Assembly: GCA_037042915.1 (NCBI GenBank)
Contig: CM073195.1
Location: 3,658,001 to 3,722,000 of the forward strand
Length of the DNA stretch: 64,000 bases
Source of the DNA: Auricularia sp. M13
Lineage: Eukaryota; Basidiomycota; Agaricomycetes; Auriculariales; Auriculariaceae
Direction: 5' to 3'
In this document: in pieces, positions 1-64,000 of the stretch
How positions within the stretch are numbered: position 1 is the first letter of the stretch
Layout: every line of letters starts with the position of its first letter
The notes under the pieces: model-generated
Told to the model about the DNA's origin: nothing
The model's database searches: none
The model's input: the letters and a program-made list of their open reading frames with translations, nothing else
Translations under genes and position numbers: made by a program

Positions 1-338
1 TTGACAACTGGCTGACCGGCCTTCAAATTGCTGGCCCAGGCTGACGAGATTCTGGTATCGTAAAGTTGAGTTTACTTTTAAAAGTAAGGGTCCGTCTCGC
101 TTACATGCAATGTGAGAACTTGTAAGCAGTTCGGGACGTGCTAAGCAGTTACATTCAAATGTACTGCAATACAATGTTTTTCCCAATTTCATGATGGAGA
201 CTTTACTTCTTCGGTCTCACCGTGACTCGTACTATGAGGAGATTTTGTGCTGTTTGATTATTGGGATGCGACCACGTCCCTGCCAAAGAGAGGACGGATA
301 CTGGACGGATGTGACAAACGGGTGCTGAGCAAAACATT
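1..338. other. left flank without a recognisable gene
   Basis: No open frame with recognisable protein content is seen. A perfect 16-bp palindrome (ttacttttaaaagtaa) lies at 72-87. Before the transposon at 347 inserted, this sequence was contiguous with 8406 onward, so it probably held the distal promoter of the DUF7330 gene that begins at 8569. Confidence 0.5.
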
Positions 339-346
339 CCCACTGC
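339..346. repeat. 8-bp target site duplication, left copy
   Basis: cccactgc immediately precedes the left terminal inverted repeat and recurs exactly at 8398-8405 directly after the right one. An 8-bp duplication is the size expected for KDZ/Zisupton-type elements. Confidence 0.93.
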
Positions 347-702
347 CACCCGGAGGTCTACAAATCAGAGCCTAATAAGGCTTGATGTACCCGGGGGGTG
401 CATCAAGCCTACTTAGGCTCGTGCCTGTGCTACTGAATGGCACGTGTGGAATATCTCCATACCTCCAGAGCTCTCGGGCCGCAGGTGATCAGTCAGCCCG
501 GGGAGCTGACCGGACCCTGGGCTGCCTGTCAGCGGGATTGCCCTCCGCTGTCGCCGGCGCGGATCGCCATCACACATCGCCCGTCATCGTTGTTTGACGC
601 GCGCTCATCGCCGTCGCCGTCGCCGGCAGCGACGACGACCAGCTCGCTCAGTTCTTTGTACTTAAATACGAAAAAAATACCATTGTAATCGCCTCAGAGA
701 GC
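347..702. repeat. KDZ left terminal inverted repeat (356 bp)
   Basis: This is the reverse complement of 8042-8397 over the same length with no indel and only a few mismatches, for example near 680-693. An imperfect hairpin at 369-419 (19-bp arms, two mismatches) lies just inside the tip and is a candidate transposase-binding structure. Open frames inside it (382-597, 437-688) mirror those at 8056-8362 and are by-products of the repeat. Confidence 0.95.
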
Positions 703-874
703 TCTATTCAATGGGATGCATAAAAGCAATACTGGTAACGAGTAGAAAGCGCAAAAACACGAAACAAGACAAAGCATATTGCAAAAGCATACTGGATGGG
801 CATAGCGGGGCAATGAAGATAGGGAATGGAGGGAATGGGTACGGGTTGGGAATAGGGAAGGGAATATGGTGGGC

Positions 875-2222
875 TTAGTCGTCTTCCTCGTCGCTGTCGC
901 CCTCCCGCTCCGAGTCGTTGGCCGCGGCACGGTTGTTGATGCCCATGGGCTGCTTTCGAGACTTGCCCGCATCGGAGCGCTTCTTACGAGGGCGCGGCAC
1001 GATGTTTTCCGCCTCGGCCTGGTCTTGTCGCGCAAGAAGCGCGTCGAGCCGCGCCGCGCGTTCCGCCACGGGGACCTCGCGCCATCCGGCCTTGCCAGCG
1101 CGTACGAGCGAGATGAGGTGCCGAAGCACGTCGGGCGTATTGAGCTTCTGGAAGTTGGGTGGGCCAGCGGGCACCAACCCAAAGAACTCGGCGCCGTGCC
1201 TCTTCAATGCGTTGTACTGGTTGTAAACGGGCTTGCAGTTGGCGATCTTCTCACCTGTACAGAAGTCAGCGCTAGAATTTAATTAAAGGGTCTGCAGACG
1301 TACGCCACAGCTTATTGAGCATGTCGCGCGCCTGCTTCTTGAGGACGCCGGCATCGTCGCACAGGAGCTCGGCCTGCGCCCCTGTACCCGTGGCCTTCGA
1401 GCGGCCAACAGACCACCCGTCGAACTCGATCGCGAGCTCGCTCGGGGTGCAGTTCAGCTTCGAGATGGTGAAGCCTTCGACACCGCTTGAAGTAAAGACT
1501 TTGCCACCGCCGTACGCGCGGCTGTTGCGATTAGCGACGAGCAAAATGTAGTTGACGTCGCATCTGTTTGCGGCGGCCGCAAGCTGTAAAATATGAGATA
1601 CAATACGAAAACTGAGAGTGTTCAGACGTACCTCCATTCCAATAGTATCCATGGTCTTGTCGAGGTCGGTCGCCTGGGCCTTCGCGCTGTGGTGCATGAC
1701 GTTGGCCTTGTTGTACCGGTGCTGCTTGAGTTGCTCCATATGCGCGGCCTTTTCTGCATCGGTTAGCGCGTCGAACTCGGCCCTGATCGCAGGGTCGCGC
1801 GTCATCGTCGGGATTTTGTTGCGCCCCGTCGCTGGAAGTGTTTGAGTAGAAATAGAGAGTGCAATAGCACTACTTACCTGCTGTATAGGATGGGGACCGC
1901 ACGTGCAGAAACGCGTTGAACGCGTTGGCCTCCTTGGTACCCTTCTTGAACAGGGATGTGCGATTGAACTTGACGCGCGCATACTCGTAGCGCCTGGATC
2001 TGCGTCAGGGTACAACTTGAGAGGATACTAGAAAGCTACTTACACTCCGTGTTCAGTGGCCAGCTCAAGAACCTCAGAATCTTGCTTTTGCGACAATTTC
2101 TCCATGGCATCGGCGAGGCGCTGCCTTCGCTCCTTCTTCATCTTCTTCTGCGCGTAAGTGAGCGGCACCCGTTTGACATACGGGCGCTGGAACGGCGTGC
2201 GCGAGGTCGTAATGCGAGCCAT
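875..2222 (-). CDS. HMG-like basic protein carried by the KDZ element
   Basis: Five exons can be joined in frame through four short GT-AG introns (about 2041-1991, 1876-1831, 1630-1586, 1311-1263), giving roughly 380 residues from the ATG at 2222 (MARITTSRTPFQ). The N terminus is Lys/Arg rich (YAQKKMKKERRQR). The middle contains a stretch with HMG-box character (NAFNAFLHVR, then FDALTDAEKAAHMEQLKQHR). A conserved-looking C-terminal region follows (YILLVANRNSR, FDGWSVGR), then an acidic end (SDEEDD). It is the last of three same-strand genes of the transposon. A DNA-binding accessory role is an inference; the exact family is not certain. Confidence 0.65.
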
Positions 2223-2452
2223 AGCGTCGACGAGAGGGCAGCGAGTTCGTTGCGAGAGGAAAAAAACCTTGAGGCGGATCAATGTAACACAGCCATCTAT
2301 TCCGGCATTACGAGTGAGCACAGCAAGATGAGCAGCAGGGGAGGTGCAGCAATGACAGCGGGGAGGGGGCAAGAGGGAAGGGTGCAAGGGCGAGAGGAGG
2401 GGAGAGGCAGGCGGTGGGGGGGGGGAAAAACTCGAGCATTCTAGTAACTAGG

Positions 2453-4019
2453 TTAAACGGCCCATTCGGCGTCGAGGGAGTAGAGCACCGCGGCGCTATG
2501 AACGCGCGCTGCGGTTTGCACGGACAGCCCGTAGGTGTACCTCAAGAGCCCCCACCATTCGGTGTCTGGGTGGTGGCTGGGCTCGACGCTGCGCAACATG
2601 TTGAGGATCGCCCGCGCGTGTCGAGCGAGACGGTCCGGTCGTTCTTGAGGAGGTCCTCCACGTTGCGGAAAGATGGCAGAGCGGCATTCCGCGCGACCCA
2701 GCGTTGACGCCGCACGAGCCTGTCAGCCGCGGCGCGCAGTTTTTCATCCTCTTCGTCGGTCGGGGGTGCGGCGGAGGCCGGGAGCGCGATGTAGCGCCGG
2801 GCGTCGATTTTGTTGGTGACGGTGAGCGCGCTCGCGCCATGGGCGGCGTACATAACGTGGGCGGCGCGTGGGAAGAACGTCGCGGCGTGCGGAGCCGCGA
2901 CGTTGTGATGGACAAGCTCGAGAATCACCTCCTTGCAGAGGTGATACGAGTTGCCCTCGCACGCAAATGCGCGCGGCTGGTTGACGTGCACGCTCGTGTG
3001 CACTCCAGGAACGAGAATACGCCCCGGGTGTCCAGGCGGGACCTCGGGCTCCACCTGGACCACGAGGGTGATCGTGTCCGAGACGCGATCAACGAGCCTG
3101 GCCTACGAATAATTAGTACAGGTATCGGTGATAATAGAGAAAATATAGCTTACCAGGTCCTCAATGAGCGCGAATACTGTCGCGCGCAGCGTCTGCCGCT
3201 TGTCCTTGGCCATCCAGAAGTCCGCGTGGACGATGCCCGGCTTGTCGAGCATGTCGCGGCCATCGTTCCTCGTCGCGAGCGCCCAGTCGACAATCTGCGC
3301 CGTCAACTGGGCTGGTGTCAAGCCGTCGAGCGCGTAGGGGTGGACGCGCGCATTTCTCGTCAAAGAGCCAGCGGCCGGTGCTGGTGCAGGACCCGGCCGG
3401 CCGGTGGGTGTTGCGGGCACGCCAGATGTGGGCGGGTCGACCTTGCGCGATTTCTTGGGCGTGCTGGGCGACGCCGCGTGCTCCTCGACCGGGATCGCGC
3501 GCATAATGAAGGGCGAGGGCCCAAAGAAATCGGCGGGGAGAGCTTTCGGCTTCGCGGGAGCTGGCACCTCAGGTTCCTGAAGAAATATAAGTACAAGAGC
3601 GCTGTCTGATAAATAAAACGAACCTGAACTTCCTCTAGGCTACCAGCCTGGCCGAGGTTGAATGCTTGAAGCATTTGCGGGATGGCTGTCAGCATGCCCG
3701 CCATGTCGGGTTGCGCGCGCGAACAGCGAGTCGGACTCGTCGGTGGCGAATTGGCGGGCGTGCGCGGGGTACCAGGCGGCGACCCAAAGTGGAGATGCAG
3801 ATGGTACTGCGAGGCCGCGCTCTCCGGGACGAGTGCGCTAGACGGGGCAGCCTCGGCGGTGAACGCATCTCCAGGCCCGCCGTTGCGATGCACGGGCCTC
3901 GGCGCGTTTTGAGATGGTATGGGCGCAGGCTCGCCGTGGCCTGCACGAGGGTCGTGGTGGGAAGCGGATCCACGCATTGCGCGGTGTCCAAGACGGCGAT
4001 GGTGAGAGTAGAAGGACAA
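2453..4019 (-). CDS. proline-rich protein of unknown function in the KDZ element, frameshifted near the 3' end
   Basis: Exon 1 runs from the ATG at 4019 (MSFYSHHRRLG) and is rich in Pro, Ser and His. Introns near 3625-3575 and 3165-3106 join it to a region with WALATRNDGRDMLDKPG and then ITLVVQVEPEVPPGHPG. Near 2612-2618 the frame breaks: the direct frame stops at 2542, whereas the neighbouring frame continues with gene-like content (NMLRSVEPSHHPDTEWWGLL) to a stop at 2453. This indicates a single indel, either a mutation or a sequencing error. No domain is recognised. Its position between transposase and HMG-like gene suggests a transposon accessory protein. Confidence 0.5.
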
Positions 4020-4684
4020 GAGCTACTGGTCCCGTGTCGGCTCAACACCGACGCTCTTGGGCGACGCTGAACGCGCTTCAACGTCGATTGATATTGCAGA
4101 TTGTATCATAGGGACGTCTTAAATGCTCTCAGGAATATATGTATCAAGTCTGGTAAAAAAATTGCGTGGGAAACGCAAGATATGATCGAATTCGTGCAAG
4201 ATATGCTGTCCGTATGACCGCTCGTGCACCAATGTTTCGCTCGAGGAAAGGTTTCCTCAGCTCTGAATGCTGAGATATTTACGCTACAGTATGCCCTGGT
4301 ACCAAGAATAAAGATGCCACATTTTCCAGGCGCAGGAATAAGTGGTGCTCTAGGGGAGAACGTGTTTCGGCTGGAAAGTCGAGTTGGTTGCAAGTGCAGA
4401 CCAACAGCGGTTTCTGCACATCCAGTTACACACCGAGTCAGACTACCACAAATCATTGTGAGATGTATCCAGACAGGTTCAGTGATCATATTCCAGGCCT
4501 CTGAAGGGTTATTTACAGCCTATTAACGTCGGAAACCCTTATTTTCCCAGTTCTTGCAGGTTACCTCAGGGAGTACACAGGCTATAGGAACGTCCAGCTG
4601 ACAGCAACACTCGTAATTTTTTTTGCAATACGTCCATTGGTCCTCGTAGATACAGCAGCGACGTACGAAACAAAGGAATTGTAA
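4020..4684. other. intergenic gap inside the KDZ element
   Basis: This 665-bp spacer lies between the end of the transposase gene and the start of the proline-rich gene. It is AT-richer than its neighbours, has no convincing open frame, and presumably holds the transposase 3' UTR and the promoter of the next gene. Confidence 0.4.
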
Positions 4685-7600
4685 TCAAAAGTCGAGATCG
4701 TGCGCGAACGAGCTCTCGAGAGTCTCCAAGTGCTCTGCCGATTCCAGAAGCGTCTCGTCGTCTGTTCCGTCGTCTTCATCGTCTGCGAATGCTGCCGGAT
4801 CTTCTGCGACCATGTGCTGGCCTCGAGGAGGAAGCACGGGGCCCTCGCGATTGATGCACGTGCCCGGGCCAGGAGTCCCGGTGAAGCCCTTCGACAGCTC
4901 GAGCTTCTGCAGCCGTGCGCGATGCAATTGATTGATTCGCGCACGACGCAGGTAGAGCTCCTGAAGCTCGACCGCGAGCGGCGAATGCTCGTGAGCTGCG
5001 GCTTCTGCAGCCCTGCCGAGTTGACGGTCCTCGTCGTCTATCCATGTCCGGAGACGGCGAGCCTCCACATTGCAGCGTGTAATCTCCTCGCGCGCGCGCT
5101 GCAGCTTGAAGTATTTGGTCATGAAGTCCCGGTTCGCGATGTTGGCCCACGGTCTGTCTGCAACGTCGTGTCGTGACATGCGGAGCAGGCTGAAATCAGC
5201 CAACTCGGTCCACGCGACGACCGTGTCCCAGGGCAGCTCCTGGGCGGCCGGGTTGAGCTCCTTTGCGGCAGCGTTGTACTTGGCGAGCGCGTTCCGAATG
5301 GCCTTCGAGCGCGTTTGCAGCGCCTTCGCAATCTGTTGTCGCAACTTGTAACCTGGGTGCAAGCTGTGGTTAATAGAACACGCGCGATAGAGGACAGCAC
5401 TTACAGACGTCAGACATGTTAGCCTTCGTCAGCTCGAAGAGGCGCTGGACAACGAGCCGCTCCAGGTTGTCCAGCGCCAGCCGCAACTTGCGCTCGCGGA
5501 TGTACACGAGCGTGTCGATCCACTCGCGGCTCGTTGGCTTCCAGCGTTCTGCGGGTTCGACCTTGCTCTCGTACGCGCGGACATCCTTCTCTGCCAGCTC
5601 GAGGTCGTGAAGAGCATCGCGGCGTGCGCGCTCGCGACGTGCCAGCTGTCGCTCGTACGTCGCATGCTGTCCCGTTGCGAACGTGTCGGGCGTCAGGTTG
5701 GCAAAGCTGCCGTCGAGAGCATCGTACTTTTCCCTTGACAGGATCAGCACACAGCAAATACATGGAACCGTTATGATACGTACTTTTTCTCCGCAAGCTT
5801 CATGAGCGCTTCAACGTAGCCAATTGCGAGAATATTTCCAGTCGGCTCGTGTTTCAAGGCTGCGAGGTATTCGAGCTCTTCCTTGCGCCAGCGCTCGAAG
5901 TCTTCCGCCTGGTATCCGACGGCGGCAGCGGCGCGGAGCGCGGCCTCGCCTTCCGCGACGACCTCGAGCGCCTGCTTGTAGTTACTTTCGATAAAACGAG
6001 ACAATTCCGCGTACTTGAGGTCGTCCCAGTGCTGGAAATGCATGTCAATAAATTGGCGGTAATGATAATGAGATCCGAAACGGATCGTGCGAGCGACGTC
6101 GTTGGACTCCGAGAAGACGCGCTCGCACGTCTCCAAGTCTTCCAATCCAACGCCGGGGGTATAGATCGGATGGAAGCGCAGCTGGCACATCCGATTGTGC
6201 GCGTGTCCGTGAAAGGCGTTGACGATTGTGTTGAGCCCGATTGTTTGCGCCTGCGCCGCGAGCGAACTCCTGCCGAGGGTCGTAGAAAACCCGCACCCAA
6301 TGTCGTAGCCCGCGATTTGACGCACAGGGGCTACCTGCATCATGTGCGCCGACTGGGCGAGCCCGTATTTCGCTCTGCATGACAGAGAATTAGTTGCAAT
6401 TCCACGATATCAGAACAGGAACTTACAGCTCACCGCTACGGATCATTTCTTGAACCTTAAGGACCAGTCCGTGGCGGCAGACACCAATAAAGATGCCCGT
6501 CTGCTCGAAGAATTCGAGGGCAACCTTCATATGCTCGGGCTGCATGTTCTTCCAGTTGTCTTGACAGGGCAGCGGATCGACGGCCGTGTCGCCCGTGTCG
6601 CCCGGTTCAGCGCCCGTGACATGCTTGCGGGACTTGGGGTGTGCGACCTGCTTCTTGACCTCGTCCTTGAACTGGTTGGCGGTCTCGAGGAAATAGTCGC
6701 TGTCGAATTTACGAGTGTCGGCGGAGCCCGCCGCCGCATGGCGCTTCAACGACCCGTTGCCGTCCATGGACCATAGCCGCTCCACGAGGAGCTCAGGCTC
6801 AGCAGTAAGCTAGACGTGCGCGTCAGAATATGTAAAAAAATCGAAGAGAAAGCCTTACCTTATAGTTGCAAGGTGGGCATGAATGCAGCAAGCGCCATTC
6901 CGGGCTGTCACGCCCTAGATGGACGTTGACGCGGCGCTCAATGTCGCGACGGAGCATAAGATAGGCGTCGAATGCGCCGGTGAGCTGCCGTCGCAGTTCT
7001 GCGCGGTATGGGACTTGCTGCATCGCACAGAGCGCGCGCGCGAAGGGCTGGAATCCGAGACGCGGCTGGTGAACCCGCAGCTGGCGGTATAACTCGAGCG
7101 TGCGGATGCTGATAGCCAGGGCGGGCTGCAGCGGCGTGCACGCGAGGAAGCCGTAGCGAAGCATCGTGAGGACGCCGTCCTCGTTGTCGTGCTCGCGAAT
7201 GAATAGCTTCTCGCGCGGAGGCTCTGGAAAGACATTAATATCATAAAATACGCCAAAAAGAAACTAAAGCATACCGAATACATCGATTACTTGGATTGCA
7301 AACGTTGGGGTGTTGCTCGGCGAAGTCGCGACATCGAGCGGAAGGCCTGCAACGGTGCGGCGCTTCCACTCGAGGTAAACCCCAGCCATTTCTGGCATGA
7401 GGCTATTCCAGGTCGTATGGTAAAGCGTCGCGCGTTCCTGGCGCGTTCGATAGCTCGATGTCATCCGGTAGTACCTGCAAAGCGAGTGAGCATGAAGCAG
7501 CCCGAACATGCATGGTACGCACTTCTTTGCCCGAGCTAAATGCACAACATATGTTTCCTGCTCGTGTACGGTCTCCCAGCCATCCTCCGAGAGGCCAATA

Positions 7601-7923
7601 TTTCCGTCGTGGTCGTAAAGAATCTCGTGGTCGGGGTCGGCGAAGCCGTGCGGGACATTTGGTAGCTCCTCGCCTTGCAGAGCAGCCTGCTCTGACGGCG
7701 ATGGTAATACTATGATTAAGTGAGACTCCTGTACTAGCCAGTAGCAAGAATAAGTGTACATACCGTGCCTCAACCGCTGCTCTTCCTGCACAATGATCTG
7801 TCGTCGTGTGCCGCTCAGCGTGCTGACGGCGGTGAACGTTCGGCCGGTCTGCGCGACAACCTGCGTCATCTTGCGCTTCTTGGGGGCATTACTGCTGGTC
7901 TGCAGCTGCCCGCGGCGCCGCAT
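4685..7923 (-). CDS. KDZ-family transposase
   Basis: About 940 residues in roughly eight exons. The ATG at 7923 (MRRRGQLQTSSN) is preferred to an in-frame TTG at 7953. Family hallmarks appear in order: LTMLRYGFLACTPLQPALA and TLELYRQLR; a CPPCNYK metal-ligand segment; WSMDGNGSLKR; FFEQTGIFIGVCRHG; MIRSGELAKYGL; then the catalytic-core signatures GYDIGCG, NAFHGHAHNRMCQLRFHP, GLEDLETCERVFSESN and QHWDD; finally GYKLRQQIAKALQTRSKAIR and an acidic tail. Asp in YDIGC and Glu in CERVF are the likely acidic catalytic residues (inference). Splice junctions all preserve frame, for example KKY/YDALDG across 5783-5747. No stop or frameshift is seen, so it looks functional. Confidence 0.92.
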
Positions 7924-8041
7924 GTGTCGAGGCTGGTCGCGGTCGCGGTCCAAGAGGTTGAACCAGCGCCCGGAAGGTAAACAGAGAATTCACTTGTTCC
8001 CTTAATCGCACTTGAAAATATAATGTGCATAGTCGAGTAGT

Positions 8042-8397
8042 GCTCTCTGAGACGATTACAATGATATTTTTTTCGTATTTAAGTACAAAGAACTGAGCGA
8101 GCTGGTCGTCGTCGCTGCCGGCGACGGCGACGGCGATGAGCGCGCGTCAAACAACGATGACGGGCGATGTGTGATGGCGATCCGCGCCGGCGACAGCGGA
8201 GGGCAATCCCGCTGACAGGCAGCCCAGGGTCCGGTCAGCTCCCCGGGCTGACTGATCACCTGCGGCCCGAGAGCTCTGGAGGTATGGAGATATTCCACAC
8301 GTGCCATTCAGTAGCACAGGCACGAGCCTAAGTAGGCTTGATGCACCCCCCGGGTACATCAAGCCTTATTAGGCTCTGATTTGTAGACCTCCGGGTG
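8042..8397. repeat. KDZ right terminal inverted repeat (356 bp)
   Basis: Mirror of 347-702. The subterminal hairpin is at 8325-8375. It ends in ccgggtg, immediately followed by the second copy of the target duplication. Confidence 0.95.
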
Positions 8398-8405
8398 CCC
8401 ACTGC
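8398..8405. repeat. 8-bp target site duplication, right copy
   Basis: cccactgc, identical to 339-346. Confidence 0.93.
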
Positions 8406-8568
8406 GCACAGCTGTCGCAGTGCGGCTGTTCCAAATGCAGACAAAGCCGCTCTGCACCGCCGCCAGAGCTGCGTCGGCCTGCGTCCGCAGCAGCTTTCTC
8501 TGCCACTTATAACTTGGAGTGCTGCGTACGCAGTGTGCCCGAAAACCGCCTTCGAGTCACCAAGTGCC

Positions 8569-9509
8569 ATGGTCATCGCATTCAAGCCCGAAAACGAAAT
8601 GACCGCCGACCTTCCCGCTCTGGAAAGTTGCTTCGAGCTCAATACACATGCAGCTGCTGAACTCCCGGTGCAGAGCCCTCCTCCGTATGCACAAAGCTCG
8701 TCAACATCTACCAATACTTCTCCGGAGCTCTTTCTCTTACGCCGGGTGGCCCCGCCCATCGCGCGCTGCAACCACATCGCGATAAAGCGCTCGGGTGGCA
8801 CGAAGGTGTCGGGCTCGTATGTCATCGATCCCGAGCTCGAGATACCCGTGGAGATGCTCGCGCCGCTCGAGGAAGGCCAGGAACGGAAGAACCTGCTCAT
8901 CGACGTGCCGAGCGCCAACGTCGATGTGGATTTGTGGGTGGTCGAGAACCCGCTCACAACCTCCGCCATTGTACCCGTTGGCGACGACAAGCTGGGCCCG
9001 CGCGTCAACGTCGAGGTGAAAGGCTGCTATGTCAATCTGCGCTTGGTACGTTCGGCCATTCTCCCTCAATGTGCCCGTGCAGGCGCTGAGAGCAGTTGTG
9101 TTGGTGCAGCACTCTTCTGGCGACCGACCCATTGCGCTCAAGGTCATGAGCCATACCTCGGCCCATATCTGCCTCGATATCCCCAGCAACTTTCGCGGCC
9201 CTTTGACCATCCACTCGAGTGGGAACGTCAGGTTCTCGCCGGCGCTGGAGCCGATGGTTGCTACCTTCTCCGACTACGACGATGTCCGCAAATGCTTCAT
9301 TGGAAACTTCAAAGACTTTGGATTCGGTTCGCAATTCTCCTCCATTGCCTATGGACCATCCCAACTGACTTGAGATTGCAGGCCAAGGTGCATGGGAGGG
9401 TTCTGCCATAGAGGTCCACACTAGCACGGGCAGGGTGAAAATACGCTTCGTCGATGAGCCCGAGCCGCATGCGCCGCCGAGCAAGTCCTGGTGGAAATTG
9501 GGCGCGTAA
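8569..9509 (+). CDS. DUF7330-family protein, paralogue A
   Basis: Three exons join in frame: 8569-9044, about 9095-9329 and 9385-9509. The protein starts MVIAFKPENEM, has a Pro/Ser-rich N-terminal segment (QSPPPYAQ), then the DUF7330 core: NHIAIKR, SYVIDPELEIPVEML, NVDVDLWVVEN, VNVEVKGCYVNLRL, ICLDIPSNFRGPLTIHSSG, DDVRKCFIGNF and a C-terminal KSWWKLGA. The core is predicted beta-rich; the function of the family is unknown. A KDZ transposon ends only 164 bp upstream of the first non-duplicated base, so the native promoter is displaced. A close paralogue lies inverted at 22516-21604. The ATG at 8599 is an alternative start. Confidence 0.85.
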
Positions 9510-9591
9510 AACGGACAGCAAGGGCGTGTTTCTGAGCGTTAGGTAGTGTGTAACATTATTGGCATTGCGGGATGTACGAAATGAAAGGAAC

Positions 9592-10603
9592 TCAAACTTC
9601 AGAGCGTAGAGATACGCCGCCGACGCGCACGTACCCGCCGTCGGCGTCATGGCTCCCCATCTCGCACAGCTGCACCTCGTCAACCGTCCAGGTCCCAAGA
9701 TCGACGCGGAGCGATTTGTCCTTTGGAGTCTCCCGCGGCTCGGAATCCACGACCAGAATGTCGGCCAGGGCCTTCGACGACTGGAGCTGCGCGAACGAGA
9801 ACGGGATGCGTTTCCTGGAGCGCGGTTTGCGGTAGATGGTGTTGACGACGGTGCAGTGCAGCTGCTGCAGTCAGCACCAGTGCGACAGGAAGATGAGGCC
9901 ACGAACCTTGAGAGGCCGATCGTCCTGCATGATACCCGCTTCGCGGAAGGCGTTGACGACGATATCTGGGAATGGAATTGCGTCAAGAACCAGCGCACAC
10001 GAGGGTAATTATGACTGACCCCCGACGCGTTGAAGGGTGCATCCGTTGACGTCGCCTTCCTTGGGACCAACGTAAAGTACATGAGGCGTTGCCTTGCCTC
10101 TAGCAGACCGCATGATGTCCATTGCAACGAGCGGGACCTGCGCTGGACCGTTTGTAGCGATTTCCAGTTGCAATTTGCTCTCAAGGCTCCGCAAGATATC
10201 TAGCGCTTTGGCGACGGTGGTCTGGGACTTGTCCTTGATTTTGTCGTCGTCCGTAACCAGCGACAGAACTCCAAGAGTGATGTGCAAGCGTCGAGGAGGA
10301 ATGATGATCGAAGCGTCAAGACCAGTAATCGCAGGCTCTGAGGCCAGGAGAGCAGAATTGAACGCTGTCACGCGTTCTCTGAGACCTGGTATATGTCCCT
10401 AGCACAAGATAAGTCACTAGTCGCCAGAATTCAAGCACAGATACGCGTACGAGTGGGATAGAAAGGACTGCTCAATGCTTCAATGACCCAATTTACCGCT
10501 AACCGCATGAAAGAGCCGCACAGTGAGTTAGAGGCGGTTTCTTCGGCGCAGAAGCAGTGGAACGCGTTGCTGCACGCGCAACGTTGGTCACAGAGCTGGA
10601 CAT
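9592..10603 (-). CDS. ASCC1/AKAP7-like two-histidine phosphoesterase-domain protein
   Basis: Two HxT motifs typical of 2H phosphoesterases are visible: RRLHITLGVLSL in the N-terminal half and LKLHCTVVNT in the C-terminal half. GLDASIIIPP and LRERVTAFNSALL also fit the fungal ASCC1/AKAP7-like domain. Four exons are inferred. The first (ATG at 10603) would encode MSSSVTNVARAATRS and PPLTHCAALSCG, where the family usually has PPLTHFLALP; the long first intron (about 10509-10392) is the least certain join. Later introns near 10016-9964 and 9915-9871 keep frame. Relatives act in alkylation-damage repair or RNA processing; that role here is inferred. It converges on the DUF7330 gene with an 82-bp gap. 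Confidence 0.75.
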
Positions 10604-10842
10604 GAAGGATGAATAAGTCTCGAGCAGAGTTCAAGTCAAAGCGGACGAAGCTGACTTCGAAATGCGACTTAAACTTGACTTCGACCACAACCTTGCTGCA
10701 ACTTGCTGCCTTGCATCATGCTCAGCTCTTCTGCTATGCTTTCAGATCGGTTCTAAAGAGTTGAGGAAGAACGATGCTATGAATGTCGCGATACAATAAT
10801 CAACAACTCGAACAAGTCTGATAAATCGAAGGTCTCTTCGCT

Positions 10843-11626
10843 CTAGCTGTCACCCTCGTCGCTGTCGTCGTCATCGTCGCTGTCGTCGTCACCAGATGCC
10901 CACGCCCACGTGATAGGGAAGGTGCCTTCTCCCAGTCCACCGGGGCCCGCCAGCTCTTGGAATATGCCAGCCGACCTTGCATCCGCACGTCTCAGCACGC
11001 ACGAGCTTTGCTGGTTGAACCACGCGACTCACATATCCAGTGAGCCATCATTGCAGCCCTCGCACATGTCGACGACCTTGGCCGTGGCGGTCTTGCCGTT
11101 GTTCTCATTGGTGATCGTGACCTCGCGGAAGCACGCCTGCGACGAGACGGAGTAGCCCTGCGCCTCGTACTGCGGCTTGTTGAGCGCGACGATGTGCTCG
11201 TGCGGGCTCGACATCATCCCGCACGCCCCTTTGGAGATATTAAATGTCAGCGCGCCGGCGGCGGGGACGCGGAAGACAGGCACCTTGTCCGACGGCGTAC
11301 CACGTCGCGCGGCCGCGATACGTGGACGACGAATGCGAGTGGTGCTCGGAGTGCGTGTGGTGCTCAGAGTGCCATGTCTGGTGCGTGTGTCTGTACGACC
11401 GTCCTCGATGTCGGGCGTGGCCCCTGAGTCGACGAGAGCTCGCCAGCGGATGGGAATCTGGGCTGCCACTCGGGACGGCCACTGCGTCAACGGGCGCCCA
11501 CGGGATTGTCGCGCTATGCTTCTGCCCTTGCGCGCCGTCGACGGCATGACGAGGCTGAACGGCGGTTACGGTACCAAACATCAACAGGCCGGCGGTAAAG
11601 AAGGCGAATGTCTTGAGGGGGACCAT
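10843..11626 (-). CDS. secreted RlpA-like/expansin-type double-psi beta-barrel protein
   Basis: The ATG at 11626 opens a clear signal peptide (MVPLKTFAFFTAGLLMFGTV). A Ser/His-rich linker follows, then a barwin/RlpA-like fold: RGRATWYAVGQGACG, HIVALNKPQYEA, ACFREVTITNENNGKTA, KVVDMCEGCNDGSLDMS and FPITWAWA. Two introns (about 11289-11233 and 11033-10978) are needed; the second acceptor that restores the family sequence is the one at tgcaag. The protein ends in an Asp/Ser-rich tail encoded by an imperfect gtc trinucleotide run near 10855-10890. Relatives are cell-wall or effector-like cerato-platanin/expansin proteins; wall loosening is an inference. Confidence 0.85.
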
Positions 11627-11900
11627 CACAAGTGCCGCTGTATTGAACGAGTCGTGTGAGCTGGAAATTGAGTTGCTTGATGTGTAAGTCGCCAAATGAG
11701 TGGACGAGGAGAACCTCTGAGACGGAATTATCCGTATATTAGGGGTCCCTTTGCGTTGCGGCCCGATTGACGGAATCCGAGTGTCAAATTGCTAACCAAT
11801 ACGAAGACTAGCCTTATGCGAAGGCGGCCGAGAAATGGGCCGCACGTCTGAAGGTTGACACCGAGCAGCGGCTGTTGGAAAAATCTTTGCTAAAAAAGAC
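11627..11900. other. spacer holding the displaced tRNA-Ser Pol III terminator
   Basis: No gene is seen. On the minus strand a T6 run (11897-11892) begins three bases after the tRNA 3' end that terminates the repeat array at 11901. This is the spacing expected for the original RNA polymerase III terminator of the tRNA-Ser gene whose body now lies at 21071-20990. Confidence 0.6.
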
Positions 11901-13285
11901 CGACAACTGCAGGATTCGAACCTGCGCGCCGTAAAATGAACGCAGGTTCGAATGTGCATTTGTGCGAAAGTGGCCACATGCGCTTTAACCACTGCTCCGT
12001 CGCATGCGATGACGTCATTTAGCACAGCCTCGGTGGTTGCATCCGACCAGCATCCGGCCTCTCGGTGGTTTCCGCCTGCCTCTCTTCCTCTTACCATCAC
12101 CTTTGCACGACCCCCGCACTGTGCGCCTGCTCCGCTCTTGCCCTACCCCTGCCGCTGTTGTTCACGCCCTATGCCCACATGCCGTCGCTCGCTACTCGCG
12201 GCCCGCAATATCGCCGAGCTCAGGCGATGAAGGCTCTCGTCGCGCACGCCGTCTGCGTCACGGTCTGGCTCGCAGCCTGACTCCATTGCCCGCGCGGCTC
12301 GTGTGTCCTGCCCACATTCGACCGCTTGCTCTCCCCGCGTTCGGCATAGTCGCCGAGCTCCCCGCATCGCTACTCGTCCAATTACGGCGGCGCTGTCCGC
12401 AGACCCGGCCCCGTCCCTGTTGCGGTCTTCGTCGGGTCCCTCCTCCCGCGCTGTTTCATTTCGCCGTCCCGTGGCCCTCGCACCTCGTCCGGGCGCCCCA
12501 AACTCCTTGCGCCCGGCCCCGCGGCCCTTTCGTCGGCGCGTCCAAGCGGTCTCTCCGCTCGGCGAGTATCTCGGTCTCTTCCTAGGAGAAGGGTAATATG
12601 ACAGGATGTTTCTGGTTTGGTTAGGCTCTATTTATCCCGGGTTTCCTGTCTCGCCGACGACGCCCCGGCGGTCTCTTTCGGCCTGATCTGTGGCGCCCGC
12701 GTGACAACCGGTCGGTGGCGCAATTGGTCCGCGGGGCCCCTCGGCCTTGCTTCCGTAGTATATATATCTGGGCCGTCGCCCCTCTTGTACCTTAGGTTTG
12801 GTCTGGTCTATCATACCGCTTATCCGCGCCTCCCTCTCCCCACTCATCCCTTCCCCTCGGGCGTCGTCTCGGAGAGTGATATAGCAGTCACCGTGACAGT
12901 CCCTTTCCACCAGTTCGGGCTTACACTAGCGCGTCGTTCCTCCCTATCACGTCATACTGGGGCAGCTTCCCCACTATTACGTCATTCATTGCGTTCACTT
13001 GTGCCCCGCCGTCGATGCGCGTCGCCCTAGGTTAGAGAGTAAATGAGGACAGTGAAATGGACCGTACCAAAATGAGTGTCTCCGCGGGCCCCCGGTTGGC
13101 CGCACGCACGGGGGTTAATAAATCATATGTTACTTTAATCCAGCCCCTGTCTTTGGCATGTAACAATCAGGGGTTCTCCCAACGAGCTTTGTAGTCAATG
13201 TACAATGTCCATGTATTTAAGCACATCCAAATGTAAGTAAGTAAACCAACTATCAAACAAAACATGATGAGAAGGTCATATTATT
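11901..13285 (-). repeat. array unit 1 (long class)
   Basis: Outermost copy, at the end next to the displaced terminator. The tRNA-like junction is at 11901-12008; the long-class core is about 12415-12912 and contains a TATATATA stretch near 12760. The inverted arms at 11914-11926 and 11941-11953 match 13 of 13. Confidence 0.9.
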
Positions 13286-14470
13286 CGACAACTGCAGGAT
13301 TCGAACCTGCGCGCCGTAAAATGAACGCAGGTTCGAATGTGCATTTGTGCGAAAGTGGCCACATGCGCTTTAACCACTGCTCCGTCGCATGGGATGACGT
13401 CATTTAGCACAGCCTCGGTGGTTGCATCCGACCAGCATCCGGCCTCTCGGTGGTTTCCGCCTGCCTCTCTTCCTCTTACCATCACCTTTGCACGACCCCC
13501 GCACTGTGCGCCTGCTCCGCTCTTGCCCTACCCCTGCCGCTGTTGTTCACGCCCTATGCCCACATGCCGTCGCTCGCTACTCGCGGCCCGCAATATCGCC
13601 GAGCTCAGGCGATGAAGGCTCTCGTCGCGCACGCCGTCTGCGTCACGGTCTGGCTCGCAGCCTGACTCCATTGCCCGCGCGGCTCGTGTGTCCTGCCCAC
13701 ATTCGACCGCTTGCTCTCCCCGCATCGCTACTCGTCCAATTACGGCGGCGCTGTCCGCAGACCCGGCCCCGTCCCTTTCCGCTCGGCTTTCGGCCCGTCC
13801 CCCTCCTATGCCCGTCATTGCCGCTCCACAACCCCAACGTGTTCGCCGCCCCCACCACCGCCGCTGCCGATGTCTGCGGACCCAGGCGACTGTCGCCGAC
13901 GTCGTCGCAGGACGAGTCGTTGCCGGCCGTATGGGCGCTGCTCAGCGCGTGCGGCACCCAGCAGCCGCCATCCGTTTTCCGCCATTGTCCATCGCGATTC
14001 CCCTGTCACCCCGGCGTAGCTGTTGCCCACCGCGGCGCCATCAGTTCCCGACTCATCCGCTCCTGTTACATGCCTCGCTCTTGACGATTTTTGACCAGTT
14101 CGGGCTTACACTAGCGCGTCGTTCCTCCCTATCACGTCATACTGGGGCAGCTTCCCCACTATTACGTCATTCATTGCGTTCACTTGTGCCCCGCCGTCGA
14201 TGTGCGTCGCCCTAGGTTAGAGAGTAAATGACGACAGTGAAATGGACCGTACCAAAATGAGTGTCTCCGCGGGCCCCCGGTTGGCCGCACGCACGGGGGT
14301 TAATAAATCATATGTTACTTTAATCCAGCCCCTGTCTTTGGCATGTAACAATCAGGGGTTCTCCCAACGAGCTTTGTAGTCAATGTACAATGTCCATGTA
14401 TTTAAGCACATCCAAATGTAAGTAAGTAAACAAACTATCAAACAAAACATGATGAGAAGGTCATATTATT
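13286..14470 (-). repeat. array unit 2 (short class)
   Basis: Short-class core about 13785-14095, without the 27-bp insertion seen near 12340 in long units. A private variant is gggatgacg near 13390. Confidence 0.9.
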
Positions 14471-15654
14471 CGACAACTGCAGGATTCGAACCTGCGCGCC
14501 GTAAAATGAACGCAGGTTCGAATGTGCGTTTGTGCGAAAGTGGCCACATGCGCTTTAACCACTGCTCCGTCGCATGCGATGACGTCATCTAGCACAGCCT
14601 CGGTGGTTGCATCCGACCAGCATCCGGCCTCTCGGTGGTTTCCGCCTGCCTCTCTTCCTCTTACCATCACCTTTGCACGACCCCCGCACTGTGCGCCTGC
14701 TCCGCTCTTGCCCTACCCCTGCCGCTGTTGTTCACGCCCTATGCCCACATGCCGTCGCTCGCTACTCGCGGCCCGCAATATCGCCGAGCTCAGGCGATGA
14801 AGGCTCTCGTCGCGCACGCCGTCTGCGTCACGGTCTGGCTCGCAGCCTGACTCCATTGCCCGCGCGGCTCGTGTGTCCTGCCCACATTCGACCGCTTGCT
14901 CTCCCCGCATCGCTACTCGTCCCATTACGGCGGCGCTGTCCGCAGACCCGGCCCCGTCCCTTTCCGCTCGGCTTTCGGCCCGTCCCCTCCTATGCCCGTC
15001 ATTGCCGCTCCACAACCCCAACGTGTTCGCCGCCCCCACCACCGCCGCTGCCGATGTCTGCGGACCCAGGCGACTGTCGCCGACGTCGTCGCAGGACGAG
15101 TCGTTGCCGGCCGTATGGGCGCTGCTCAGCGCGTGCGGCACCCAGCAGCCGCCATCCGTTTTCCGCCATTGTCCATCCCGATTCCCCTGCCGCCCCGGCG
15201 TAGCTGTTGCCCACCGCGGCGCCATCAGTTCCCGACTCGTCCGCTCCTGTTACATGCCTCGCTCTTGACGATTTTTGACCAGTTCGGGCTTACACTAGCG
15301 CGTCGTTCCTCCCTATCACGTCATACTGGGGCAGCTTCCCCACTATTACGTCATTCATTGCGTTCACTTGTGCCCCGCCGTCGATGTGCGTCGCCCTAGG
15401 TTAGAGAGTAAATGACGACAGTGAAATGGACCGTACCAAAATGAGTGTCTCCGCGGGCCCCCGGTTGGCCGCACGCACGGGGGTTAATAAATCATATGTT
15501 ACTTTAATCCAGCCCCTGTCTTTGGCATGTAACAATCAGGGGTTCTCCCAACGAGCTTTGTAGTCAATGTACAATGTCCATGTATTTAAGCACATCCAAA
15601 TGTAAGTAAGTAAACAAACTATCAAACAAAACATGATGAGAAGGTCATATTATT
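14471..15654 (-). repeat. array unit 3 (short class)
   Basis: Shares the diagnostic variants gcgtttgtgcg and catctagc with unit 7, although four long units lie between them. Confidence 0.9.
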
Positions 15655-17039
15655 CGACAACTGCAGGATTCGAACCTGCGCGCCGTAAAATGAACGCAGG
15701 TTCGAATGTGCATTTGTGCGAAAGTGGCCACATGCGCTTTAACCACTGCTCCGTCGCATGCGATGACGTCATTTAGCACAGCCTCGGTGGTTGCATCCGA
15801 CCAGCATCCGGCCTCTCGGTGGTTTCCGCCTGCCTCTCTTCCTCTTACCATCACCTTTGCACGACCCCCGCACTGTGCGCCTGCTCCGCTCTTGCCCTAC
15901 CCCTGCCGCTGTTGTTCACGCCCTATGCCCACATGCCGTCGCTCGCTACTCGCGGCCCGCAATATCGCCGAGCTCAGGCGATGAAGGCTCTCGTCGCGCA
16001 CGCCGTCTGCGTCACGGTCTGGCTCGCAGCCTGACTCCATTGCCCGCGCGGCTCGTGTGTCCTGCCCACATTCGACCGCTTGCTCTCCCCGCGTTCGGCA
16101 TAGTCGCCGAGCTCCCCGCATCGCTACTCGTCCAATTACGGCGGCGCTGTCCGCAGACCCGGCCCCGTCCCTGTTGCGGTCTTCGTCGGGTCCCTCCTCC
16201 CGCGCTGTTTCATTTCGCCGTCCCGTGGCCCTCGCACCTCGTCCGGGCGCCCCAAACTCCTTGCGCCCGGCCCCGCGGCCCTTTCGTCGGCGCGTCCAAG
16301 CGGTCTCTCCGCTCGGCGAGTATCTCGGTCTCTTCCTAGGAGAAGGGTAATATGACAGGATGTTTCTGGTTTGGTTAGGCTCTATTTATCCCGGGTTTCC
16401 TGTCTCGCCTGACGACGCCCCGGCGGTCTCTTTCGGCCTGATCTGTGGCGCCCGCGTGACAACCGGTCGGTGGCGCAATTGGTCCGCGGGGCCCCTCGGC
16501 CTTGCTTCCGTAGTATATATATCTGGGCCGTCGCCCCTCTTGTACCTTAGGTTTGGTCTGGTCTATCATACCGCTTATCCGCGCCTCCCTCTCCCCACTC
16601 ATCCCTTCCCCTCGGGCGTCGTCTCGGAGAGTGATATAGCAGTCACCGTGACAGTCCCTTTCCACCAGTTCGGGCTTACACTAGCGCGTCGTTCCTCCCT
16701 ATCACGTCATACTGGGGCAGCTTCCCCACTATTACGTCATTCATTGCGTTCACTTGTGCCCCGCCGTCGATGCGCGTCGCCCTAGGTTAGAGAGTAAATG
16801 AGGACAGTGAAATGGACCGTACCAAAATGAGTGTCTCCGCGGGCCCCCGGTTGGCCGCACGCACGGGGTTAATAAATCATATGTTACTTTAATCCAGCCC
16901 CTGTCTTTGGCATGTAACAATCAGGGGTTCTCCCAACGAGCTTTGTAGTCAATGTACAATGTCCATGTATTTAAGCACATCCAAATGTAAGTAAGTAAAC
17001 CAACTATCAAACAAAACATGATGAGAAGGTCATATTATT
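15655..17039 (-). repeat. array unit 4 (long class)
   Basis: Nearly identical to unit 1; differs by an extra t (cgcctgacgac near 16407) and one g fewer in the run at about 16865. Confidence 0.9.
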
Positions 17040-18423
17040 CGACAACTGCAGGATTCGAACCTGCACGCCGTAAAATGAACGCAGGTTCGAATGTGCATTT
17101 GTGCGAAAGTGGCCACATGCGCTTTAACCACTGCTCCGTCGCATGCGATGACGTCATTTAGCACAGCCTCGGTGGTTGCATCCGACCAGCATCCGGCCTC
17201 TCGGTGGTTTCCGCCTGCCTCTCTTCCTCTTACCATCACCTTTGCACGACCCCCGCACTGTGCGCCTGCTCCGCTCTTGCCCTACCCCTGCCGCTGTTGT
17301 TCACGCCCTATGCCCACATGCCGTCGCTCGCTACTCGCGGCCCGCAATATCGCCGAGCTCAGGCGATGAAGGCTCTCGTCGCGCACGCCGTCTGCGTCAC
17401 GGTCTGGCTCGCAGCCTGACTCCATTGCCCGCGCGGCTCGTGTGTCCTGCCCACATTCGACCGCTTGCTCTCCCCGCGTTCGGCATAGTCGCCGAGCTCC
17501 CCGCATCGCTACTCGTCCAATTACGGCGGCGCTGTCCGCAGACCCGGCCCCGTCCCTGTTGCGGTCTTCGTCGGGTCCCTCCTCCCGCGCTGTTTCATTT
17601 CGCCGTCCCGTGGCCCTCGCACCTCGTCCGGGCGCCCCAAACTCCTTGCGCCCGGCCCCGCGGCCCTTTCGTCGGCGCGTCCAAGCGGTCTCTCCGCTCG
17701 GCGAGTATCTCGGTCTCTTCCTAGGAGAAGGGTAATATGACAGGATGTTTCTGGTTTGGTTAGGCTCTATTTATCCCGGGTTTCCTGTCTCGCCGACGAC
17801 GCCCGGCGGTCTCTTTCGGCCTGATCTGTGGCGCCCGCGTGACAACCGGTCGGTGGCGCAATTGGTCCGCGGGGCCCCTCGGCCTTGCTTCCGTAGTATA
17901 TATATCTGGGCCGTCGCCCCTCTTGTACCTTAGGTTTGGTCTGGTCTATCATACCGCTTATCCGCGCCTCCCTCTCCCCACTCATCCCTTCCCCTCGGGC
18001 GTCGTCTCGGAGAGTGATATAGCAGTCACCGTGACAGTCCCTTTCCACCAGTTCGGGCTTACACTAGCGCGTCGTTCCTCCCTATCACGTCATACTGGGG
18101 CAGCTTCCCCACTATTACGTCATTCATTGCGTTCACTTGTGCCCCGCCGTCGATGCGCGTCGCCCTAGGTTAGAGAGTAAATGAGGACAGTGAAATGGAC
18201 CGTACCAAAATGAGTGTCTCCGCGGGCCCCCGGTTGGCCGCACGCACGGGGGTTAATAAATCATATGTTACTTTAATCCAGCCCCTGTCTTTGGCATGTA
18301 ACAATCAGGGGTTCTCCCAACGAGCTTTGTAGTCAATGTACAATGTCCATGTATTTAAGCACATCCAAATGTAAGTAAGTAAACCAACTATCAAACAAAA
18401 CATGATGAGAAGGTCATATTATT
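17040..18423 (-). repeat. array unit 5 (long class)
   Basis: Carries cctgcacgcc in the T-arm copy, so the left inverted arm matches 12 of 13; shared only with unit 6. It also lacks one c near 17801. Confidence 0.9.
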
Positions 18424-19807
18424 CGACAACTGCAGGATTCGAACCTGCACGCCGTAAAATGAACGCAGGTTCGAATGTGCATTTGTGCGAAAGTGGCCAC
18501 ATGCGCTTTAACCACTGCTCCGTCGCATGCGATGACGTCATTTAGCACAGCCTCGGTGGTTGCATCCGACCAGCATCCGGCCTCTCGGTGGTTTCCGCCT
18601 GCCTCTCTTCCTCTTACCATCACCTTTGCACGACCCCCGCACTGTGCGCCTGCTCCGCTCTTGCCCTACCCCTGCCGCTGTTGTTCACGCCCTATGCCCA
18701 CATGCCGTCGCTCGCTACTCGCGGCCCCGCAATATCGCCGAGCTCAGGCGATGAAGGCTCTCGTCGCGCACGCCGTCTGCGTCACGGTCTGGCTCGCAGC
18801 CTGACTCCATTGCCCGCGCGGCTCGTGTGTCCTGCCCACATTCGACCGCTTGCTCTCCCCGCGTTCGGCATAGTCGCCGAGCTCCCCGCATCGCTACTCG
18901 TCCATTACGGCGGCGCTGTCCGCAGACCCGGCCCCGTCCCTGTTGCGGTCTTCGTCGGGTCCCTCCTCCCGCGCTGTTTCATTTCGCCGTCCCGTGGCCC
19001 TCGCACCTCGTCCGGGCGCCCCAAACTCCTTGCGCCCGGCCCCGCGGCCCTTTCGTCAGCGCGTCCAAGCGGTCTCTCCGCTCGGCGAGTATCTCGGTCT
19101 CTTCCTAGGAGAAGGGTAATATGACAGGATGTTTCTGGTTTGGTTAGGCTCTATTTATCCCGGGTTTCCTGTCTCGCCGACGACGCCCGGCGGTCTCTTT
19201 CGGCCTGATCTGTGGCGCCCGCGTGACAACCGGTCGGTGGCGCAATTGGTCCGCGGGGCCCCTCGGCCTTGCTTCCGTAGTATATATATCTGGGCCGTCG
19301 CCCCTCTTGTACCTTAGGTTTGGTCTGGTCTATCATACCGCTTATCCGCGCCTCCCTCTCCCCACTCATCCCTTCCCCTCGGGCGTCGTCTCGGAGAGTG
19401 ATATAGCAGTCACCGTGACAGTCCCTTTCCACCAGTTCGGGCTTACACTAGCGCGTCGTTCCTCCCTATCACGTCATACTGGGGCAGCTTCCCCACTATT
19501 ACGTCATTCATTGCGTTCACTTGTGCCCCGCCGTCGATGCGCGTCGCCCTAGGTTAGAGAGTAAATGAGGACAGTGAAATGGACCGTACCAAAATGAGTG
19601 TCTCCGCGGGCCCCCGGTTGGCCGCACGCACGGGGGTTAATAAATCATATGTTACTTTAATCCAGCCCCTGTCTTTGGCATGTAACAATCAGGGGTTCTC
19701 CCAACGAGCTTTGTAGTCAATGTACAATGTCCATGTATTTAAGCACATCCAAATGTAAGTAAGTAAACAAACTATCAAACAAAACATGATGAGAAGGTCA
19801 TATTATT
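18424..19807 (-). repeat. array unit 6 (long class)
   Basis: Sister of unit 5 (same cctgcacgcc variant). Private changes are an extra c near 18727, a missing a near 18903, and tcagcgcg near 19057. These frame-breaking indels argue against coding. Confidence 0.9.
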
Positions 19808-20989
19808 CGACAACTGCAGGATTCGAACCTGCGCGCCGTAAAATGAACGCAGGTTCGAATGTGCGTTTGTGCGAAAGTGGCCACATGCGCTTTAACCACT
19901 GCTCCGTCGCATGCGATGACGTCATCTAGCACAGCCTCGGTGGTTGCATCCGACCAGCATCCGGCCTCTCGGTGGTTTCCGCCTGCCTCTCTTCCTCTTA
20001 CCATCACCTTTGCACGACCCCCGCACTGTGCGCCTGCTCCGCTCTTGCCCTACCCCTGCCGCTGTTGTTCACGCCCTATGCCCACATGCCGTCGCTCGCT
20101 ACTCGCGGCCCGCAATATCGCCGAGCTCAGGCGATGAAGGCTCTCGTCGCGCACGCCGTCTGCGTCACGGTCTGGCTCGCAGCCTGACTCCATTGCCCGC
20201 GCGGCTCGTGTGTCCTGCCCACATTCGACCGCTTGCTCTCCCCGCATCGCTACTCGTCCATTACGGCGGCGCTGTCCGCAGACCCGGCCCCGTCCCTTTC
20301 CGCTCGGCTTTCGGCCCGTCCCCCCTATGCCCGTCATTGCCGCTCCACAACCCCAACGTGTTCGCCGCCCCCACTACCGCCGCTGCCGATGTCTGCGGAC
20401 CCAGGCGACTGTCGCCGACGTCGTCGCAGGACGAGTCGTTGCCGGCCGTATGGGCGCTGCTCAGCGCGTGCGACACCCAGCAGCCGCCATCCGTTTTCCG
20501 CCATTGTCCATCCCGATTCCCCTGTCGCCCCGGCGTAGCTGTTGCCCACCGCGGCGCCATCAGTTCCCGACTCGTCCGCTCCTGTTACATGCCTCGCTCT
20601 TGACGATTTTTGACCAGTTCGGGCTTACACTAGCGTGTCGTTCCTCCCTATCACGTCATACTGGGGCAGCTTCCCCACTATTACGTCATTCATTGCGTTC
20701 ACTTGTGCCCCGCCGTCGATGTGCGTCGCCCTAGGTTAGAGAGTAAATGAGGACAGTGAAATGGACCGTACCAAAATGAGTGTCTCCGCGGGCCTCCCGT
20801 TGGACGCACGCACGGGGATTAATAAATCATATGTTACTTTAATCCAGCCCCTGTCTTTGGCATGTAACAATCAGGGGTTCTCCCAACGAGCTTTGTAGTC
20901 AATGTACAATGTCCATGTATTTAAGCACATCCAAATGTAAGTAAGTAAACAAACTATCAAACAAAATATGATGAGAAGGTCATATTATT
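19808..20989 (-). repeat. array unit 7 (short class), abutting the intact tRNA
   Basis: Short core, sharing unit 3 variants. Its right end is the most diverged (ggcctcccgttggacgcac near 20791), as expected for the founder-side copy next to the real tRNA. Confidence 0.9.
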
Positions 20990-21071
20990 CGACAACTGCA
21001 GGATTCGAACCTGCGCGCCCAGAGGGCACCACCTTAGCAGGGTGGCACGTTAACCACTCCGCCAAGTTGTC
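20990..21071 (-). tRNA. tRNA-Ser (anticodon GCT)
   Basis: Read on the minus strand, the acceptor stem GACAACT pairs fully with AGTTGTC (discriminator G). The anticodon arm is CCACC-CTGCTAA-GGTGG with anticodon GCT, a long variable arm GCCC-TCT-GGGC identifies the serine class, and the T arm is GCAGG-TTCGAAT-CCTGC. There is no intron. The last 30 nt recur at each of seven tandem junctions downstream. Immediately downstream there is now only a weak TTTT about 30 nt away; the original T6 terminator appears to be at 11897-11892. Confidence 0.95.
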
Positions 21072-21603
21072 TTGTACTCAGACTAGCTCCATTCATCCTA
21101 GTCCTAAATTATACTCTTGTTTACGACGCCCGAGTTTCAAATTACCCCTCACACTCACACCTTCTTTACTGTAAAGAAACGTCATGTCTGTTCGTTATGC
21201 CTCCGCAGACGTCTCTCACTTTACTATCGAGAACGGCGAGTACTACTCGCCGTTCTAGATCATCCCTGAACGCTCCGGCGCAGCCCGCCCTTCTTGCCGC
21301 CTGCCCAATGCTGGCATGCTCCTCCAGAACGCGACGTGCCGTCAAACGCGACACGCTCCACTTTTGCTCTCTTCCCCGCGCCACGACGTCTCTCGACCAT
21401 GGCACTGCTCGATCATGGCACAACGCTCGCATGAGTCCTGGCCGCTGCGACGCCCTTCGCGGCCCCGGAACGTCTTCCTCAGCGCGCACGGCCGCATTCG
21501 TTTCACGCGCACACTGATCATCTCCCCGTTGCCCGTTGCGGCTCATCGCCCCCAGCTCACCGGTGGACTACATATGTACACGCTCAAATCCCAAGGAAAT
21601 CGT
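21072..21603. other. tRNA upstream region and intergenic spacer
   Basis: A perfect inverted repeat with 11-bp arms and a 3-nt centre (gaacggcgagt/actcgccgttc) occupies 21231-21255. An open frame starting at 21184 is interrupted by TAG right after this palindrome and shows no recognisable domain, so no gene is called. Confidence 0.45.
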
Positions 21604-22516
21604 CTAGGCTGATAACGGCGCAAAATTCCACCAGGATTTACTCTGCCCGCTCTGTTCATATTCGTCTGCAAATCTCAACTTCACACTCCCGGAAGGCGAG
21701 TGAATCTCGAGTGCTGAGCCCTCCCATGCTCCTTGACCTATCATCGAGGCGGTAAGCGTTTATGTTGGGCCTCCGCGACAATCGAAAGATGACCATACCG
21801 AATCCCAATTGCTTGAAGTTGCCTACGAAGCATTTTCGAACCTTGTCGACGTCCGAGAAGGTCGCGACGAGAGGCTCCATGGCTTGCGAAAACTTTACGT
21901 TCCCATTGCCGTTGTGGATAGTCATGGGCCCACGGAACGTCGACGGAATATCGAGGTTGACCTGGCCTGACGAGCCGGCCGAGACGACGAGAGATATGGG
22001 TCTGTTACCCAGTGTGTGCTGCATCGATGCATTTGTTAGTTCTCACGATGAAGGGAAGGCGGTCCGGAGACTCACCAACCGCATGTTGACGTGGCTGCCA
22101 CGCACGTCTACGTTGGTCGTTGGATGTTTGGCGCCGTCGTCGAGCAAGGAGCCCTCGACTACCCAGACGTCTACATCGACCTGGCTGTTCGGCACGTCGA
22201 TCATCAGATGCTTGCGCTCCTGGCCCTCCTCGACCGGCGCAAGGAGCTCGGTGGGTATCTCCAGCTCTGGGTCAATGACGAACGAGCCCGCGACCTTTGC
22301 TCCGGACGGCCGCTTGATAGCCACATGGTTGCACGGCGGGATGGGCGGTGCGACACGGCGCAAGAGTACGGGCGACGTCGAACCCGATGGGCCTTGCTCG
22401 TAGGGCGGCGGGCTCTGAGATGACGGTCAACTAGCTGTCGGGTGCCCTGGTGTGCTGCGGCTTGCCTGCGAAGTGGCATCGACGGCTGCGTCGTCTTCTT
22501 TGTGAGTGACAACCAT
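21604..22516 (-). CDS. DUF7330-family protein, paralogue B
   Basis: Starts at the ATG at 22516 (MVVTHKEDDAAVDATSQ). A 51-nt intron with a GC donor (CAG/gcaagc, ending ctcag) removes an in-frame TGA and joins to SPPPYEQG, matching the SPPPYAQ of paralogue A. The DUF7330 core follows: RRVAPPIPPCNHVAIKRPSG, FVIDPELEIPTELLAPVEEG, VDVDVWVVEG, NVDVRGSHVNMRL, NLDIPSTFRGPMTIHNGNG, KVRKCFVGNF. Two further GT-AG introns lead to QGAWEGSALEIH and KSWWNFAPLSA. It is in inverted orientation to paralogue A at 8569, with the tRNA array between them. Function unknown. Confidence 0.85.
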
Positions 22517-22889
22517 TGGGGTGCGATGAGAATGAGGGGGAAACGCTCGAGCTGCTGTAAACGTGGTTAAATACTAGGTGCGAGGATTGCGGCGCAGCGC
22601 GATACGACGAGACGCCGCCAGAGGCTGTGCTGTAACGCCGGTCAGATGCAAACGCAGGGCCGGAAGAATTGACGACGCCGAGATGTCGGTCCATGGTTAG
22701 GAAATCTATTTCCCTTTTCGTCGCCCTCTGGTAGGTAGTTCGAAATGAGCTTTGAGTATTTTTAAAGGTCTATGGCATTCTGGTCTGATTTTTGCGTGAT
22801 AGACAGGCCTTCTATCATCTTGCTGCCACTTGCAGCTGGTAAAGCGGCAATTTCCGCATCTTTCTCTCCTGCTCTCATCTTCCTGAGCC

Positions 22890-24270
22890 ATGGTTTCGCC
22901 GTCTGTCAAAGTCGCTGTTTTCTCTCATGCTCTTGCATCTTGGGTGGAAGGAACATCTCAAATACGTACCTACTTGTTGTCGCCGCCTCAGCTCCCGCTA
23001 CCTACCGAATCGCCGATCCCCGCTGCTTTGGTACAAGAGGACGATGCGCCACTGCGAGCACGCATTTTGCGCTGGTTTCTGGCCCCTGGCTCACAGCTTG
23101 AAGAATCCGAATCAGTTCTCATGGGCATTGTGCAAATGACGGTACGTTTAGTGGCTGCAAACTCGCAGGATGCCGCATATTCATTCATTGCAGTCGGCTC
23201 TGGTATTATTGAAAGCAATTCGCGTACGGCCGTTGATGCCACTGCTATTGACTCCCGTGCTTGCGGCCGCCGCTGTGCCAATTCCGCATGCAACATTGTT
23301 AGTCTCGCGGGGGCTACGTCCTGGTCACATGGCATTGACGGTTTTGCTCTTCGCCATATTGCACGAGGTACAACGTGCAGGAGTCGCCACCGCCTCGCAA
23401 ATCGCTCGCGAACGAAAACACGAGCTTGCTGGGGAAGTCGTCATTCATGGAAACGTCGTTCGACGGCCACAGTCAGACGACGACGACGCATCCGATGACG
23501 AGCGCGAGTGCATCATTTGTTCTGCCCCAGACGCGTCGCGACACGCGCCACGGCCTCGTAGCTTGTCATCCGAATCAATGGCGAGTCTTGCGTCGTGCGT
23601 TACAGCATCCGGAGCATCAGCGCTCGGTCCGCTCGAGGCGTTCTGCACAACAGCGCCAGAGAAACACCTCGCGCACCGCACCTGCTTTCTCTCGTGGCAA
23701 GCGGCCTACGCGCAGTCGCACGGTCCCTTGCGTGTCGCGGTCCTTCCACCGCCACTGCGTCGAGATGTACTCCCGAACGCAGTTTTCGTCGAGCATCATC
23801 CGGACGAAGTCGATGCGTCGCATTTGCGGCGCGCCAGGGAGCTCTTGCGCGCGGCCCCACCGGCGATAGCACAGCTCACGTCCGAGTTACACCTGCCACC
23901 CTCTTCGTCCGACGCCTCCCTGCAGCTTGCATCTGACGCCAACAGCGCCACGTTGATCTCCCCGTATCCGCCGTGCCCTTTGTGCCGGTCACCCACAGCA
24001 CTTGTGCTCGTCGCGCGGAAGCCGAGTCCGGAGACTATACCGCCTATCTCGTGGCAGCGCGTCGTCAAGACATTCGTGCGCGAGTGGACCAGGATTGTGA
24101 GCCTGCGTACCATTGGCATGCGCGTCGTCGGACAAGGTGTGTTCCTGTGGGCGCTATTGAGCGTGATGCGGATGCGCGAGGAGATGCAGGAGCGCGTGAA
24201 GGTGAGGATGAAGATGCAGCAGGAAAAGGATAAGGGGAAGCGAAGAGCTGATATTGTTGCCTCGAAATGA
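22890..24270 (+). CDS. membrane-anchored RING-like zinc-finger protein
   Basis: Two exons are joined by an intron at 23143-23194 (gtacgt...cattgcag). About 440 residues. The N-terminal third contains hydrophobic segments (LMPLLLTPVLAAAAVPIPHA, HMALTVLLFAILHEV). Then comes a stretched RING-like set of ligands, ECIIC, an EAFC-then-HRTC cluster, and CPLC, separated by long Ser/Pro-rich and variable inserts. A C-terminal hydrophobic segment (GQGVFLWALLSVM) and a Lys/Met-rich tail (KMQQEKDKGKRRAD) close it. A membrane E3 ubiquitin ligase role is an inference from the ligand pattern; the spacing is unusual for a classic RING. Confidence 0.7.
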
Positions 24271-24374
24271 ACGTTTGAGTGTCTAACACGTCTCTCATCG
24301 TAATGCATGGGGCTTTTGTTTATAGCTCCGATTCGTGCCTCCATCCTTCTCCTCATCAATGTCTTCCTCGTCCT

Positions 24375-26216
24375 CTATCTCTCCTCGGTCTGGCTGTCGA
24401 TGTAACTGCGGTCGTCCGAGTTGTCCGAATCCCAGTTGGCACCACTGACAACCAGCAGTCTCTCACTGCCGCTCTCGCTGTCCCCATCAGAGTCCGTGTC
24501 TTCACCGTCTTCTGACTCCGATGAATCCGAGCTTGAGCGTTGGGAGTCGTAATCTGAGAGACTGGGCTCGCTGTCCTCGACGTCTGAGTAGTTAGGGTCG
24601 AAATCGGCCCGCAGCGTCTCGCCTTTGGAATCCGTAAAGCGACAATTCGACGGGCCAAGAACGTATCCGAGCACTTGGAACCAGGATCTGAAGTCGGGAT
24701 AGTCATCGAGGCTTTCGGTGTCGATGCCGGTCACGGAGATGGCCAGCGGCGCCTGGCCTCCGTTGTTGAAGTGGCGAGTGGGCACGCGATAGCCGACGAA
24801 ACTCGTAAGGTCCAGGAAGAACCGTTTGAACCAAGGGCTACCGGGCTCTGGTGGGTCATGAAGGGATACCGATTTGAGCGCCGGCCACACCATCGGCGAC
24901 GCAAGAGGATGCAACGCCTGGAAGAACCCACTGTCAATTTGGCAGCCGTGGAAGGCAACTCGTTGCAAGTGCACGAATAGCCCCAGCGCAGGCAATTGCG
25001 AGCTCTGGGCGCTGAACCTTGAGGAGGGATACGGACCGACCTGAAGGTCAACGATGGTCGCGCAGGCCGACGAGAAAAATGCGGTCAGCGCCAAGATTTC
25101 TGTGGACGAAGGCGCACGAAGAACGAGTGCGTTCAGTTGCGGGATGTCCAGCGTGGCTGTCCACATTGACACGGGGGAGAAGTACCCGCTCAGCTCGAGA
25201 GTGTGAAGGTGCGGCAGGCGCAGATGCGGAGATGGAGGCGTAAGGTTGCTTTCCGTCTGCGGGCTGCGGAATACAATGCTCAGGCTTCTAAGCATCGTCA
25301 TGTGGCACAATGCAGGCCACAGAAGCTTTTGACAGCGCTCGTCGATGACAAGATGAGCTGAAATTAACGACAGTAGCGAGCATTGCGGAGGCACGAATAC
25401 TGCAGTCGACCATAGCGTTCGCAGTGAGGGACAAAAAGGCAAATAGGCCGGGTAACGCTCCTTCCACGGGACGACATCGCCGCCACAGATAGAGACAGCG
25501 ATTTCTTCGAGGAGCGGCGTTGGTTGTCGCAAGAAGACCAGATCCCATTCGTGCACGCCTTTTGGAAAGTTGAAATGTGCTCGTCGCCAGCGAGAAGCAC
25601 AATGTGCGACTGCCAACAGGATCGGCTGAAACCAGTCGAGGTCTTCCATCCAGCACCCAGCGTTATCGAATGCAAATAGGATGTCTAACGGGCGTGTCGT
25701 TGATCTCTCGAGCAGAACTTTTATGCGAGTTAGAAGGTTGCTTCCAACGAGGGGGGCCGAGTCCGCGACGGGGGTAGGAACTGATATATACGTCCAAATT
25801 TCGGGCATATTGAGGGCCGCCGTGCGCCACTTGCGACAGACAGCTGCGAGGCGCCAGGGCACCATGGCTCGCTCGCGATTATAGCATCCCGTGTGCAGCT
25901 CGGTCCAGAGAGGGTCGTCTTCGAATGCAAGCTCGCGGAATATGGCCTGAAGTATCTCGAGCGGGAGCGCTGCGACGAGCTCGGGGTCAAAGGCAGGAGG
26001 TAGCGCAGAAAGTTCCTCCTGCAGGCGGCTGCGCATCATATCCACCTCTTCGAAAGCTGCGCGCGCAGCATCCGCCGCAAGCAAGGCGGCATGGACAGCT
26101 GCGTTGGCATCATCGAGCCGCTCACGAAGAAGCTCGGTCCGAGCTTCGGTCGACTGGAGGTTGTCTTGCAACTCGCAGCGATGCGCCCAAGCTGCCGGCA
26201 CGCACGGAGCGGGCAT
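24375..26216 (-). CDS. F-box protein with coiled coil and acidic tail
   Basis: Single-exon gene of 613 residues from the ATG at 26216 (MPAPCVPAAW); the longer open frame upstream lacks gene-like content. An N-terminal heptad region (LRERLDDANAAVHAALL) is followed by the F-box (LPLEILQAIFRELAFEDD), then WRLAAVCRKWRTAALNMPEIW and leucine-rich repeat-like sequence. It ends with an Asp/Ser/Glu-rich tail of about 70 residues. Proteins of this plan are expanded in Agaricomycetes and are thought to be SCF ubiquitin ligase adaptors; the substrate is unknown. It converges on the RING-like gene with a 104-bp gap. Confidence 0.85.
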   Translation of the reverse strand: MPAPCVPAAWAHRCELQDNLQSTEARTELLRERLDDANAAVHAALLAADAARAAFEEVDMMRSRLQEELSALPPAFDPELVAALPLEILQAIFRELAFEDDPLWTELHTGCYNRERAMVPWRLAAVCRKWRTAALNMPEIWTYISVPTPVADSAPLVGSNLLTRIKVLLERSTTRPLDILFAFDNAGCWMEDLDWFQPILLAVAHCASRWRRAHFNFPKGVHEWDLVFLRQPTPLLEEIAVSICGGDVVPWKERYPAYLPFCPSLRTLWSTAVFVPPQCSLLSLISAHLVIDERCQKLLWPALCHMTMLRSLSIVFRSPQTESNLTPPSPHLRLPHLHTLELSGYFSPVSMWTATLDIPQLNALVLRAPSSTEILALTAFFSSACATIVDLQVGPYPSSRFSAQSSQLPALGLFVHLQRVAFHGCQIDSGFFQALHPLASPMVWPALKSVSLHDPPEPGSPWFKRFFLDLTSFVGYRVPTRHFNNGGQAPLAISVTGIDTESLDDYPDFRSWFQVLGYVLGPSNCRFTDSKGETLRADFDPNYSDVEDSEPSLSDYDSQRSSSDSSESEDGEDTDSDGDSESGSERLLVVSGANWDSDNSDDRSYIDSQTEER

Positions 26217-26479
26217 GAAAACAACTTTGAGAGGTCTCTGGGAGGACGAGGGCGTTGAGCGGGATGGAGATAGGCGTGTTGAAGCCGTGCCACAAAACCA
26301 CTGCCAGGGTTGGTCGGAGTCAAAGAGCGGTAACTCCGCGATTTGTCCGTTCACTCCGCCATCACTTCTCAAATTATGTATGTAAATTCGCAATACAAAC
26401 ACAATTTGGTGCATCAGGGTGCAATACAATTGTCAACTGGAGAGCTACTGTAAGCATTACAGAATAAATTTGAAATGCC

Positions 26480-26833
26480 TCAATCCCGCTCTCCGATGCA
26501 CGAGCAGGTCTCTATGTCCACTCGGCCGCTGTCACACGCGACATCGCAGGGCGGACGGCGAGTGGGCATTGCGCGAGCCGTTGCCGGAGGTTCCACAGGG
26601 AGGGTGAATGTCTGGTGCGGGAGGTCGAGATCGGCCGCCGGGCTAGCAAGTTTGTTGAGGAGGGTGCGGATTCCGTAGGAATAGATGTCACGCCCATGAC
26701 TGGTTGGCCGGATAACCGGAAGTGTGTATGTATGCTCTCCTATGGCAGGAGCAGGTGCTGAAACTGCCTGTAGAGCGAAAGATGAGGCGAAGAGAGCGGC
26801 ATACAGGCGAAGGAGGTTGACAAGGAAGACCAT
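26480..26833 (-). CDS. small secreted protein, 117 residues
   Basis: The N terminus is a strong signal peptide (MVFLVNLLRLYAALFASSFA, cleavage likely after AVSA). The mature part is Pro-rich in the middle and ends with four cysteines (CDVACDSG, ETCSCIG). A TATA-like element (tataaaaag, minus strand, about 26889-26881) lies about 50 bp upstream of the ATG, consistent with a short highly expressed gene. No family is recognised; a secreted or effector-like role is inferred only from size, signal peptide and cysteines. Confidence 0.7.
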   Translation of the reverse strand: MVFLVNLLRLYAALFASSFALQAVSAPAPAIGEHTYTLPVIRPTSHGRDIYSYGIRTLLNKLASPAADLDLPHQTFTLPVEPPATARAMPTRRPPCDVACDSGRVDIETCSCIGERD

Positions 26834-27838
26834 CGCTTGCTACTCAGGTGAGGGTACGGATGCCCCAGATGATGCTAGTGCTTTTTATACTCTGAGAGCC
26901 TACATGGTGCTGTACATTAACAGTGCTGTGAGGTCACAGATATGAACTGTCAGGTACAAATCAGACTCGCCGGCATAGCTAGGGAATCGGTGTTCACCTG
27001 ACTCAAGGATCTCAGTACACCTCCGAGTCGGCGATGTAGCGAGAAATTTGACTCTAACTGAGGCATGTAGAGCCAATGAGAAGTTACTGTATCAGTATTG
27101 GGCCGGCACAGGCTCCAGGGCACTGAGCTCGTACACAGCAAGGAGACGCCCATGAGGCTGAATCATTCGTAACATGCTGTAGACGCCATATATCCTGCGT
27201 ACGCGCACTTGAGGCAGTTAATTACCCAGCGATCAGCAGTTTAGCGCTTCGCGCCGCAGTCGTGTGTTTTCCGCGGCGAAGCGCGATGGGACGCAAGCTG
27301 TGCGCATTGAGACGCTTAACGCACAGTGACAGTGTGGACAATGGGACGCATAACACATGGTGAGAGTGGCGTGAGACGCCTAACACATAGTGAGAGTGGG
27401 GCATGTAGGTACGGAAAACTAGAGGCCTATTGTGATTACGCAGCCTGCTTCCAGGGCCCTGCCCCGGCACTCCGGAACTTCCCCGCCCAGCACGGCACCT
27501 TATATTCAAGCACATTCTTCATCTGAGAGCAAGGCGATATTACTGGGAGCATGGATTATTATGTGCCTAAGCCAAGTTTCGTGACATGAAAGGTGGGCTT
27601 GAAGGACTCGGTACAAGTATCCCACTGATCACTTGGAATGCGTCCCAGATCATGTGTTTATAGTATACGAGCGAGGTTATACACTCAATCCAGCTTATTA
27701 TCAGAACACAACTAATCTCAAATCTGGTTTTTGCCACGTTTGGGGTTGAGTCCTGCCGAAAGTGGATGTTTTGATTGCCGGACCGGCCCGGGGTCCAGCT
27801 TGCCAGTGGACTCCGCCAACACCTCCCATGCTTCGACC
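26834..27838. other. 1-kb intergenic region with hairpin and short tandem repeat
   Basis: No gene is supported. It holds an imperfect hairpin (27244-27284, arms gcgcttcgcgccgc / gcggcgaagcgc) and a three-copy degenerate repeat of about 32 bp (27311-27399) built on gacgc-n-taac and gtgasagtg. Confidence 0.5.
27311..27399. repeat. degenerate short tandem repeat, three copies
   Basis: Copies begin at 27311, 27345 and 27375. Shared core words are gacgc, taac-rca and gtgagagtgg. Confidence 0.65.
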
Positions 27839-29412
27839 ATGACGAAAAGCTGGTCAGACGCAGCACCGACACCTCACTCGATTAGCAGGAACCGTACGCG
27901 CACAGTTGCACTTGTTCTGATAGCCATAATGGGCCTGTACATCTTCACTTCAACACTCGGACGCGTCGCACCGTCGCTTCCAACCAAGGCGCGCTGCTTG
28001 TCAACTCTTCCTGCCAAACGGCTGGACGGCAAGAGGTACAAGCTTCCAAGTGGTGATAAAATACCTAGCATTGCTCTTGGTACGGCCGCCGCTGCGGTAT
28101 GCGCATTACAATCGAATAAGATTGCTGAAATGTGACCGTAAGGCGTGTGGCAGGCAAGTCCTGGCGAGGTTGGCAAAGCAGTCGAGGTAAGCACTTTATT
28201 ATATCAACCTCTGTACTTTCAGTATCGTTGACGACGGTCGTTGCGCTCTTAGACTGCTCTCAATGTTGTCAGTGTGGCCGATTTCGCGTCATTTGGCGCA
28301 ATTCCTGACTTGTTCACTCTCAGGGATATCGTCACATTGACGGTGCTTGGGCCTACCGCGTAAGCGCGAGCTCATGACAATGCTCGTCGTCTTTGCTCAA
28401 TAGTATGCAGAACGAAGCCGAAGTCGGTGCAGCCATCAAGCGTTCGGGGGTACCTCGTTCAGATATCTGGATCACGTCGAAGGTATGGCGGAATGTTACT
28501 CCCGTAGCGCGCGTACCGACTCTTCTTGCAGCTTTGGAACACATTCCACCGTCCCGAAGATGTCGAGCCCGCGCTGGATGACTCGCTGACCAAGCTCGGC
28601 ACGGACTACGTCGACCTGTACCTCGTGCACTGGCCTGTCGCGCAGAATTCCGACGGCACGGTTGACTTGGACCTGACAAACAATCCGTACCCGACCTGGC
28701 AAGCCCTCGAGAAGCTTGTTGACAGCGGCAAGGTTCGCAACATTGGCGTCTCCAAGTATGTCTTTGCAGTTTTCTCCAGACGCTTCGCCTCAACGTTGTC
28801 CGCGCAGCTTCAACATCAGACGCTTGACGAACTTGACGGCCAACAAACTCAAGCACGTACCTGCCGTCAACCAGGTCGAGCTCAACTTCTGGAATCCGCA
28901 GCCAGAGCTCGTCAAATGGGCCAAGGAGCACAACGTCATCCTCGAGGCGTACTCGCCGCTAGGCAGTAATAAGCAAGTTGGCGAGAGCCTGAACGTGCCC
29001 GAGGTGCGTCGCCTTCGTGCTGCGAGGATCCGGGCTAATCAACGCCGCCGTAGGTCAAGGAGATCGCAGAGAAGCTCTGTATCACGCCCGCGCAAGTCTT
29101 GATCTCCTGGCAAGCTCAGCGTGGAGTGCGTCTAGTTCTACCTATCGTCATTCTGCGGGCCGCCATTGACAGATGAATGACGCGCAGAACATCGTGCTCC
29201 CGAAGAGCGTGACGCCGTCGCGCATCGAAGAGAACTTGCAAAGTTAGTATACACATCAACATTGCGTGCATCGCATCCCTGACTGCTTCCTAGTCTTCGA
29301 ACTCCCACAGGACCTCTTCGACAAGCTCGAAAGTGCGGCCGCGGCTCATCCGCCTAAGCGCGTGGTGGACCCGAGCAAGTCGTGGGGAGTCGACATATTT
29401 GACGAGCTCTAG
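27839..29412 (+). CDS. aldo-keto reductase with N-terminal membrane anchor
   Basis: About ten exons. The ATG at 27839 follows a 4-codon upstream frame (MLRP) that overlaps it. A hydrophobic anchor ([18 protein letters not shown]) precedes the AKR barrel. The catalytic tetrad is visible: Asp and Tyr in [17 protein letters not shown], Lys in WITSKLWNTF, His in DLYLVHWPV. Cofactor-site segments follow ([63 protein letters not shown]). A 15-nt microexon at 28253-28267 supplies TALNV. The join after ALG near 28090 is ambiguous between two acceptors. Relatives reduce glyceraldehyde or other carbonyls with NADPH; membrane attachment is unusual for this family. Confidence 0.85.
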
Positions 29413-29744
29413 ACTGGCCTTGAACAGGCTTTCTTTGTTGTACAGTACAGTTACCGCATGACTGCTGGTCTTGTACTAACATGCTTGCTTCGAATGAGCC
29501 GTACTCCCTTTCGTATGCGAAGATTCGCACAGGCGCGCTTGCGTCTGGTACCAGTCTATTCCGGTCGTGAAACGCGTTGCGTAGATGGCTTCTGCCTTTG
29601 CATGATAGCTGGTGAGATCCAACGCAGTCGCCTCCTGAAGCGCACAATGTACGTAACATCTGCAACCGACCCGCCCCTGCCCACAAACATAGTATAACAG
29701 TGTTTCCTCTGCCAACCACGACTCTGCCACCCACCCCCGTGTCC

Positions 29745-31244
29745 ATGTTCCCGGTAGCCGTGCACTCACAGGTCGCTTTCAACGCGCGCGTCATGCAGCG
29801 CTACGCCGAGCGTGAGGCCCAAATCGAGCAGTCGCTAGTGCGCGCTCATCACACCCTCGCTATGGCGCAGGCGGAGGTGGCGGCGCTAACGGCTGAACAG
29901 CGGGCTGTACGCTCGTGGAAGTCGTTTGTTGAGCTCGAGACGCAGCAACTGTTGCTCTCCTGGCATATGCAGACGCTGCCGACCGAGATCCTCCGCATGA
30001 TCTTTCTGCAGCTCCGCGCCTCGACGGGCACCTGGGACCCGGCGCTTACGCAATGGACGCCTTGCCGGGAGATCATGAAGGTGCCCTTTACGCTTGCGAG
30101 CGTATCGCGTTCATGGCGCGCGGTTGCCCTCGATTGTTCGGCTTTGTGGGCCTTTATCTGTCCGCCGTCGACGACCGGTATTGCATCGCCCAACACAGGC
30201 ATAGTGCGTCTGTATCTCGATTCTGTTGGGCAGGAGGCGTGCTTGGCGTGTGTGCAGCTGCTGTTGCAGCGCTCGAAGAACCTCACGCTCGACATCATCT
30301 ACTTATTCCACAACCGCGATGCCCTCGCATTACTCGCATCCGATGCACATCGATGGCGCAGTTTCACATTTGCGGCACCTATACACTCCCATGGATTCAT
30401 GTCTATCCTACGCCGGCCCTTCGTGGAACTCCAGCATCTCGTTATCACATCGCCTAATGGTGCCTCCGGTGTCTCCCTTCCATGGATAGCTGATGGATAT
30501 CCGTGCTACATGCCCATCGCCCCGAAATTGTGTTTGTTGTGGTCTATGGACTCGAACTTCCTGCTCCTAGGGCCGCGTCCGCCTTTGCACACACTCATCA
30601 TACTGGAGCTCCGCATCAGAGAGTTGCCATTACGTGTGGTCGTCGATATGTTGCGGCTCATGCCCGCCTTGCTGCATCTGCGGCTCGAGGTGGCTAGCAT
30701 GCTTCACGAGCACCCTCTCGCTCGCGTCCACCCGATCCGATTTCCCCGCCTGCAGTACCTCGCGCTTTGGCCTTGGAATGGGATTGATCCGCGTATGTGG
30801 GCGCATGTGCTGCATACGCCTACCGTGACGGACTTCAGGACGTACAGCAGCACGTTTCCTCTGATCGCCCCGTTTGTCGCGAGCATCGCAGAGACGCTCG
30901 AAGAGCTCCATCTCGAGTCTGCTGAGGTCGATGAGAGCATACTTGTGCATCTCAAGACACTCAAGAAGGTCACGATGTTCTACCTCTCGCACACAGTGGT
31001 CGCGGATGGGGTGTTCAAGTCGCTGGCGGAAGACTCTTCATTACTACCGAGTTTGCACACACTTGCCCTGGAGGAGTCCTCTCGCATAGAGCCAGAATAT
31101 GGGGACGGCTTGGTGCAGTTGATCATTGCTCGCAAGTCACGGTCAGCCGCTCACTCTGCAGCGCATTTGACAACGGTGGTGCTGTCGAGTTCGGAAATTC
31201 AGACGTGGCTCAGAGCCCAAGTTGAATACTTGTTATCTCCTTAG
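29745..31244 (+). CDS. F-box protein
   Basis: Single-exon gene, 499 residues from the ATG at 29745 (MFPVAVHSQVAFNARVMQRY). A coiled coil (QIEQSLVRAHHTLAMAQAEV) precedes the F-box (LPTEILRMIFLQLRAS), followed by VPFTLASVSRSWRAVALDCSALW and LRR-like repeats. Same architecture as the genes at 24375, 34119 and 40174, but without the acidic tail. A role as an SCF adaptor is inferred from the family. Confidence 0.85.
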   Translation: MFPVAVHSQVAFNARVMQRYAEREAQIEQSLVRAHHTLAMAQAEVAALTAEQRAVRSWKSFVELETQQLLLSWHMQTLPTEILRMIFLQLRASTGTWDPALTQWTPCREIMKVPFTLASVSRSWRAVALDCSALWAFICPPSTTGIASPNTGIVRLYLDSVGQEACLACVQLLLQRSKNLTLDIIYLFHNRDALALLASDAHRWRSFTFAAPIHSHGFMSILRRPFVELQHLVITSPNGASGVSLPWIADGYPCYMPIAPKLCLLWSMDSNFLLLGPRPPLHTLIILELRIRELPLRVVVDMLRLMPALLHLRLEVASMLHEHPLARVHPIRFPRLQYLALWPWNGIDPRMWAHVLHTPTVTDFRTYSSTFPLIAPFVASIAETLEELHLESAEVDESILVHLKTLKKVTMFYLSHTVVADGVFKSLAEDSSLLPSLHTLALEESSRIEPEYGDGLVQLIIARKSRSAAHSAAHLTTVVLSSSEIQTWLRAQVEYLLSP

Positions 31245-31452
31245 ATCAGAGCCGGGACGATCTGGAGGGCTGCGAGGAGATTTTTCTTTTTGTACGGGAA
31301 TCAGACATTTGGAAACACTGTTCTTACCATAGATATTGTACCCCCAGTACCCAACAAACTCTCCGAAGAGTATGTGAAATTTATCGCAGACTGCATGTAT
31401 GCAGGAGTCGCACTGGGGTGCGCCGAACAACAAAACAATTTCGCAATTGGAT

Positions 31453-31862
31453 TCACAAGAGCGTCGTCAAGTCACTCCCAAGTTCACGAGACGTCGATTC
31501 CGCGATACTTGCCGCCGCTAGAGCTCTTCTCGGAGCCGCTGGACTTCGAGGCAACGTAAGCTCTGAGTCGTCAGAGAGCCAATTCAACCCATGCCAGATC
31601 ATAATGTAGAATGAATATATTATGTCGGCTTCTCCGGATGGATCCTCGTCAGACGAGGAGTCTGCTCCAGAGGAAGGCGAGAAGACCGATTCCAAGGAAG
31701 GGCTTGCAGACCTCCCATCAGAGTAGTCGCGGGGATGAAGCTAAGATGCAAGAATGAGCAATTTGCCGACGTTAAGTACTTCAATATGTGCCACAGGTTG
31801 GCGCGGGCAGTTTCACCGGCCAGGGGAATAAACACCGTTTGATAAGGTGCATACCTTCTCAA
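31453..31862 (-). pseudogene. decayed C-terminal end of an F-box gene
   Basis: Two minus-strand frames together resemble the C terminus of the F-box protein at 24375: LWHILKYLTSANCSF parallels WFQVLGYVLGPSNCRF, and after a frameshift PRDYSDGRSASPSLES parallels PNYSDVEDSEPSLSD, followed by an Asp/Ser-rich stretch and a stop. The N-terminal half is absent. Low-identity resemblance only. Confidence 0.4.
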
Positions 31863-32014
31863 ATTCAGAAGCGAGGGTCTGCTCTTGTCACGTTCCTTCG
31901 TGCCCTCAGCCTGGGCGACGCGTAAGCAGGAGGTTTATCCATTTCCACGCTCCTTCTGTTGTACACAGTGCACACGCATTCGAGTCAATTGGAGTACAAT
32001 ACTTGTTCGACTTA

Positions 32015-33608
32015 CTACTGATATATGCGGGACACCGACTGGTCGGGGGGATAATCAATGTTATCCAATGCCGTCGCTTTGCCCCGAGCAGCGTGTTGCG
32101 AATGGCCGTGCCATGAGTCGCCGCGCGTGCTCCGTACGATCTCGACGTTGACGGAGTCGAGCTCGAGGTTAACGGGTTGCTGAGATAAGATGCGCGTCAA
32201 CGAAGGTCCCGCAATTGCAAGACATGGCTTTCCCGCCTCGCGCTGGCGGTGTTATGTTTACTATTCACGTACCGTGCCAAAGCCCACGTGCGTATTTGTG
32301 TTACGCCCCGTTGTAGACTGACCCGACTTGAGCGACTCTGACCTGATCGCATTGCGCTGGTTGAGCGAGACCAGAAGCGAGTTGCTGAACATTTTGGACA
32401 GAATGGTGAAGAAGGCGATCCAGATGACTGCATGGGCAGAGTCAGCTCAGGACAGACGCAACGGCGCACGTGACGGACAATTCTGCATCGTCAAGTACTG
32501 AGAGGTTCATCAGAAGTCGTTGAGAGCATGTTGCAAAAATAAGCGCACCGTGATGAGCTCAAGGACAGCGACAACGCTGGTCGCGAGGCCCGAGCCTGAG
32601 ACTTTTAGTCAGGATGCTATAGCTCATATATAAGCACTCACCGATTGCGAAAGCCATCACTTTCTCTACAATACGATCTGTCCGCTGGAACCCGCTCCGC
32701 CGACGCGCGAGACCAGTACAAAGACAAGCGGCTACCGCCACGTCTGACGCCGCACCGAAACAGAGGCTGGCAATGACCTGCTTCTTGAAGCTTGGGTTCG
32801 CAACTACCGCGAAGCTTCCGGCGTTGATGGCGTGTACGGTAATGCTAACCTGCAGCGCGGGCGTTAAAGAAACGACACGAAGCCGACTGTCAAGACGAGC
32901 TGGAAAGACCGACTCACAGTGAAGCCAAAACGTGTGATGGCCAGGGCCCAGCAGACGATTGCAAGCAACATGCTCTCTGTGATGTGGCGTACTCGCACGC
33001 AGAAGAAACTCTGCAAGAAAGAAGAGTTGTGAGCGCGCAGCGTACGCCGTTTAAACCACATGCCTGCACGATGAGCGCGATCACGCCCGTGAATAGGATC
33101 GAAATCTCGAGACTCCACACGGTTAATGAGAGTAGTTCGTGTTTTCCAAAGTCGAGGATAACGTAGGTGTAAATAGAGTGAATGAGGAATACCGACTGGA
33201 TGAGTTCGAGTCCGCTGTGCAGGCGGCGGTTAGTGCAGAAAGCATGCAACCACGCAACGCACTAGACGACCCCGACCTGAAAGGGGGTCGACAACCGACG
33301 ATGAGCGATGATAAAATCTGCTCGGACGGTAATGCGCACCAGTGCCTTAAGGCTAAGAGAGTCCTCCGAGTACGTAGTAAAATACTGGGCGGCCCTCGCC
33401 TTCAGCGAGGTCCATTGGCAATGAAAAACGGACGCACATTCCACGCCTGAAGCGTGGCAATTCCAACGAGACTGGCAGGTAAGGTACGGTTGAGGTTGAG
33501 CGCTTGAGCAGCGTGGGCCACAGGTGTGCTTACAATATGGATATGACAATGCCTACAAAGTACGCGCCCATGGTGGGCCCTATGCTGGGCGGCGCGGCAT
33601 GCTCCATG
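32015..33608 (-). CDS. DUF6534-family multipass membrane protein
   Basis: Eleven exons can be joined in frame from the ATG at 33608 (MEHAAPPSIGPTMGAYFVGI). Key family segments: LVGIATLQAWNYF, LKALVGVVYGLELIQSV, HSIYTYVILDFGKH, WSLEISILFTGVIALIVQ, SFFCVRVRHI, then a domain ending WIAFFTILSKMFSNSLLVSL and LNQRNAIRSES. The intron after VGVVY removes an in-frame TAG, and the one after ALIVQ uses a GC donor (CAG/gcatgt). About seven hydrophobic helices are expected. The function of the family is unknown; a polar C-terminal tail (SVNVEIVRSTRGDSWHG) is cytosolic by analogy. Confidence 0.8.
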
Positions 33609-34118
33609 GCAGGGGGAAAGAGGGCCACGGCGACACGATCGTCGTTGTCGTGTATATATCATTGACCTCTTGGGTGACGCGTGGGGAAGAACCCGTCGAT
33701 CGTCCCGGAATCATGTGTTCAAGATCATGATAGAACAGCCCGGATTCTCGTTCCCAGGAAATCCTTGATGGAAGTAATTTTTATTTGAGGGCGGAGGGAA
33801 GTGACAAGAGCTCACTCAGTATCAGCCCCGGCACTGTGTCAAGACCGCAGACGAACGCCAGGAAGACTGTCGCCTCCATGGCACGGCACATCCCACTGCT
33901 CGGCGATCAAGTAGATTGAATTTCACTGTTCAGGCCGTTCAGGAGCTCCGAGTCCGCTGCGCATGCGCCAAAAAGGGGCTACTTCAGAAATCTGTCAAAC
34001 AACAATGCTGCCTCGATACTGTAGTACGTAGTCTCTGAAGCGGAATGGATGACTCGGAGGTGAGTAAAACTTGAGTTTCGGCCTGGGCCGCCGGCGCCTA
34101 GCGTCTCTTTTTGCTACC
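33609..34118. other. divergent promoter region between DUF6534 and F-box genes
   Basis: About 510 bp separating divergently transcribed genes. No additional open frame with gene-like content is seen. Confidence 0.4.
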
Positions 34119-35663
34119 ATGACAAGCTCTTCGACTCACTCCAGACTGCAATTCTACTCGCAGATGCTAGGACTGATTGAAGAGCGTGCACGGCAGCTAC
34201 AAGTCGCTCAAAGTGACGCGCGAACGGCGCTTCGGAGCGCGCAAAAAGTCTACGACAGCATATCGGAGGACCTAAACGATGTCGAAGCCCGCATGCACTC
34301 TATCCGCGAAACTGTGCGTGACCTGGAGAAAGAGGTTTCCGCGCGTGTCATGCAGGCGTTTCCGGACGAGCTGCTTCGCCTCATCTTTGGCGAACTTGCC
34401 GCAGACTTACACTGTGACATCCGGCTCGAATGGGGTTCGCCATCGGGTGACTGGCCGAAGCGTCTCACACGCACTCCATTTCATCTCTCTGCCGTCTGTC
34501 AGCGCTGGCGTAGTGTCGCTTTGGATGTTTCGTCCCTCTGGTCCATGATCGCCTTTCAACTCAGAACCGCCGACGATGCCCCTCGCATACTATCTGGCTT
34601 AACGCTTATGCTTGAGCGTAGCAAGAAGGCGCCTCTTGACATCTTCATGTATTGGGATGTGGTCAACTGGTTCAACGTTGCCGGAAGTCCCGTATTCAAA
34701 ATCAACGCCGCTGTTCAGAGCTGTTCTGTTCGCTGGAGACGGTATTTCGTCGTCGTCCCGATCCTCCTCAGCGACGAATCCTTCTTCGACAACTACCGCT
34801 ATCCGACAGAGCTTCTCGAGGAATTCTCCATGGAATCAACGCTTGGACACAGGCGATCCGAACAGCAAGGATACCCGTTGTACCTCACGCACTGTCCACG
34901 GCTCAAGAGGCTGCGCGTGGAAAATTGCCACATCATCCGCACTCAGCTATTTGCAAGCCAGCCTCCGCTCGAAACTCTCACTTTGACCTGCAGCTTGTCG
35001 AGCGCGGTTGTGTGGCAAATTCTCGGTCTTTCACCCAGTCTAATCCGATTCGAGCTTTCTGTCTCCTCGGATGACGAGCCTGAAATCACTGCGCCGCCTT
35101 CACCGCTTGTCTTGCGTTGTCTCCAACATCTGGAATGTAAGGCATGGGCGGTCGACTATCTGCGTATGTGGGGCGATCGTCTCCGCACACCCGTCCTGTC
35201 CACTCTCGTGATATACGAAGACGGCACTGCCATAATCGAAGGTCTACTCTCTCCGTTCAAAGATACAGTCACCTCACTTGTATACGATTTGGACGGCGAG
35301 TTGGACGAGCGCCACGCAGGAGCCATTGCCGAGCTGAGTAACTTGGAGCATCTCACGATCGACGCCTACTGTTCTCCACGGTTCTTCCTCCACCTCGCAG
35401 AGCATGGCTCATTGCCTGCGTTGAAGTCGCTCATTTTTCCTGCGGCCGCCAACTTTCAACATAATCCAGGCTCCGACGCCATTGCCGAGGCGCTTTTGGA
35501 CTTCGTTCGTCTGAGAAATGTCCCCGTTGTGCAAGATTCTGGTGCGGAACAGCCCCATACACGACCTATTAGATTGCAGCGCATTACCTTCGATTATCCG
35601 GCCGTGGTGCCTCATTGGGTGAATGCACAGTTAGCGCATCTGGCGCCTCCAGCGGCGGATTGA
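34119..35663 (+). CDS. F-box protein, paralogue 1 of a local pair
   Basis: Single-exon gene, 514 residues from the ATG at 34119 (MTSSSTHSRLQFYSQMLG). The coiled coil (SDARTALRSAQKVYDSISED) is followed by the F-box (AFPDELLRLIFGELAADL), then FHLSAVCQRWRSVALDVSSLW and leucine-rich segments (LKRLRVENCHI, LETLTLTCSLSSAVVWQILG). Closely related along its whole length to the gene at 40174 (shared words SEDLNDVE, FPDELLR, ARVMQ), so a local duplication. Probable SCF adaptor. Confidence 0.88.
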   Translation: MTSSSTHSRLQFYSQMLGLIEERARQLQVAQSDARTALRSAQKVYDSISEDLNDVEARMHSIRETVRDLEKEVSARVMQAFPDELLRLIFGELAADLHCDIRLEWGSPSGDWPKRLTRTPFHLSAVCQRWRSVALDVSSLWSMIAFQLRTADDAPRILSGLTLMLERSKKAPLDIFMYWDVVNWFNVAGSPVFKINAAVQSCSVRWRRYFVVVPILLSDESFFDNYRYPTELLEEFSMESTLGHRRSEQQGYPLYLTHCPRLKRLRVENCHIIRTQLFASQPPLETLTLTCSLSSAVVWQILGLSPSLIRFELSVSSDDEPEITAPPSPLVLRCLQHLECKAWAVDYLRMWGDRLRTPVLSTLVIYEDGTAIIEGLLSPFKDTVTSLVYDLDGELDERHAGAIAELSNLEHLTIDAYCSPRFFLHLAEHGSLPALKSLIFPAAANFQHNPGSDAIAEALLDFVRLRNVPVVQDSGAEQPHTRPIRLQRITFDYPAVVPHWVNAQLAHLAPPAAD

Positions 35664-35989
35664 AGGGCGAAACCCAGGTCCCAGTGGATGCTCATTAGTT
35701 TACTCACAATGTACACACCCACATAGATTGGTGATGAAGAGCTGGCGCTTGTGGCAGTCAAATCACGCACGTTGTCCTTGATGACTAATAATACAGGCGA
35801 AGACCACCAATTGCAATCTGTTCAGATGTTTACAATCGTATGTATAGTTCTTGTCCCATGCTCCCATGTCCCGCGAAAGACGCTATTTATCCAGACTGCA
35901 GACTCATATTAGAGAGTAGAAACAAAATATACAATTTGGCAAATTTTAACCAAGACAATGGAGAGGCTATGTCATAACGCTAATACAGT
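35664..35989. other. convergent 3' intergenic region
   Basis: 326 bp between two convergent genes; no gene seen. Confidence 0.4.
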
Positions 35990-38277
35990 CTACGCCTTGA
36001 GCTTGCCAATGACGGCGTCAGGCGCGTAGCGCGGGATGACCTTGGGGTCATGCAGCATGTTGAACTCCTCCGTCGCGTCGCGGCCGGCGTACAGCAGGAT
36101 GGCCTTCTCGCCTCCCGGGTGGTCGGGCAGGAACTTGGTGACATCGAGCACCTCGCCGTCCACGACGACCCAGATGTCATCCTTCTTGTTGTGCTTCGCA
36201 ACCTCCTCCATCGTGTACACGCCCCCGGAGCTGCCCGAGCCAGACGAAGCCGCCTGCGCGGACTGCTTCTTCTCCTCCTTCGCGTTCGCCTGCGCCGGCT
36301 TACCTGCGTCGCCGCTCGTCGCGGGCGCCATCGGCTCGGCGTGCTTCTCGCCCGACCCGCTCGACTTCGCCGGCGACGGCGAGGACGATGACGAAGGCTG
36401 GCCTGCCCACGAAAACTCGAGGTTGACCTTGGAGCTCTCCGGGTCGATCTTGATCTTCGTCTCCAGCAAATGTCCTGCGACGGCGCCGAGACGGCCGGTC
36501 GCCTTCGACTGGCCCGACGCATTCTGCAGAACGTAGCTCGCCGCGGAGTCACCGGACACGCGACCGAAGACGACGCAGCCGAGTAGCGACGAGCCACCAA
36601 GACGGTTGGCACCATGCACACCGCCTGCAACCTCGCCAGCAGCGAACAGACCGGCAATGGGCTTGCCGTTCGTGTCGATGACGCGCGACTCCGAGTCGAT
36701 CTCGAGGCCGCCCATGGTGTAGTGCAGCACGGGCGTCATGAGCGCGACGTGGAAGAAGTCGTCCATCTTAAAGTCACCGCCGTGGAAGAACTATTGGAGA
36801 GTGAGCCAAAAAAGTCATATGAATATCAGTGTGACGAACCTTCTTGCCGAACGGATCCTTCTTCGAGTGCGCGATGGCGTTGTAGTCGTCGAATGTCTTC
36901 TTGAGCACCTCGGGCTTAATGCCCCACTCCTTCGCGAGGTCGTAACCGCTGTCGAAGCGCTTCATGAGGCCACGGCCACAGTAGTGCTTGCAGTGCCATT
37001 CGATGTCCTTGCTCGCCTGGCCGTTCAGGACGAGGCGGATGGGGAACTGGGCGGATGTCAGCTGTCAACTCGCAACAGTAAGACCAGCGCAACGAACCTT
37101 GCCATTCTCCCACATCTTGCCAGTAACGTAATCACGGTGACCGAGCTCGTCGCAGAAGCGCTGGCCCTCGTTGTCGAGGAGGAGACCACCAACACCGCGC
37201 AGTGCCTCGGCAGCGAGGAACTTGACCTTGGCCTCAGGCTCCTTGGGGTCAACGAGACCCGTTGGGTGCACCTGGATCTTCTCGAGGTCAATACCCTGAG
37301 CGCCAATGGCAATGGCCATCTTGTGTCCGTCACCAGTGGAGTGCTCGCCGTTGGTAGTGGGAAGGTCCCAGAGCTCAGGGCGGAACTTCTTGATGAACGA
37401 CGTCTGCGTGAAGTCGGCAGCGTAACCGCCCGTGGCAAGGATGACCGCGCCGCGCTCCTGCTTCGTCTGACCGTCATGGGTGAACTCGACACCGACAACC
37501 TTGCCGTCCTCGACTAGGAGGCGCTCGACAGTCGCCTTCTTGAGGATGCGCACACGCTCAGGCGTGCTGACTGCGAGGTCCTCGAGACGCTCGAGCTGGG
37601 CGTAGGTGATAACCTGGCAGCGTGATATAAGCGCCGAATTGACTGCTGGAGAAAAAAAGACTGACCATGCCAGGAAACTGGGCGCCGCCACGGTGCGTAC
37701 GAGGCTGCGAGTGACCACCGAGACGCGAGACCTTGCTCAGGTCGAGGCCGAAGCGGTCAACAAGCCAGTCAACGGCGTCCGCAGACCGACCAGTCAGGAC
37801 CTTGATAAGGTCGGGACGAGCCAGTTCACGAGCCTGCGTGAAGAATGGCCTCAGTGTGTGCGCATGGGACAGGATAGAAAGATTACTGACCGACTTCTTG
37901 GTGTCCTCGAAGAATATCTTCGCGCTGTCCGCAATGCCGAGTTCGTGCTGCGCGCCAGTACCAGCACCGTTGATACCGCTGCATATTGTGTCAGACGGGT
38001 GCACAATATGGTAGAAATGCGGGTACTAACCTGGTGGCCTTGGTAGAATTGCCTGGATGACGCACATACGTGTTCAGCTCCATATCACATAGAGCAGATG
38101 CTCAGATACTCACCACCCATGAACCTGTGACGCAATAATAAGTATCCTGGTGTTCATAATGGCTTAGAAAACGTACGATTGCTTGTCGAGGACAAGAACG
38201 TTGGCGCCGCGCTCGAGGAGCGTATGCGCGGCCGACAGACCCGCGAGACCACCACCTACGACGATAACCTGGGACAT
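35990..38277 (-). CDS. soluble FAD-dependent fumarate reductase fused to cytochrome b5
   Basis: The ATG at 38277 opens directly into an FAD-binding Rossmann motif ([20 protein letters not shown], the GxGxxG dinucleotide site). Exons then give [94 protein letters not shown] and the FAD-contact end [20 protein letters not shown]. After a Ser/Lys/Pro linker of about 90 residues comes a C-terminal cytochrome b5 domain ([33 protein letters not shown] with the haem-ligand HPGG). A microexon of 11 nt lies at 38114-38124. Family members reduce fumarate to succinate to reoxidise FADH2/NADH; mitochondrial or cytosolic location cannot be told here. Confidence 0.92.
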
Positions 38278-40173
38278 ACTGGTGACTGGTGCGGAGTGCT
38301 GGATGCGGGGAAAGAGCAGTTGCGCGGGTCAAATGAAACCGCCGGGCTATTTGTATGAGGTAGCTGGCCGGCCGTAGCCGAGCAGCTGCAAGAGGCCGGG
38401 CATGTGATTACTCTGCTGCCGACACCTGAAATCACACATTTCGTGATTGGACACATCACTCAAGCATCACTTCGAACGCGTGACGTCGCTGTCAGGTGGT
38501 CCTGTACAGTATCTGAAGTAACAGTCCTTGCCTCTCTCACTGCTCAGACGGCTGAGACTGCCAACAACATCAAAAAATTGAAGTCCCCTCTTCAGTAGGA
38601 TCCGCTAGCGCGGCGATTCGCGCTTGTGGGGAAGGCCGACAATCCTGGAGGATCCGTAGCATATTTCCTCGATCGCGGGATGACCTGACAGCACTGTTGT
38701 TGTTGTTGTTGACTTGTCCGCGGAACGGGTGGAGCTTGAAAAGGAGTTTCTCAGCTTGGCCATGGTCCTCCCGGTGTCCGTCGCGAGTCACTCAGAGCCT
38801 GATCGGCTGAGCACCCAACCGATTGGCACTGCATGCGTTGCGCCGAAGATGGCTTGTTTGCTGCGAAAGTCGAGACCAGGAGATGGACGTGTGTATGTAA
38901 GCCGTTCTCACGTCGGTCGGCCCAGGCCTCCAGCTAGCCTACAGCTCGCTTGTGCAGAACCAGCACCTGCGAAAGACATGTTAGATACACAGATAATGAG
39001 GTTGGAAGTTTCATCAAGTGATTCTCACATGATTTTCATCTGAGGTATCCTGTACCACCCGCTAGGTTTGCCGGCTGCAGACTTCAATACTCTCAGGCTG
39101 ATTACAGCCCTCTTGGTGCGACCTCGAGCCTGCTCATTATATCACAGGGAAACTGCCGTAAAGCCGGATAGCCTGAGGGCAATTAAGAGGAGTCATGCCG
39201 CACGGCGCAAGTGCCCGCTGCCAGGAAATCGAGGTAACCAATGCGACCGTAGGCGTGAGCCCGAAGCAATTCAAGGCATATCCCAACGATAAGAAGAGCT
39301 TGAAGAATTGCCCTGTGAACAAAAAAAGTAGGAAATTATCGAGAATAGCTTTATGAAGGCATGCCGATCCGGACAGTGCAAGTTCCCAGCGCGACAGGTA
39401 ATCCCGCAACCAAGAAAGTCAAGTTAACGGTGGAAAATCCAGCGAGATTATGAGAAGGACCGTTCAAATAGTGCCAGAAGTTGAGCGGAGCGCTGCTGTC
39501 AAGCTCACAAAGATACAGATTGACTCCGGGTTGACGCTTGTGGCAAAACCAACTCGGGATGTGCGAATCCGACAGGACTCGCACATCTCAAGACATGAAA
39601 CTGTCCCATCAGCCAGTAACCGCGATCAAGAAATTGCAGGGCGATACATAGGGCTGAAAACGCAATTGGCGAGGATCCCGCCAGTGCCGGCATGAAGCAG
39701 CCTCGCAAACGAGCGACATGCCGACGATTCGGGATCAGCACGAGAATAAGCGTCATAAGGATCCAGTTAGAAATAGACGTGAGAAGGTCAAGGATATGCG
39801 CGCAGAGGAGCCAGAGAGAGCGATGGGCCCAGTGGGACTCGACGGGGGGAAGCACATCGACGTTTTTTCGCCGTGGGCCCCGCCTTTATACCTAAACACA
39901 ACTCCAATCCGTTGAGGTTTTCGCCACTCAGGGGTAAAATCCATTGGGGTGTGATGTTTCTCCACGACAGAGAAGTAGAAGAAAACCCATTTTCGACATT
40001 CCTCATACCAAATTTAGAAATGATGGTTCTTTACGTGACGTCAGCGAGAGGATGTTCGAATGGACGTGAAGTACAGCACATTCCGCGTCGATACGGATAT
40101 CATCTGATACCATGAAATCTGTGAGGAGAAGTCGGATTGAGCCGGGGGTGGCTTCCTCCGCTACCTACCGAAT
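38278..40173. other. 1.9-kb gene-poor region
   Basis: No gene is supported. A short (gtt)n run lies at about 38696-38712. A minus-strand frame at 39855-39505 encodes a hydrophobic stretch (LLTSISNWILMTLILVLIPN) and might be a relic of a membrane-protein gene, but no family pattern or consistent splicing was found. Confidence 0.4.
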
Positions 40174-41670
40174 ATGGCGCACTCCGCGAGAATCGAATTC
40201 CACTCGCAGGTTCTGGCTCAACTTGAAGCACGTGCGCTGAGTCTGCGCGCGACCCACTCCGACGCTCAGATAGCTCTGCGTAATGCACAAAGCTTCTACG
40301 AGAGCACATCCGAGGACCTCAACGACGTCGAAAGCCGCATCTCGTCGCTCCGGAAGACTATTCGTGATTTGAAGGCGCATTTCCCCGCACGCGTCATGCA
40401 GAACTTCCCAGACGAACTGCTTCGTATGGTCTTTGCCGAGGTTGCCGCGGACATGCGAGCGCAGGCCACATGGGACCCACAAGAACAATGGGTATATGTT
40501 ACCCCCCTCATGCCCTTTCGTCTAGCGAGCGTGTGTCGTCGTTGGCGCCACGTAGCCCTTGACACAACGGCCCTATGGGCCCTGGTCACGTTCCGAATGG
40601 AGGCCCCAGAAAACGCCTCCACAATTTTGCGCTGGTTGAAGCTCCTAATCAGTCGCGGGAAGCAGAGCCCTATCGACATTTCATCGACTTGGCGCTCGTT
40701 CAACTGGTCGATTGATAGTTCGACGGACGACGTATACAGACTGCTTCGGGTTCTTCGAGCGGCTGCCTCACGTTGGCGTCGGGTCTTCGTCATCGCCCCG
40801 GACTTCATGGACGATTCTTTTGTCTGCCAGTTCCGTTTCCCAACGCCGCTGCTAGAGGAGCTATCTATAACTCTTGAAGACTCGGTCCATGATCAGGAAC
40901 TATACGCATCGTGTCTTCCGCACTGCCCGAGGCTCAAAAGGCTACGCATCCACAATGGCCGCGTACTTCCTTCTCGCGATATCAAGCCCTTCCCACCACT
41001 GGAATATCTGTCGCTGATTTGCGACCTGCCCAGCCTCGTTATCTGGCAGGTTATCGCGCTTGCGCCGAATCTGGTGCGGCTCGAGTTGACCCTCTCGGAA
41101 CGGAAAGAAAACATTCATCAACCGCAATCGGCCATAACGCTGCAAAGCTTGCGACATCTCGCGTGCATAGAGTACGCCGATGTCCTGTTCCACGCGTGGA
41201 TCGACCGTCTGCGCCTGCCTCAACTGTCATCACTTGAAGTCATACGCCCCGACACGACCCTGCTCCACGATTGGCTACCTCGTCTCGAAGATACAGTCAC
41301 GTCGTTTAAATACCGCTCGGACATCGTTTTGGGGGAAGCATTAGCTTCCACTATAGCCGCACTCCCCAAACTTCGTACGCTAGTGCTCGAAGCGCCATGC
41401 GATGCCGGCCTCTTTCAGTCGTTCTCCACGCACGCCTCATTGCCTGCATTGGAGACTCTGACTCTCTCCTTCGATTGGGCCGCATTCACGGAGCTTGATA
41501 TCGTCGAGGCACTCTTGGCTTTTGTCCGGCATCGCAACGATCTCTCGGCCTCGGGCGGCGGTCAGGGAACGACCAGATTAAAGAGCGTCGCGTTCGACGA
41601 GCCCGACTCTATGCCGGACTGGATCAACGAGCAGCTGAACTTCCTTACATTCGGTCCCGGCAGCATCTAA
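40174..41670 (+). CDS. F-box protein, paralogue 2 of a local pair
   Basis: Single-exon gene, 498 residues from the ATG at 40174 (MAHSARIEFHSQVLAQLEAR). The coiled coil, F-box (NFPDELLRMVFAEVAADM) and WRHVALDTTALW match paralogue 1. The C-terminal half has LRR-like segments (LKRLRIHNGRVL, LEYLSLICDLPSLVIWQVIA) and ends with MPDWINEQLNFL, the same ending motif seen in decayed form in the pseudogene at 53833-56760. Confidence 0.88.
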   Translation: MAHSARIEFHSQVLAQLEARALSLRATHSDAQIALRNAQSFYESTSEDLNDVESRISSLRKTIRDLKAHFPARVMQNFPDELLRMVFAEVAADMRAQATWDPQEQWVYVTPLMPFRLASVCRRWRHVALDTTALWALVTFRMEAPENASTILRWLKLLISRGKQSPIDISSTWRSFNWSIDSSTDDVYRLLRVLRAAASRWRRVFVIAPDFMDDSFVCQFRFPTPLLEELSITLEDSVHDQELYASCLPHCPRLKRLRIHNGRVLPSRDIKPFPPLEYLSLICDLPSLVIWQVIALAPNLVRLELTLSERKENIHQPQSAITLQSLRHLACIEYADVLFHAWIDRLRLPQLSSLEVIRPDTTLLHDWLPRLEDTVTSFKYRSDIVLGEALASTIAALPKLRTLVLEAPCDAGLFQSFSTHASLPALETLTLSFDWAAFTELDIVEALLAFVRHRNDLSASGGGQGTTRLKSVAFDEPDSMPDWINEQLNFLTFGPGSI

Positions 41671-41997
41671 CAGGTACGCCGAGTCTTGACACTCTCATGT
41701 CTCCGCTGGCGCTGACGTTGATGACATCTCAGTCGCACAATTCCGCAAGTTTACGACTGTGCATATTCACACCCTAGGATTGTGTATACTTCGGAAATTT
41801 TATGCCGACAGGCTTCGCGGATAGTTCTTGCGATCTGCCTATCTTCTTACATTATTCTGTCTGTAAGTAGAGCTTGATACAAATGCCAAGATTTACCGTA
41901 CGTACGATTTACTATATGATGCCTTAACCCAGGCTGACCGGCCCTGAGACCCAAAATCAAAGGGCTGATGGTCAATGGGTGCTCCTGAGCGAGAGGA

Positions 41998-42258
41998 ATG
42001 ATTTGGAAGCCACTGAGGAACTGCCATATCATCGACAAGGATGGCGGGGAGCTTTATCCCATTGATAGTGACGACGACGACGCCAGCTTTACGGACTCGG
42101 AGTCGCCGTACTCGGACGCTTCGTCCTTGCAGTCAGAGTCACATTCGAGCTACGAATCGGATGTTGAAGACCTGGTCACAGTGAATGGGCCTGATTCAAT
42201 TGGAGTTCGGATGACAGCGACGACGGTGATCACGAATTCTCTGAGTTCGACTAGTAGA
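41998..42258 (+). pseudogene. acidic C-terminal relic of an F-box gene
   Basis: The frame begins WKPLRNCHIIDKDGGELYP and continues into an Asp/Ser-rich run (SDDDDASFTDSESPYSDASS), the same order as the C terminus of the F-box protein at 24375 (GPSNCRFTDSKGETLR, then the acidic tail). No F-box or LRR region is found upstream, so only the tail survives. Confidence 0.4.
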
Positions 42259-42467
42259 ACTGCAACATACTTCCTGGAACGGCTGTCAAGTAGCATCTGC
42301 ATTCATAATACAACAAAGCCTTCCCCCTTCCCTATAATATATTTTCTTCAGAGTTCATCAGACCGGCACGTGATTGCTCCTCGCGTCCGGCGTCGAACAG
42401 CCGCCGGCAGGCGCTAGTTACATCTTGTCCTTTGACCGCGCATACGAACATCCAAACGGCGCCCAGC

Positions 42468-44100
42468 ATGAAAGCCATTGTAGTCGACAAGGATATGCAC
42501 CATCTGGAGCTCAAAGTGTACGCAGCTTCGCAGGCAGCGTCGTCGTAAGCTGATTTCAGGTCGGATTGCAGGCGCGACGCACCCGAGCCCAAAGTCGGCA
42601 AGGACGATGTCCTGGTCGACATATACTCCTCGTATGTCTGCAATGACTGATATGACCGCCTCCCCTGACTCTCTGCAGCGCCGTCAATTTCTTCGATACG
42701 CTCATGGTATGTTCCCAGTATTCGAGGTGACTATCTCGCTGAATTGATATCCTTGTAGGCCCAAGTGAGAATTATACCATTTGAACGCAGCATATCCTGA
42801 TAACTACTGTTTCAAGGGCAAATACCAAAGTAAATACTGATATTTTGACTGCTTTCGATCATGCTCATGGCGACCTATGCTCAGTCAAGCCGCCGCATCC
42901 ATTCATTCTCGGCGTCGAGTTCGCAGGAAGAATATCCAAGTCCTCGCCCATTCCCAATGGCTGCCCCTTCAAGCCCGGAGACCGCGTCTTTGGCTCCGCC
43001 TCGTCCGCGTACGCAGAGCGTGCAGCGGTACCGTGGCGTCAGCTTCATCTCGTGCCGGACAACATGACAATGGAACAGGCGGCGGGCCTGAGCCTTACAT
43101 GGCCAACCTCGTATGAGGGTATTGTCGGCCGCGGCGAACTCAAGCCAGGTAAGACTCTTCTTTGCAGCGACGCTTTTGCTTTCAACTGAATCTGTGCCTG
43201 CTCAAGGTGATTGGGTGCTTGTCCACGCCGGCGCGGGCGGTGTTGGGCTCCCAGCTATCCAAATCTCTAAGGCGCTGGGGGCAAAGGTCATTGCAACTGC
43301 TGGCTCGGCGGCCAAGCTCGAAGTGTGCAAACGATACGGCGGTGCAGACCATGTTATCGACTACAACAATAAGGCATGGCCTAAGGAGGTGCTGAAGCTG
43401 ACGAACGGGAAGGGCGTCGGTGATTGTTGATTTTCTTTGAAGAAGACGAGAGCGGCTAACTTTGTACAAAAACAGACGTTGTCTATGATCCTGTAGGTCT
43501 GATACGAGAATCGCTCAAGTGCATTGCCTGGAAAGGCCGGGCCGTGGTTGTCGGTTTCGTACGTCAACGTGTTATTCCTTTTCCTTACGTCCAGCTGATA
43601 CTTTCTCTAGACTGGCGGTGCGATCGAAAACGTGTGTTCGCAGTGACCATCCTTGCTCAGCTGCTAATAATCTTGAATAGCTTCCATTGAACGTCGTTCT
43701 CTTGAAGAACGTCGCTGTCACCGGTCTTCATTGGGGCGCCTATGCCAGTGCGTGGTAGCTCGTTGCTCTTTCGCCTGCGTGACTTCACAATCTGCTGCAG
43801 AGTTCGAGCCCAGTCGAATTCCCGTTGTATGGAAGGAGCTATTTGCGTAAGTATTGCTACACTTCCAAACCAGCGCACGTTGGCTAATAAAGCTTCAGTC
43901 TCATCAAAGCCGGGAAGATTAGCCCTACCGTATACGAAGAAATCTTCGAAGGGCTTGACGCAGTGCCCGCAGGCATCGAAGGTGGCTCTCCAGGTCTCTT
44001 TTGCGTTCATTGCTGACTGTGCGCAGCCGTTACGAAGCGCAAGACGTACGGCAAAGCGATTGTGCGCGTCCGTAAGGACGCCGAGTCGGCAAAGTTGTGA
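42468..44100 (+). CDS. zinc-independent quinone oxidoreductase (MDR superfamily)
   Basis: About eleven exons. Start MKAIVVDKDMHHLELKV; then DDVLVDIYSSAVNFFDTLM, a 6-nt microexon GCCCAA at 42759-42764 giving AQ, then GKYQIKPPHPFILGVEFAGR, KPGDRVFGSASSAYAE, QAAGLSLTWPTSYEGI. The nucleotide site is GDWVLVHAGAGGVGLPAIQI (AxxGGVG type), followed by GGADHVIDY, DVVYDPVGLIRESLKCIAWK and NVAVTGLHWGAYAKFEP. The C terminus is AVTKRKTYGKAIVRVR. Relatives use NADPH to reduce quinones or enones. It converges on the methyltransferase with a 39-bp gap. Confidence 0.88.
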
Positions 44101-44139
44101 CCGTTTACAGTACAGTGCTGAACATATGGGTGTACACTA

Positions 44140-45073
44140 TTACGCATCGAACACAGCGACCCACACGTCCATGGACCGCGGCTTCTCGCCCTGCGGCAAC
44201 TTGTCGCGCGCCTCGAGCGTCGCACACCGCAAGCTCTGGACGTAGGCGCGCGCACCCTCGTCATGTATCAGCTCCTCGATACTGCGCGCAAAGCTTGCAC
44301 TCTGCACTTCCGCGATTTCCCAGCGAGCATCTTGGTACGCCACGGCAGGGGTGACGAGTTGCTCATTCGTCACGGTCAGCCCGGCCGAGGTCGCCAGCGA
44401 CTTGATGTTCTGCGGCCCAATGCACGTGCGTATGTTGGACGTGTTCTTCGGGTCGAAGACCGCGAGAGCGCCCTGTGTGAAGGCGGCGAGGACGTGAGGC
44501 GCGGCTGCGGGTGAGGAGGCCTGCAGCGAGTACTCCGCGATGCACACGCGCTTGACGCGGCCCCTCAACGCGGCCAGCGTGTCGCGCACGACGGTCGGCG
44601 AGGCGAAGTACCAGATGCATTGCGCGAGCACCGCGACATCCCATTGCTGCTCCTTATTCTCCGCGAGGTATTCAATGGGCGTCTTCTCTCTGACCCAAGT
44701 GATACGTGGGTTCAGCTGGGGCGTTGTGGAGAGCAGGTCTTGTGCCTGGTGCACCGTCAACGGGCTGCCTATCGCAAAAGCGTCTGTGAATTCTCGGCCG
44801 AGGATTCTCTGCGTACATTGACCTACCATAATCTCCGGGAGCGGGGTCCACAGCGGTCACGTGCCCATTGGGTCCAACTGCGACGGCGAGTGCGACGGTG
44901 CAGTCGCCTTGGCCGCAACCAAGCTCCAGTACCTTCTCTTGTGGCTGAATACCAAATGCGTCGATAAGTGCGAAACGGTGGTCGAGCTGTGCCTGGGATA
45001 CCGCGGAGTTACCGTGGTACTTGGCAAGTACTTCAACGACGCTATCGCGAGTCAGTTGTTGAGGATCGGTCAT
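44140..45073 (-). CDS. SAM-dependent methyltransferase (class I)
   Basis: Two exons from the ATG at 45073 (MTDPQQLTRDSVVEVLAKYH); an in-frame ATG at 45151 is an alternative. SAM motif I is VLELGCGQGDCTVALA, motif II region VTAVDPAPGD. A 43-nt intron (about 44832-44790) joins to DAFAIGSPLTVHQAQDLL, then RITWVREKTPIEYLAE, WDVAVLAQCIWYFASP and RVKRVCIAEYSLQA. About 300 residues. The substrate is unknown; relatives in basidiomycetes are annotated only as generic methyltransferases. Confidence 0.85.
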
Positions 45074-45433
45074 TTCAGGCTCGTAGTCCGGCTGAAAGTA
45101 CAACTGTCTTGCTCTTTTGTATGCACTGCATCCGCAGCTTAGTCGAGTCATTCAGACCATCTTAGGCGCCGGTGATTGACGAAGGCAAGTCATGTCGGAT
45201 GCTGACACAGAGCGGAGGAGGTTTCTGCATTCATAAGTAATACGCTACAGACTGCCTACTTATGCAGTGACGCGGGCTCCAGGAAGGGAAGAATAAGGAT
45301 GAGTCATCAGAAGAGAGCTGATGCCTCATGAAATCGTCAGGGTATCAAAGGCAAACTTGGGAGCGTGGCTAAACGATGGAGAGCAACTGCATGTATGTAC
45401 GAAAAATGCAATGCTGCTCTAGAAGGAAGTAGT
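45074..45433. other. promoter/3' spacer between two minus-strand genes
   Basis: 360 bp, no gene seen. Confidence 0.4.
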
Positions 45434-48041
45434 TCAGAGCTTGCCATACACAGCTTGGCCATCCAACATGGTGGTCAAAACCTTGACACCAAGGATTTCG
45501 GTCGACGGAATCCTCATTATGTCTCTGTCCAGCACGACGAAGTCAGCGCGTTTCCCCGGCTCCAGAGACCCGGTTACATCGTCAGTGAACGAGGCATAGG
45601 CCGGGTTCAGCGTCAGAGCTTCGCGATATAAGCCTTCAACACAGCGTGGCAACAGGTATGCGAACCTTTCAGCGCGTCGGCGCGCGTGAGGCGTTCCTTG
45701 GGGAACCTGAAAAATCACATCATGAGCGATTGGATTCCACTTTTGTGCCGCTTCTGCGCACCATCCGCCGTCCCCATGGGGGGACTTGCCGTCAGCAGTC
45801 AAACGGGTGATCGCAGCGTAGAACCCGGAGAAGGGGGATATTTCCTCCACGGGGATGTCACTCCCGAACGCGAGGACCGCACCCCCGTCCTGCAGAGACT
45901 TGAAAGCATATGTGCCCTTGATACGTTCGGGACCCTGGTCATTCCTTTAGTCATTCAAGTTGGCTTCGATATGTTTCAATGCCTAGCAGAAGACGTACTA
46001 AGCGGTCTTCAGCGTACCACATATCGTCGGTTCTGTTTAGAATACTATGTGTCAAGTTCCGGTGGAGAGAATAAAAATGGAACATACGCATGAGTAGGCT
46101 GTACGCTCGCGATGACTGGAAAAGGCAGGTTTAATCTACAACGTCGGATAGATTTGGACTAAACCGGCGTACCTCCCAGCTCCCCAAACCTTTTAAGATC
46201 GGGTAGAGAAACAATCTGGGCATGCTCCACGCGCGGTCTCATCAACTTCACCATCTCAGGCTTGACGCTTTGTATAACGTCGAGGAAGATGCCATTCGCG
46301 CGGTCTCCGATGGCATGCGTGTTCTACAGCATAACAGTCTGTTATCCACACCTTCAGGCAGCATCGCGCCACTAACTACTTGCCACCCATCCTTCAGGAA
46401 TTTGGGGATGACTTCATGCAGCTCTTCAGAACTTATTCGCATGAAACCTTTCGTTGAGGGGTTGTCGTGATACGGTTCGTAGAGAGCCGCGCCGCCACTC
46501 CGAAGAGCGCCTGAAATTTTTTGGCTATGAGCTCTGCGCGACGGCATTGAAACTGAAGAAACCTGACCGTCGCTGACGATTTTAATGCTGCGAATGCTCA
46601 GCCTGTGGTCCGCACGACTGATTATGATTTCCTCTTTGTCGCCCCAGTATGTACTGTTGGCGTCGTAGATCCTCATCGCGTAGAGGCGCAGCTGGGAGAG
46701 AGCCCTTTTCAGCATGTGGGGACTTCAGAATGAAGCCTAGACTTGCAGGTATCTTGTTCTCATTAGCCATCCTAGGAGCGGTTAGCGAACGGTCGTCGAT
46801 GGAGCACAGAGCAACATACTGAATAAAGAATGGTGCATTCTCGGGTTCTAGGAGAGCATGATGCATCCCCGTCAGACCTGTGACAGAGTTCACTATGTGT
46901 TCATAGGCGCATTTGGGCGTCCGCTCACCGTGCGACACTGCATCCTGCATGGTGGTCGTAAACCAGTCTTCCTTCGTCTTGTCACTCGGCGGCGGGATGG
47001 GGATATACTCTCGCGCGTCGTCCGCAAAAATTCCGTTTGCCCTGCCGTCACCATCTCGCGTGATAATGCCTCCTCCCATGTCCGCGCATGGGCACACATC
47101 GTCAATGATGCGCTGCGACACCCAGAATGCGTGCGCGTCCTTGCTGTGGATGACGATTGGGCGGCCTTTGACGATGTCGTCCTGCTCGAAGTCGCTCTGA
47201 ATGAATCAGTCATTTGAGTCTGAGAGTTTAGGCTCGCGACTTACGGCTGTGGGAAAATGGCCACCTGGCCAGCTAAGCGCCAGGTCAGTGGTGCTGATGA
47301 GGCCGTAAAACAGTCATCACGTGCATGGTGTGGTCGAAACCTGCGCCCTCGATCCAGATGCTCTTGTCCTTAAGCACATCCGGACGGGCGAGAATATAAT
47401 TTCTAATTCGCGCGACAACGTCTAACATGTCCGTGAGCTTGGAATGGAACTTTGTTGCAGACAGACCTGATGGTGACTTGGCGTCTCGGACGTCTAGCTG
47501 GCGGCTTTGGCCATAGAGAAGGATGTGCGTGTGAGAGTCTGAACATTCTGTCAAATTGGTGGGAAGCCACAATGGAGGGACATACCACTGAGACCGGGCA
47601 CCACGATAGAGCCCTCTGGGGTGAATCGAGCAGGAAAGACGTAGGTCGCGATAAGCTCTTGAAGGAAGCCAAACTGCGGGAACCTGCTCGCAGAGACGTC
47701 CTCTGTCGCGCTTTGCATGAGTGTCTACCGTAGTACCAAGGCAGGTTTGGCAGAAACCCCGCACCAAGACTACCGGTTGCTACTATCTTCTTGCCGTCTA
47801 CCGCAATGCATTCAACATTGGGCCTGGCGTCGTCGACGGTGTATATACGCGCGCCGCCCCGAGTGCAAAGTGTGTAGCGCGTTCCTCGGATATCCCGGCC
47901 GAATTGGTAGTTAACTAGAATGCACAGCCCAATGCATGCCGCTGTGAGAATTCCGAGAGAATCACAGCGACGCCGGACTGCGACTGGCTGGACCGGCGCA
48001 ACCAGCAGCGCCTTTTCCTTGGACGACTGGGAGCTGTTCAT
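45434..48041 (-). CDS. membrane-anchored amidohydrolase (amidohydrolase 3, YtcJ-like)
   Basis: The ATG at 48041 (MTMNSSQSSKEKALLVAPVQ) precedes one hydrophobic anchor (LGILTAACIGLCILVNY). Many short introns separate family blocks: IYTVDDARPNVECIAVDGKK, the metal site DSHTHILLYG (HxH), IWIEGAGFDH, HSKDAHAFWVSQRI, GGIITRDGDGRANGIF, GLTGMHHALLEP, the exon block NTHAIGDRANGIF, RPRVEHAQIVS, VIASVQPTHA, AFGSDIPVEEISPFSGFYAA, ALTLNPAYASF and the closing GSLEPGKRADFVVLDRDIM. The order matches metal-dependent exoenzymes of the amidohydrolase 3 family. The anchor suggests a secretory-pathway membrane location; substrate unknown. Confidence 0.85.
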
Positions 48042-49020
48042 GGTCAAGCGTCAGGATCGTCGGACCGGATTCCCGTGCCGCGCAAATCTCGGACAAGGCC
48101 GACTTCCCACCTTTTCCTCGCCATACTGCCTTCAGAATTGGATGGCCACCGCGACGCACGCTGATACATTAAACCAATCGGTCAATGCCAGTACGAAAAT
48201 CAAATGCCAGCCCACGAATTGGACTTTGTCCGACTGCAACGACGGCGCAAGCACTATTTTCTTTTGATTGCTTGGCTTGAGAAGGCCCGCGGTCCTGATT
48301 CAAGAAGGCCCGCTCTGAAGGTTGCAAGTGACCACCTAAAGTATAGTCTACTCAGATTCAAGTCATGTTCTCATCAATGCACGGAAATTTTCCAACAGCA
48401 AGGTTCAGAATTCTTCGGGAGACTTTGAGGGTTCCATCGGTCGGATTCCGCGAAGAATAGCGCGACATCTCCGCCTCATTGGGCCGCGGGTTGTGGCATG
48501 CAGCGTACCGCAGAGGTGATGACCCTCTGACAGCGAGACGACCCTGAGCGATGGCTTGCACCATCGTGACGCGAGACGCGAAGAGCGTTCTGAGACGCAC
48601 AATACGCGAACGTGCGCCATACTGGCATCTTGCACGCGTCGCGGGATCAAGTCACGATTTTTCTCTGACATGTTAGCAACGTGTTCAGCGGGTGAGACGA
48701 GTCCGGTAAACGCACATGCACAAGCGCGAGCCACAGCCTCGAACATTCACAGCAAACCGGTTGAGCATCGGGCCCGACGCCGACGAGGTTATTAGGTGAA
48801 ACGTGAGATTATGCTGGCGCAGGTGACCGGTCGCATAGCAGTTTACAGCATTGGAGGTCAGGTGGAGGTCGGAACGTGACCCGCCGCTGTCGGCTCGGAC
48901 CATGCTCGCCGCCGCGCGCTTGCGGCCTGTGTCGCGGCGTAGGTATAAAAGCGGAGACGTGACGCGTGCGATTGAACTTTAGTTACTTTTCCCCTGACCC
49001 CCGATTACTCTCCTCTTACC
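48042..49020. other. divergent intergenic region (amidohydrolase / GDH2)
   Basis: No gene supported. It contains the TATA box of the glutamate dehydrogenase gene at its right end. Confidence 0.5.
48943..48949 (+). promoter_or_regulatory. TATA box of the glutamate dehydrogenase gene
   Basis: tataaaa, 78 bp upstream of the ATG at 49021, followed by a short pyrimidine-rich leader (cttttcccctgacccc), as in strongly expressed fungal genes. Confidence 0.7.
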
Positions 49021-52000
49021 ATGGCGTCCACGCTCAGAGTGCCAGGACACGCGAACGGCGCGCCTCGCACGGCCAGCGAGCAGCGGCTTCAGCTGAAGAA
49101 CACGTCGGGCTACTCGACCCCGACGTTCGCGGGCAAGGATGCGCAGCGCGCCCAGGTCGTGGCCGCCGTGACTGCCCAGGGCTTCGTGCCCAAGGAGCTC
49201 GCGCCGCTCGAGGTCGGCTGGTTCTACGACCAGCTTGGTATCGACGACACGTACTTCGCGAGCGAGACTGTGGACGAGATCTGCAACCATATCATTGCGC
49301 TCTTCGGAGCCAAGGTCGTCGCCTACACCAAGCACGACATGGATAGGCTCGAGATCGACCTCGAGAAAATCCAGAAGCCCAGCCAGCCTGGCGACCGCGA
49401 CGGTGCGCTCTTCATCCACACGTCGCCGCCAGGCGTCACGTCCACCGAGGGGCCAGGGGCCACGTGCGAGCGTAGGTCAGTGTCAAACTTTTATTCTATT
49501 TTCGCGACTTTTTACAACACAATTATGATTCCTTCGACGATGATTATTAACGTACTTGACAGGATCGACGAGATGTTCCTCGACAACTCGACCCCGGAGC
49601 ACGCCTACCGTCTCGAGACCTTCCGTTCAGCGGGTTCCATCTCGGCCACCGCCAGCCAGCAGCTGCGATGCTACTTCGTTTCCCGCTGCCAGTTCCCCGA
49701 GACAATCACAAAGCCCGAGCCCGGCAAGCGCACCGACATTCGCACTGTCAGCGACAAGACATTCCTCGAGCGCGCCTCGCCCAACACGCTTGAGATTTAC
49801 CAGTCCGTCATGTGGAACGTTGAGGATCGGTACGGCCCCGTCATCGAGATGTTCGAGGTCGAGGGCTCGCGCGAGCGCCGCATCGTCATCGGCTACAAGA
49901 TGGGCGGCACTTCGCACTACTTTAGCGCGCTCTCCGACCTCTACCACTTCTACGGCCTGTACTCTGCCCGCAAGTACGTCGAGCAGTTCGCGAATGGGAT
50001 CACCATCATCTGTGAGTACGGGTTCTGTCCTCCGTTATCTCCTATCTAGACATTTTGCCATTCCTCCCTCGCGCACGTGGGGATCGGCCCCTGCTCCCCT
50101 CCTTATCTACCTTTTTCTTGCCAGTCTTTGTTGACGACTTCTTGCAGCGCTGTATCTGAACCCGCTTCCGAACTCGCATGCGCCGCCGATTGAGCACTCC
50201 ATCCTGCAGGTGATGAAGGAGGCCTCGCTGCTGTACTGTCTGCCAGACAACCCCTTCTTCGGCAAGAACCCCGCGGCGCCGGGCGGGACGTGCGGGCACG
50301 CGGTGCAGGAGGCGACCTACGCGTACTGCGGCTGGATATTCGCTCAGCACTTCTGCAATCGCCTCGGCTCGGCGTACCTCGCCCTCCGCGGCGTGCTGAA
50401 CGAGAACGACGCGACGCACGCGGAGGTCCTCAACAACATCAAGCGCCGCTTCCGTGAGGAGACGTTTACCCGGCAGAGCATCGAGGAAGTCATCCTCGCG
50501 CGCCCGGATATCGTTCGCATGCTCTACGTCAACTTCGCCATGACCCACTATCCCACGGGCCAGGCGCAGGCGAGCCAGCTCATGCCGACGCTCTCGTACC
50601 AGCGTCTCCAGGTCGACCAGCCGCTCACCGACGCCGAGCTGTACGACCGCATTCGTCGCACTTCCGCCAACAAGCACGAGCTGCAGATCTTTGAGAGCTT
50701 CTTGATGTTCAACAAGTACGTTCTTTTTTTTCCTCATTGGCCCCACTTGGTCGGAGTTGACACGGTTTTACAGGCACGTGCTTAAGACAAACTTCTACCA
50801 GCCGACCAAGGTTGCGCTCAGCTTCAGGCTCGAGCCTGGCTTCCTGCCTGAGGTCGAGTACCCTAAGAAGCCGTTCGGTATGTTTTTCGTCGTCGGCAGC
50901 GACTTTCGCGGCTTCCACGTGCGCTTCAAGGATGTTGCCCGCGGCGGCATCCGTATCGTTCGCTCCAGAGGCAAGGAGTACGTATTTTCTTGCGCAGTGA
51001 GCCGCGAACAGTGTATTGAGAGATTTGTAGGAACTACTCGATTAACCAGCGTATGCTGTTCGACGAGAACTACGCGCTCGCGAGCACGCAGAACTTGAAG
51101 AACAAGGATATCCCGGAAGGCGGCGCCAAGGGAACCATCTTGCCATCGTGCGTTTCGCCTTACAACCCTGCACTCCCGCCAGATATTGATGAAAGTAACC
51201 TAGGCTGGATGCGAGCCCGAGGCTTTGCTTCGAGAAGTACATTGACGCGCTTGTCGACCTGCTCATCCCGGGCCAGACGCCTGGCATCAAGGAGCCCATT
51301 GTCGACCTCTACGGCAAGCCGGAAATCCTCTTCCTCGGGCCCGATGGTGTGTGAACAATCTCCAGGGGTATAGTGCCGTGTATTGACCATTTGCAGAGGG
51401 TACGGCCGACCTGATGGACTGGGCGGCGGTGCACGCACGCGAGCGCGGCGCAACGGCGTGGTGGAAGTCGTTCACGACCGGAAAGTCGGCGGCCAAGCTC
51501 GGCGGCGTGCCGCACGACACGTACGGCATGACGAGTCTCAGCGTGCGCCAGTATGTGCTCGGGATATACAAGCATCTTGGACTGCGCGAGAAGGATGTCA
51601 CTAAGGTGCAGACCGGCGGTCCTGGTGCGTTTGGAATCTGTCGAGACTCGCGCGATCCCGTGTCTCACTTTGGCTGCAGACGGTGACCTTGGCTCGAACG
51701 AGATCCTGCTCAGCTCGGACAAGACAATTGCGGTCATCGACGGAAGCGGTGTGCTTGCGGACCCCGCAGGCCTCGATCGCGAAGAGCTGCGCCGCTTGGC
51801 GAGGGCGCGCGTTACGGTCAGCAATTTCGACAAGTCCAAGCTCAGCAAGGACGGCTATCTTGTCCTCGTAGAGGACCAGGACGTCAAGCTTCCTTGTGCG
51901 TATCCAGCCCCCCTCGAGTTTGCGCTAGATGTTGACCGTGCTTGCAGCGGGCGAAATCGTGCCCGATGGGCTCGACTTCCGCAACAACGCGCACTTCAGG

Positions 52001-52758
52001 TTTAAGGCGGACATCTTCGTGCCTTGTGGTGGACGTCCGGAGGCGGTCAACATCTCCAACGTCGCCGCGCTCCTCGATGCCGAGGGCAAACCGCACTACA
52101 AGTACATCGTCGAGGGCGCGAACCTGTTCTTCACTCAGCAGGCGCGGTTGTACCTTGAGAAGCGCAAGGTTATCATGTTCAAGGATTCCAGTGCCAACAA
52201 GGGTAAGTCTATGAGGCATTATTTGTGTTGCCTCATTGCTCATGTTGGACAGGCGGCGTGACGTGCAGCAGCTTGGACGTGCTTGCGGGTCTCGCGCTGA
52301 CGGACGCGGAACACTCGGAACTCATGACGTTCAAGGAGGGCGGGCAGCCGTCCGAGTTCTACCAGTCGTACGTGAAGGACATCCAGCGCAAGATTGGCGA
52401 GAACGCAGCGGCCGAGTTCCTGTGCATCTGGCGCGAGTACGAGCGTTTGGGCGGGTCGAAGCCGCGCGCGGTCATCTCGGACGAGCTTTCGCAGATGATC
52501 ACCGACCTGCAGGACGAACTCGAGGCGTCGAGCCTGTTCGACGACGTGCGCGCGCGCCAGGGCGTGCTCAAGGAGGCCATCCCCGCCACGCTGCTGAACA
52601 AGCTCGGCTTGGAGACGCTCATGAAGCGCCTGCCGGAGGCGTACCAGCGCGCGCTGTTTGCGAGCTACGTCGCGAGCAAGTTCATCTACACTTGCGGCGT
52701 TAAGGCGAGCAACGTCGACTTCTACCGCTTCGCAACTGGCTTGGCGGCCAAGGCGTGA
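49021..52758 (+). CDS. GDH2: NAD-specific glutamate dehydrogenase, large type
   Basis: About ten exons encoding roughly 1050 residues, the size of fungal large NAD-GDH. It catalyses glutamate to 2-oxoglutarate plus ammonium. N-terminal domain: VGWFYDQLGIDDTYFASETV, FIHTSPPGVTSTEGPGATCE. Middle: HAVQEATYAYCGWIFAQHFC. Catalytic domain: FFVVGSDFRGFHVRFKDVAR, GGIRIVRSRGKE, then the Lys-containing substrate motif IPEGGAKGT, LFLGPDE-GTADLMDWAA, and the NAD site around TGGPDGDLGSNEI. VPCGGRPEAVNISNV and YIVEGANLFFTQQARL follow. The first intron (about 49474-49560) is in frame and AT-rich; its retention would insert residues but is not expected. The C terminus ends FYRFATGLAAKA. Confidence 0.95.
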
Positions 52759-52953
52759 GCGCGAATGGACAATGGAATGCAAAAGTAAAGGTTGCGTCGG
52801 GTTGGGTTGATTGGCTGGTTGGTCGTAGGACGCAGTTGGACTTGTCGTGCTTGCTTAGTTTATAGTCTTCAATCGTAATTTGTGTAGTTAGATAGAAACA
52901 AATCGAATTGAAAGCGATATCGTCATTATGATCAGACGGACGCGGGGTATGTG

Positions 52954-53350
52954 CTAATCGCAAGCGAAGGGACGACCACAGAGTTTGCAGGTCTCGCTGG
53001 GACCCCAGTCGCAGGACCGTCTCCCGTTGGAGCTGCATTCGTATAGGTTCCCGCTCACGCAGTCGGTCTCGAGGGTCGCATTACGGACTGCGTCGTTGCC
53101 GCAGATGAACTCTCCGTCGAGAAAGCCTAGGCAGGGATTGCAGGAGGAAGGAAGACACTCGCGCTATGCAGCGTCAAGCGTTGGTTGACGATGCCTAACG
53201 CCTTGAACACTCTCACCTCCCTGTGTGGGACAGCGCTGACCAGCGAGCACAGTGTGCCGCCAAACAAGAGCACAGGGGCCAGCAACTAGGTATGACACGT
53301 GAGCCGAACGTCGAACCCAGCACCAATATTGCAGGTCACCGTACCTGCAT
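52954..53350 (-). CDS. small secreted cysteine-rich protein, 94 residues, with a 6-nt first coding exon
   Basis: Three exons: 53350-53345 (only ATG CAG), 53285-53217 and 53163-52954. Joined, they give a textbook signal peptide (MQLLAPVLLFGGTLCSLVSA) and a mature domain with ten cysteines in the pattern C-x4-C-x2-C-x9-C-x12-C-x7-C-x7-C-x8-C-x2-C-x5-C, ending FACD. One N-glycosylation site (NAT). Splice sites are gtacgg...cctag and gtgaga...catag. An in-frame TAG directly upstream of exon 2 excludes a simple start there; an upstream in-frame ATG in exon 1 is possible but would bury the signal peptide. No known family is recognised; effector-like by composition. It is tail to tail with GDH2. Confidence 0.75.
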
Positions 53351-53832
53351 GCTGGGAGTGGCGACTCGGTGAGAATGCGAAAGAGACGTGCCTGCGAACG
53401 TGGCGCTTCTCATGTTTCGCTTTCTTATGTCTTATGTGCTGTCCCTTCAGCTGCCGCCGATCATGCGCGCGCGGTGCTTCCAACGGCGGGTACAGACCGA
53501 CTCTATGACGTGCACTGCATCGTGCAAAAAAGCACTCTATTGCATTGTCGATCTGTCAGGAGCACAAGGTATGGTGGTCTGCGCGATTTTCTATTGCGAC
53601 CTGCCGGTCAACGCGGGAGGTCTGGGCGCTGATATACATACAGTGGTTGGACAAGAAGATTAGGGATGGTGGGCAATTTTGTTGGAGCCACCTTACCTCC
53701 TCGAGAAGAGCCAAGTAAGGGTTGACTGTGGCGCCAGCTGAAAGCAAGATACCAAGACTAATGAGTTCAGCTCGATGCCTAGTAGTTGGGGTCAAAAATC
53801 AGTGAGACTCCATGAAGACGATATAGAGCACT
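53351..53832. other. intergenic region with possible secreted-protein relic
   Basis: On the minus strand, 53795-53700 encodes a signal-peptide-like stretch (ELISLGILLSAGATVNPYLA) followed by a gtaag donor, recalling the neighbouring secreted-protein gene, but all downstream joins run into stops. Probably a decayed copy or chance. Confidence 0.3.
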
Positions 53833-54807
53833 TCATACCTCAGTCATCATGCAGAGCGCAATTGTCGCGGGTAGCCACTTTGGCATGAAGTCCCCAAGGA
53901 TCGAGACGTCTTTGAGACAAGCACACCGAACGGGTTCGCCATTTATCGAAAGCGATTGCAGGTCTACGGTGCGAGTCCGCACGAATTTTAAGAGCGTTAC
54001 ACCGACCGTCAGAACGTTCTCGTCGTCGTCCTAATCAATGCACATTCCTTCTAGATCTGGCCATGCTCGGACGTCCAAGAAGGACGGATCAACCACCCGT
54101 TCAGTACGATAGTGTGCAGGTTGATCAACGGCTGCAGCTCGGCAGCGTGCCTCCCAGCCACAACTAATCCGAATACTCCAATGAGGTCACGGATCCTGCT
54201 GTACGACGCGTGAGGTTCTTGACCGTTGTAACCTCATCCTCGTCGTCAATAATCTTGAGGTCGAGATGACAAAGACGGGTCACGGGGCGCATCAAGAAAG
54301 TCTGCCCATTGTTCGAACAGATCGATAGCAAAATGACTGCAAGTCAATCGTTCGAGAGCGCAAGAACTAGCTGGTATCCGGGGGATGGCGCGAAATCGAC
54401 TAGTTCAGAGTATAGAGGTGCAAGTCCACCAAGACAGGAGCGAGCCGTAGCATGTCCCACACTGTTGCGCCAGAAAGATCCGAGCAAATATGAATATGAG
54501 TCAAATGTAGTAAATCTACGCGCGGTACTGCGAATAGAAATGTTGCATTTGTTGATGCGAAAGTGCCGAAGACGGTACGGCGGGAGGGCTGGATCGAGAG
54601 GTTTCATGTCCTCCTTGTTCGGCCACCAGACAGAAATTTCCTCGAGAAACGGCGTTGGCAGCCGAAACAAATCGTATATATCAGAATCTTTGGAGGCGGG
54701 AAGGTCGAGGGAGACCGTTCTCTATCCTGGGGAAGCGTCGGCAATGGCATCGAGAACTCGATAGTAACTGGGTGGCAGATTCCCTTCGAGCTGGTGCCAC
54801 GTGATAC

Positions 54808-56286
54808 CATCACCAAACTGGGAAATATTCTATCGCTGCTTACGGTGGCCTATCAGCGATATGAGATCTGATCGTCAATGATGAACGACTATCGCAGCTT
54901 GAACAAATGTGATAAGATTGATATCGGACCGATTTGGTTCTTCCGAGTTGAGATCTCCCCGACTGCTGCTTATCCGTGCTGACGAGGGACGACAAGACTG
55001 TCTCAGGCTGAGATCAAGTATATAAGTACTTCCAAGCCACGGTCTAGTTTGAATCAGTCTGATAGTCAACTTGCCTACAGATTTATGCGGCCGGTAAGCC
55101 ACAACTGCCTCCAGTAATTGTACATTGAGTCACGGTGCTCGACTGCGTACAGTGCATTAGTTTTCCTTTATAGATGCAGCAGCGATGATATCTAGGTGCA
55201 TTTCCTTTTAGCATCGGTACAGTCCCAGTAAGTACTCGGGCTTGCACTGTGGAAAAGTATGTAGACGACTGGAGGACTCGGGCAAAATCGCCCAAGTCCT
55301 CCAGCGGTGCTCGTGATGCCGTCAGACTCAGTGCATCGCCGATGCTGCGCAGCGTGATGATCAACTGCCGGGATTGCAGCGGAATCGCAGCAGATGCTGA
55401 TCAAAAGCTCGTACCATTTTTCATTTCCCGCCAACCGCTCTTCTTCCCCCACCGTCACCTCCCACGTCCGCGCCCATGCTCTCATCTCTCCTTCGGGCGC
55501 CTCAAATCGCGCGCCTCAAAAGCTGCCGCATGCCATCCTTAAGCTCAAGCCATCCCGCTCGCAAGAAGTCTTCCCATCACAAAATCTTTTGTGCTCTGGC
55601 TGTCCGCGTTGCTCGTGTCTCCGGGGCTGCTTGCTATGTTTCGTATGGCTCTCTCCGCCTGATAGGGTCTAGTCTGGCTGCCTGGCTCGGTGATCTTCGG
55701 TTCCCGTCTCGTCGTTCTGCGTCTGGACTCTGGCTTCGTCTCGGTTGCCGTGCATCGTACTAACGCTCATTCATTTAGATCTCGTCGGAGCGCTTTTTTA
55801 GCATTTTTCACCTGGGAGGGAGAGGGTCCGCGCGCCGAGGAGGGTCCGCTTATGTTGGTATTGCGTAGTATTGTACTTTTTGTAGTCGTAGCCTCGGGCG
55901 TTCAATGCATCAGTTATATTCGCATTTTTGATTTGATTTGATTTTGAGAAGAAAAACAAGAACGGAAGCCAAGGAAAGCCATTTTCTGCAGGCCAGGTCT
56001 TGTTCAGGCTGGCCGAATTCTGGCGAGTGCCAGGGCAGTCTTAAATCACTCCGCCCAGATTGAATTCAGGCAGGACGAAATAGCGGGTTACAGACAAGAG
56101 CAGAACCATCCTGACGGCATTCCGACGAGCACGTCGTCAGGCCTACTGGACTTAGTAAGCAAATAAGTTCCAGGGGTCCGCCTGTCGGTGTTGGTATCAC
56201 TGGCCAGTGATGCGAGATCTTGTCGGCGATACGAGATCTTATCAGCACTGGACGGTGCTTATAGATGATTTCCCAGTTTGGTGATG
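54808..56286. mobile_element. DNA-transposon-like insertion (1479 bp) with 19-bp perfect inverted repeats
   Basis: catcaccaaactgggaaat at 54808-54826 is perfectly inverted at 56268-56286. Both sides are flanked by ac (54806-54807 and 56287-56288). Removing the element plus one copy of this dinucleotide joins the two F-box halves in frame (PIDIC then ITWHQ), so these are the true insertion borders. No transposase is seen. Inside are a strong hairpin (55269-55304) and a segment ending in a tttgatttga repeat (about 55926-55945) resembling a LINE 3' tail, perhaps a nested fragment. Confidence 0.75.
55269..55304. other. stem-loop inside the F-box insertion
   Basis: Arms ctggaggactcgggc and gcccaagtcctccag form 15 pairs with one mismatch (C-A), around a 6-nt loop. 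Confidence 0.7.
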
Positions 56287-57020
56287 ACAAATATCAATGG
56301 GGGAGTTGGCAGACCGCTGAGAAGGAAGGTTCAGATACTCTTTGGCTTTGCGGGCATCTTCCTCTGAGGATGGCAACGGGATGGCAATAAATGACCAAAG
56401 CATGCTCGCGCCGATAGCCAGGTTTCGCCAGCGACAACAGACATCGGCCAGCCGAAATGAAACAGTGACCTTATCGACGACATCATCGTCATCTTTATCA
56501 TACCAGGTCCACGCTCGATGCAGCTCGTCCGCCAATTCGAGAAACACCATGCGCAGAACCTCGAGAGGAAAATTCAGCATGACGTGTGCGGGTATATGGT
56601 GCTGGAGTCAGTTGACTGCAGCATCCAAATCTGTAATGTGAGCAGATATGTCGGCCAGCTCGACGCTGACACTGTCCAGGCGTTGTTGCGCAGTGTCAAG
56701 TACCCTCTGTGCGTCTGTACGCAGTACGCTCAGCTGAAAGCACTCGCGCGCGCGCGCGCGAAGAGGCTGTAGCATCTACTCGTACACCAAGACACGCGCA
56801 GCTGAAGACAGGAGCGACATCGTGCCACCAAAAGAGATCGGTAGGAAGGTGCATGCGTGCAACTTGTGGCGCGTTTGTCGGAGAAACGCGAACCAGCGGA
56901 GTACAAATTATTGTTCTTCCGAGGACAAATGACCACGGAATAAAATTTGATCTCTTTCTCGGATACAGGGATGAAAGTGGGCAGTAATGATACATGGTAT
57001 CTACAATTCAAAACCATTGA

Positions 57021-58326
57021 TCAATATCTCGGCCTAGTTCCATGAGAGCAGTGAGATATCTCCGAGTTTCCTATGGACAGTGAGCGCCAGAAAACGGCTT
57101 CAGAAATATCATCGCACCGTGGTTTGATACATTGATATGTCGTAGCAATGAAGGCCAATACAAGCAGCAAACCAGAGGTGCTGATGTACGACCATGCCAG
57201 GAATGGATTCTTTCCGCCAATCCATGAGACATTCGAAATGACCAAACTCTTAGTTCCGCCAAATTCCCTCACAGGAAAGTCTATAGACAGGTGCTGTGAG
57301 CTCGTCTCACGCAAGGACTAAGCGTACGGCGCACTCATCTCGATGGTGATCTCGTACACCCCCTTCTCCATGGTCTCATGGTCGCTTCTACCGTACAGCT
57401 TGCTGAAATCTGGCAGGCCGGCGGTGCGCATCCAGTTTTGGAAGCGCTCGTCGTCCTGCAAGGATGGATGTCCGTCGGCAGAGTCGTTGTATGACGGGTA
57501 GCGCACGCGCCAGTTAGGCGGCGGCACGACATCCGTCCAGTTTATGTCCGGGTCGTTCTTGTACTTGTCCCGCTCGCCGGGCCACGCGATCCCTTTGGCG
57601 GAGAACACATGCGTTTTGTTGATCGCCTCCGAGCCGCCGGGGACGTTGAGCAGAATGGGATCGCCGATGGTATCTGCACGCCGGGTGACAGACTCTGCAC
57701 TCAGTTACTATCTTCATATAGGATAGCGATGACTTGCCGTTGAACACGGAATTGGCGATGAGACCGCATGGATAAATCGGCTTGTCGCCTTCCACCGCCA
57801 ATGCTTGACAAGAGCTCTTCTTGAGGTACGCCACAGAGCGGTTCTCCCCCTTGAGCTGGCCAGCGTCGAAGCTCATGACGTACTTCCGATGATTTTGGTA
57901 GAAGTTCGTGAGGCGGTAGTAGAGGAATACTGGATGGCTGATCTCGGCTGAAAGTTCGAACAGAATGCTGCATCTTCGCGACGTTGCGTTGTACGCCCAT
58001 GTTGGAGCGACATACTGCAGCTTGCCTTCTCCGGACTTGAGCCGATAGTCGAAGCGGCGCAGAGGAGCGCGCGTTGCCGTGGCGCGGTCGCAGTCGGTGT
58101 AGTCGAGCGTGATCTCAGAAACTGAATTACTCGCGAAGAGCAGAAGTATGCCGCTTGGCAGAAAAACAGCGATGGAAAGCAAGAAGAGCGTTGGGATGAC
58201 GATGCGTGGCGTGAGGATGGGCTGCCATGCCTTCAGCCGCTGTTGTCTGAATGCTGTGTCTATTCGCAGGTAAGCGTCAGGATGCTGGACTCGGTATTGG
58301 TTTGACGGACTCGCTGGCCGACGCAT
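57021..58326 (-). CDS. CDC50: CDC50/LEM3-family flippase subunit
   Basis: Exons join to the family hallmark RRPANTAFRQQRLKAWQPIL near the N terminus (ATG at 58326; a further upstream exon cannot be excluded), then the first membrane helix (PTLFLLSIAVFLPSGILLLF), an ectodomain with LDYTDC, VFLYYRLTNFYQNHRKYVMS and CGLIANSVFNDTI, then WMRTAGLPDFSKLYGR, NFPVREFGGTKSLVISNVSW, IGGKNPF and the second helix (GLLLVLAFIATTYQCI). One intron has a GC donor (AACG/gcaagt) and the last uses acceptor tctatag. These proteins chaperone P4-ATPase phospholipid flippases to ER, Golgi or plasma membrane. Confidence 0.92.
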
Positions 58327-59308
58327 ATCGCCACAACTCTTCGCCGTCGTCGTGTGGGTTGGTCGCTGAGAGATGGTAAAGAAAGACAACTAATGCTACC
58401 AGCAGGCTATGCTTGACCTGCGACAGTGGCCGATGTTTGGACTTGGCGGCCCCGACAGACGAAAGCGATCGCCATTCGCACTGCTTCTAGGTCCACAGAA
58501 TGCGTGTGAGACTGTAAATAGCAAGCACAGCACCTTATTGGGTCCAAATTCAAGCTGTCGCCGTGCGACTTCTGCTGATACACAGCATATATGGCACTGA
58601 AAAGCCGTCAGCGGAATGTTCAATGGCCTGGGTAGGGACAGCTGTCAGTGGCAGGGGTTCGGCGCCCATCGTTACCCTCTGGAAATTCTGGGCACTTTGT
58701 TGTCAGGGAAAGATATGGAACAGCAAATGGAATTGTTTACTTTGGGTAATGTCTGAAACAGCGTACCAGGCCGTCCGAAGTAGTCTACCTCAGAGCGACG
58801 TTAATACAGCGACCCCTCTTCCGGCGGTGCGGGCGGGGTCGCTGTATAGCGTCTACTTCTAAACGCCCGAGCTTACTGATTGGTGATGTTCCGAGGATAG
58901 TCCGTTTTATGACACGCGTGACGACACGCGTCTTGCAGCGGGAATGTACTGCGTTCGGGCACCCAGGGCATGCCCTTGCCTCTGGAACGTCGTTTTTGCA
59001 GAGAGTGGCCTACATCGGGTGCCCAAGCGTAGTATGGCCCCAGTACATTGCAAACTTGCTGCAGTACCGGTCACTTTAGATGCAAGTCAATCTCCGACTT
59101 ACAAAATGAATGATAATATTTCTGCATATTGCTAAGGAGATGCTATCTGGGCTACTTGGTGGGTAGTCCATTGAAACTGCAACGACGGAGTGCGCGAAGT
59201 TGTATTCAGAGCATCGGGCTTGAGGGAACACGGAACTGGCGGATACGGCCCGGCCGGAGCGACTTACTTTAGGGCCGGTCATGTTGACCAAACGATAAGC
59301 CCACCGCG
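58327..59308. other. intergenic region upstream of CDC50
   Basis: No gene supported. A near-palindromic 44-bp structure (58804-58847) with perfect 13-bp arms, atacagcgacccc and ggggtcgctgtat, resembles two fused transposon ends. Confidence 0.5.
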
Positions 59309-59311
59309 TTA

Positions 59312-59633
59312 CAGCGCTTGCACTAAGTAATGGCAGTAGCGGTTTTTTTTTCCGGACCGACTTTTTTTTCTGCGATCATACAGGGCATGCGAGGGGTTTG
59401 CTAAGCCTGCCCGAGAGCACAATAAGGGGTCACCGAGGAGTCGCTTAGCGTATTCTGGCGTGTGCCGATCAGCCTCGCGACTCCTCGGAAGCCGCCCTCC
59501 GCCGTGACGCTGGCTGACGGGAACCGGTCGCTCGGCACTAGCAGTCTGCCCCCGTATGGCCCACGGTGATCGCAGAAAAAAAAACACGTTCCGGAAAAAA
59601 AGCGTCTACTGCCATTACTTAGTGCAAACGCTG
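59312..59633. mobile_element. 322-bp MITE, Tc1/mariner-like
   Basis: Terminal inverted repeats of about 28-30 bp begin CAGCG(C/T)TTGCACTAAG and continue to TAATGGCAGTAG; a T-rich ccgga stretch follows on each inner side. A TA dinucleotide flanks both ends (59310-59311 and 59634-59635), the target duplication of Tc1/mariner elements. No coding capacity. Confidence 0.8.
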
Positions 59634-59635
59634 TA

Positions 59636-59661
59636 AAACAACAACAACAACAACAACAACT
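59636..59661. repeat. (aac)n microsatellite
   Basis: About eight aac units between the MITE and the LINE 5' region. Confidence 0.85.
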
Positions 59662-59824
59662 TGGCACCGTACCGTGACTTCCGGAATAAGCGCCCGTCAC
59701 CCGCCTTGACGACGACCAGCGCACACCCTCCACTTCGCTCTGCACACGCTCCTACACCCTCCAGAACCCTTTATACACTACTTTTCTCAGACTGGCCCGT
59801 TTTTCCGGACGCAATCCACTCAGG

Positions 59825-60205
59825 ATGAGCGGTTCTCGTTACCGACGTCGTGGAGCACCCCGCCGTTTCAACACGGCCTCGTCTGGCTACCAACTCGCCC
59901 TAACGACCCTTTGTGTCGAGTTAGAGTCGCTGAAGAGCCTTGTCGCCTCTCTGAGCACTCAGAATTCCGCACTTATGTCTGAGCTGCGCCAGGCCTACTT
60001 GGATCTGACTGTGGCAATGAAGCAAATGAAAGGGCTTGCCCACAGTGCGTTTCTTCTGGCTTCAAACGCTGCCGAGGCTTCCTTGACCAGGAGTCCGCTG
60101 GAGGCCCCAATTTGTCGCTTAACGCTCTGCGCGATGAGCAGGCAATCGCATTCTACGCCGGGTTCCCAGCTTCGTCGCAATGCGAGCTGGATCCGGTCGA
60201 CATAG
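59825..60205 (+). pseudogene. LINE ORF1-like N-terminal region
   Basis: Starts MSGSRYRRRGAPRRFNTASS and has a heptad pattern (LESLKSLVASLSTQNSALMS). The frame switches near 60105 to the frame that continues into the endonuclease region (NALRDEQAIAFYAGFPAS), so it was probably the start of one long reading frame. Confidence 0.55.
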
Positions 60206-63200
60206 CTCTTGAAGCTACTCATCGTGAGGTCGACAAGCCAGAGTCGACGCAGCCCGCGCTGTTTTCGACGTTGAAGCTACCGCAGCCGATGCCCCGACGA
60301 GATGCTTCGTCGCTTGCACTCGAAGACGGCTTGCCGTCACGACCATCTGTCGCTGAATCTGTATCAGCACAGACTTGTGACGGAAGTGTTACGCACGAGT
60401 GCTTGCCGTCCTCTGACTTTGTGACGCCTGCTTCGCATGCCACGACGCTTGACGATTTTGCTGACAAGTCTATTAGGCAGAGCCCTGATACGCTTGACGC
60501 TACCCGGCACCACTACCACCCATATCCGCTCGTTCCGTCCTCTTTCACACGACCGCGTCCTTACCTCCATCCTCCAACACCCCACCCGCCTACGCTCCTT
60601 TCCTTCCCATGCCGACTTCTTCTCCTCGCTGTCTTTCTTTTTTCGCTCATATCTCCCGTTCTTGCCCACTCTCCGTTCTCACACCCAGCCTCCACTTTGT
60701 CCTTTTATTCCGTCAACGCCAACGGCATGCGAGAGCCGCTGAAAGTCCAGTGCATCAGGAACGTGATTCAGGCGCGTCAGCCTCACGTTTTTGTCATCTG
60801 CGAGACGAAGTCAGGCTCGGCTGTGGCGTCGTCGCTGCCCACGTCTGACTATGTGATCTATGAAGAGGTTGGCGTGCGAACGACCGGTCATCATCTCTTC
60901 AAATGGGGTGTGGTCGTGGGTGTTCGAAAGGACATTCAACACGACGCACCACTGCCCAACCCGCCGCCGTTGCGAGGTCGCGCCCTGGCGATAGACCTGA
61001 CCCTCCGCACCACTCATAATACGGGTTTCCGACACCGCTTCATGGGCGTATATGCGCCCTGGCAGGCTTGGGTGGATGACGAAAATGCGGGTCAGGTAAA
61101 TGAGCATGATGCCCAGGAGACCCATGCTTTCTGGTCTGCGATCACACAGTTTGCGTGCTCTGCGCCAGATGGCTCTTGGTCGATGACCGGAGATTTCAAT
61201 GCAACTCTGACTCGACAAGAGTCCAGAAGTGCTCGTGCTCAGGGCAGTAACCGTTACTCGCGGTTCCTTGAAGATGTGCAGGGTCAAGACCTGTGGTTGC
61301 GCAACGAGCAGCGCTCCGTGCACCATGAGTGGACTTGCAAGTCGCGCAAGGACAATCTTGGGGCGAGCATCATAGATCGCTCGGCCGTGTCCTCAGTTGG
61401 TGTAGCGGATGGTTGGATTGACGTAGCCTCGCGCGCATCCGACTTCATTCCCTACACTGATCACCGCGCCGTCGTCACGACCATTGTGCCTGTTCCCCCT
61501 CGTGTCACTGATGGCCACGCTCTCTTAGACTCTGTGCGCCTGTTTGTCCCGCCGCCGTGTTTGCGATATCCGAGCAAAAGGAGAAGCACCGCCGATGACT
61601 TCGAGCAGACTATGACCGGCGGCTTCTAAATAGCCCATATGCTCACATTGTCGATTACACGCAAATCGCGGGCGACGTGGAATGGACACGGATCTATGAA
61701 GCAGTCGGTGTCATGCTCCGCGAAGCCGGTGCTCGCGTTCGGCTGGAACAGACCATCATCGTCCGCTCGTTCCGCTTTTAAGCCGCCGCGCGAGGTCTCT
61801 AAGATATACCTAGAGATCCGGCGCATTGGGGGCGCTGTTCGCCTCCTTTGCGACCCTCTTACGCGTGAAGTCGTCGATGAATCGCGTTTGTATCTCGCGA
61901 ATATCCAGCGGTGTTTTCCTGACGCCTCATCGGCCCGTCAGGCATTGAGGGACCGGCGAAAGGAACTGTACAAGAAGGCATTTGCCTTGCTTGTTGAAGA
62001 TGCAACGCGTCGCGCGCATGAGCTCGACAAGAAACGCGTCATCGCGTCCCTTGCGGGTGGCTCAACGAAGCGACTGCTCAAAGCCTCAACTTTCGTAGGG
62101 TTACCCACAGTCGTAGTCGACCCGCGGGATCCTAACAAGCTCATCTCTGAGCCTGCAGCGGTTAATGCCGCAACTTGTGATTATTTTTCACAGTTGTATG
62201 AGCGCAAAGACCAGCCGGTGCTTCCTAAACCATGGATGACATGTCCCTCGGTTGCTGAAGTCCGCGCTCGCGTAGAAGCACGTCCGTTCGTGTGGCCGGT
62301 AGCTGCAACGGTTGAATCGTTCCGTGCAATGTTACGCAAGGGCAATGCTCGTCCGAGCCCAAGCATTGATGGCTGGGAGAAATGGTGCGTTAAGGCACTA
62401 TCGGACACAGGCCTCAGAATTATTGTGGCACTCCACAATTACGAGGTCATGCACTCACGATGCCCGGATGCTGTCAAAGTCTGCCGTCTATCAACTTTGC
62501 ACAAGAAGGGTATTCGTGCAGACCTTAAGAACATGCGTGGTCTTGGCATTTCTGCATTCTTGCACAACTCTCCTGCGACATGGCTCAACTTCCACCTCGT
62601 ACCGTATGCGACACAGATGGGCTTGATACCCGAGACTCAGGTTGCAATGCAACAAGGCATTCAATCACGCGATTTGCTAAGTTTTCTCTCGCGCTGAAAT
62701 GTTGGGCTCACCGTCACTCGCAGACCGTTTACATTCTCAAACGTGATCAAATGAAAGGATTTGATTACTTGTCGCCCGAGGGCTTCTATGATGCTGTCCG
62801 TGCTTACGGTCTTCCGCAGTCCATAATCGACCTGGACAAGGCAATGCAGTCGGACAATATCTGCTATGTCCGTACTGCGTACGCTCACGCGGGACCGATT
62901 TGCATCAACGGTGTGGCAAAACAAGGTGCACCACTCTCACCTATCAAATGCGGGCTCACTACGAGTTTAGGTCACCGATACATCAATGACTTTTGCAAGT
63001 CACTGAATGGTGCGCGTCGCATTCAAACTTGTGCGCGCGCACGAGGAATATTTCATACACTGTATGACAAGCTGAGTCTTCCCGTCTCAATGGTTGAGTA
63101 CATGGATGACTCGCTGATTATGGCTTGGACGCCTGCAGCACTCTGCAGCATTGCCCTTGAGCTTGAACGCTTTCAATTTGTTTACGGCTGGCTAACGCAA

Positions 63201-64000
63201 TGGCTCAAGAGTGTTGCCGCCATCTTCGGCCCCATACCTGAGTCGGCGCCTCAGGAATTGGAAATCCCTTCGGTATCCGTCGAACCGGGATCGGACCCAA
63301 TGGTCATCCAGACTCATAAAGTCCCACTCCTGCGTAACGAATTGGAATTCTTGAACACACGGATAAATGATCCTAAGTCCCGCTTTCATATTCTCTATGA
63401 TTTCATTTCCAACTTTGCATTCCCTCGCTTTTCTTTCAACCCCCCACTCTCACTTCTTCGCAAGATCGTCGAACAGATCATCGTGTCCAAAGCACGTGCC
63501 CTGTTGGCTCTTCAGCCGATCATGCGCGCCGACGCAGAGGCTCTCGACAAGCTCATTGCTTCCAAAATCCATTCATTCTTTGGCTTTCCTTATCACCCGA
63601 GTCGCTCTGTGCTGACGCTTCCCATCAGTTATCATGGTATAGGGTCTACCAGCATCCGTCGCCTTAATGACGCGCTGGCTATAGAAGGTCTTCGCCGAGA
63701 CCTGAATCACCATGTAACCGCGTACCGGATGATGGCAGAAATCACGATTGGTGACTGGATGTGCGACGTCAACGATTGTGTTTATCCGCTTGACGGGCGT
63801 GGACTTCGGTCAGATCTGTCTCGCAGACAGCTAGCCGGAAAGATTCCCCATGCATGGTTGGTGGCGCGTGAGGCAATGCAGACACTGCATCCTCTTGAGC
63901 TGCGCCGCACCGATATGTCGTACCTGATGGACGGTGATGTGGGTTTGCGGCACGTCGCAAAGAGCCTCGCGCAGTTCAATATACCAGATCTTCCGGATGG
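60106..64000 (+). pseudogene. LINE ORF2: endonuclease and reverse transcriptase, frame-broken, partial
   Basis: Endonuclease signatures: FYSVNANGM, HVFVICETKSG (catalytic Glu), WSMTGDFNATLT, and near its end PYTDHRAVVT (the terminal Asp-His). After two frame changes around 61615-61740 come RIGGAVRLL, GGSTKRLLKAST, GNARPSPSIDGWEKWCVK and TLHKKGIRADLKNMRG. A third break near 62680 precedes YILKRDQMKGFDYLSPEGFY, GVAKQGAPLSPIKCGLTTSL, the active-site box VEYMDDSLIMA and FQFVYGWLTQWLKS. Downstream are RRLNDALAIEGLRRDLNHHV and GDWMCDVNDCVYPLDG. Relatives usually carry a TDD-type box; YMDD here is noteworthy. Confidence 0.85.

What the first reader, a model, noticed from the sequence alone, without database searches (positions are those of the whole stretch)
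11901..21071. A tandem array of elements integrated at the 3' end of a tRNA-Ser gene, with the terminator displaced 9 kb
Seen: the intact tRNA-Ser(GCT) sits at one end (20990-21071). All seven units downstream begin and end with the last 30 nt of the tRNA. At the far end (11901) the tRNA 3' sequence is followed within three bases by a T6 Pol III terminator, whereas next to the intact tRNA there is only a weak TTTT. Inference: one element inserted at the tRNA 3' end, duplicated at least 30 bp of it, and amplified head to tail. This is the layout of tRNA-targeting site-specific integration known from bacterial islands, and I know of no described fungal counterpart with this form.
Basis: partly seen in the sequence, partly recalled or inferred. 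Interest (0 to 1): 0.88.

Follow-up and report, generated by a model that had tools for sequence, protein, structure and literature searches.

The report
Repeats spliced onto tRNA gene ends
In a fungal-looking genome, small mobile-looking DNA repeats sit joined to the tail ends of some tRNA genes, each leaving a spare copy of that tail on its far side, much as bacterial mobile islands do, which hints at a little-known way for DNA to insert into nuclear genomes without breaking the gene it hits.

Summary
Seven head-to-tail units (11901-20989, minus strand) follow the intact tRNA-Ser(GCT). Each ends in the tRNA's last 30 nt (exact in 5 of 7, one mismatch in 2 of 7). A T6 run starts 4 nt after the last copy; the intact gene's first T4 run is at +24. 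The units are of two kinds, with shared ends and unlike middles. Relatives of the element lie behind a tRNA-Ser(CGA) gene and behind the second identical tRNA-Ser(GCT) gene; each is followed by a copy (weathered in the second case) of that tRNA's own 3' end and a T run. Short elements not detectably related to these lie at 4 of 5 tRNA-Phe genes with the same layout. Three tRNA-Ser(CGA) genes form a mosaic that breaks within about 6 nt at the start of the T stem. I read this as site-specific integration into tRNA 3' ends with replacement of the tail, tyrosine-recombinase-like. The recombinase is not identified. One old copy (C9) has no tRNA beside it. No relative's empty allele could be tested. 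Target-duplicating transposition or gene conversion remain possible.

The parts
20990..21071 (-). intact tRNA-Ser(GCT), the target gene
   Evidence: ARAGORN; Rfam RF00005 62.1 bits
19808..20989 (-). unit U1, kind S, 1182 bp, exact tRNA 3' copy at 19808-19837
18424..19807 (-). unit U2, kind L, 1384 bp, tRNA 3' copy (29/30) at 18424-18453
17040..18423 (-). unit U3, kind L, 1384 bp, tRNA 3' copy (29/30) at 17040-17069
15655..17039 (-). unit U4, kind L, 1385 bp, exact tRNA 3' copy at 15655-15684
14471..15654 (-). unit U5, kind S, 1184 bp, exact tRNA 3' copy at 14471-14500
13286..14470 (-). unit U6, kind S, 1185 bp, exact tRNA 3' copy at 13286-13315
11901..13285 (-). unit U7, kind L, 1385 bp; 0 mismatches and 2 gap columns against U4
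11901..11930 (-). displaced tRNA-Ser 3' end at the far end (attR-like)
   Evidence: exact 30-nt match
11892..11897 (-). T6 run after the displaced end, read as the original Pol III terminator
   Evidence: function inferred
11931..12006 (-). element right end of U7: inverted copy of the T-arm (11941-11953) that can pair with the displaced T-arm, preceded by a tRNA D-arm-like stretch
   Evidence: pattern; fold (z -3.17, 4 of 200 shuffles fold as well); (D-arm resemblance moderate to tRNA-Arg, weak to tRNA-Ser)
20955..20989 (-). element left end next to the intact tRNA; first T4 run at +24

Best explanation
The array consists of apparently non-coding, non-autonomous elements that integrate site-specifically into the 3' part of tRNA genes. 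Proposed mechanism: a circular element carries a copy of the last ~30 nt of a tRNA next to an inverted T-arm copy (attP-like). A recombinase, most likely a tyrosine recombinase supplied in trans, exchanges it with a tRNA gene at the start of the T stem. The element's copy becomes the new 3' end of the working tRNA, usually with an element-borne T run behind it. The original 3' end and its terminator are pushed to the far side. Every internal junction is again a target, so further circles of either kind can join, or unequal exchange can amplify the units, giving the head-to-tail array. Shown: layout, target-matched 3' ends at tRNA-Ser and tRNA-Phe genes, T runs behind displaced ends, mosaic breakpoint. 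Inferred: the circle, the recombinase type, the direction of exchange, the order of events.
For: 1) Same layout at other tRNAs with the local 3' end: L019 (26/28), L051 (26/28), L042 and L043 (23/28 each), L002 (20/28; 3 of 1000 mononucleotide shuffles reach it). 2) L019's right 148 nt match the array at 94%, but its tRNA-derived part is that of tRNA-Ser(CGA). L002's element scores above all 500 first-order shuffles against L019 and against the right and left parts of U5, the left one narrowly (49.0 against a maximum of 46.0). 3) Displaced ends have a T4+ run starting at +4 to +10 in 7 of 7 listed by hand (about 4-5 independent); background 2.2%. 4) Mosaic: L081 differs from L076 (no element seen) at 1 position before 71, then at 71 and 81, and has unrelated flank; it differs from L019 at 8 positions up to 65, at none after, and shares 58 bp of element left end at 97%. 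5) In L019 the displaced T stem equals that of L076 while the working one differs by a compensated pair. 6) An inverted T-arm motif precedes the displaced T-arm in array, L019, L042, L043 and L051; the pattern, drawn from these loci, has 13 genome matches, 11 of them these, against 1 for the reversed pattern. 7) Phe element A: 4 genome matches, all at tRNA-Phe genes.
Against: No recombinase is linked to any copy: one DUF3435 gene and 14 PF00589-matching frames lie elsewhere; the two examined have no tRNA within the 3.6 and 1.5 kb held. One old, nearly full-length copy (L020) has no tRNA sequence at its ends. L081 and L044 have no displaced end in the roughly 8 kb read downstream. The family found is small (array, L019, L081, L002, L020, one ~60-bp fragment), compatible with spread by gene conversion; a genome search with L002's element found only itself, so its kinship rests. 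The gap between the inverted arms (about 18 nt in the Ser elements) is longer than the usual tyrosine-recombinase spacer (6-8 bp, recalled). No empty allele seen.
Confidence: 0.5

Rival explanations
1. tRNA-targeted retroposition or transposition that leaves a long (~28-30 bp) target-site duplication; both tRNA 3' copies come from the target, and the array grew by unequal crossing over.
For: Working tRNA end and the last displaced end are identical in the array. In L019 a base left of the T stem (T of GGT) is the same in working and displaced copies and differs from L076 and L081. The window holds a LINE-like endonuclease frame at 60112-61629, so retrotransposons are probably present.
Against: No A-rich tail or short 3' repeat was seen by eye at the unit ends. 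In L019 the working copy, not the non-functional one, departs from paralog L076, at two paired positions; the Phe loci show the same direction, judged only against a recalled canonical T-arm. L081 shares L019's changed tail and element end, but its 5' part is like L076.
Confidence: 0.2
2. Tandem tRNA gene duplication followed by decay of the second gene's 5' half, with gene conversion between tRNA paralogs spreading the 3' ends and flanks.
For: A D-arm-like stretch precedes the displaced end in the Ser elements: with the units' own letters 4 (U5) and 5 (U7) of 1000 shuffles reach the score against tRNA-Arg(TCT), 55 and 43 of 1000 against tRNA-Ser. The L081/L019 mosaic of about 22+58 nt could be a conversion tract. 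L042 and L043 lie in a segmental duplication: 1.5 kb downstream is 98% identical.
Against: In the array the exact match stops at a sharp edge 30 nt from the end, not as decay would leave it. The Phe element shows no significant match to the tRNA-Phe 5' half (187 of 1000 shuffles; 230 and 209). L019 and the array share 118 nt of non-tRNA right end but each has its own tRNA's tail.
Confidence: 0.15
3. A plain tandem satellite that arose once beside a tRNA by replication error; the resemblance to integration is accidental.
For: Tandem arrays by unequal exchange are common (general knowledge); L units differ from each other by 0-3 mismatches, as in recent amplification.
Against: Relatives of the unit and other elements with the same layout at other tRNA genes.
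Confidence: 0.05

Closest known systems
Prokaryotic islands, phages and plasmids integrated at tRNA 3' ends by tyrosine recombinases (e.g. archaeal tyrosine recombinase review PMC8371274: search listing and start of abstract only; detail recalled)
   Same: tRNA 3' end is the site; element restores the tRNA and leaves a direct repeat of the 3' end at the far side; fixed orientation; tandem accretion
   Different: nuclear, fungal-looking genome; no integrase found in the element; elements of ~0.1-1.4 kb; Pol III terminator also displaced
Crypton tyrosine-recombinase transposons of fungi (PMC3212892, passages seen)
   Same: fungal tyrosine-recombinase elements proposed to move as excised circles
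   Different: the passages give 4-6 bp terminal direct repeats, and the term search found no 'tRNA' in the text; here the repeat is 28-30 nt of a tRNA and no recombinase is inside
Starship giant transposons (e.g. PMC12289983, search listing and start of abstract only)
   Same: tyrosine-recombinase elements of filamentous fungi
   Different: giant, cargo-bearing, Pezizomycotina; the 14 papers listed hold no 'tRNA gene'
Dada DNA transposons of fish (PMC8869645, passages seen)
   Same: insert inside tRNA genes of several isotypes; target sequence sometimes replaced
   Different: 6-7 bp target duplications; the sites described in the passages seen are not the 3' end with restoration
tRNA-gene-targeting retrotransposons: Dictyostelium elements (PMC5006619) and yeast Ty3 (PMC8632968); search listings and starts of abstracts only
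   Same: target tRNA genes as safe sites
   Different: insert beside the gene (Ty3 in a narrow window upstream) and do not duplicate or replace the tRNA 3' end (partly recalled)
Polinton-like viruses with tyrosine recombinases in cryptophytes (PMC12220804, passages seen)
   Same: eukaryotic elements with a tyrosine recombinase thought to act on circles
   Different: 14-40 kb; the authors scanned 1 kb up- and downstream of insertions and found no tRNA genes

Membership tests
tRNA-integrating tyrosine-recombinase element | direct repeat of the target tRNA 3' end at both element ends | tested here: met
   array, L019, L002 (weathered), L042, L043, L051 (L041 damaged); not met at L020, and no far copy found at L081 and L044
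tRNA-integrating tyrosine-recombinase element | working tRNA 3' end supplied by the element | tested here: inconclusive
   L019, L081 and L076 mosaic fits; gene conversion not excluded; array copies are uninformative
tRNA-integrating tyrosine-recombinase element | element encodes, or is tied to, a tyrosine recombinase | tested here: not met
   8 of the 38 frames listed over the array were scanned: no Pfam match at E up to 1; DUF3435 and PF00589 frames lie elsewhere. So 'works like', not 'is a member'
tRNA-integrating tyrosine-recombinase element | empty site with intact tRNA and its terminator | not testable with these tools
   no relatives held (note); only a paralog without a visible element, L076, could be compared
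Crypton | short (4-6 bp) terminal direct repeats and an encoded YR | tested here: not met
   30-nt repeats; no Pfam match in the 8 unit frames scanned
Starship | DUF3435 captain gene inside, large cargo (recalled) | tested here: not met
   units are 1.2-1.4 kb, no match in 8 frames; the one DUF3435 gene found is on the same contig about 3.04 Mb away
Dada | 6-7 bp target-site duplication | tested here: not met
   28-30 nt repeats
SINE | Pol III head, 3' tail, dispersed insertion (recalled) | tested here: not met
   no tail seen; copies found lie mainly at tRNA 3' ends, L020 and the fragment L021 excepted

The most novel reading that the evidence does not exclude
Nuclear genomes of fungi host a class of minimal site-specific integrating elements that use tRNA genes as attachment sites, swap the tRNA tail for their own and stack into tandem arrays, driven in trans by a fungal tyrosine recombinase: a eukaryotic counterpart of bacterial tRNA islands, with the tRNA B box and its inverted copy as the att core.
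Probability: 0.4. Interest if true: 0.85.

Novelty: new variant of a known kind. Interest (0 to 1): 0.68.

Why it matters
Integration at tRNA 3' ends with repair of the gene is a hallmark of prokaryotic mobile DNA. A nuclear version would show that the same safe-harbour solution arose, or was carried over, in eukaryotes. It would make the recombinase searchable by its attachment sites, would explain odd 3' halves and displaced terminators of some fungal tRNA genes, and could provide a site-specific integration tool for fungi. It also warns that tRNA evolution can proceed by tail replacement.

Tried and rejected
Considered and set aside: coding function of the units (frames overlap and shift between copies; 8 of 38 listed frames scanned, no Pfam match at E up to 1); a hidden second tRNA in the array (at E up to 5 the only Rfam tRNA match is the gene itself; 7 snoR35 and 5 mir-10 matches all lie below gathering score); a viral partner (an exact 21-mer of the right end has 0 matches in viral contigs; one 21-mer only); an autonomous copy in the genome sharing the right end (8 matches, 7 array and L019); linkage to the DUF3435 gene or the best PF00589 frame (both frames match their families, no tRNA in 3.6 kb and 1.5 kb; the other 13 PF00589 frames were not read). 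Two of the 13 pattern matches (L099, L100) were read and dropped: they look to me like an intron-bearing tRNA and a simple repeat. Common ancestry of Phe element A and the Ser element was not supported (140 and 118 of 500 shuffles; 59 and 72 of 500 with exact unit letters). Element B (L044/L051) is weakly supported: 70 nt at 77%, of which 20 nt are tRNA; L044's downstream stretch has no other genome match.

Literature: searches (20 of 263 papers listed; 1 of 1; 15 of 101; 4 of 4; 1 of 1; 14 of 14; 13 of 13) listed no title or abstract start that describes this layout in fungi; the library holds only open-licence PMC papers, and I saw no full paper.

A fungal, probably basidiomycete, host is my inference from gene content and GC and was not tested.
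Full report
Observation. The window lies at C3:3658001-3722000 of an unnamed 52-Mb, 14-contig genome. The tRNA-Ser(GCT) at 20990-21071 (minus) is the only tRNA found in the window. Reading the minus strand, seven units follow it directly. The 30-nt tRNA end is exact at 5 of 7 unit ends and has one mismatch at 2 of 7. Six of the seven copies are followed by the same 12 nt as the real tRNA; the seventh by GTC and T6. The real tRNA has its first T4 run at +24; 47 of 55 surveyed tRNA genes have one within 20 nt, so the weak terminator is unusual but not unique.

Unit anatomy. Two kinds exist, in the order S L L L S S L counted from the tRNA. U5 (S) and U7 (L) differ at 3 sites in the left 377 columns and at 3 sites plus one 27-column gap in the right 518; the middles match in 164 of 316 paired columns of a forced alignment, that is, not meaningfully. 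L units differ from each other by 0-3 mismatches, S units by 8-15. U1 carries private substitutions in the left part, where U5 and U6 (S) resemble the L units. This points to exchange between units and recent amplification. No unit holds a convincing gene. The tRNA-sense strand is 58.9% purine over the array; 174 overlapping 1200-nt windows outside have a mean of 50.0% and a maximum of 58.6%.

Same element elsewhere. Genome searches with a unit and with ends of its relatives give L019 (C1), L081 (C5, left 58 bp only), L020 (C9) and a ~60-bp fragment L021 (C7) besides the array. L019 lies behind a tRNA-Ser(CGA) gene (ARAGORN with introns); 253 nt separate the tRNA from a copy of that tRNA's own 3' end, then a T5 run. 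The second, identical tRNA-Ser(GCT) gene (L002, C2) is followed by ~360 nt related to both ends of the array element (above all of 500 shuffles in three comparisons, the left one narrowly) and by a weathered 3' end (20 of 28) with a T4 run. The genome search with that stretch finds only itself, so this kinship is remote. L020 is an old copy (66-75% in its longer matches) whose homology starts at the left end of the unit, but no tRNA sequence above background was found in its 3.6 kb. That copy counts against a strict tRNA rule; it may be a secondary site or a locus whose tRNA is gone.

Other elements, same layout. Among 55 tRNA genes scored by the genome search (a lower bound; 63 of 1056 candidates were scored), 6 carry their own 3' end again within up to 1.5 kb at 20 or more of 28 nt: the array, L019, L002 and three tRNA-Phe genes (L042, L043, L051). 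A fourth tRNA-Phe (L041) has the same element with a damaged end, missed by the scan (16 of 28) and recognised by eye and alignment. The ~125-nt element A has 4 genome matches, at these four genes. L042 and L043 are one segmental duplication, so independent events are fewer than loci. In L051 a further stretch, perhaps shared with L044, lies between the tRNA and element A, with a short tRNA-Phe tail remnant between them; this looks like successive insertion at one site, on weak evidence. Three tRNA-Ser(AGA) genes, the tRNA-Ser(CGA) gene L076, and L082, which ARAGORN also labels Ser(GCT) but whose sequence differs, show no displaced end in the stretch held. Element A and the Ser element are not detectably related, yet both have an inverted T-arm motif before the displaced T-arm. 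The pattern search found 13 places: 7 in the array, L019, L042, L043 and L051, and 2 dropped after reading; the reversed pattern gave 1. Since the pattern was drawn from these loci, this shows only that the motif is rare elsewhere.

How the tail got there. Three tRNA-Ser(CGA) genes allow a test. L076 shows no element within the 1.4 kb held. L081 equals L076 up to position 70 except one base (position 40, in the intron region), then differs at the paired T-stem positions 71 and 81 and has unrelated flank. From position 66 on, L081 equals L019, and the first 58 bp behind the tRNA are 97% alike. The break therefore lies between positions 65 and 71. In L019 the displaced tail has the L076-type T stem and the working tRNA the changed, compensated one. 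This is expected if the element brings its own tail. A gene-conversion tract could give the L081 mosaic too, and one base left of the T stem in L019 is shared by both copies, which a plain target duplication explains more simply. I therefore hold recombinase-type integration at 0.5 and target-duplicating transposition at 0.2.

Enzyme. The genome search found one DUF3435 gene (86 bits again) and 14 frames matching PF00589 at E up to 1, one over the cut-off; the frame read for the best of these has what I recall as a typical recombinase motif. None is known to be linked to the elements. The class of enzyme is inference.

Known relatives. What it works like: prokaryotic tRNA-site islands. Membership cannot be claimed, because no integrase was found in or tied to the element. 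Cryptons, Starships, Dada and SINEs each fail a defining feature tested here; the Dictyostelium and Ty3 systems were compared from abstract starts and recall only. The paper searches named in Tried and rejected listed no description of this layout in fungi.

Verdict. Real, seen at several loci, and stranger than an ordinary satellite; mechanism plausible but unproven for lack of relatives and of a recombinase.

Noticed in passing
L019 about 785-1070 (C1, upstream of the tRNA-Ser(CGA)): A ~280-bp stretch with long, nearly perfect inverted ends (MITE-like, by eye); Rfam gives a sub-threshold MIR8622 match over 823-1034.
   Followed up: no
window 60112-62697: A frame with an endonuclease/exonuclease/phosphatase domain (PF03372) followed by a frame without a Pfam match: probably a non-LTR retrotransposon.
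   Followed up: partly
L074 (C2:3946668-3946761): tRNA-Lys gene followed by T7 and then a second short T-arm-like stretch (13 nt identical) within 25 nt downstream.
   Followed up: no
L044 (C4:917113) versus L042 and L043: L044 and L042 are 92% identical over 338 nt ending at the tRNA, tRNA included, but L044's downstream sequence differs from the base after the tRNA on: a joint at the tRNA 3' end.
   Followed up: partly
C12:346431 and C9:568635 (L063, L060): Two tRNA-Gln(CTG) genes with 1451 identical nt (20 of them tRNA) running downstream: a recent duplication or an assembly copy.
   Followed up: no
window 11901-20989: Strong strand asymmetry over the array: tRNA-sense strand 59% purine against 50% on average outside; the old relative L020 shows 58%, L019 56%, L002 54%.
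   Followed up: partly
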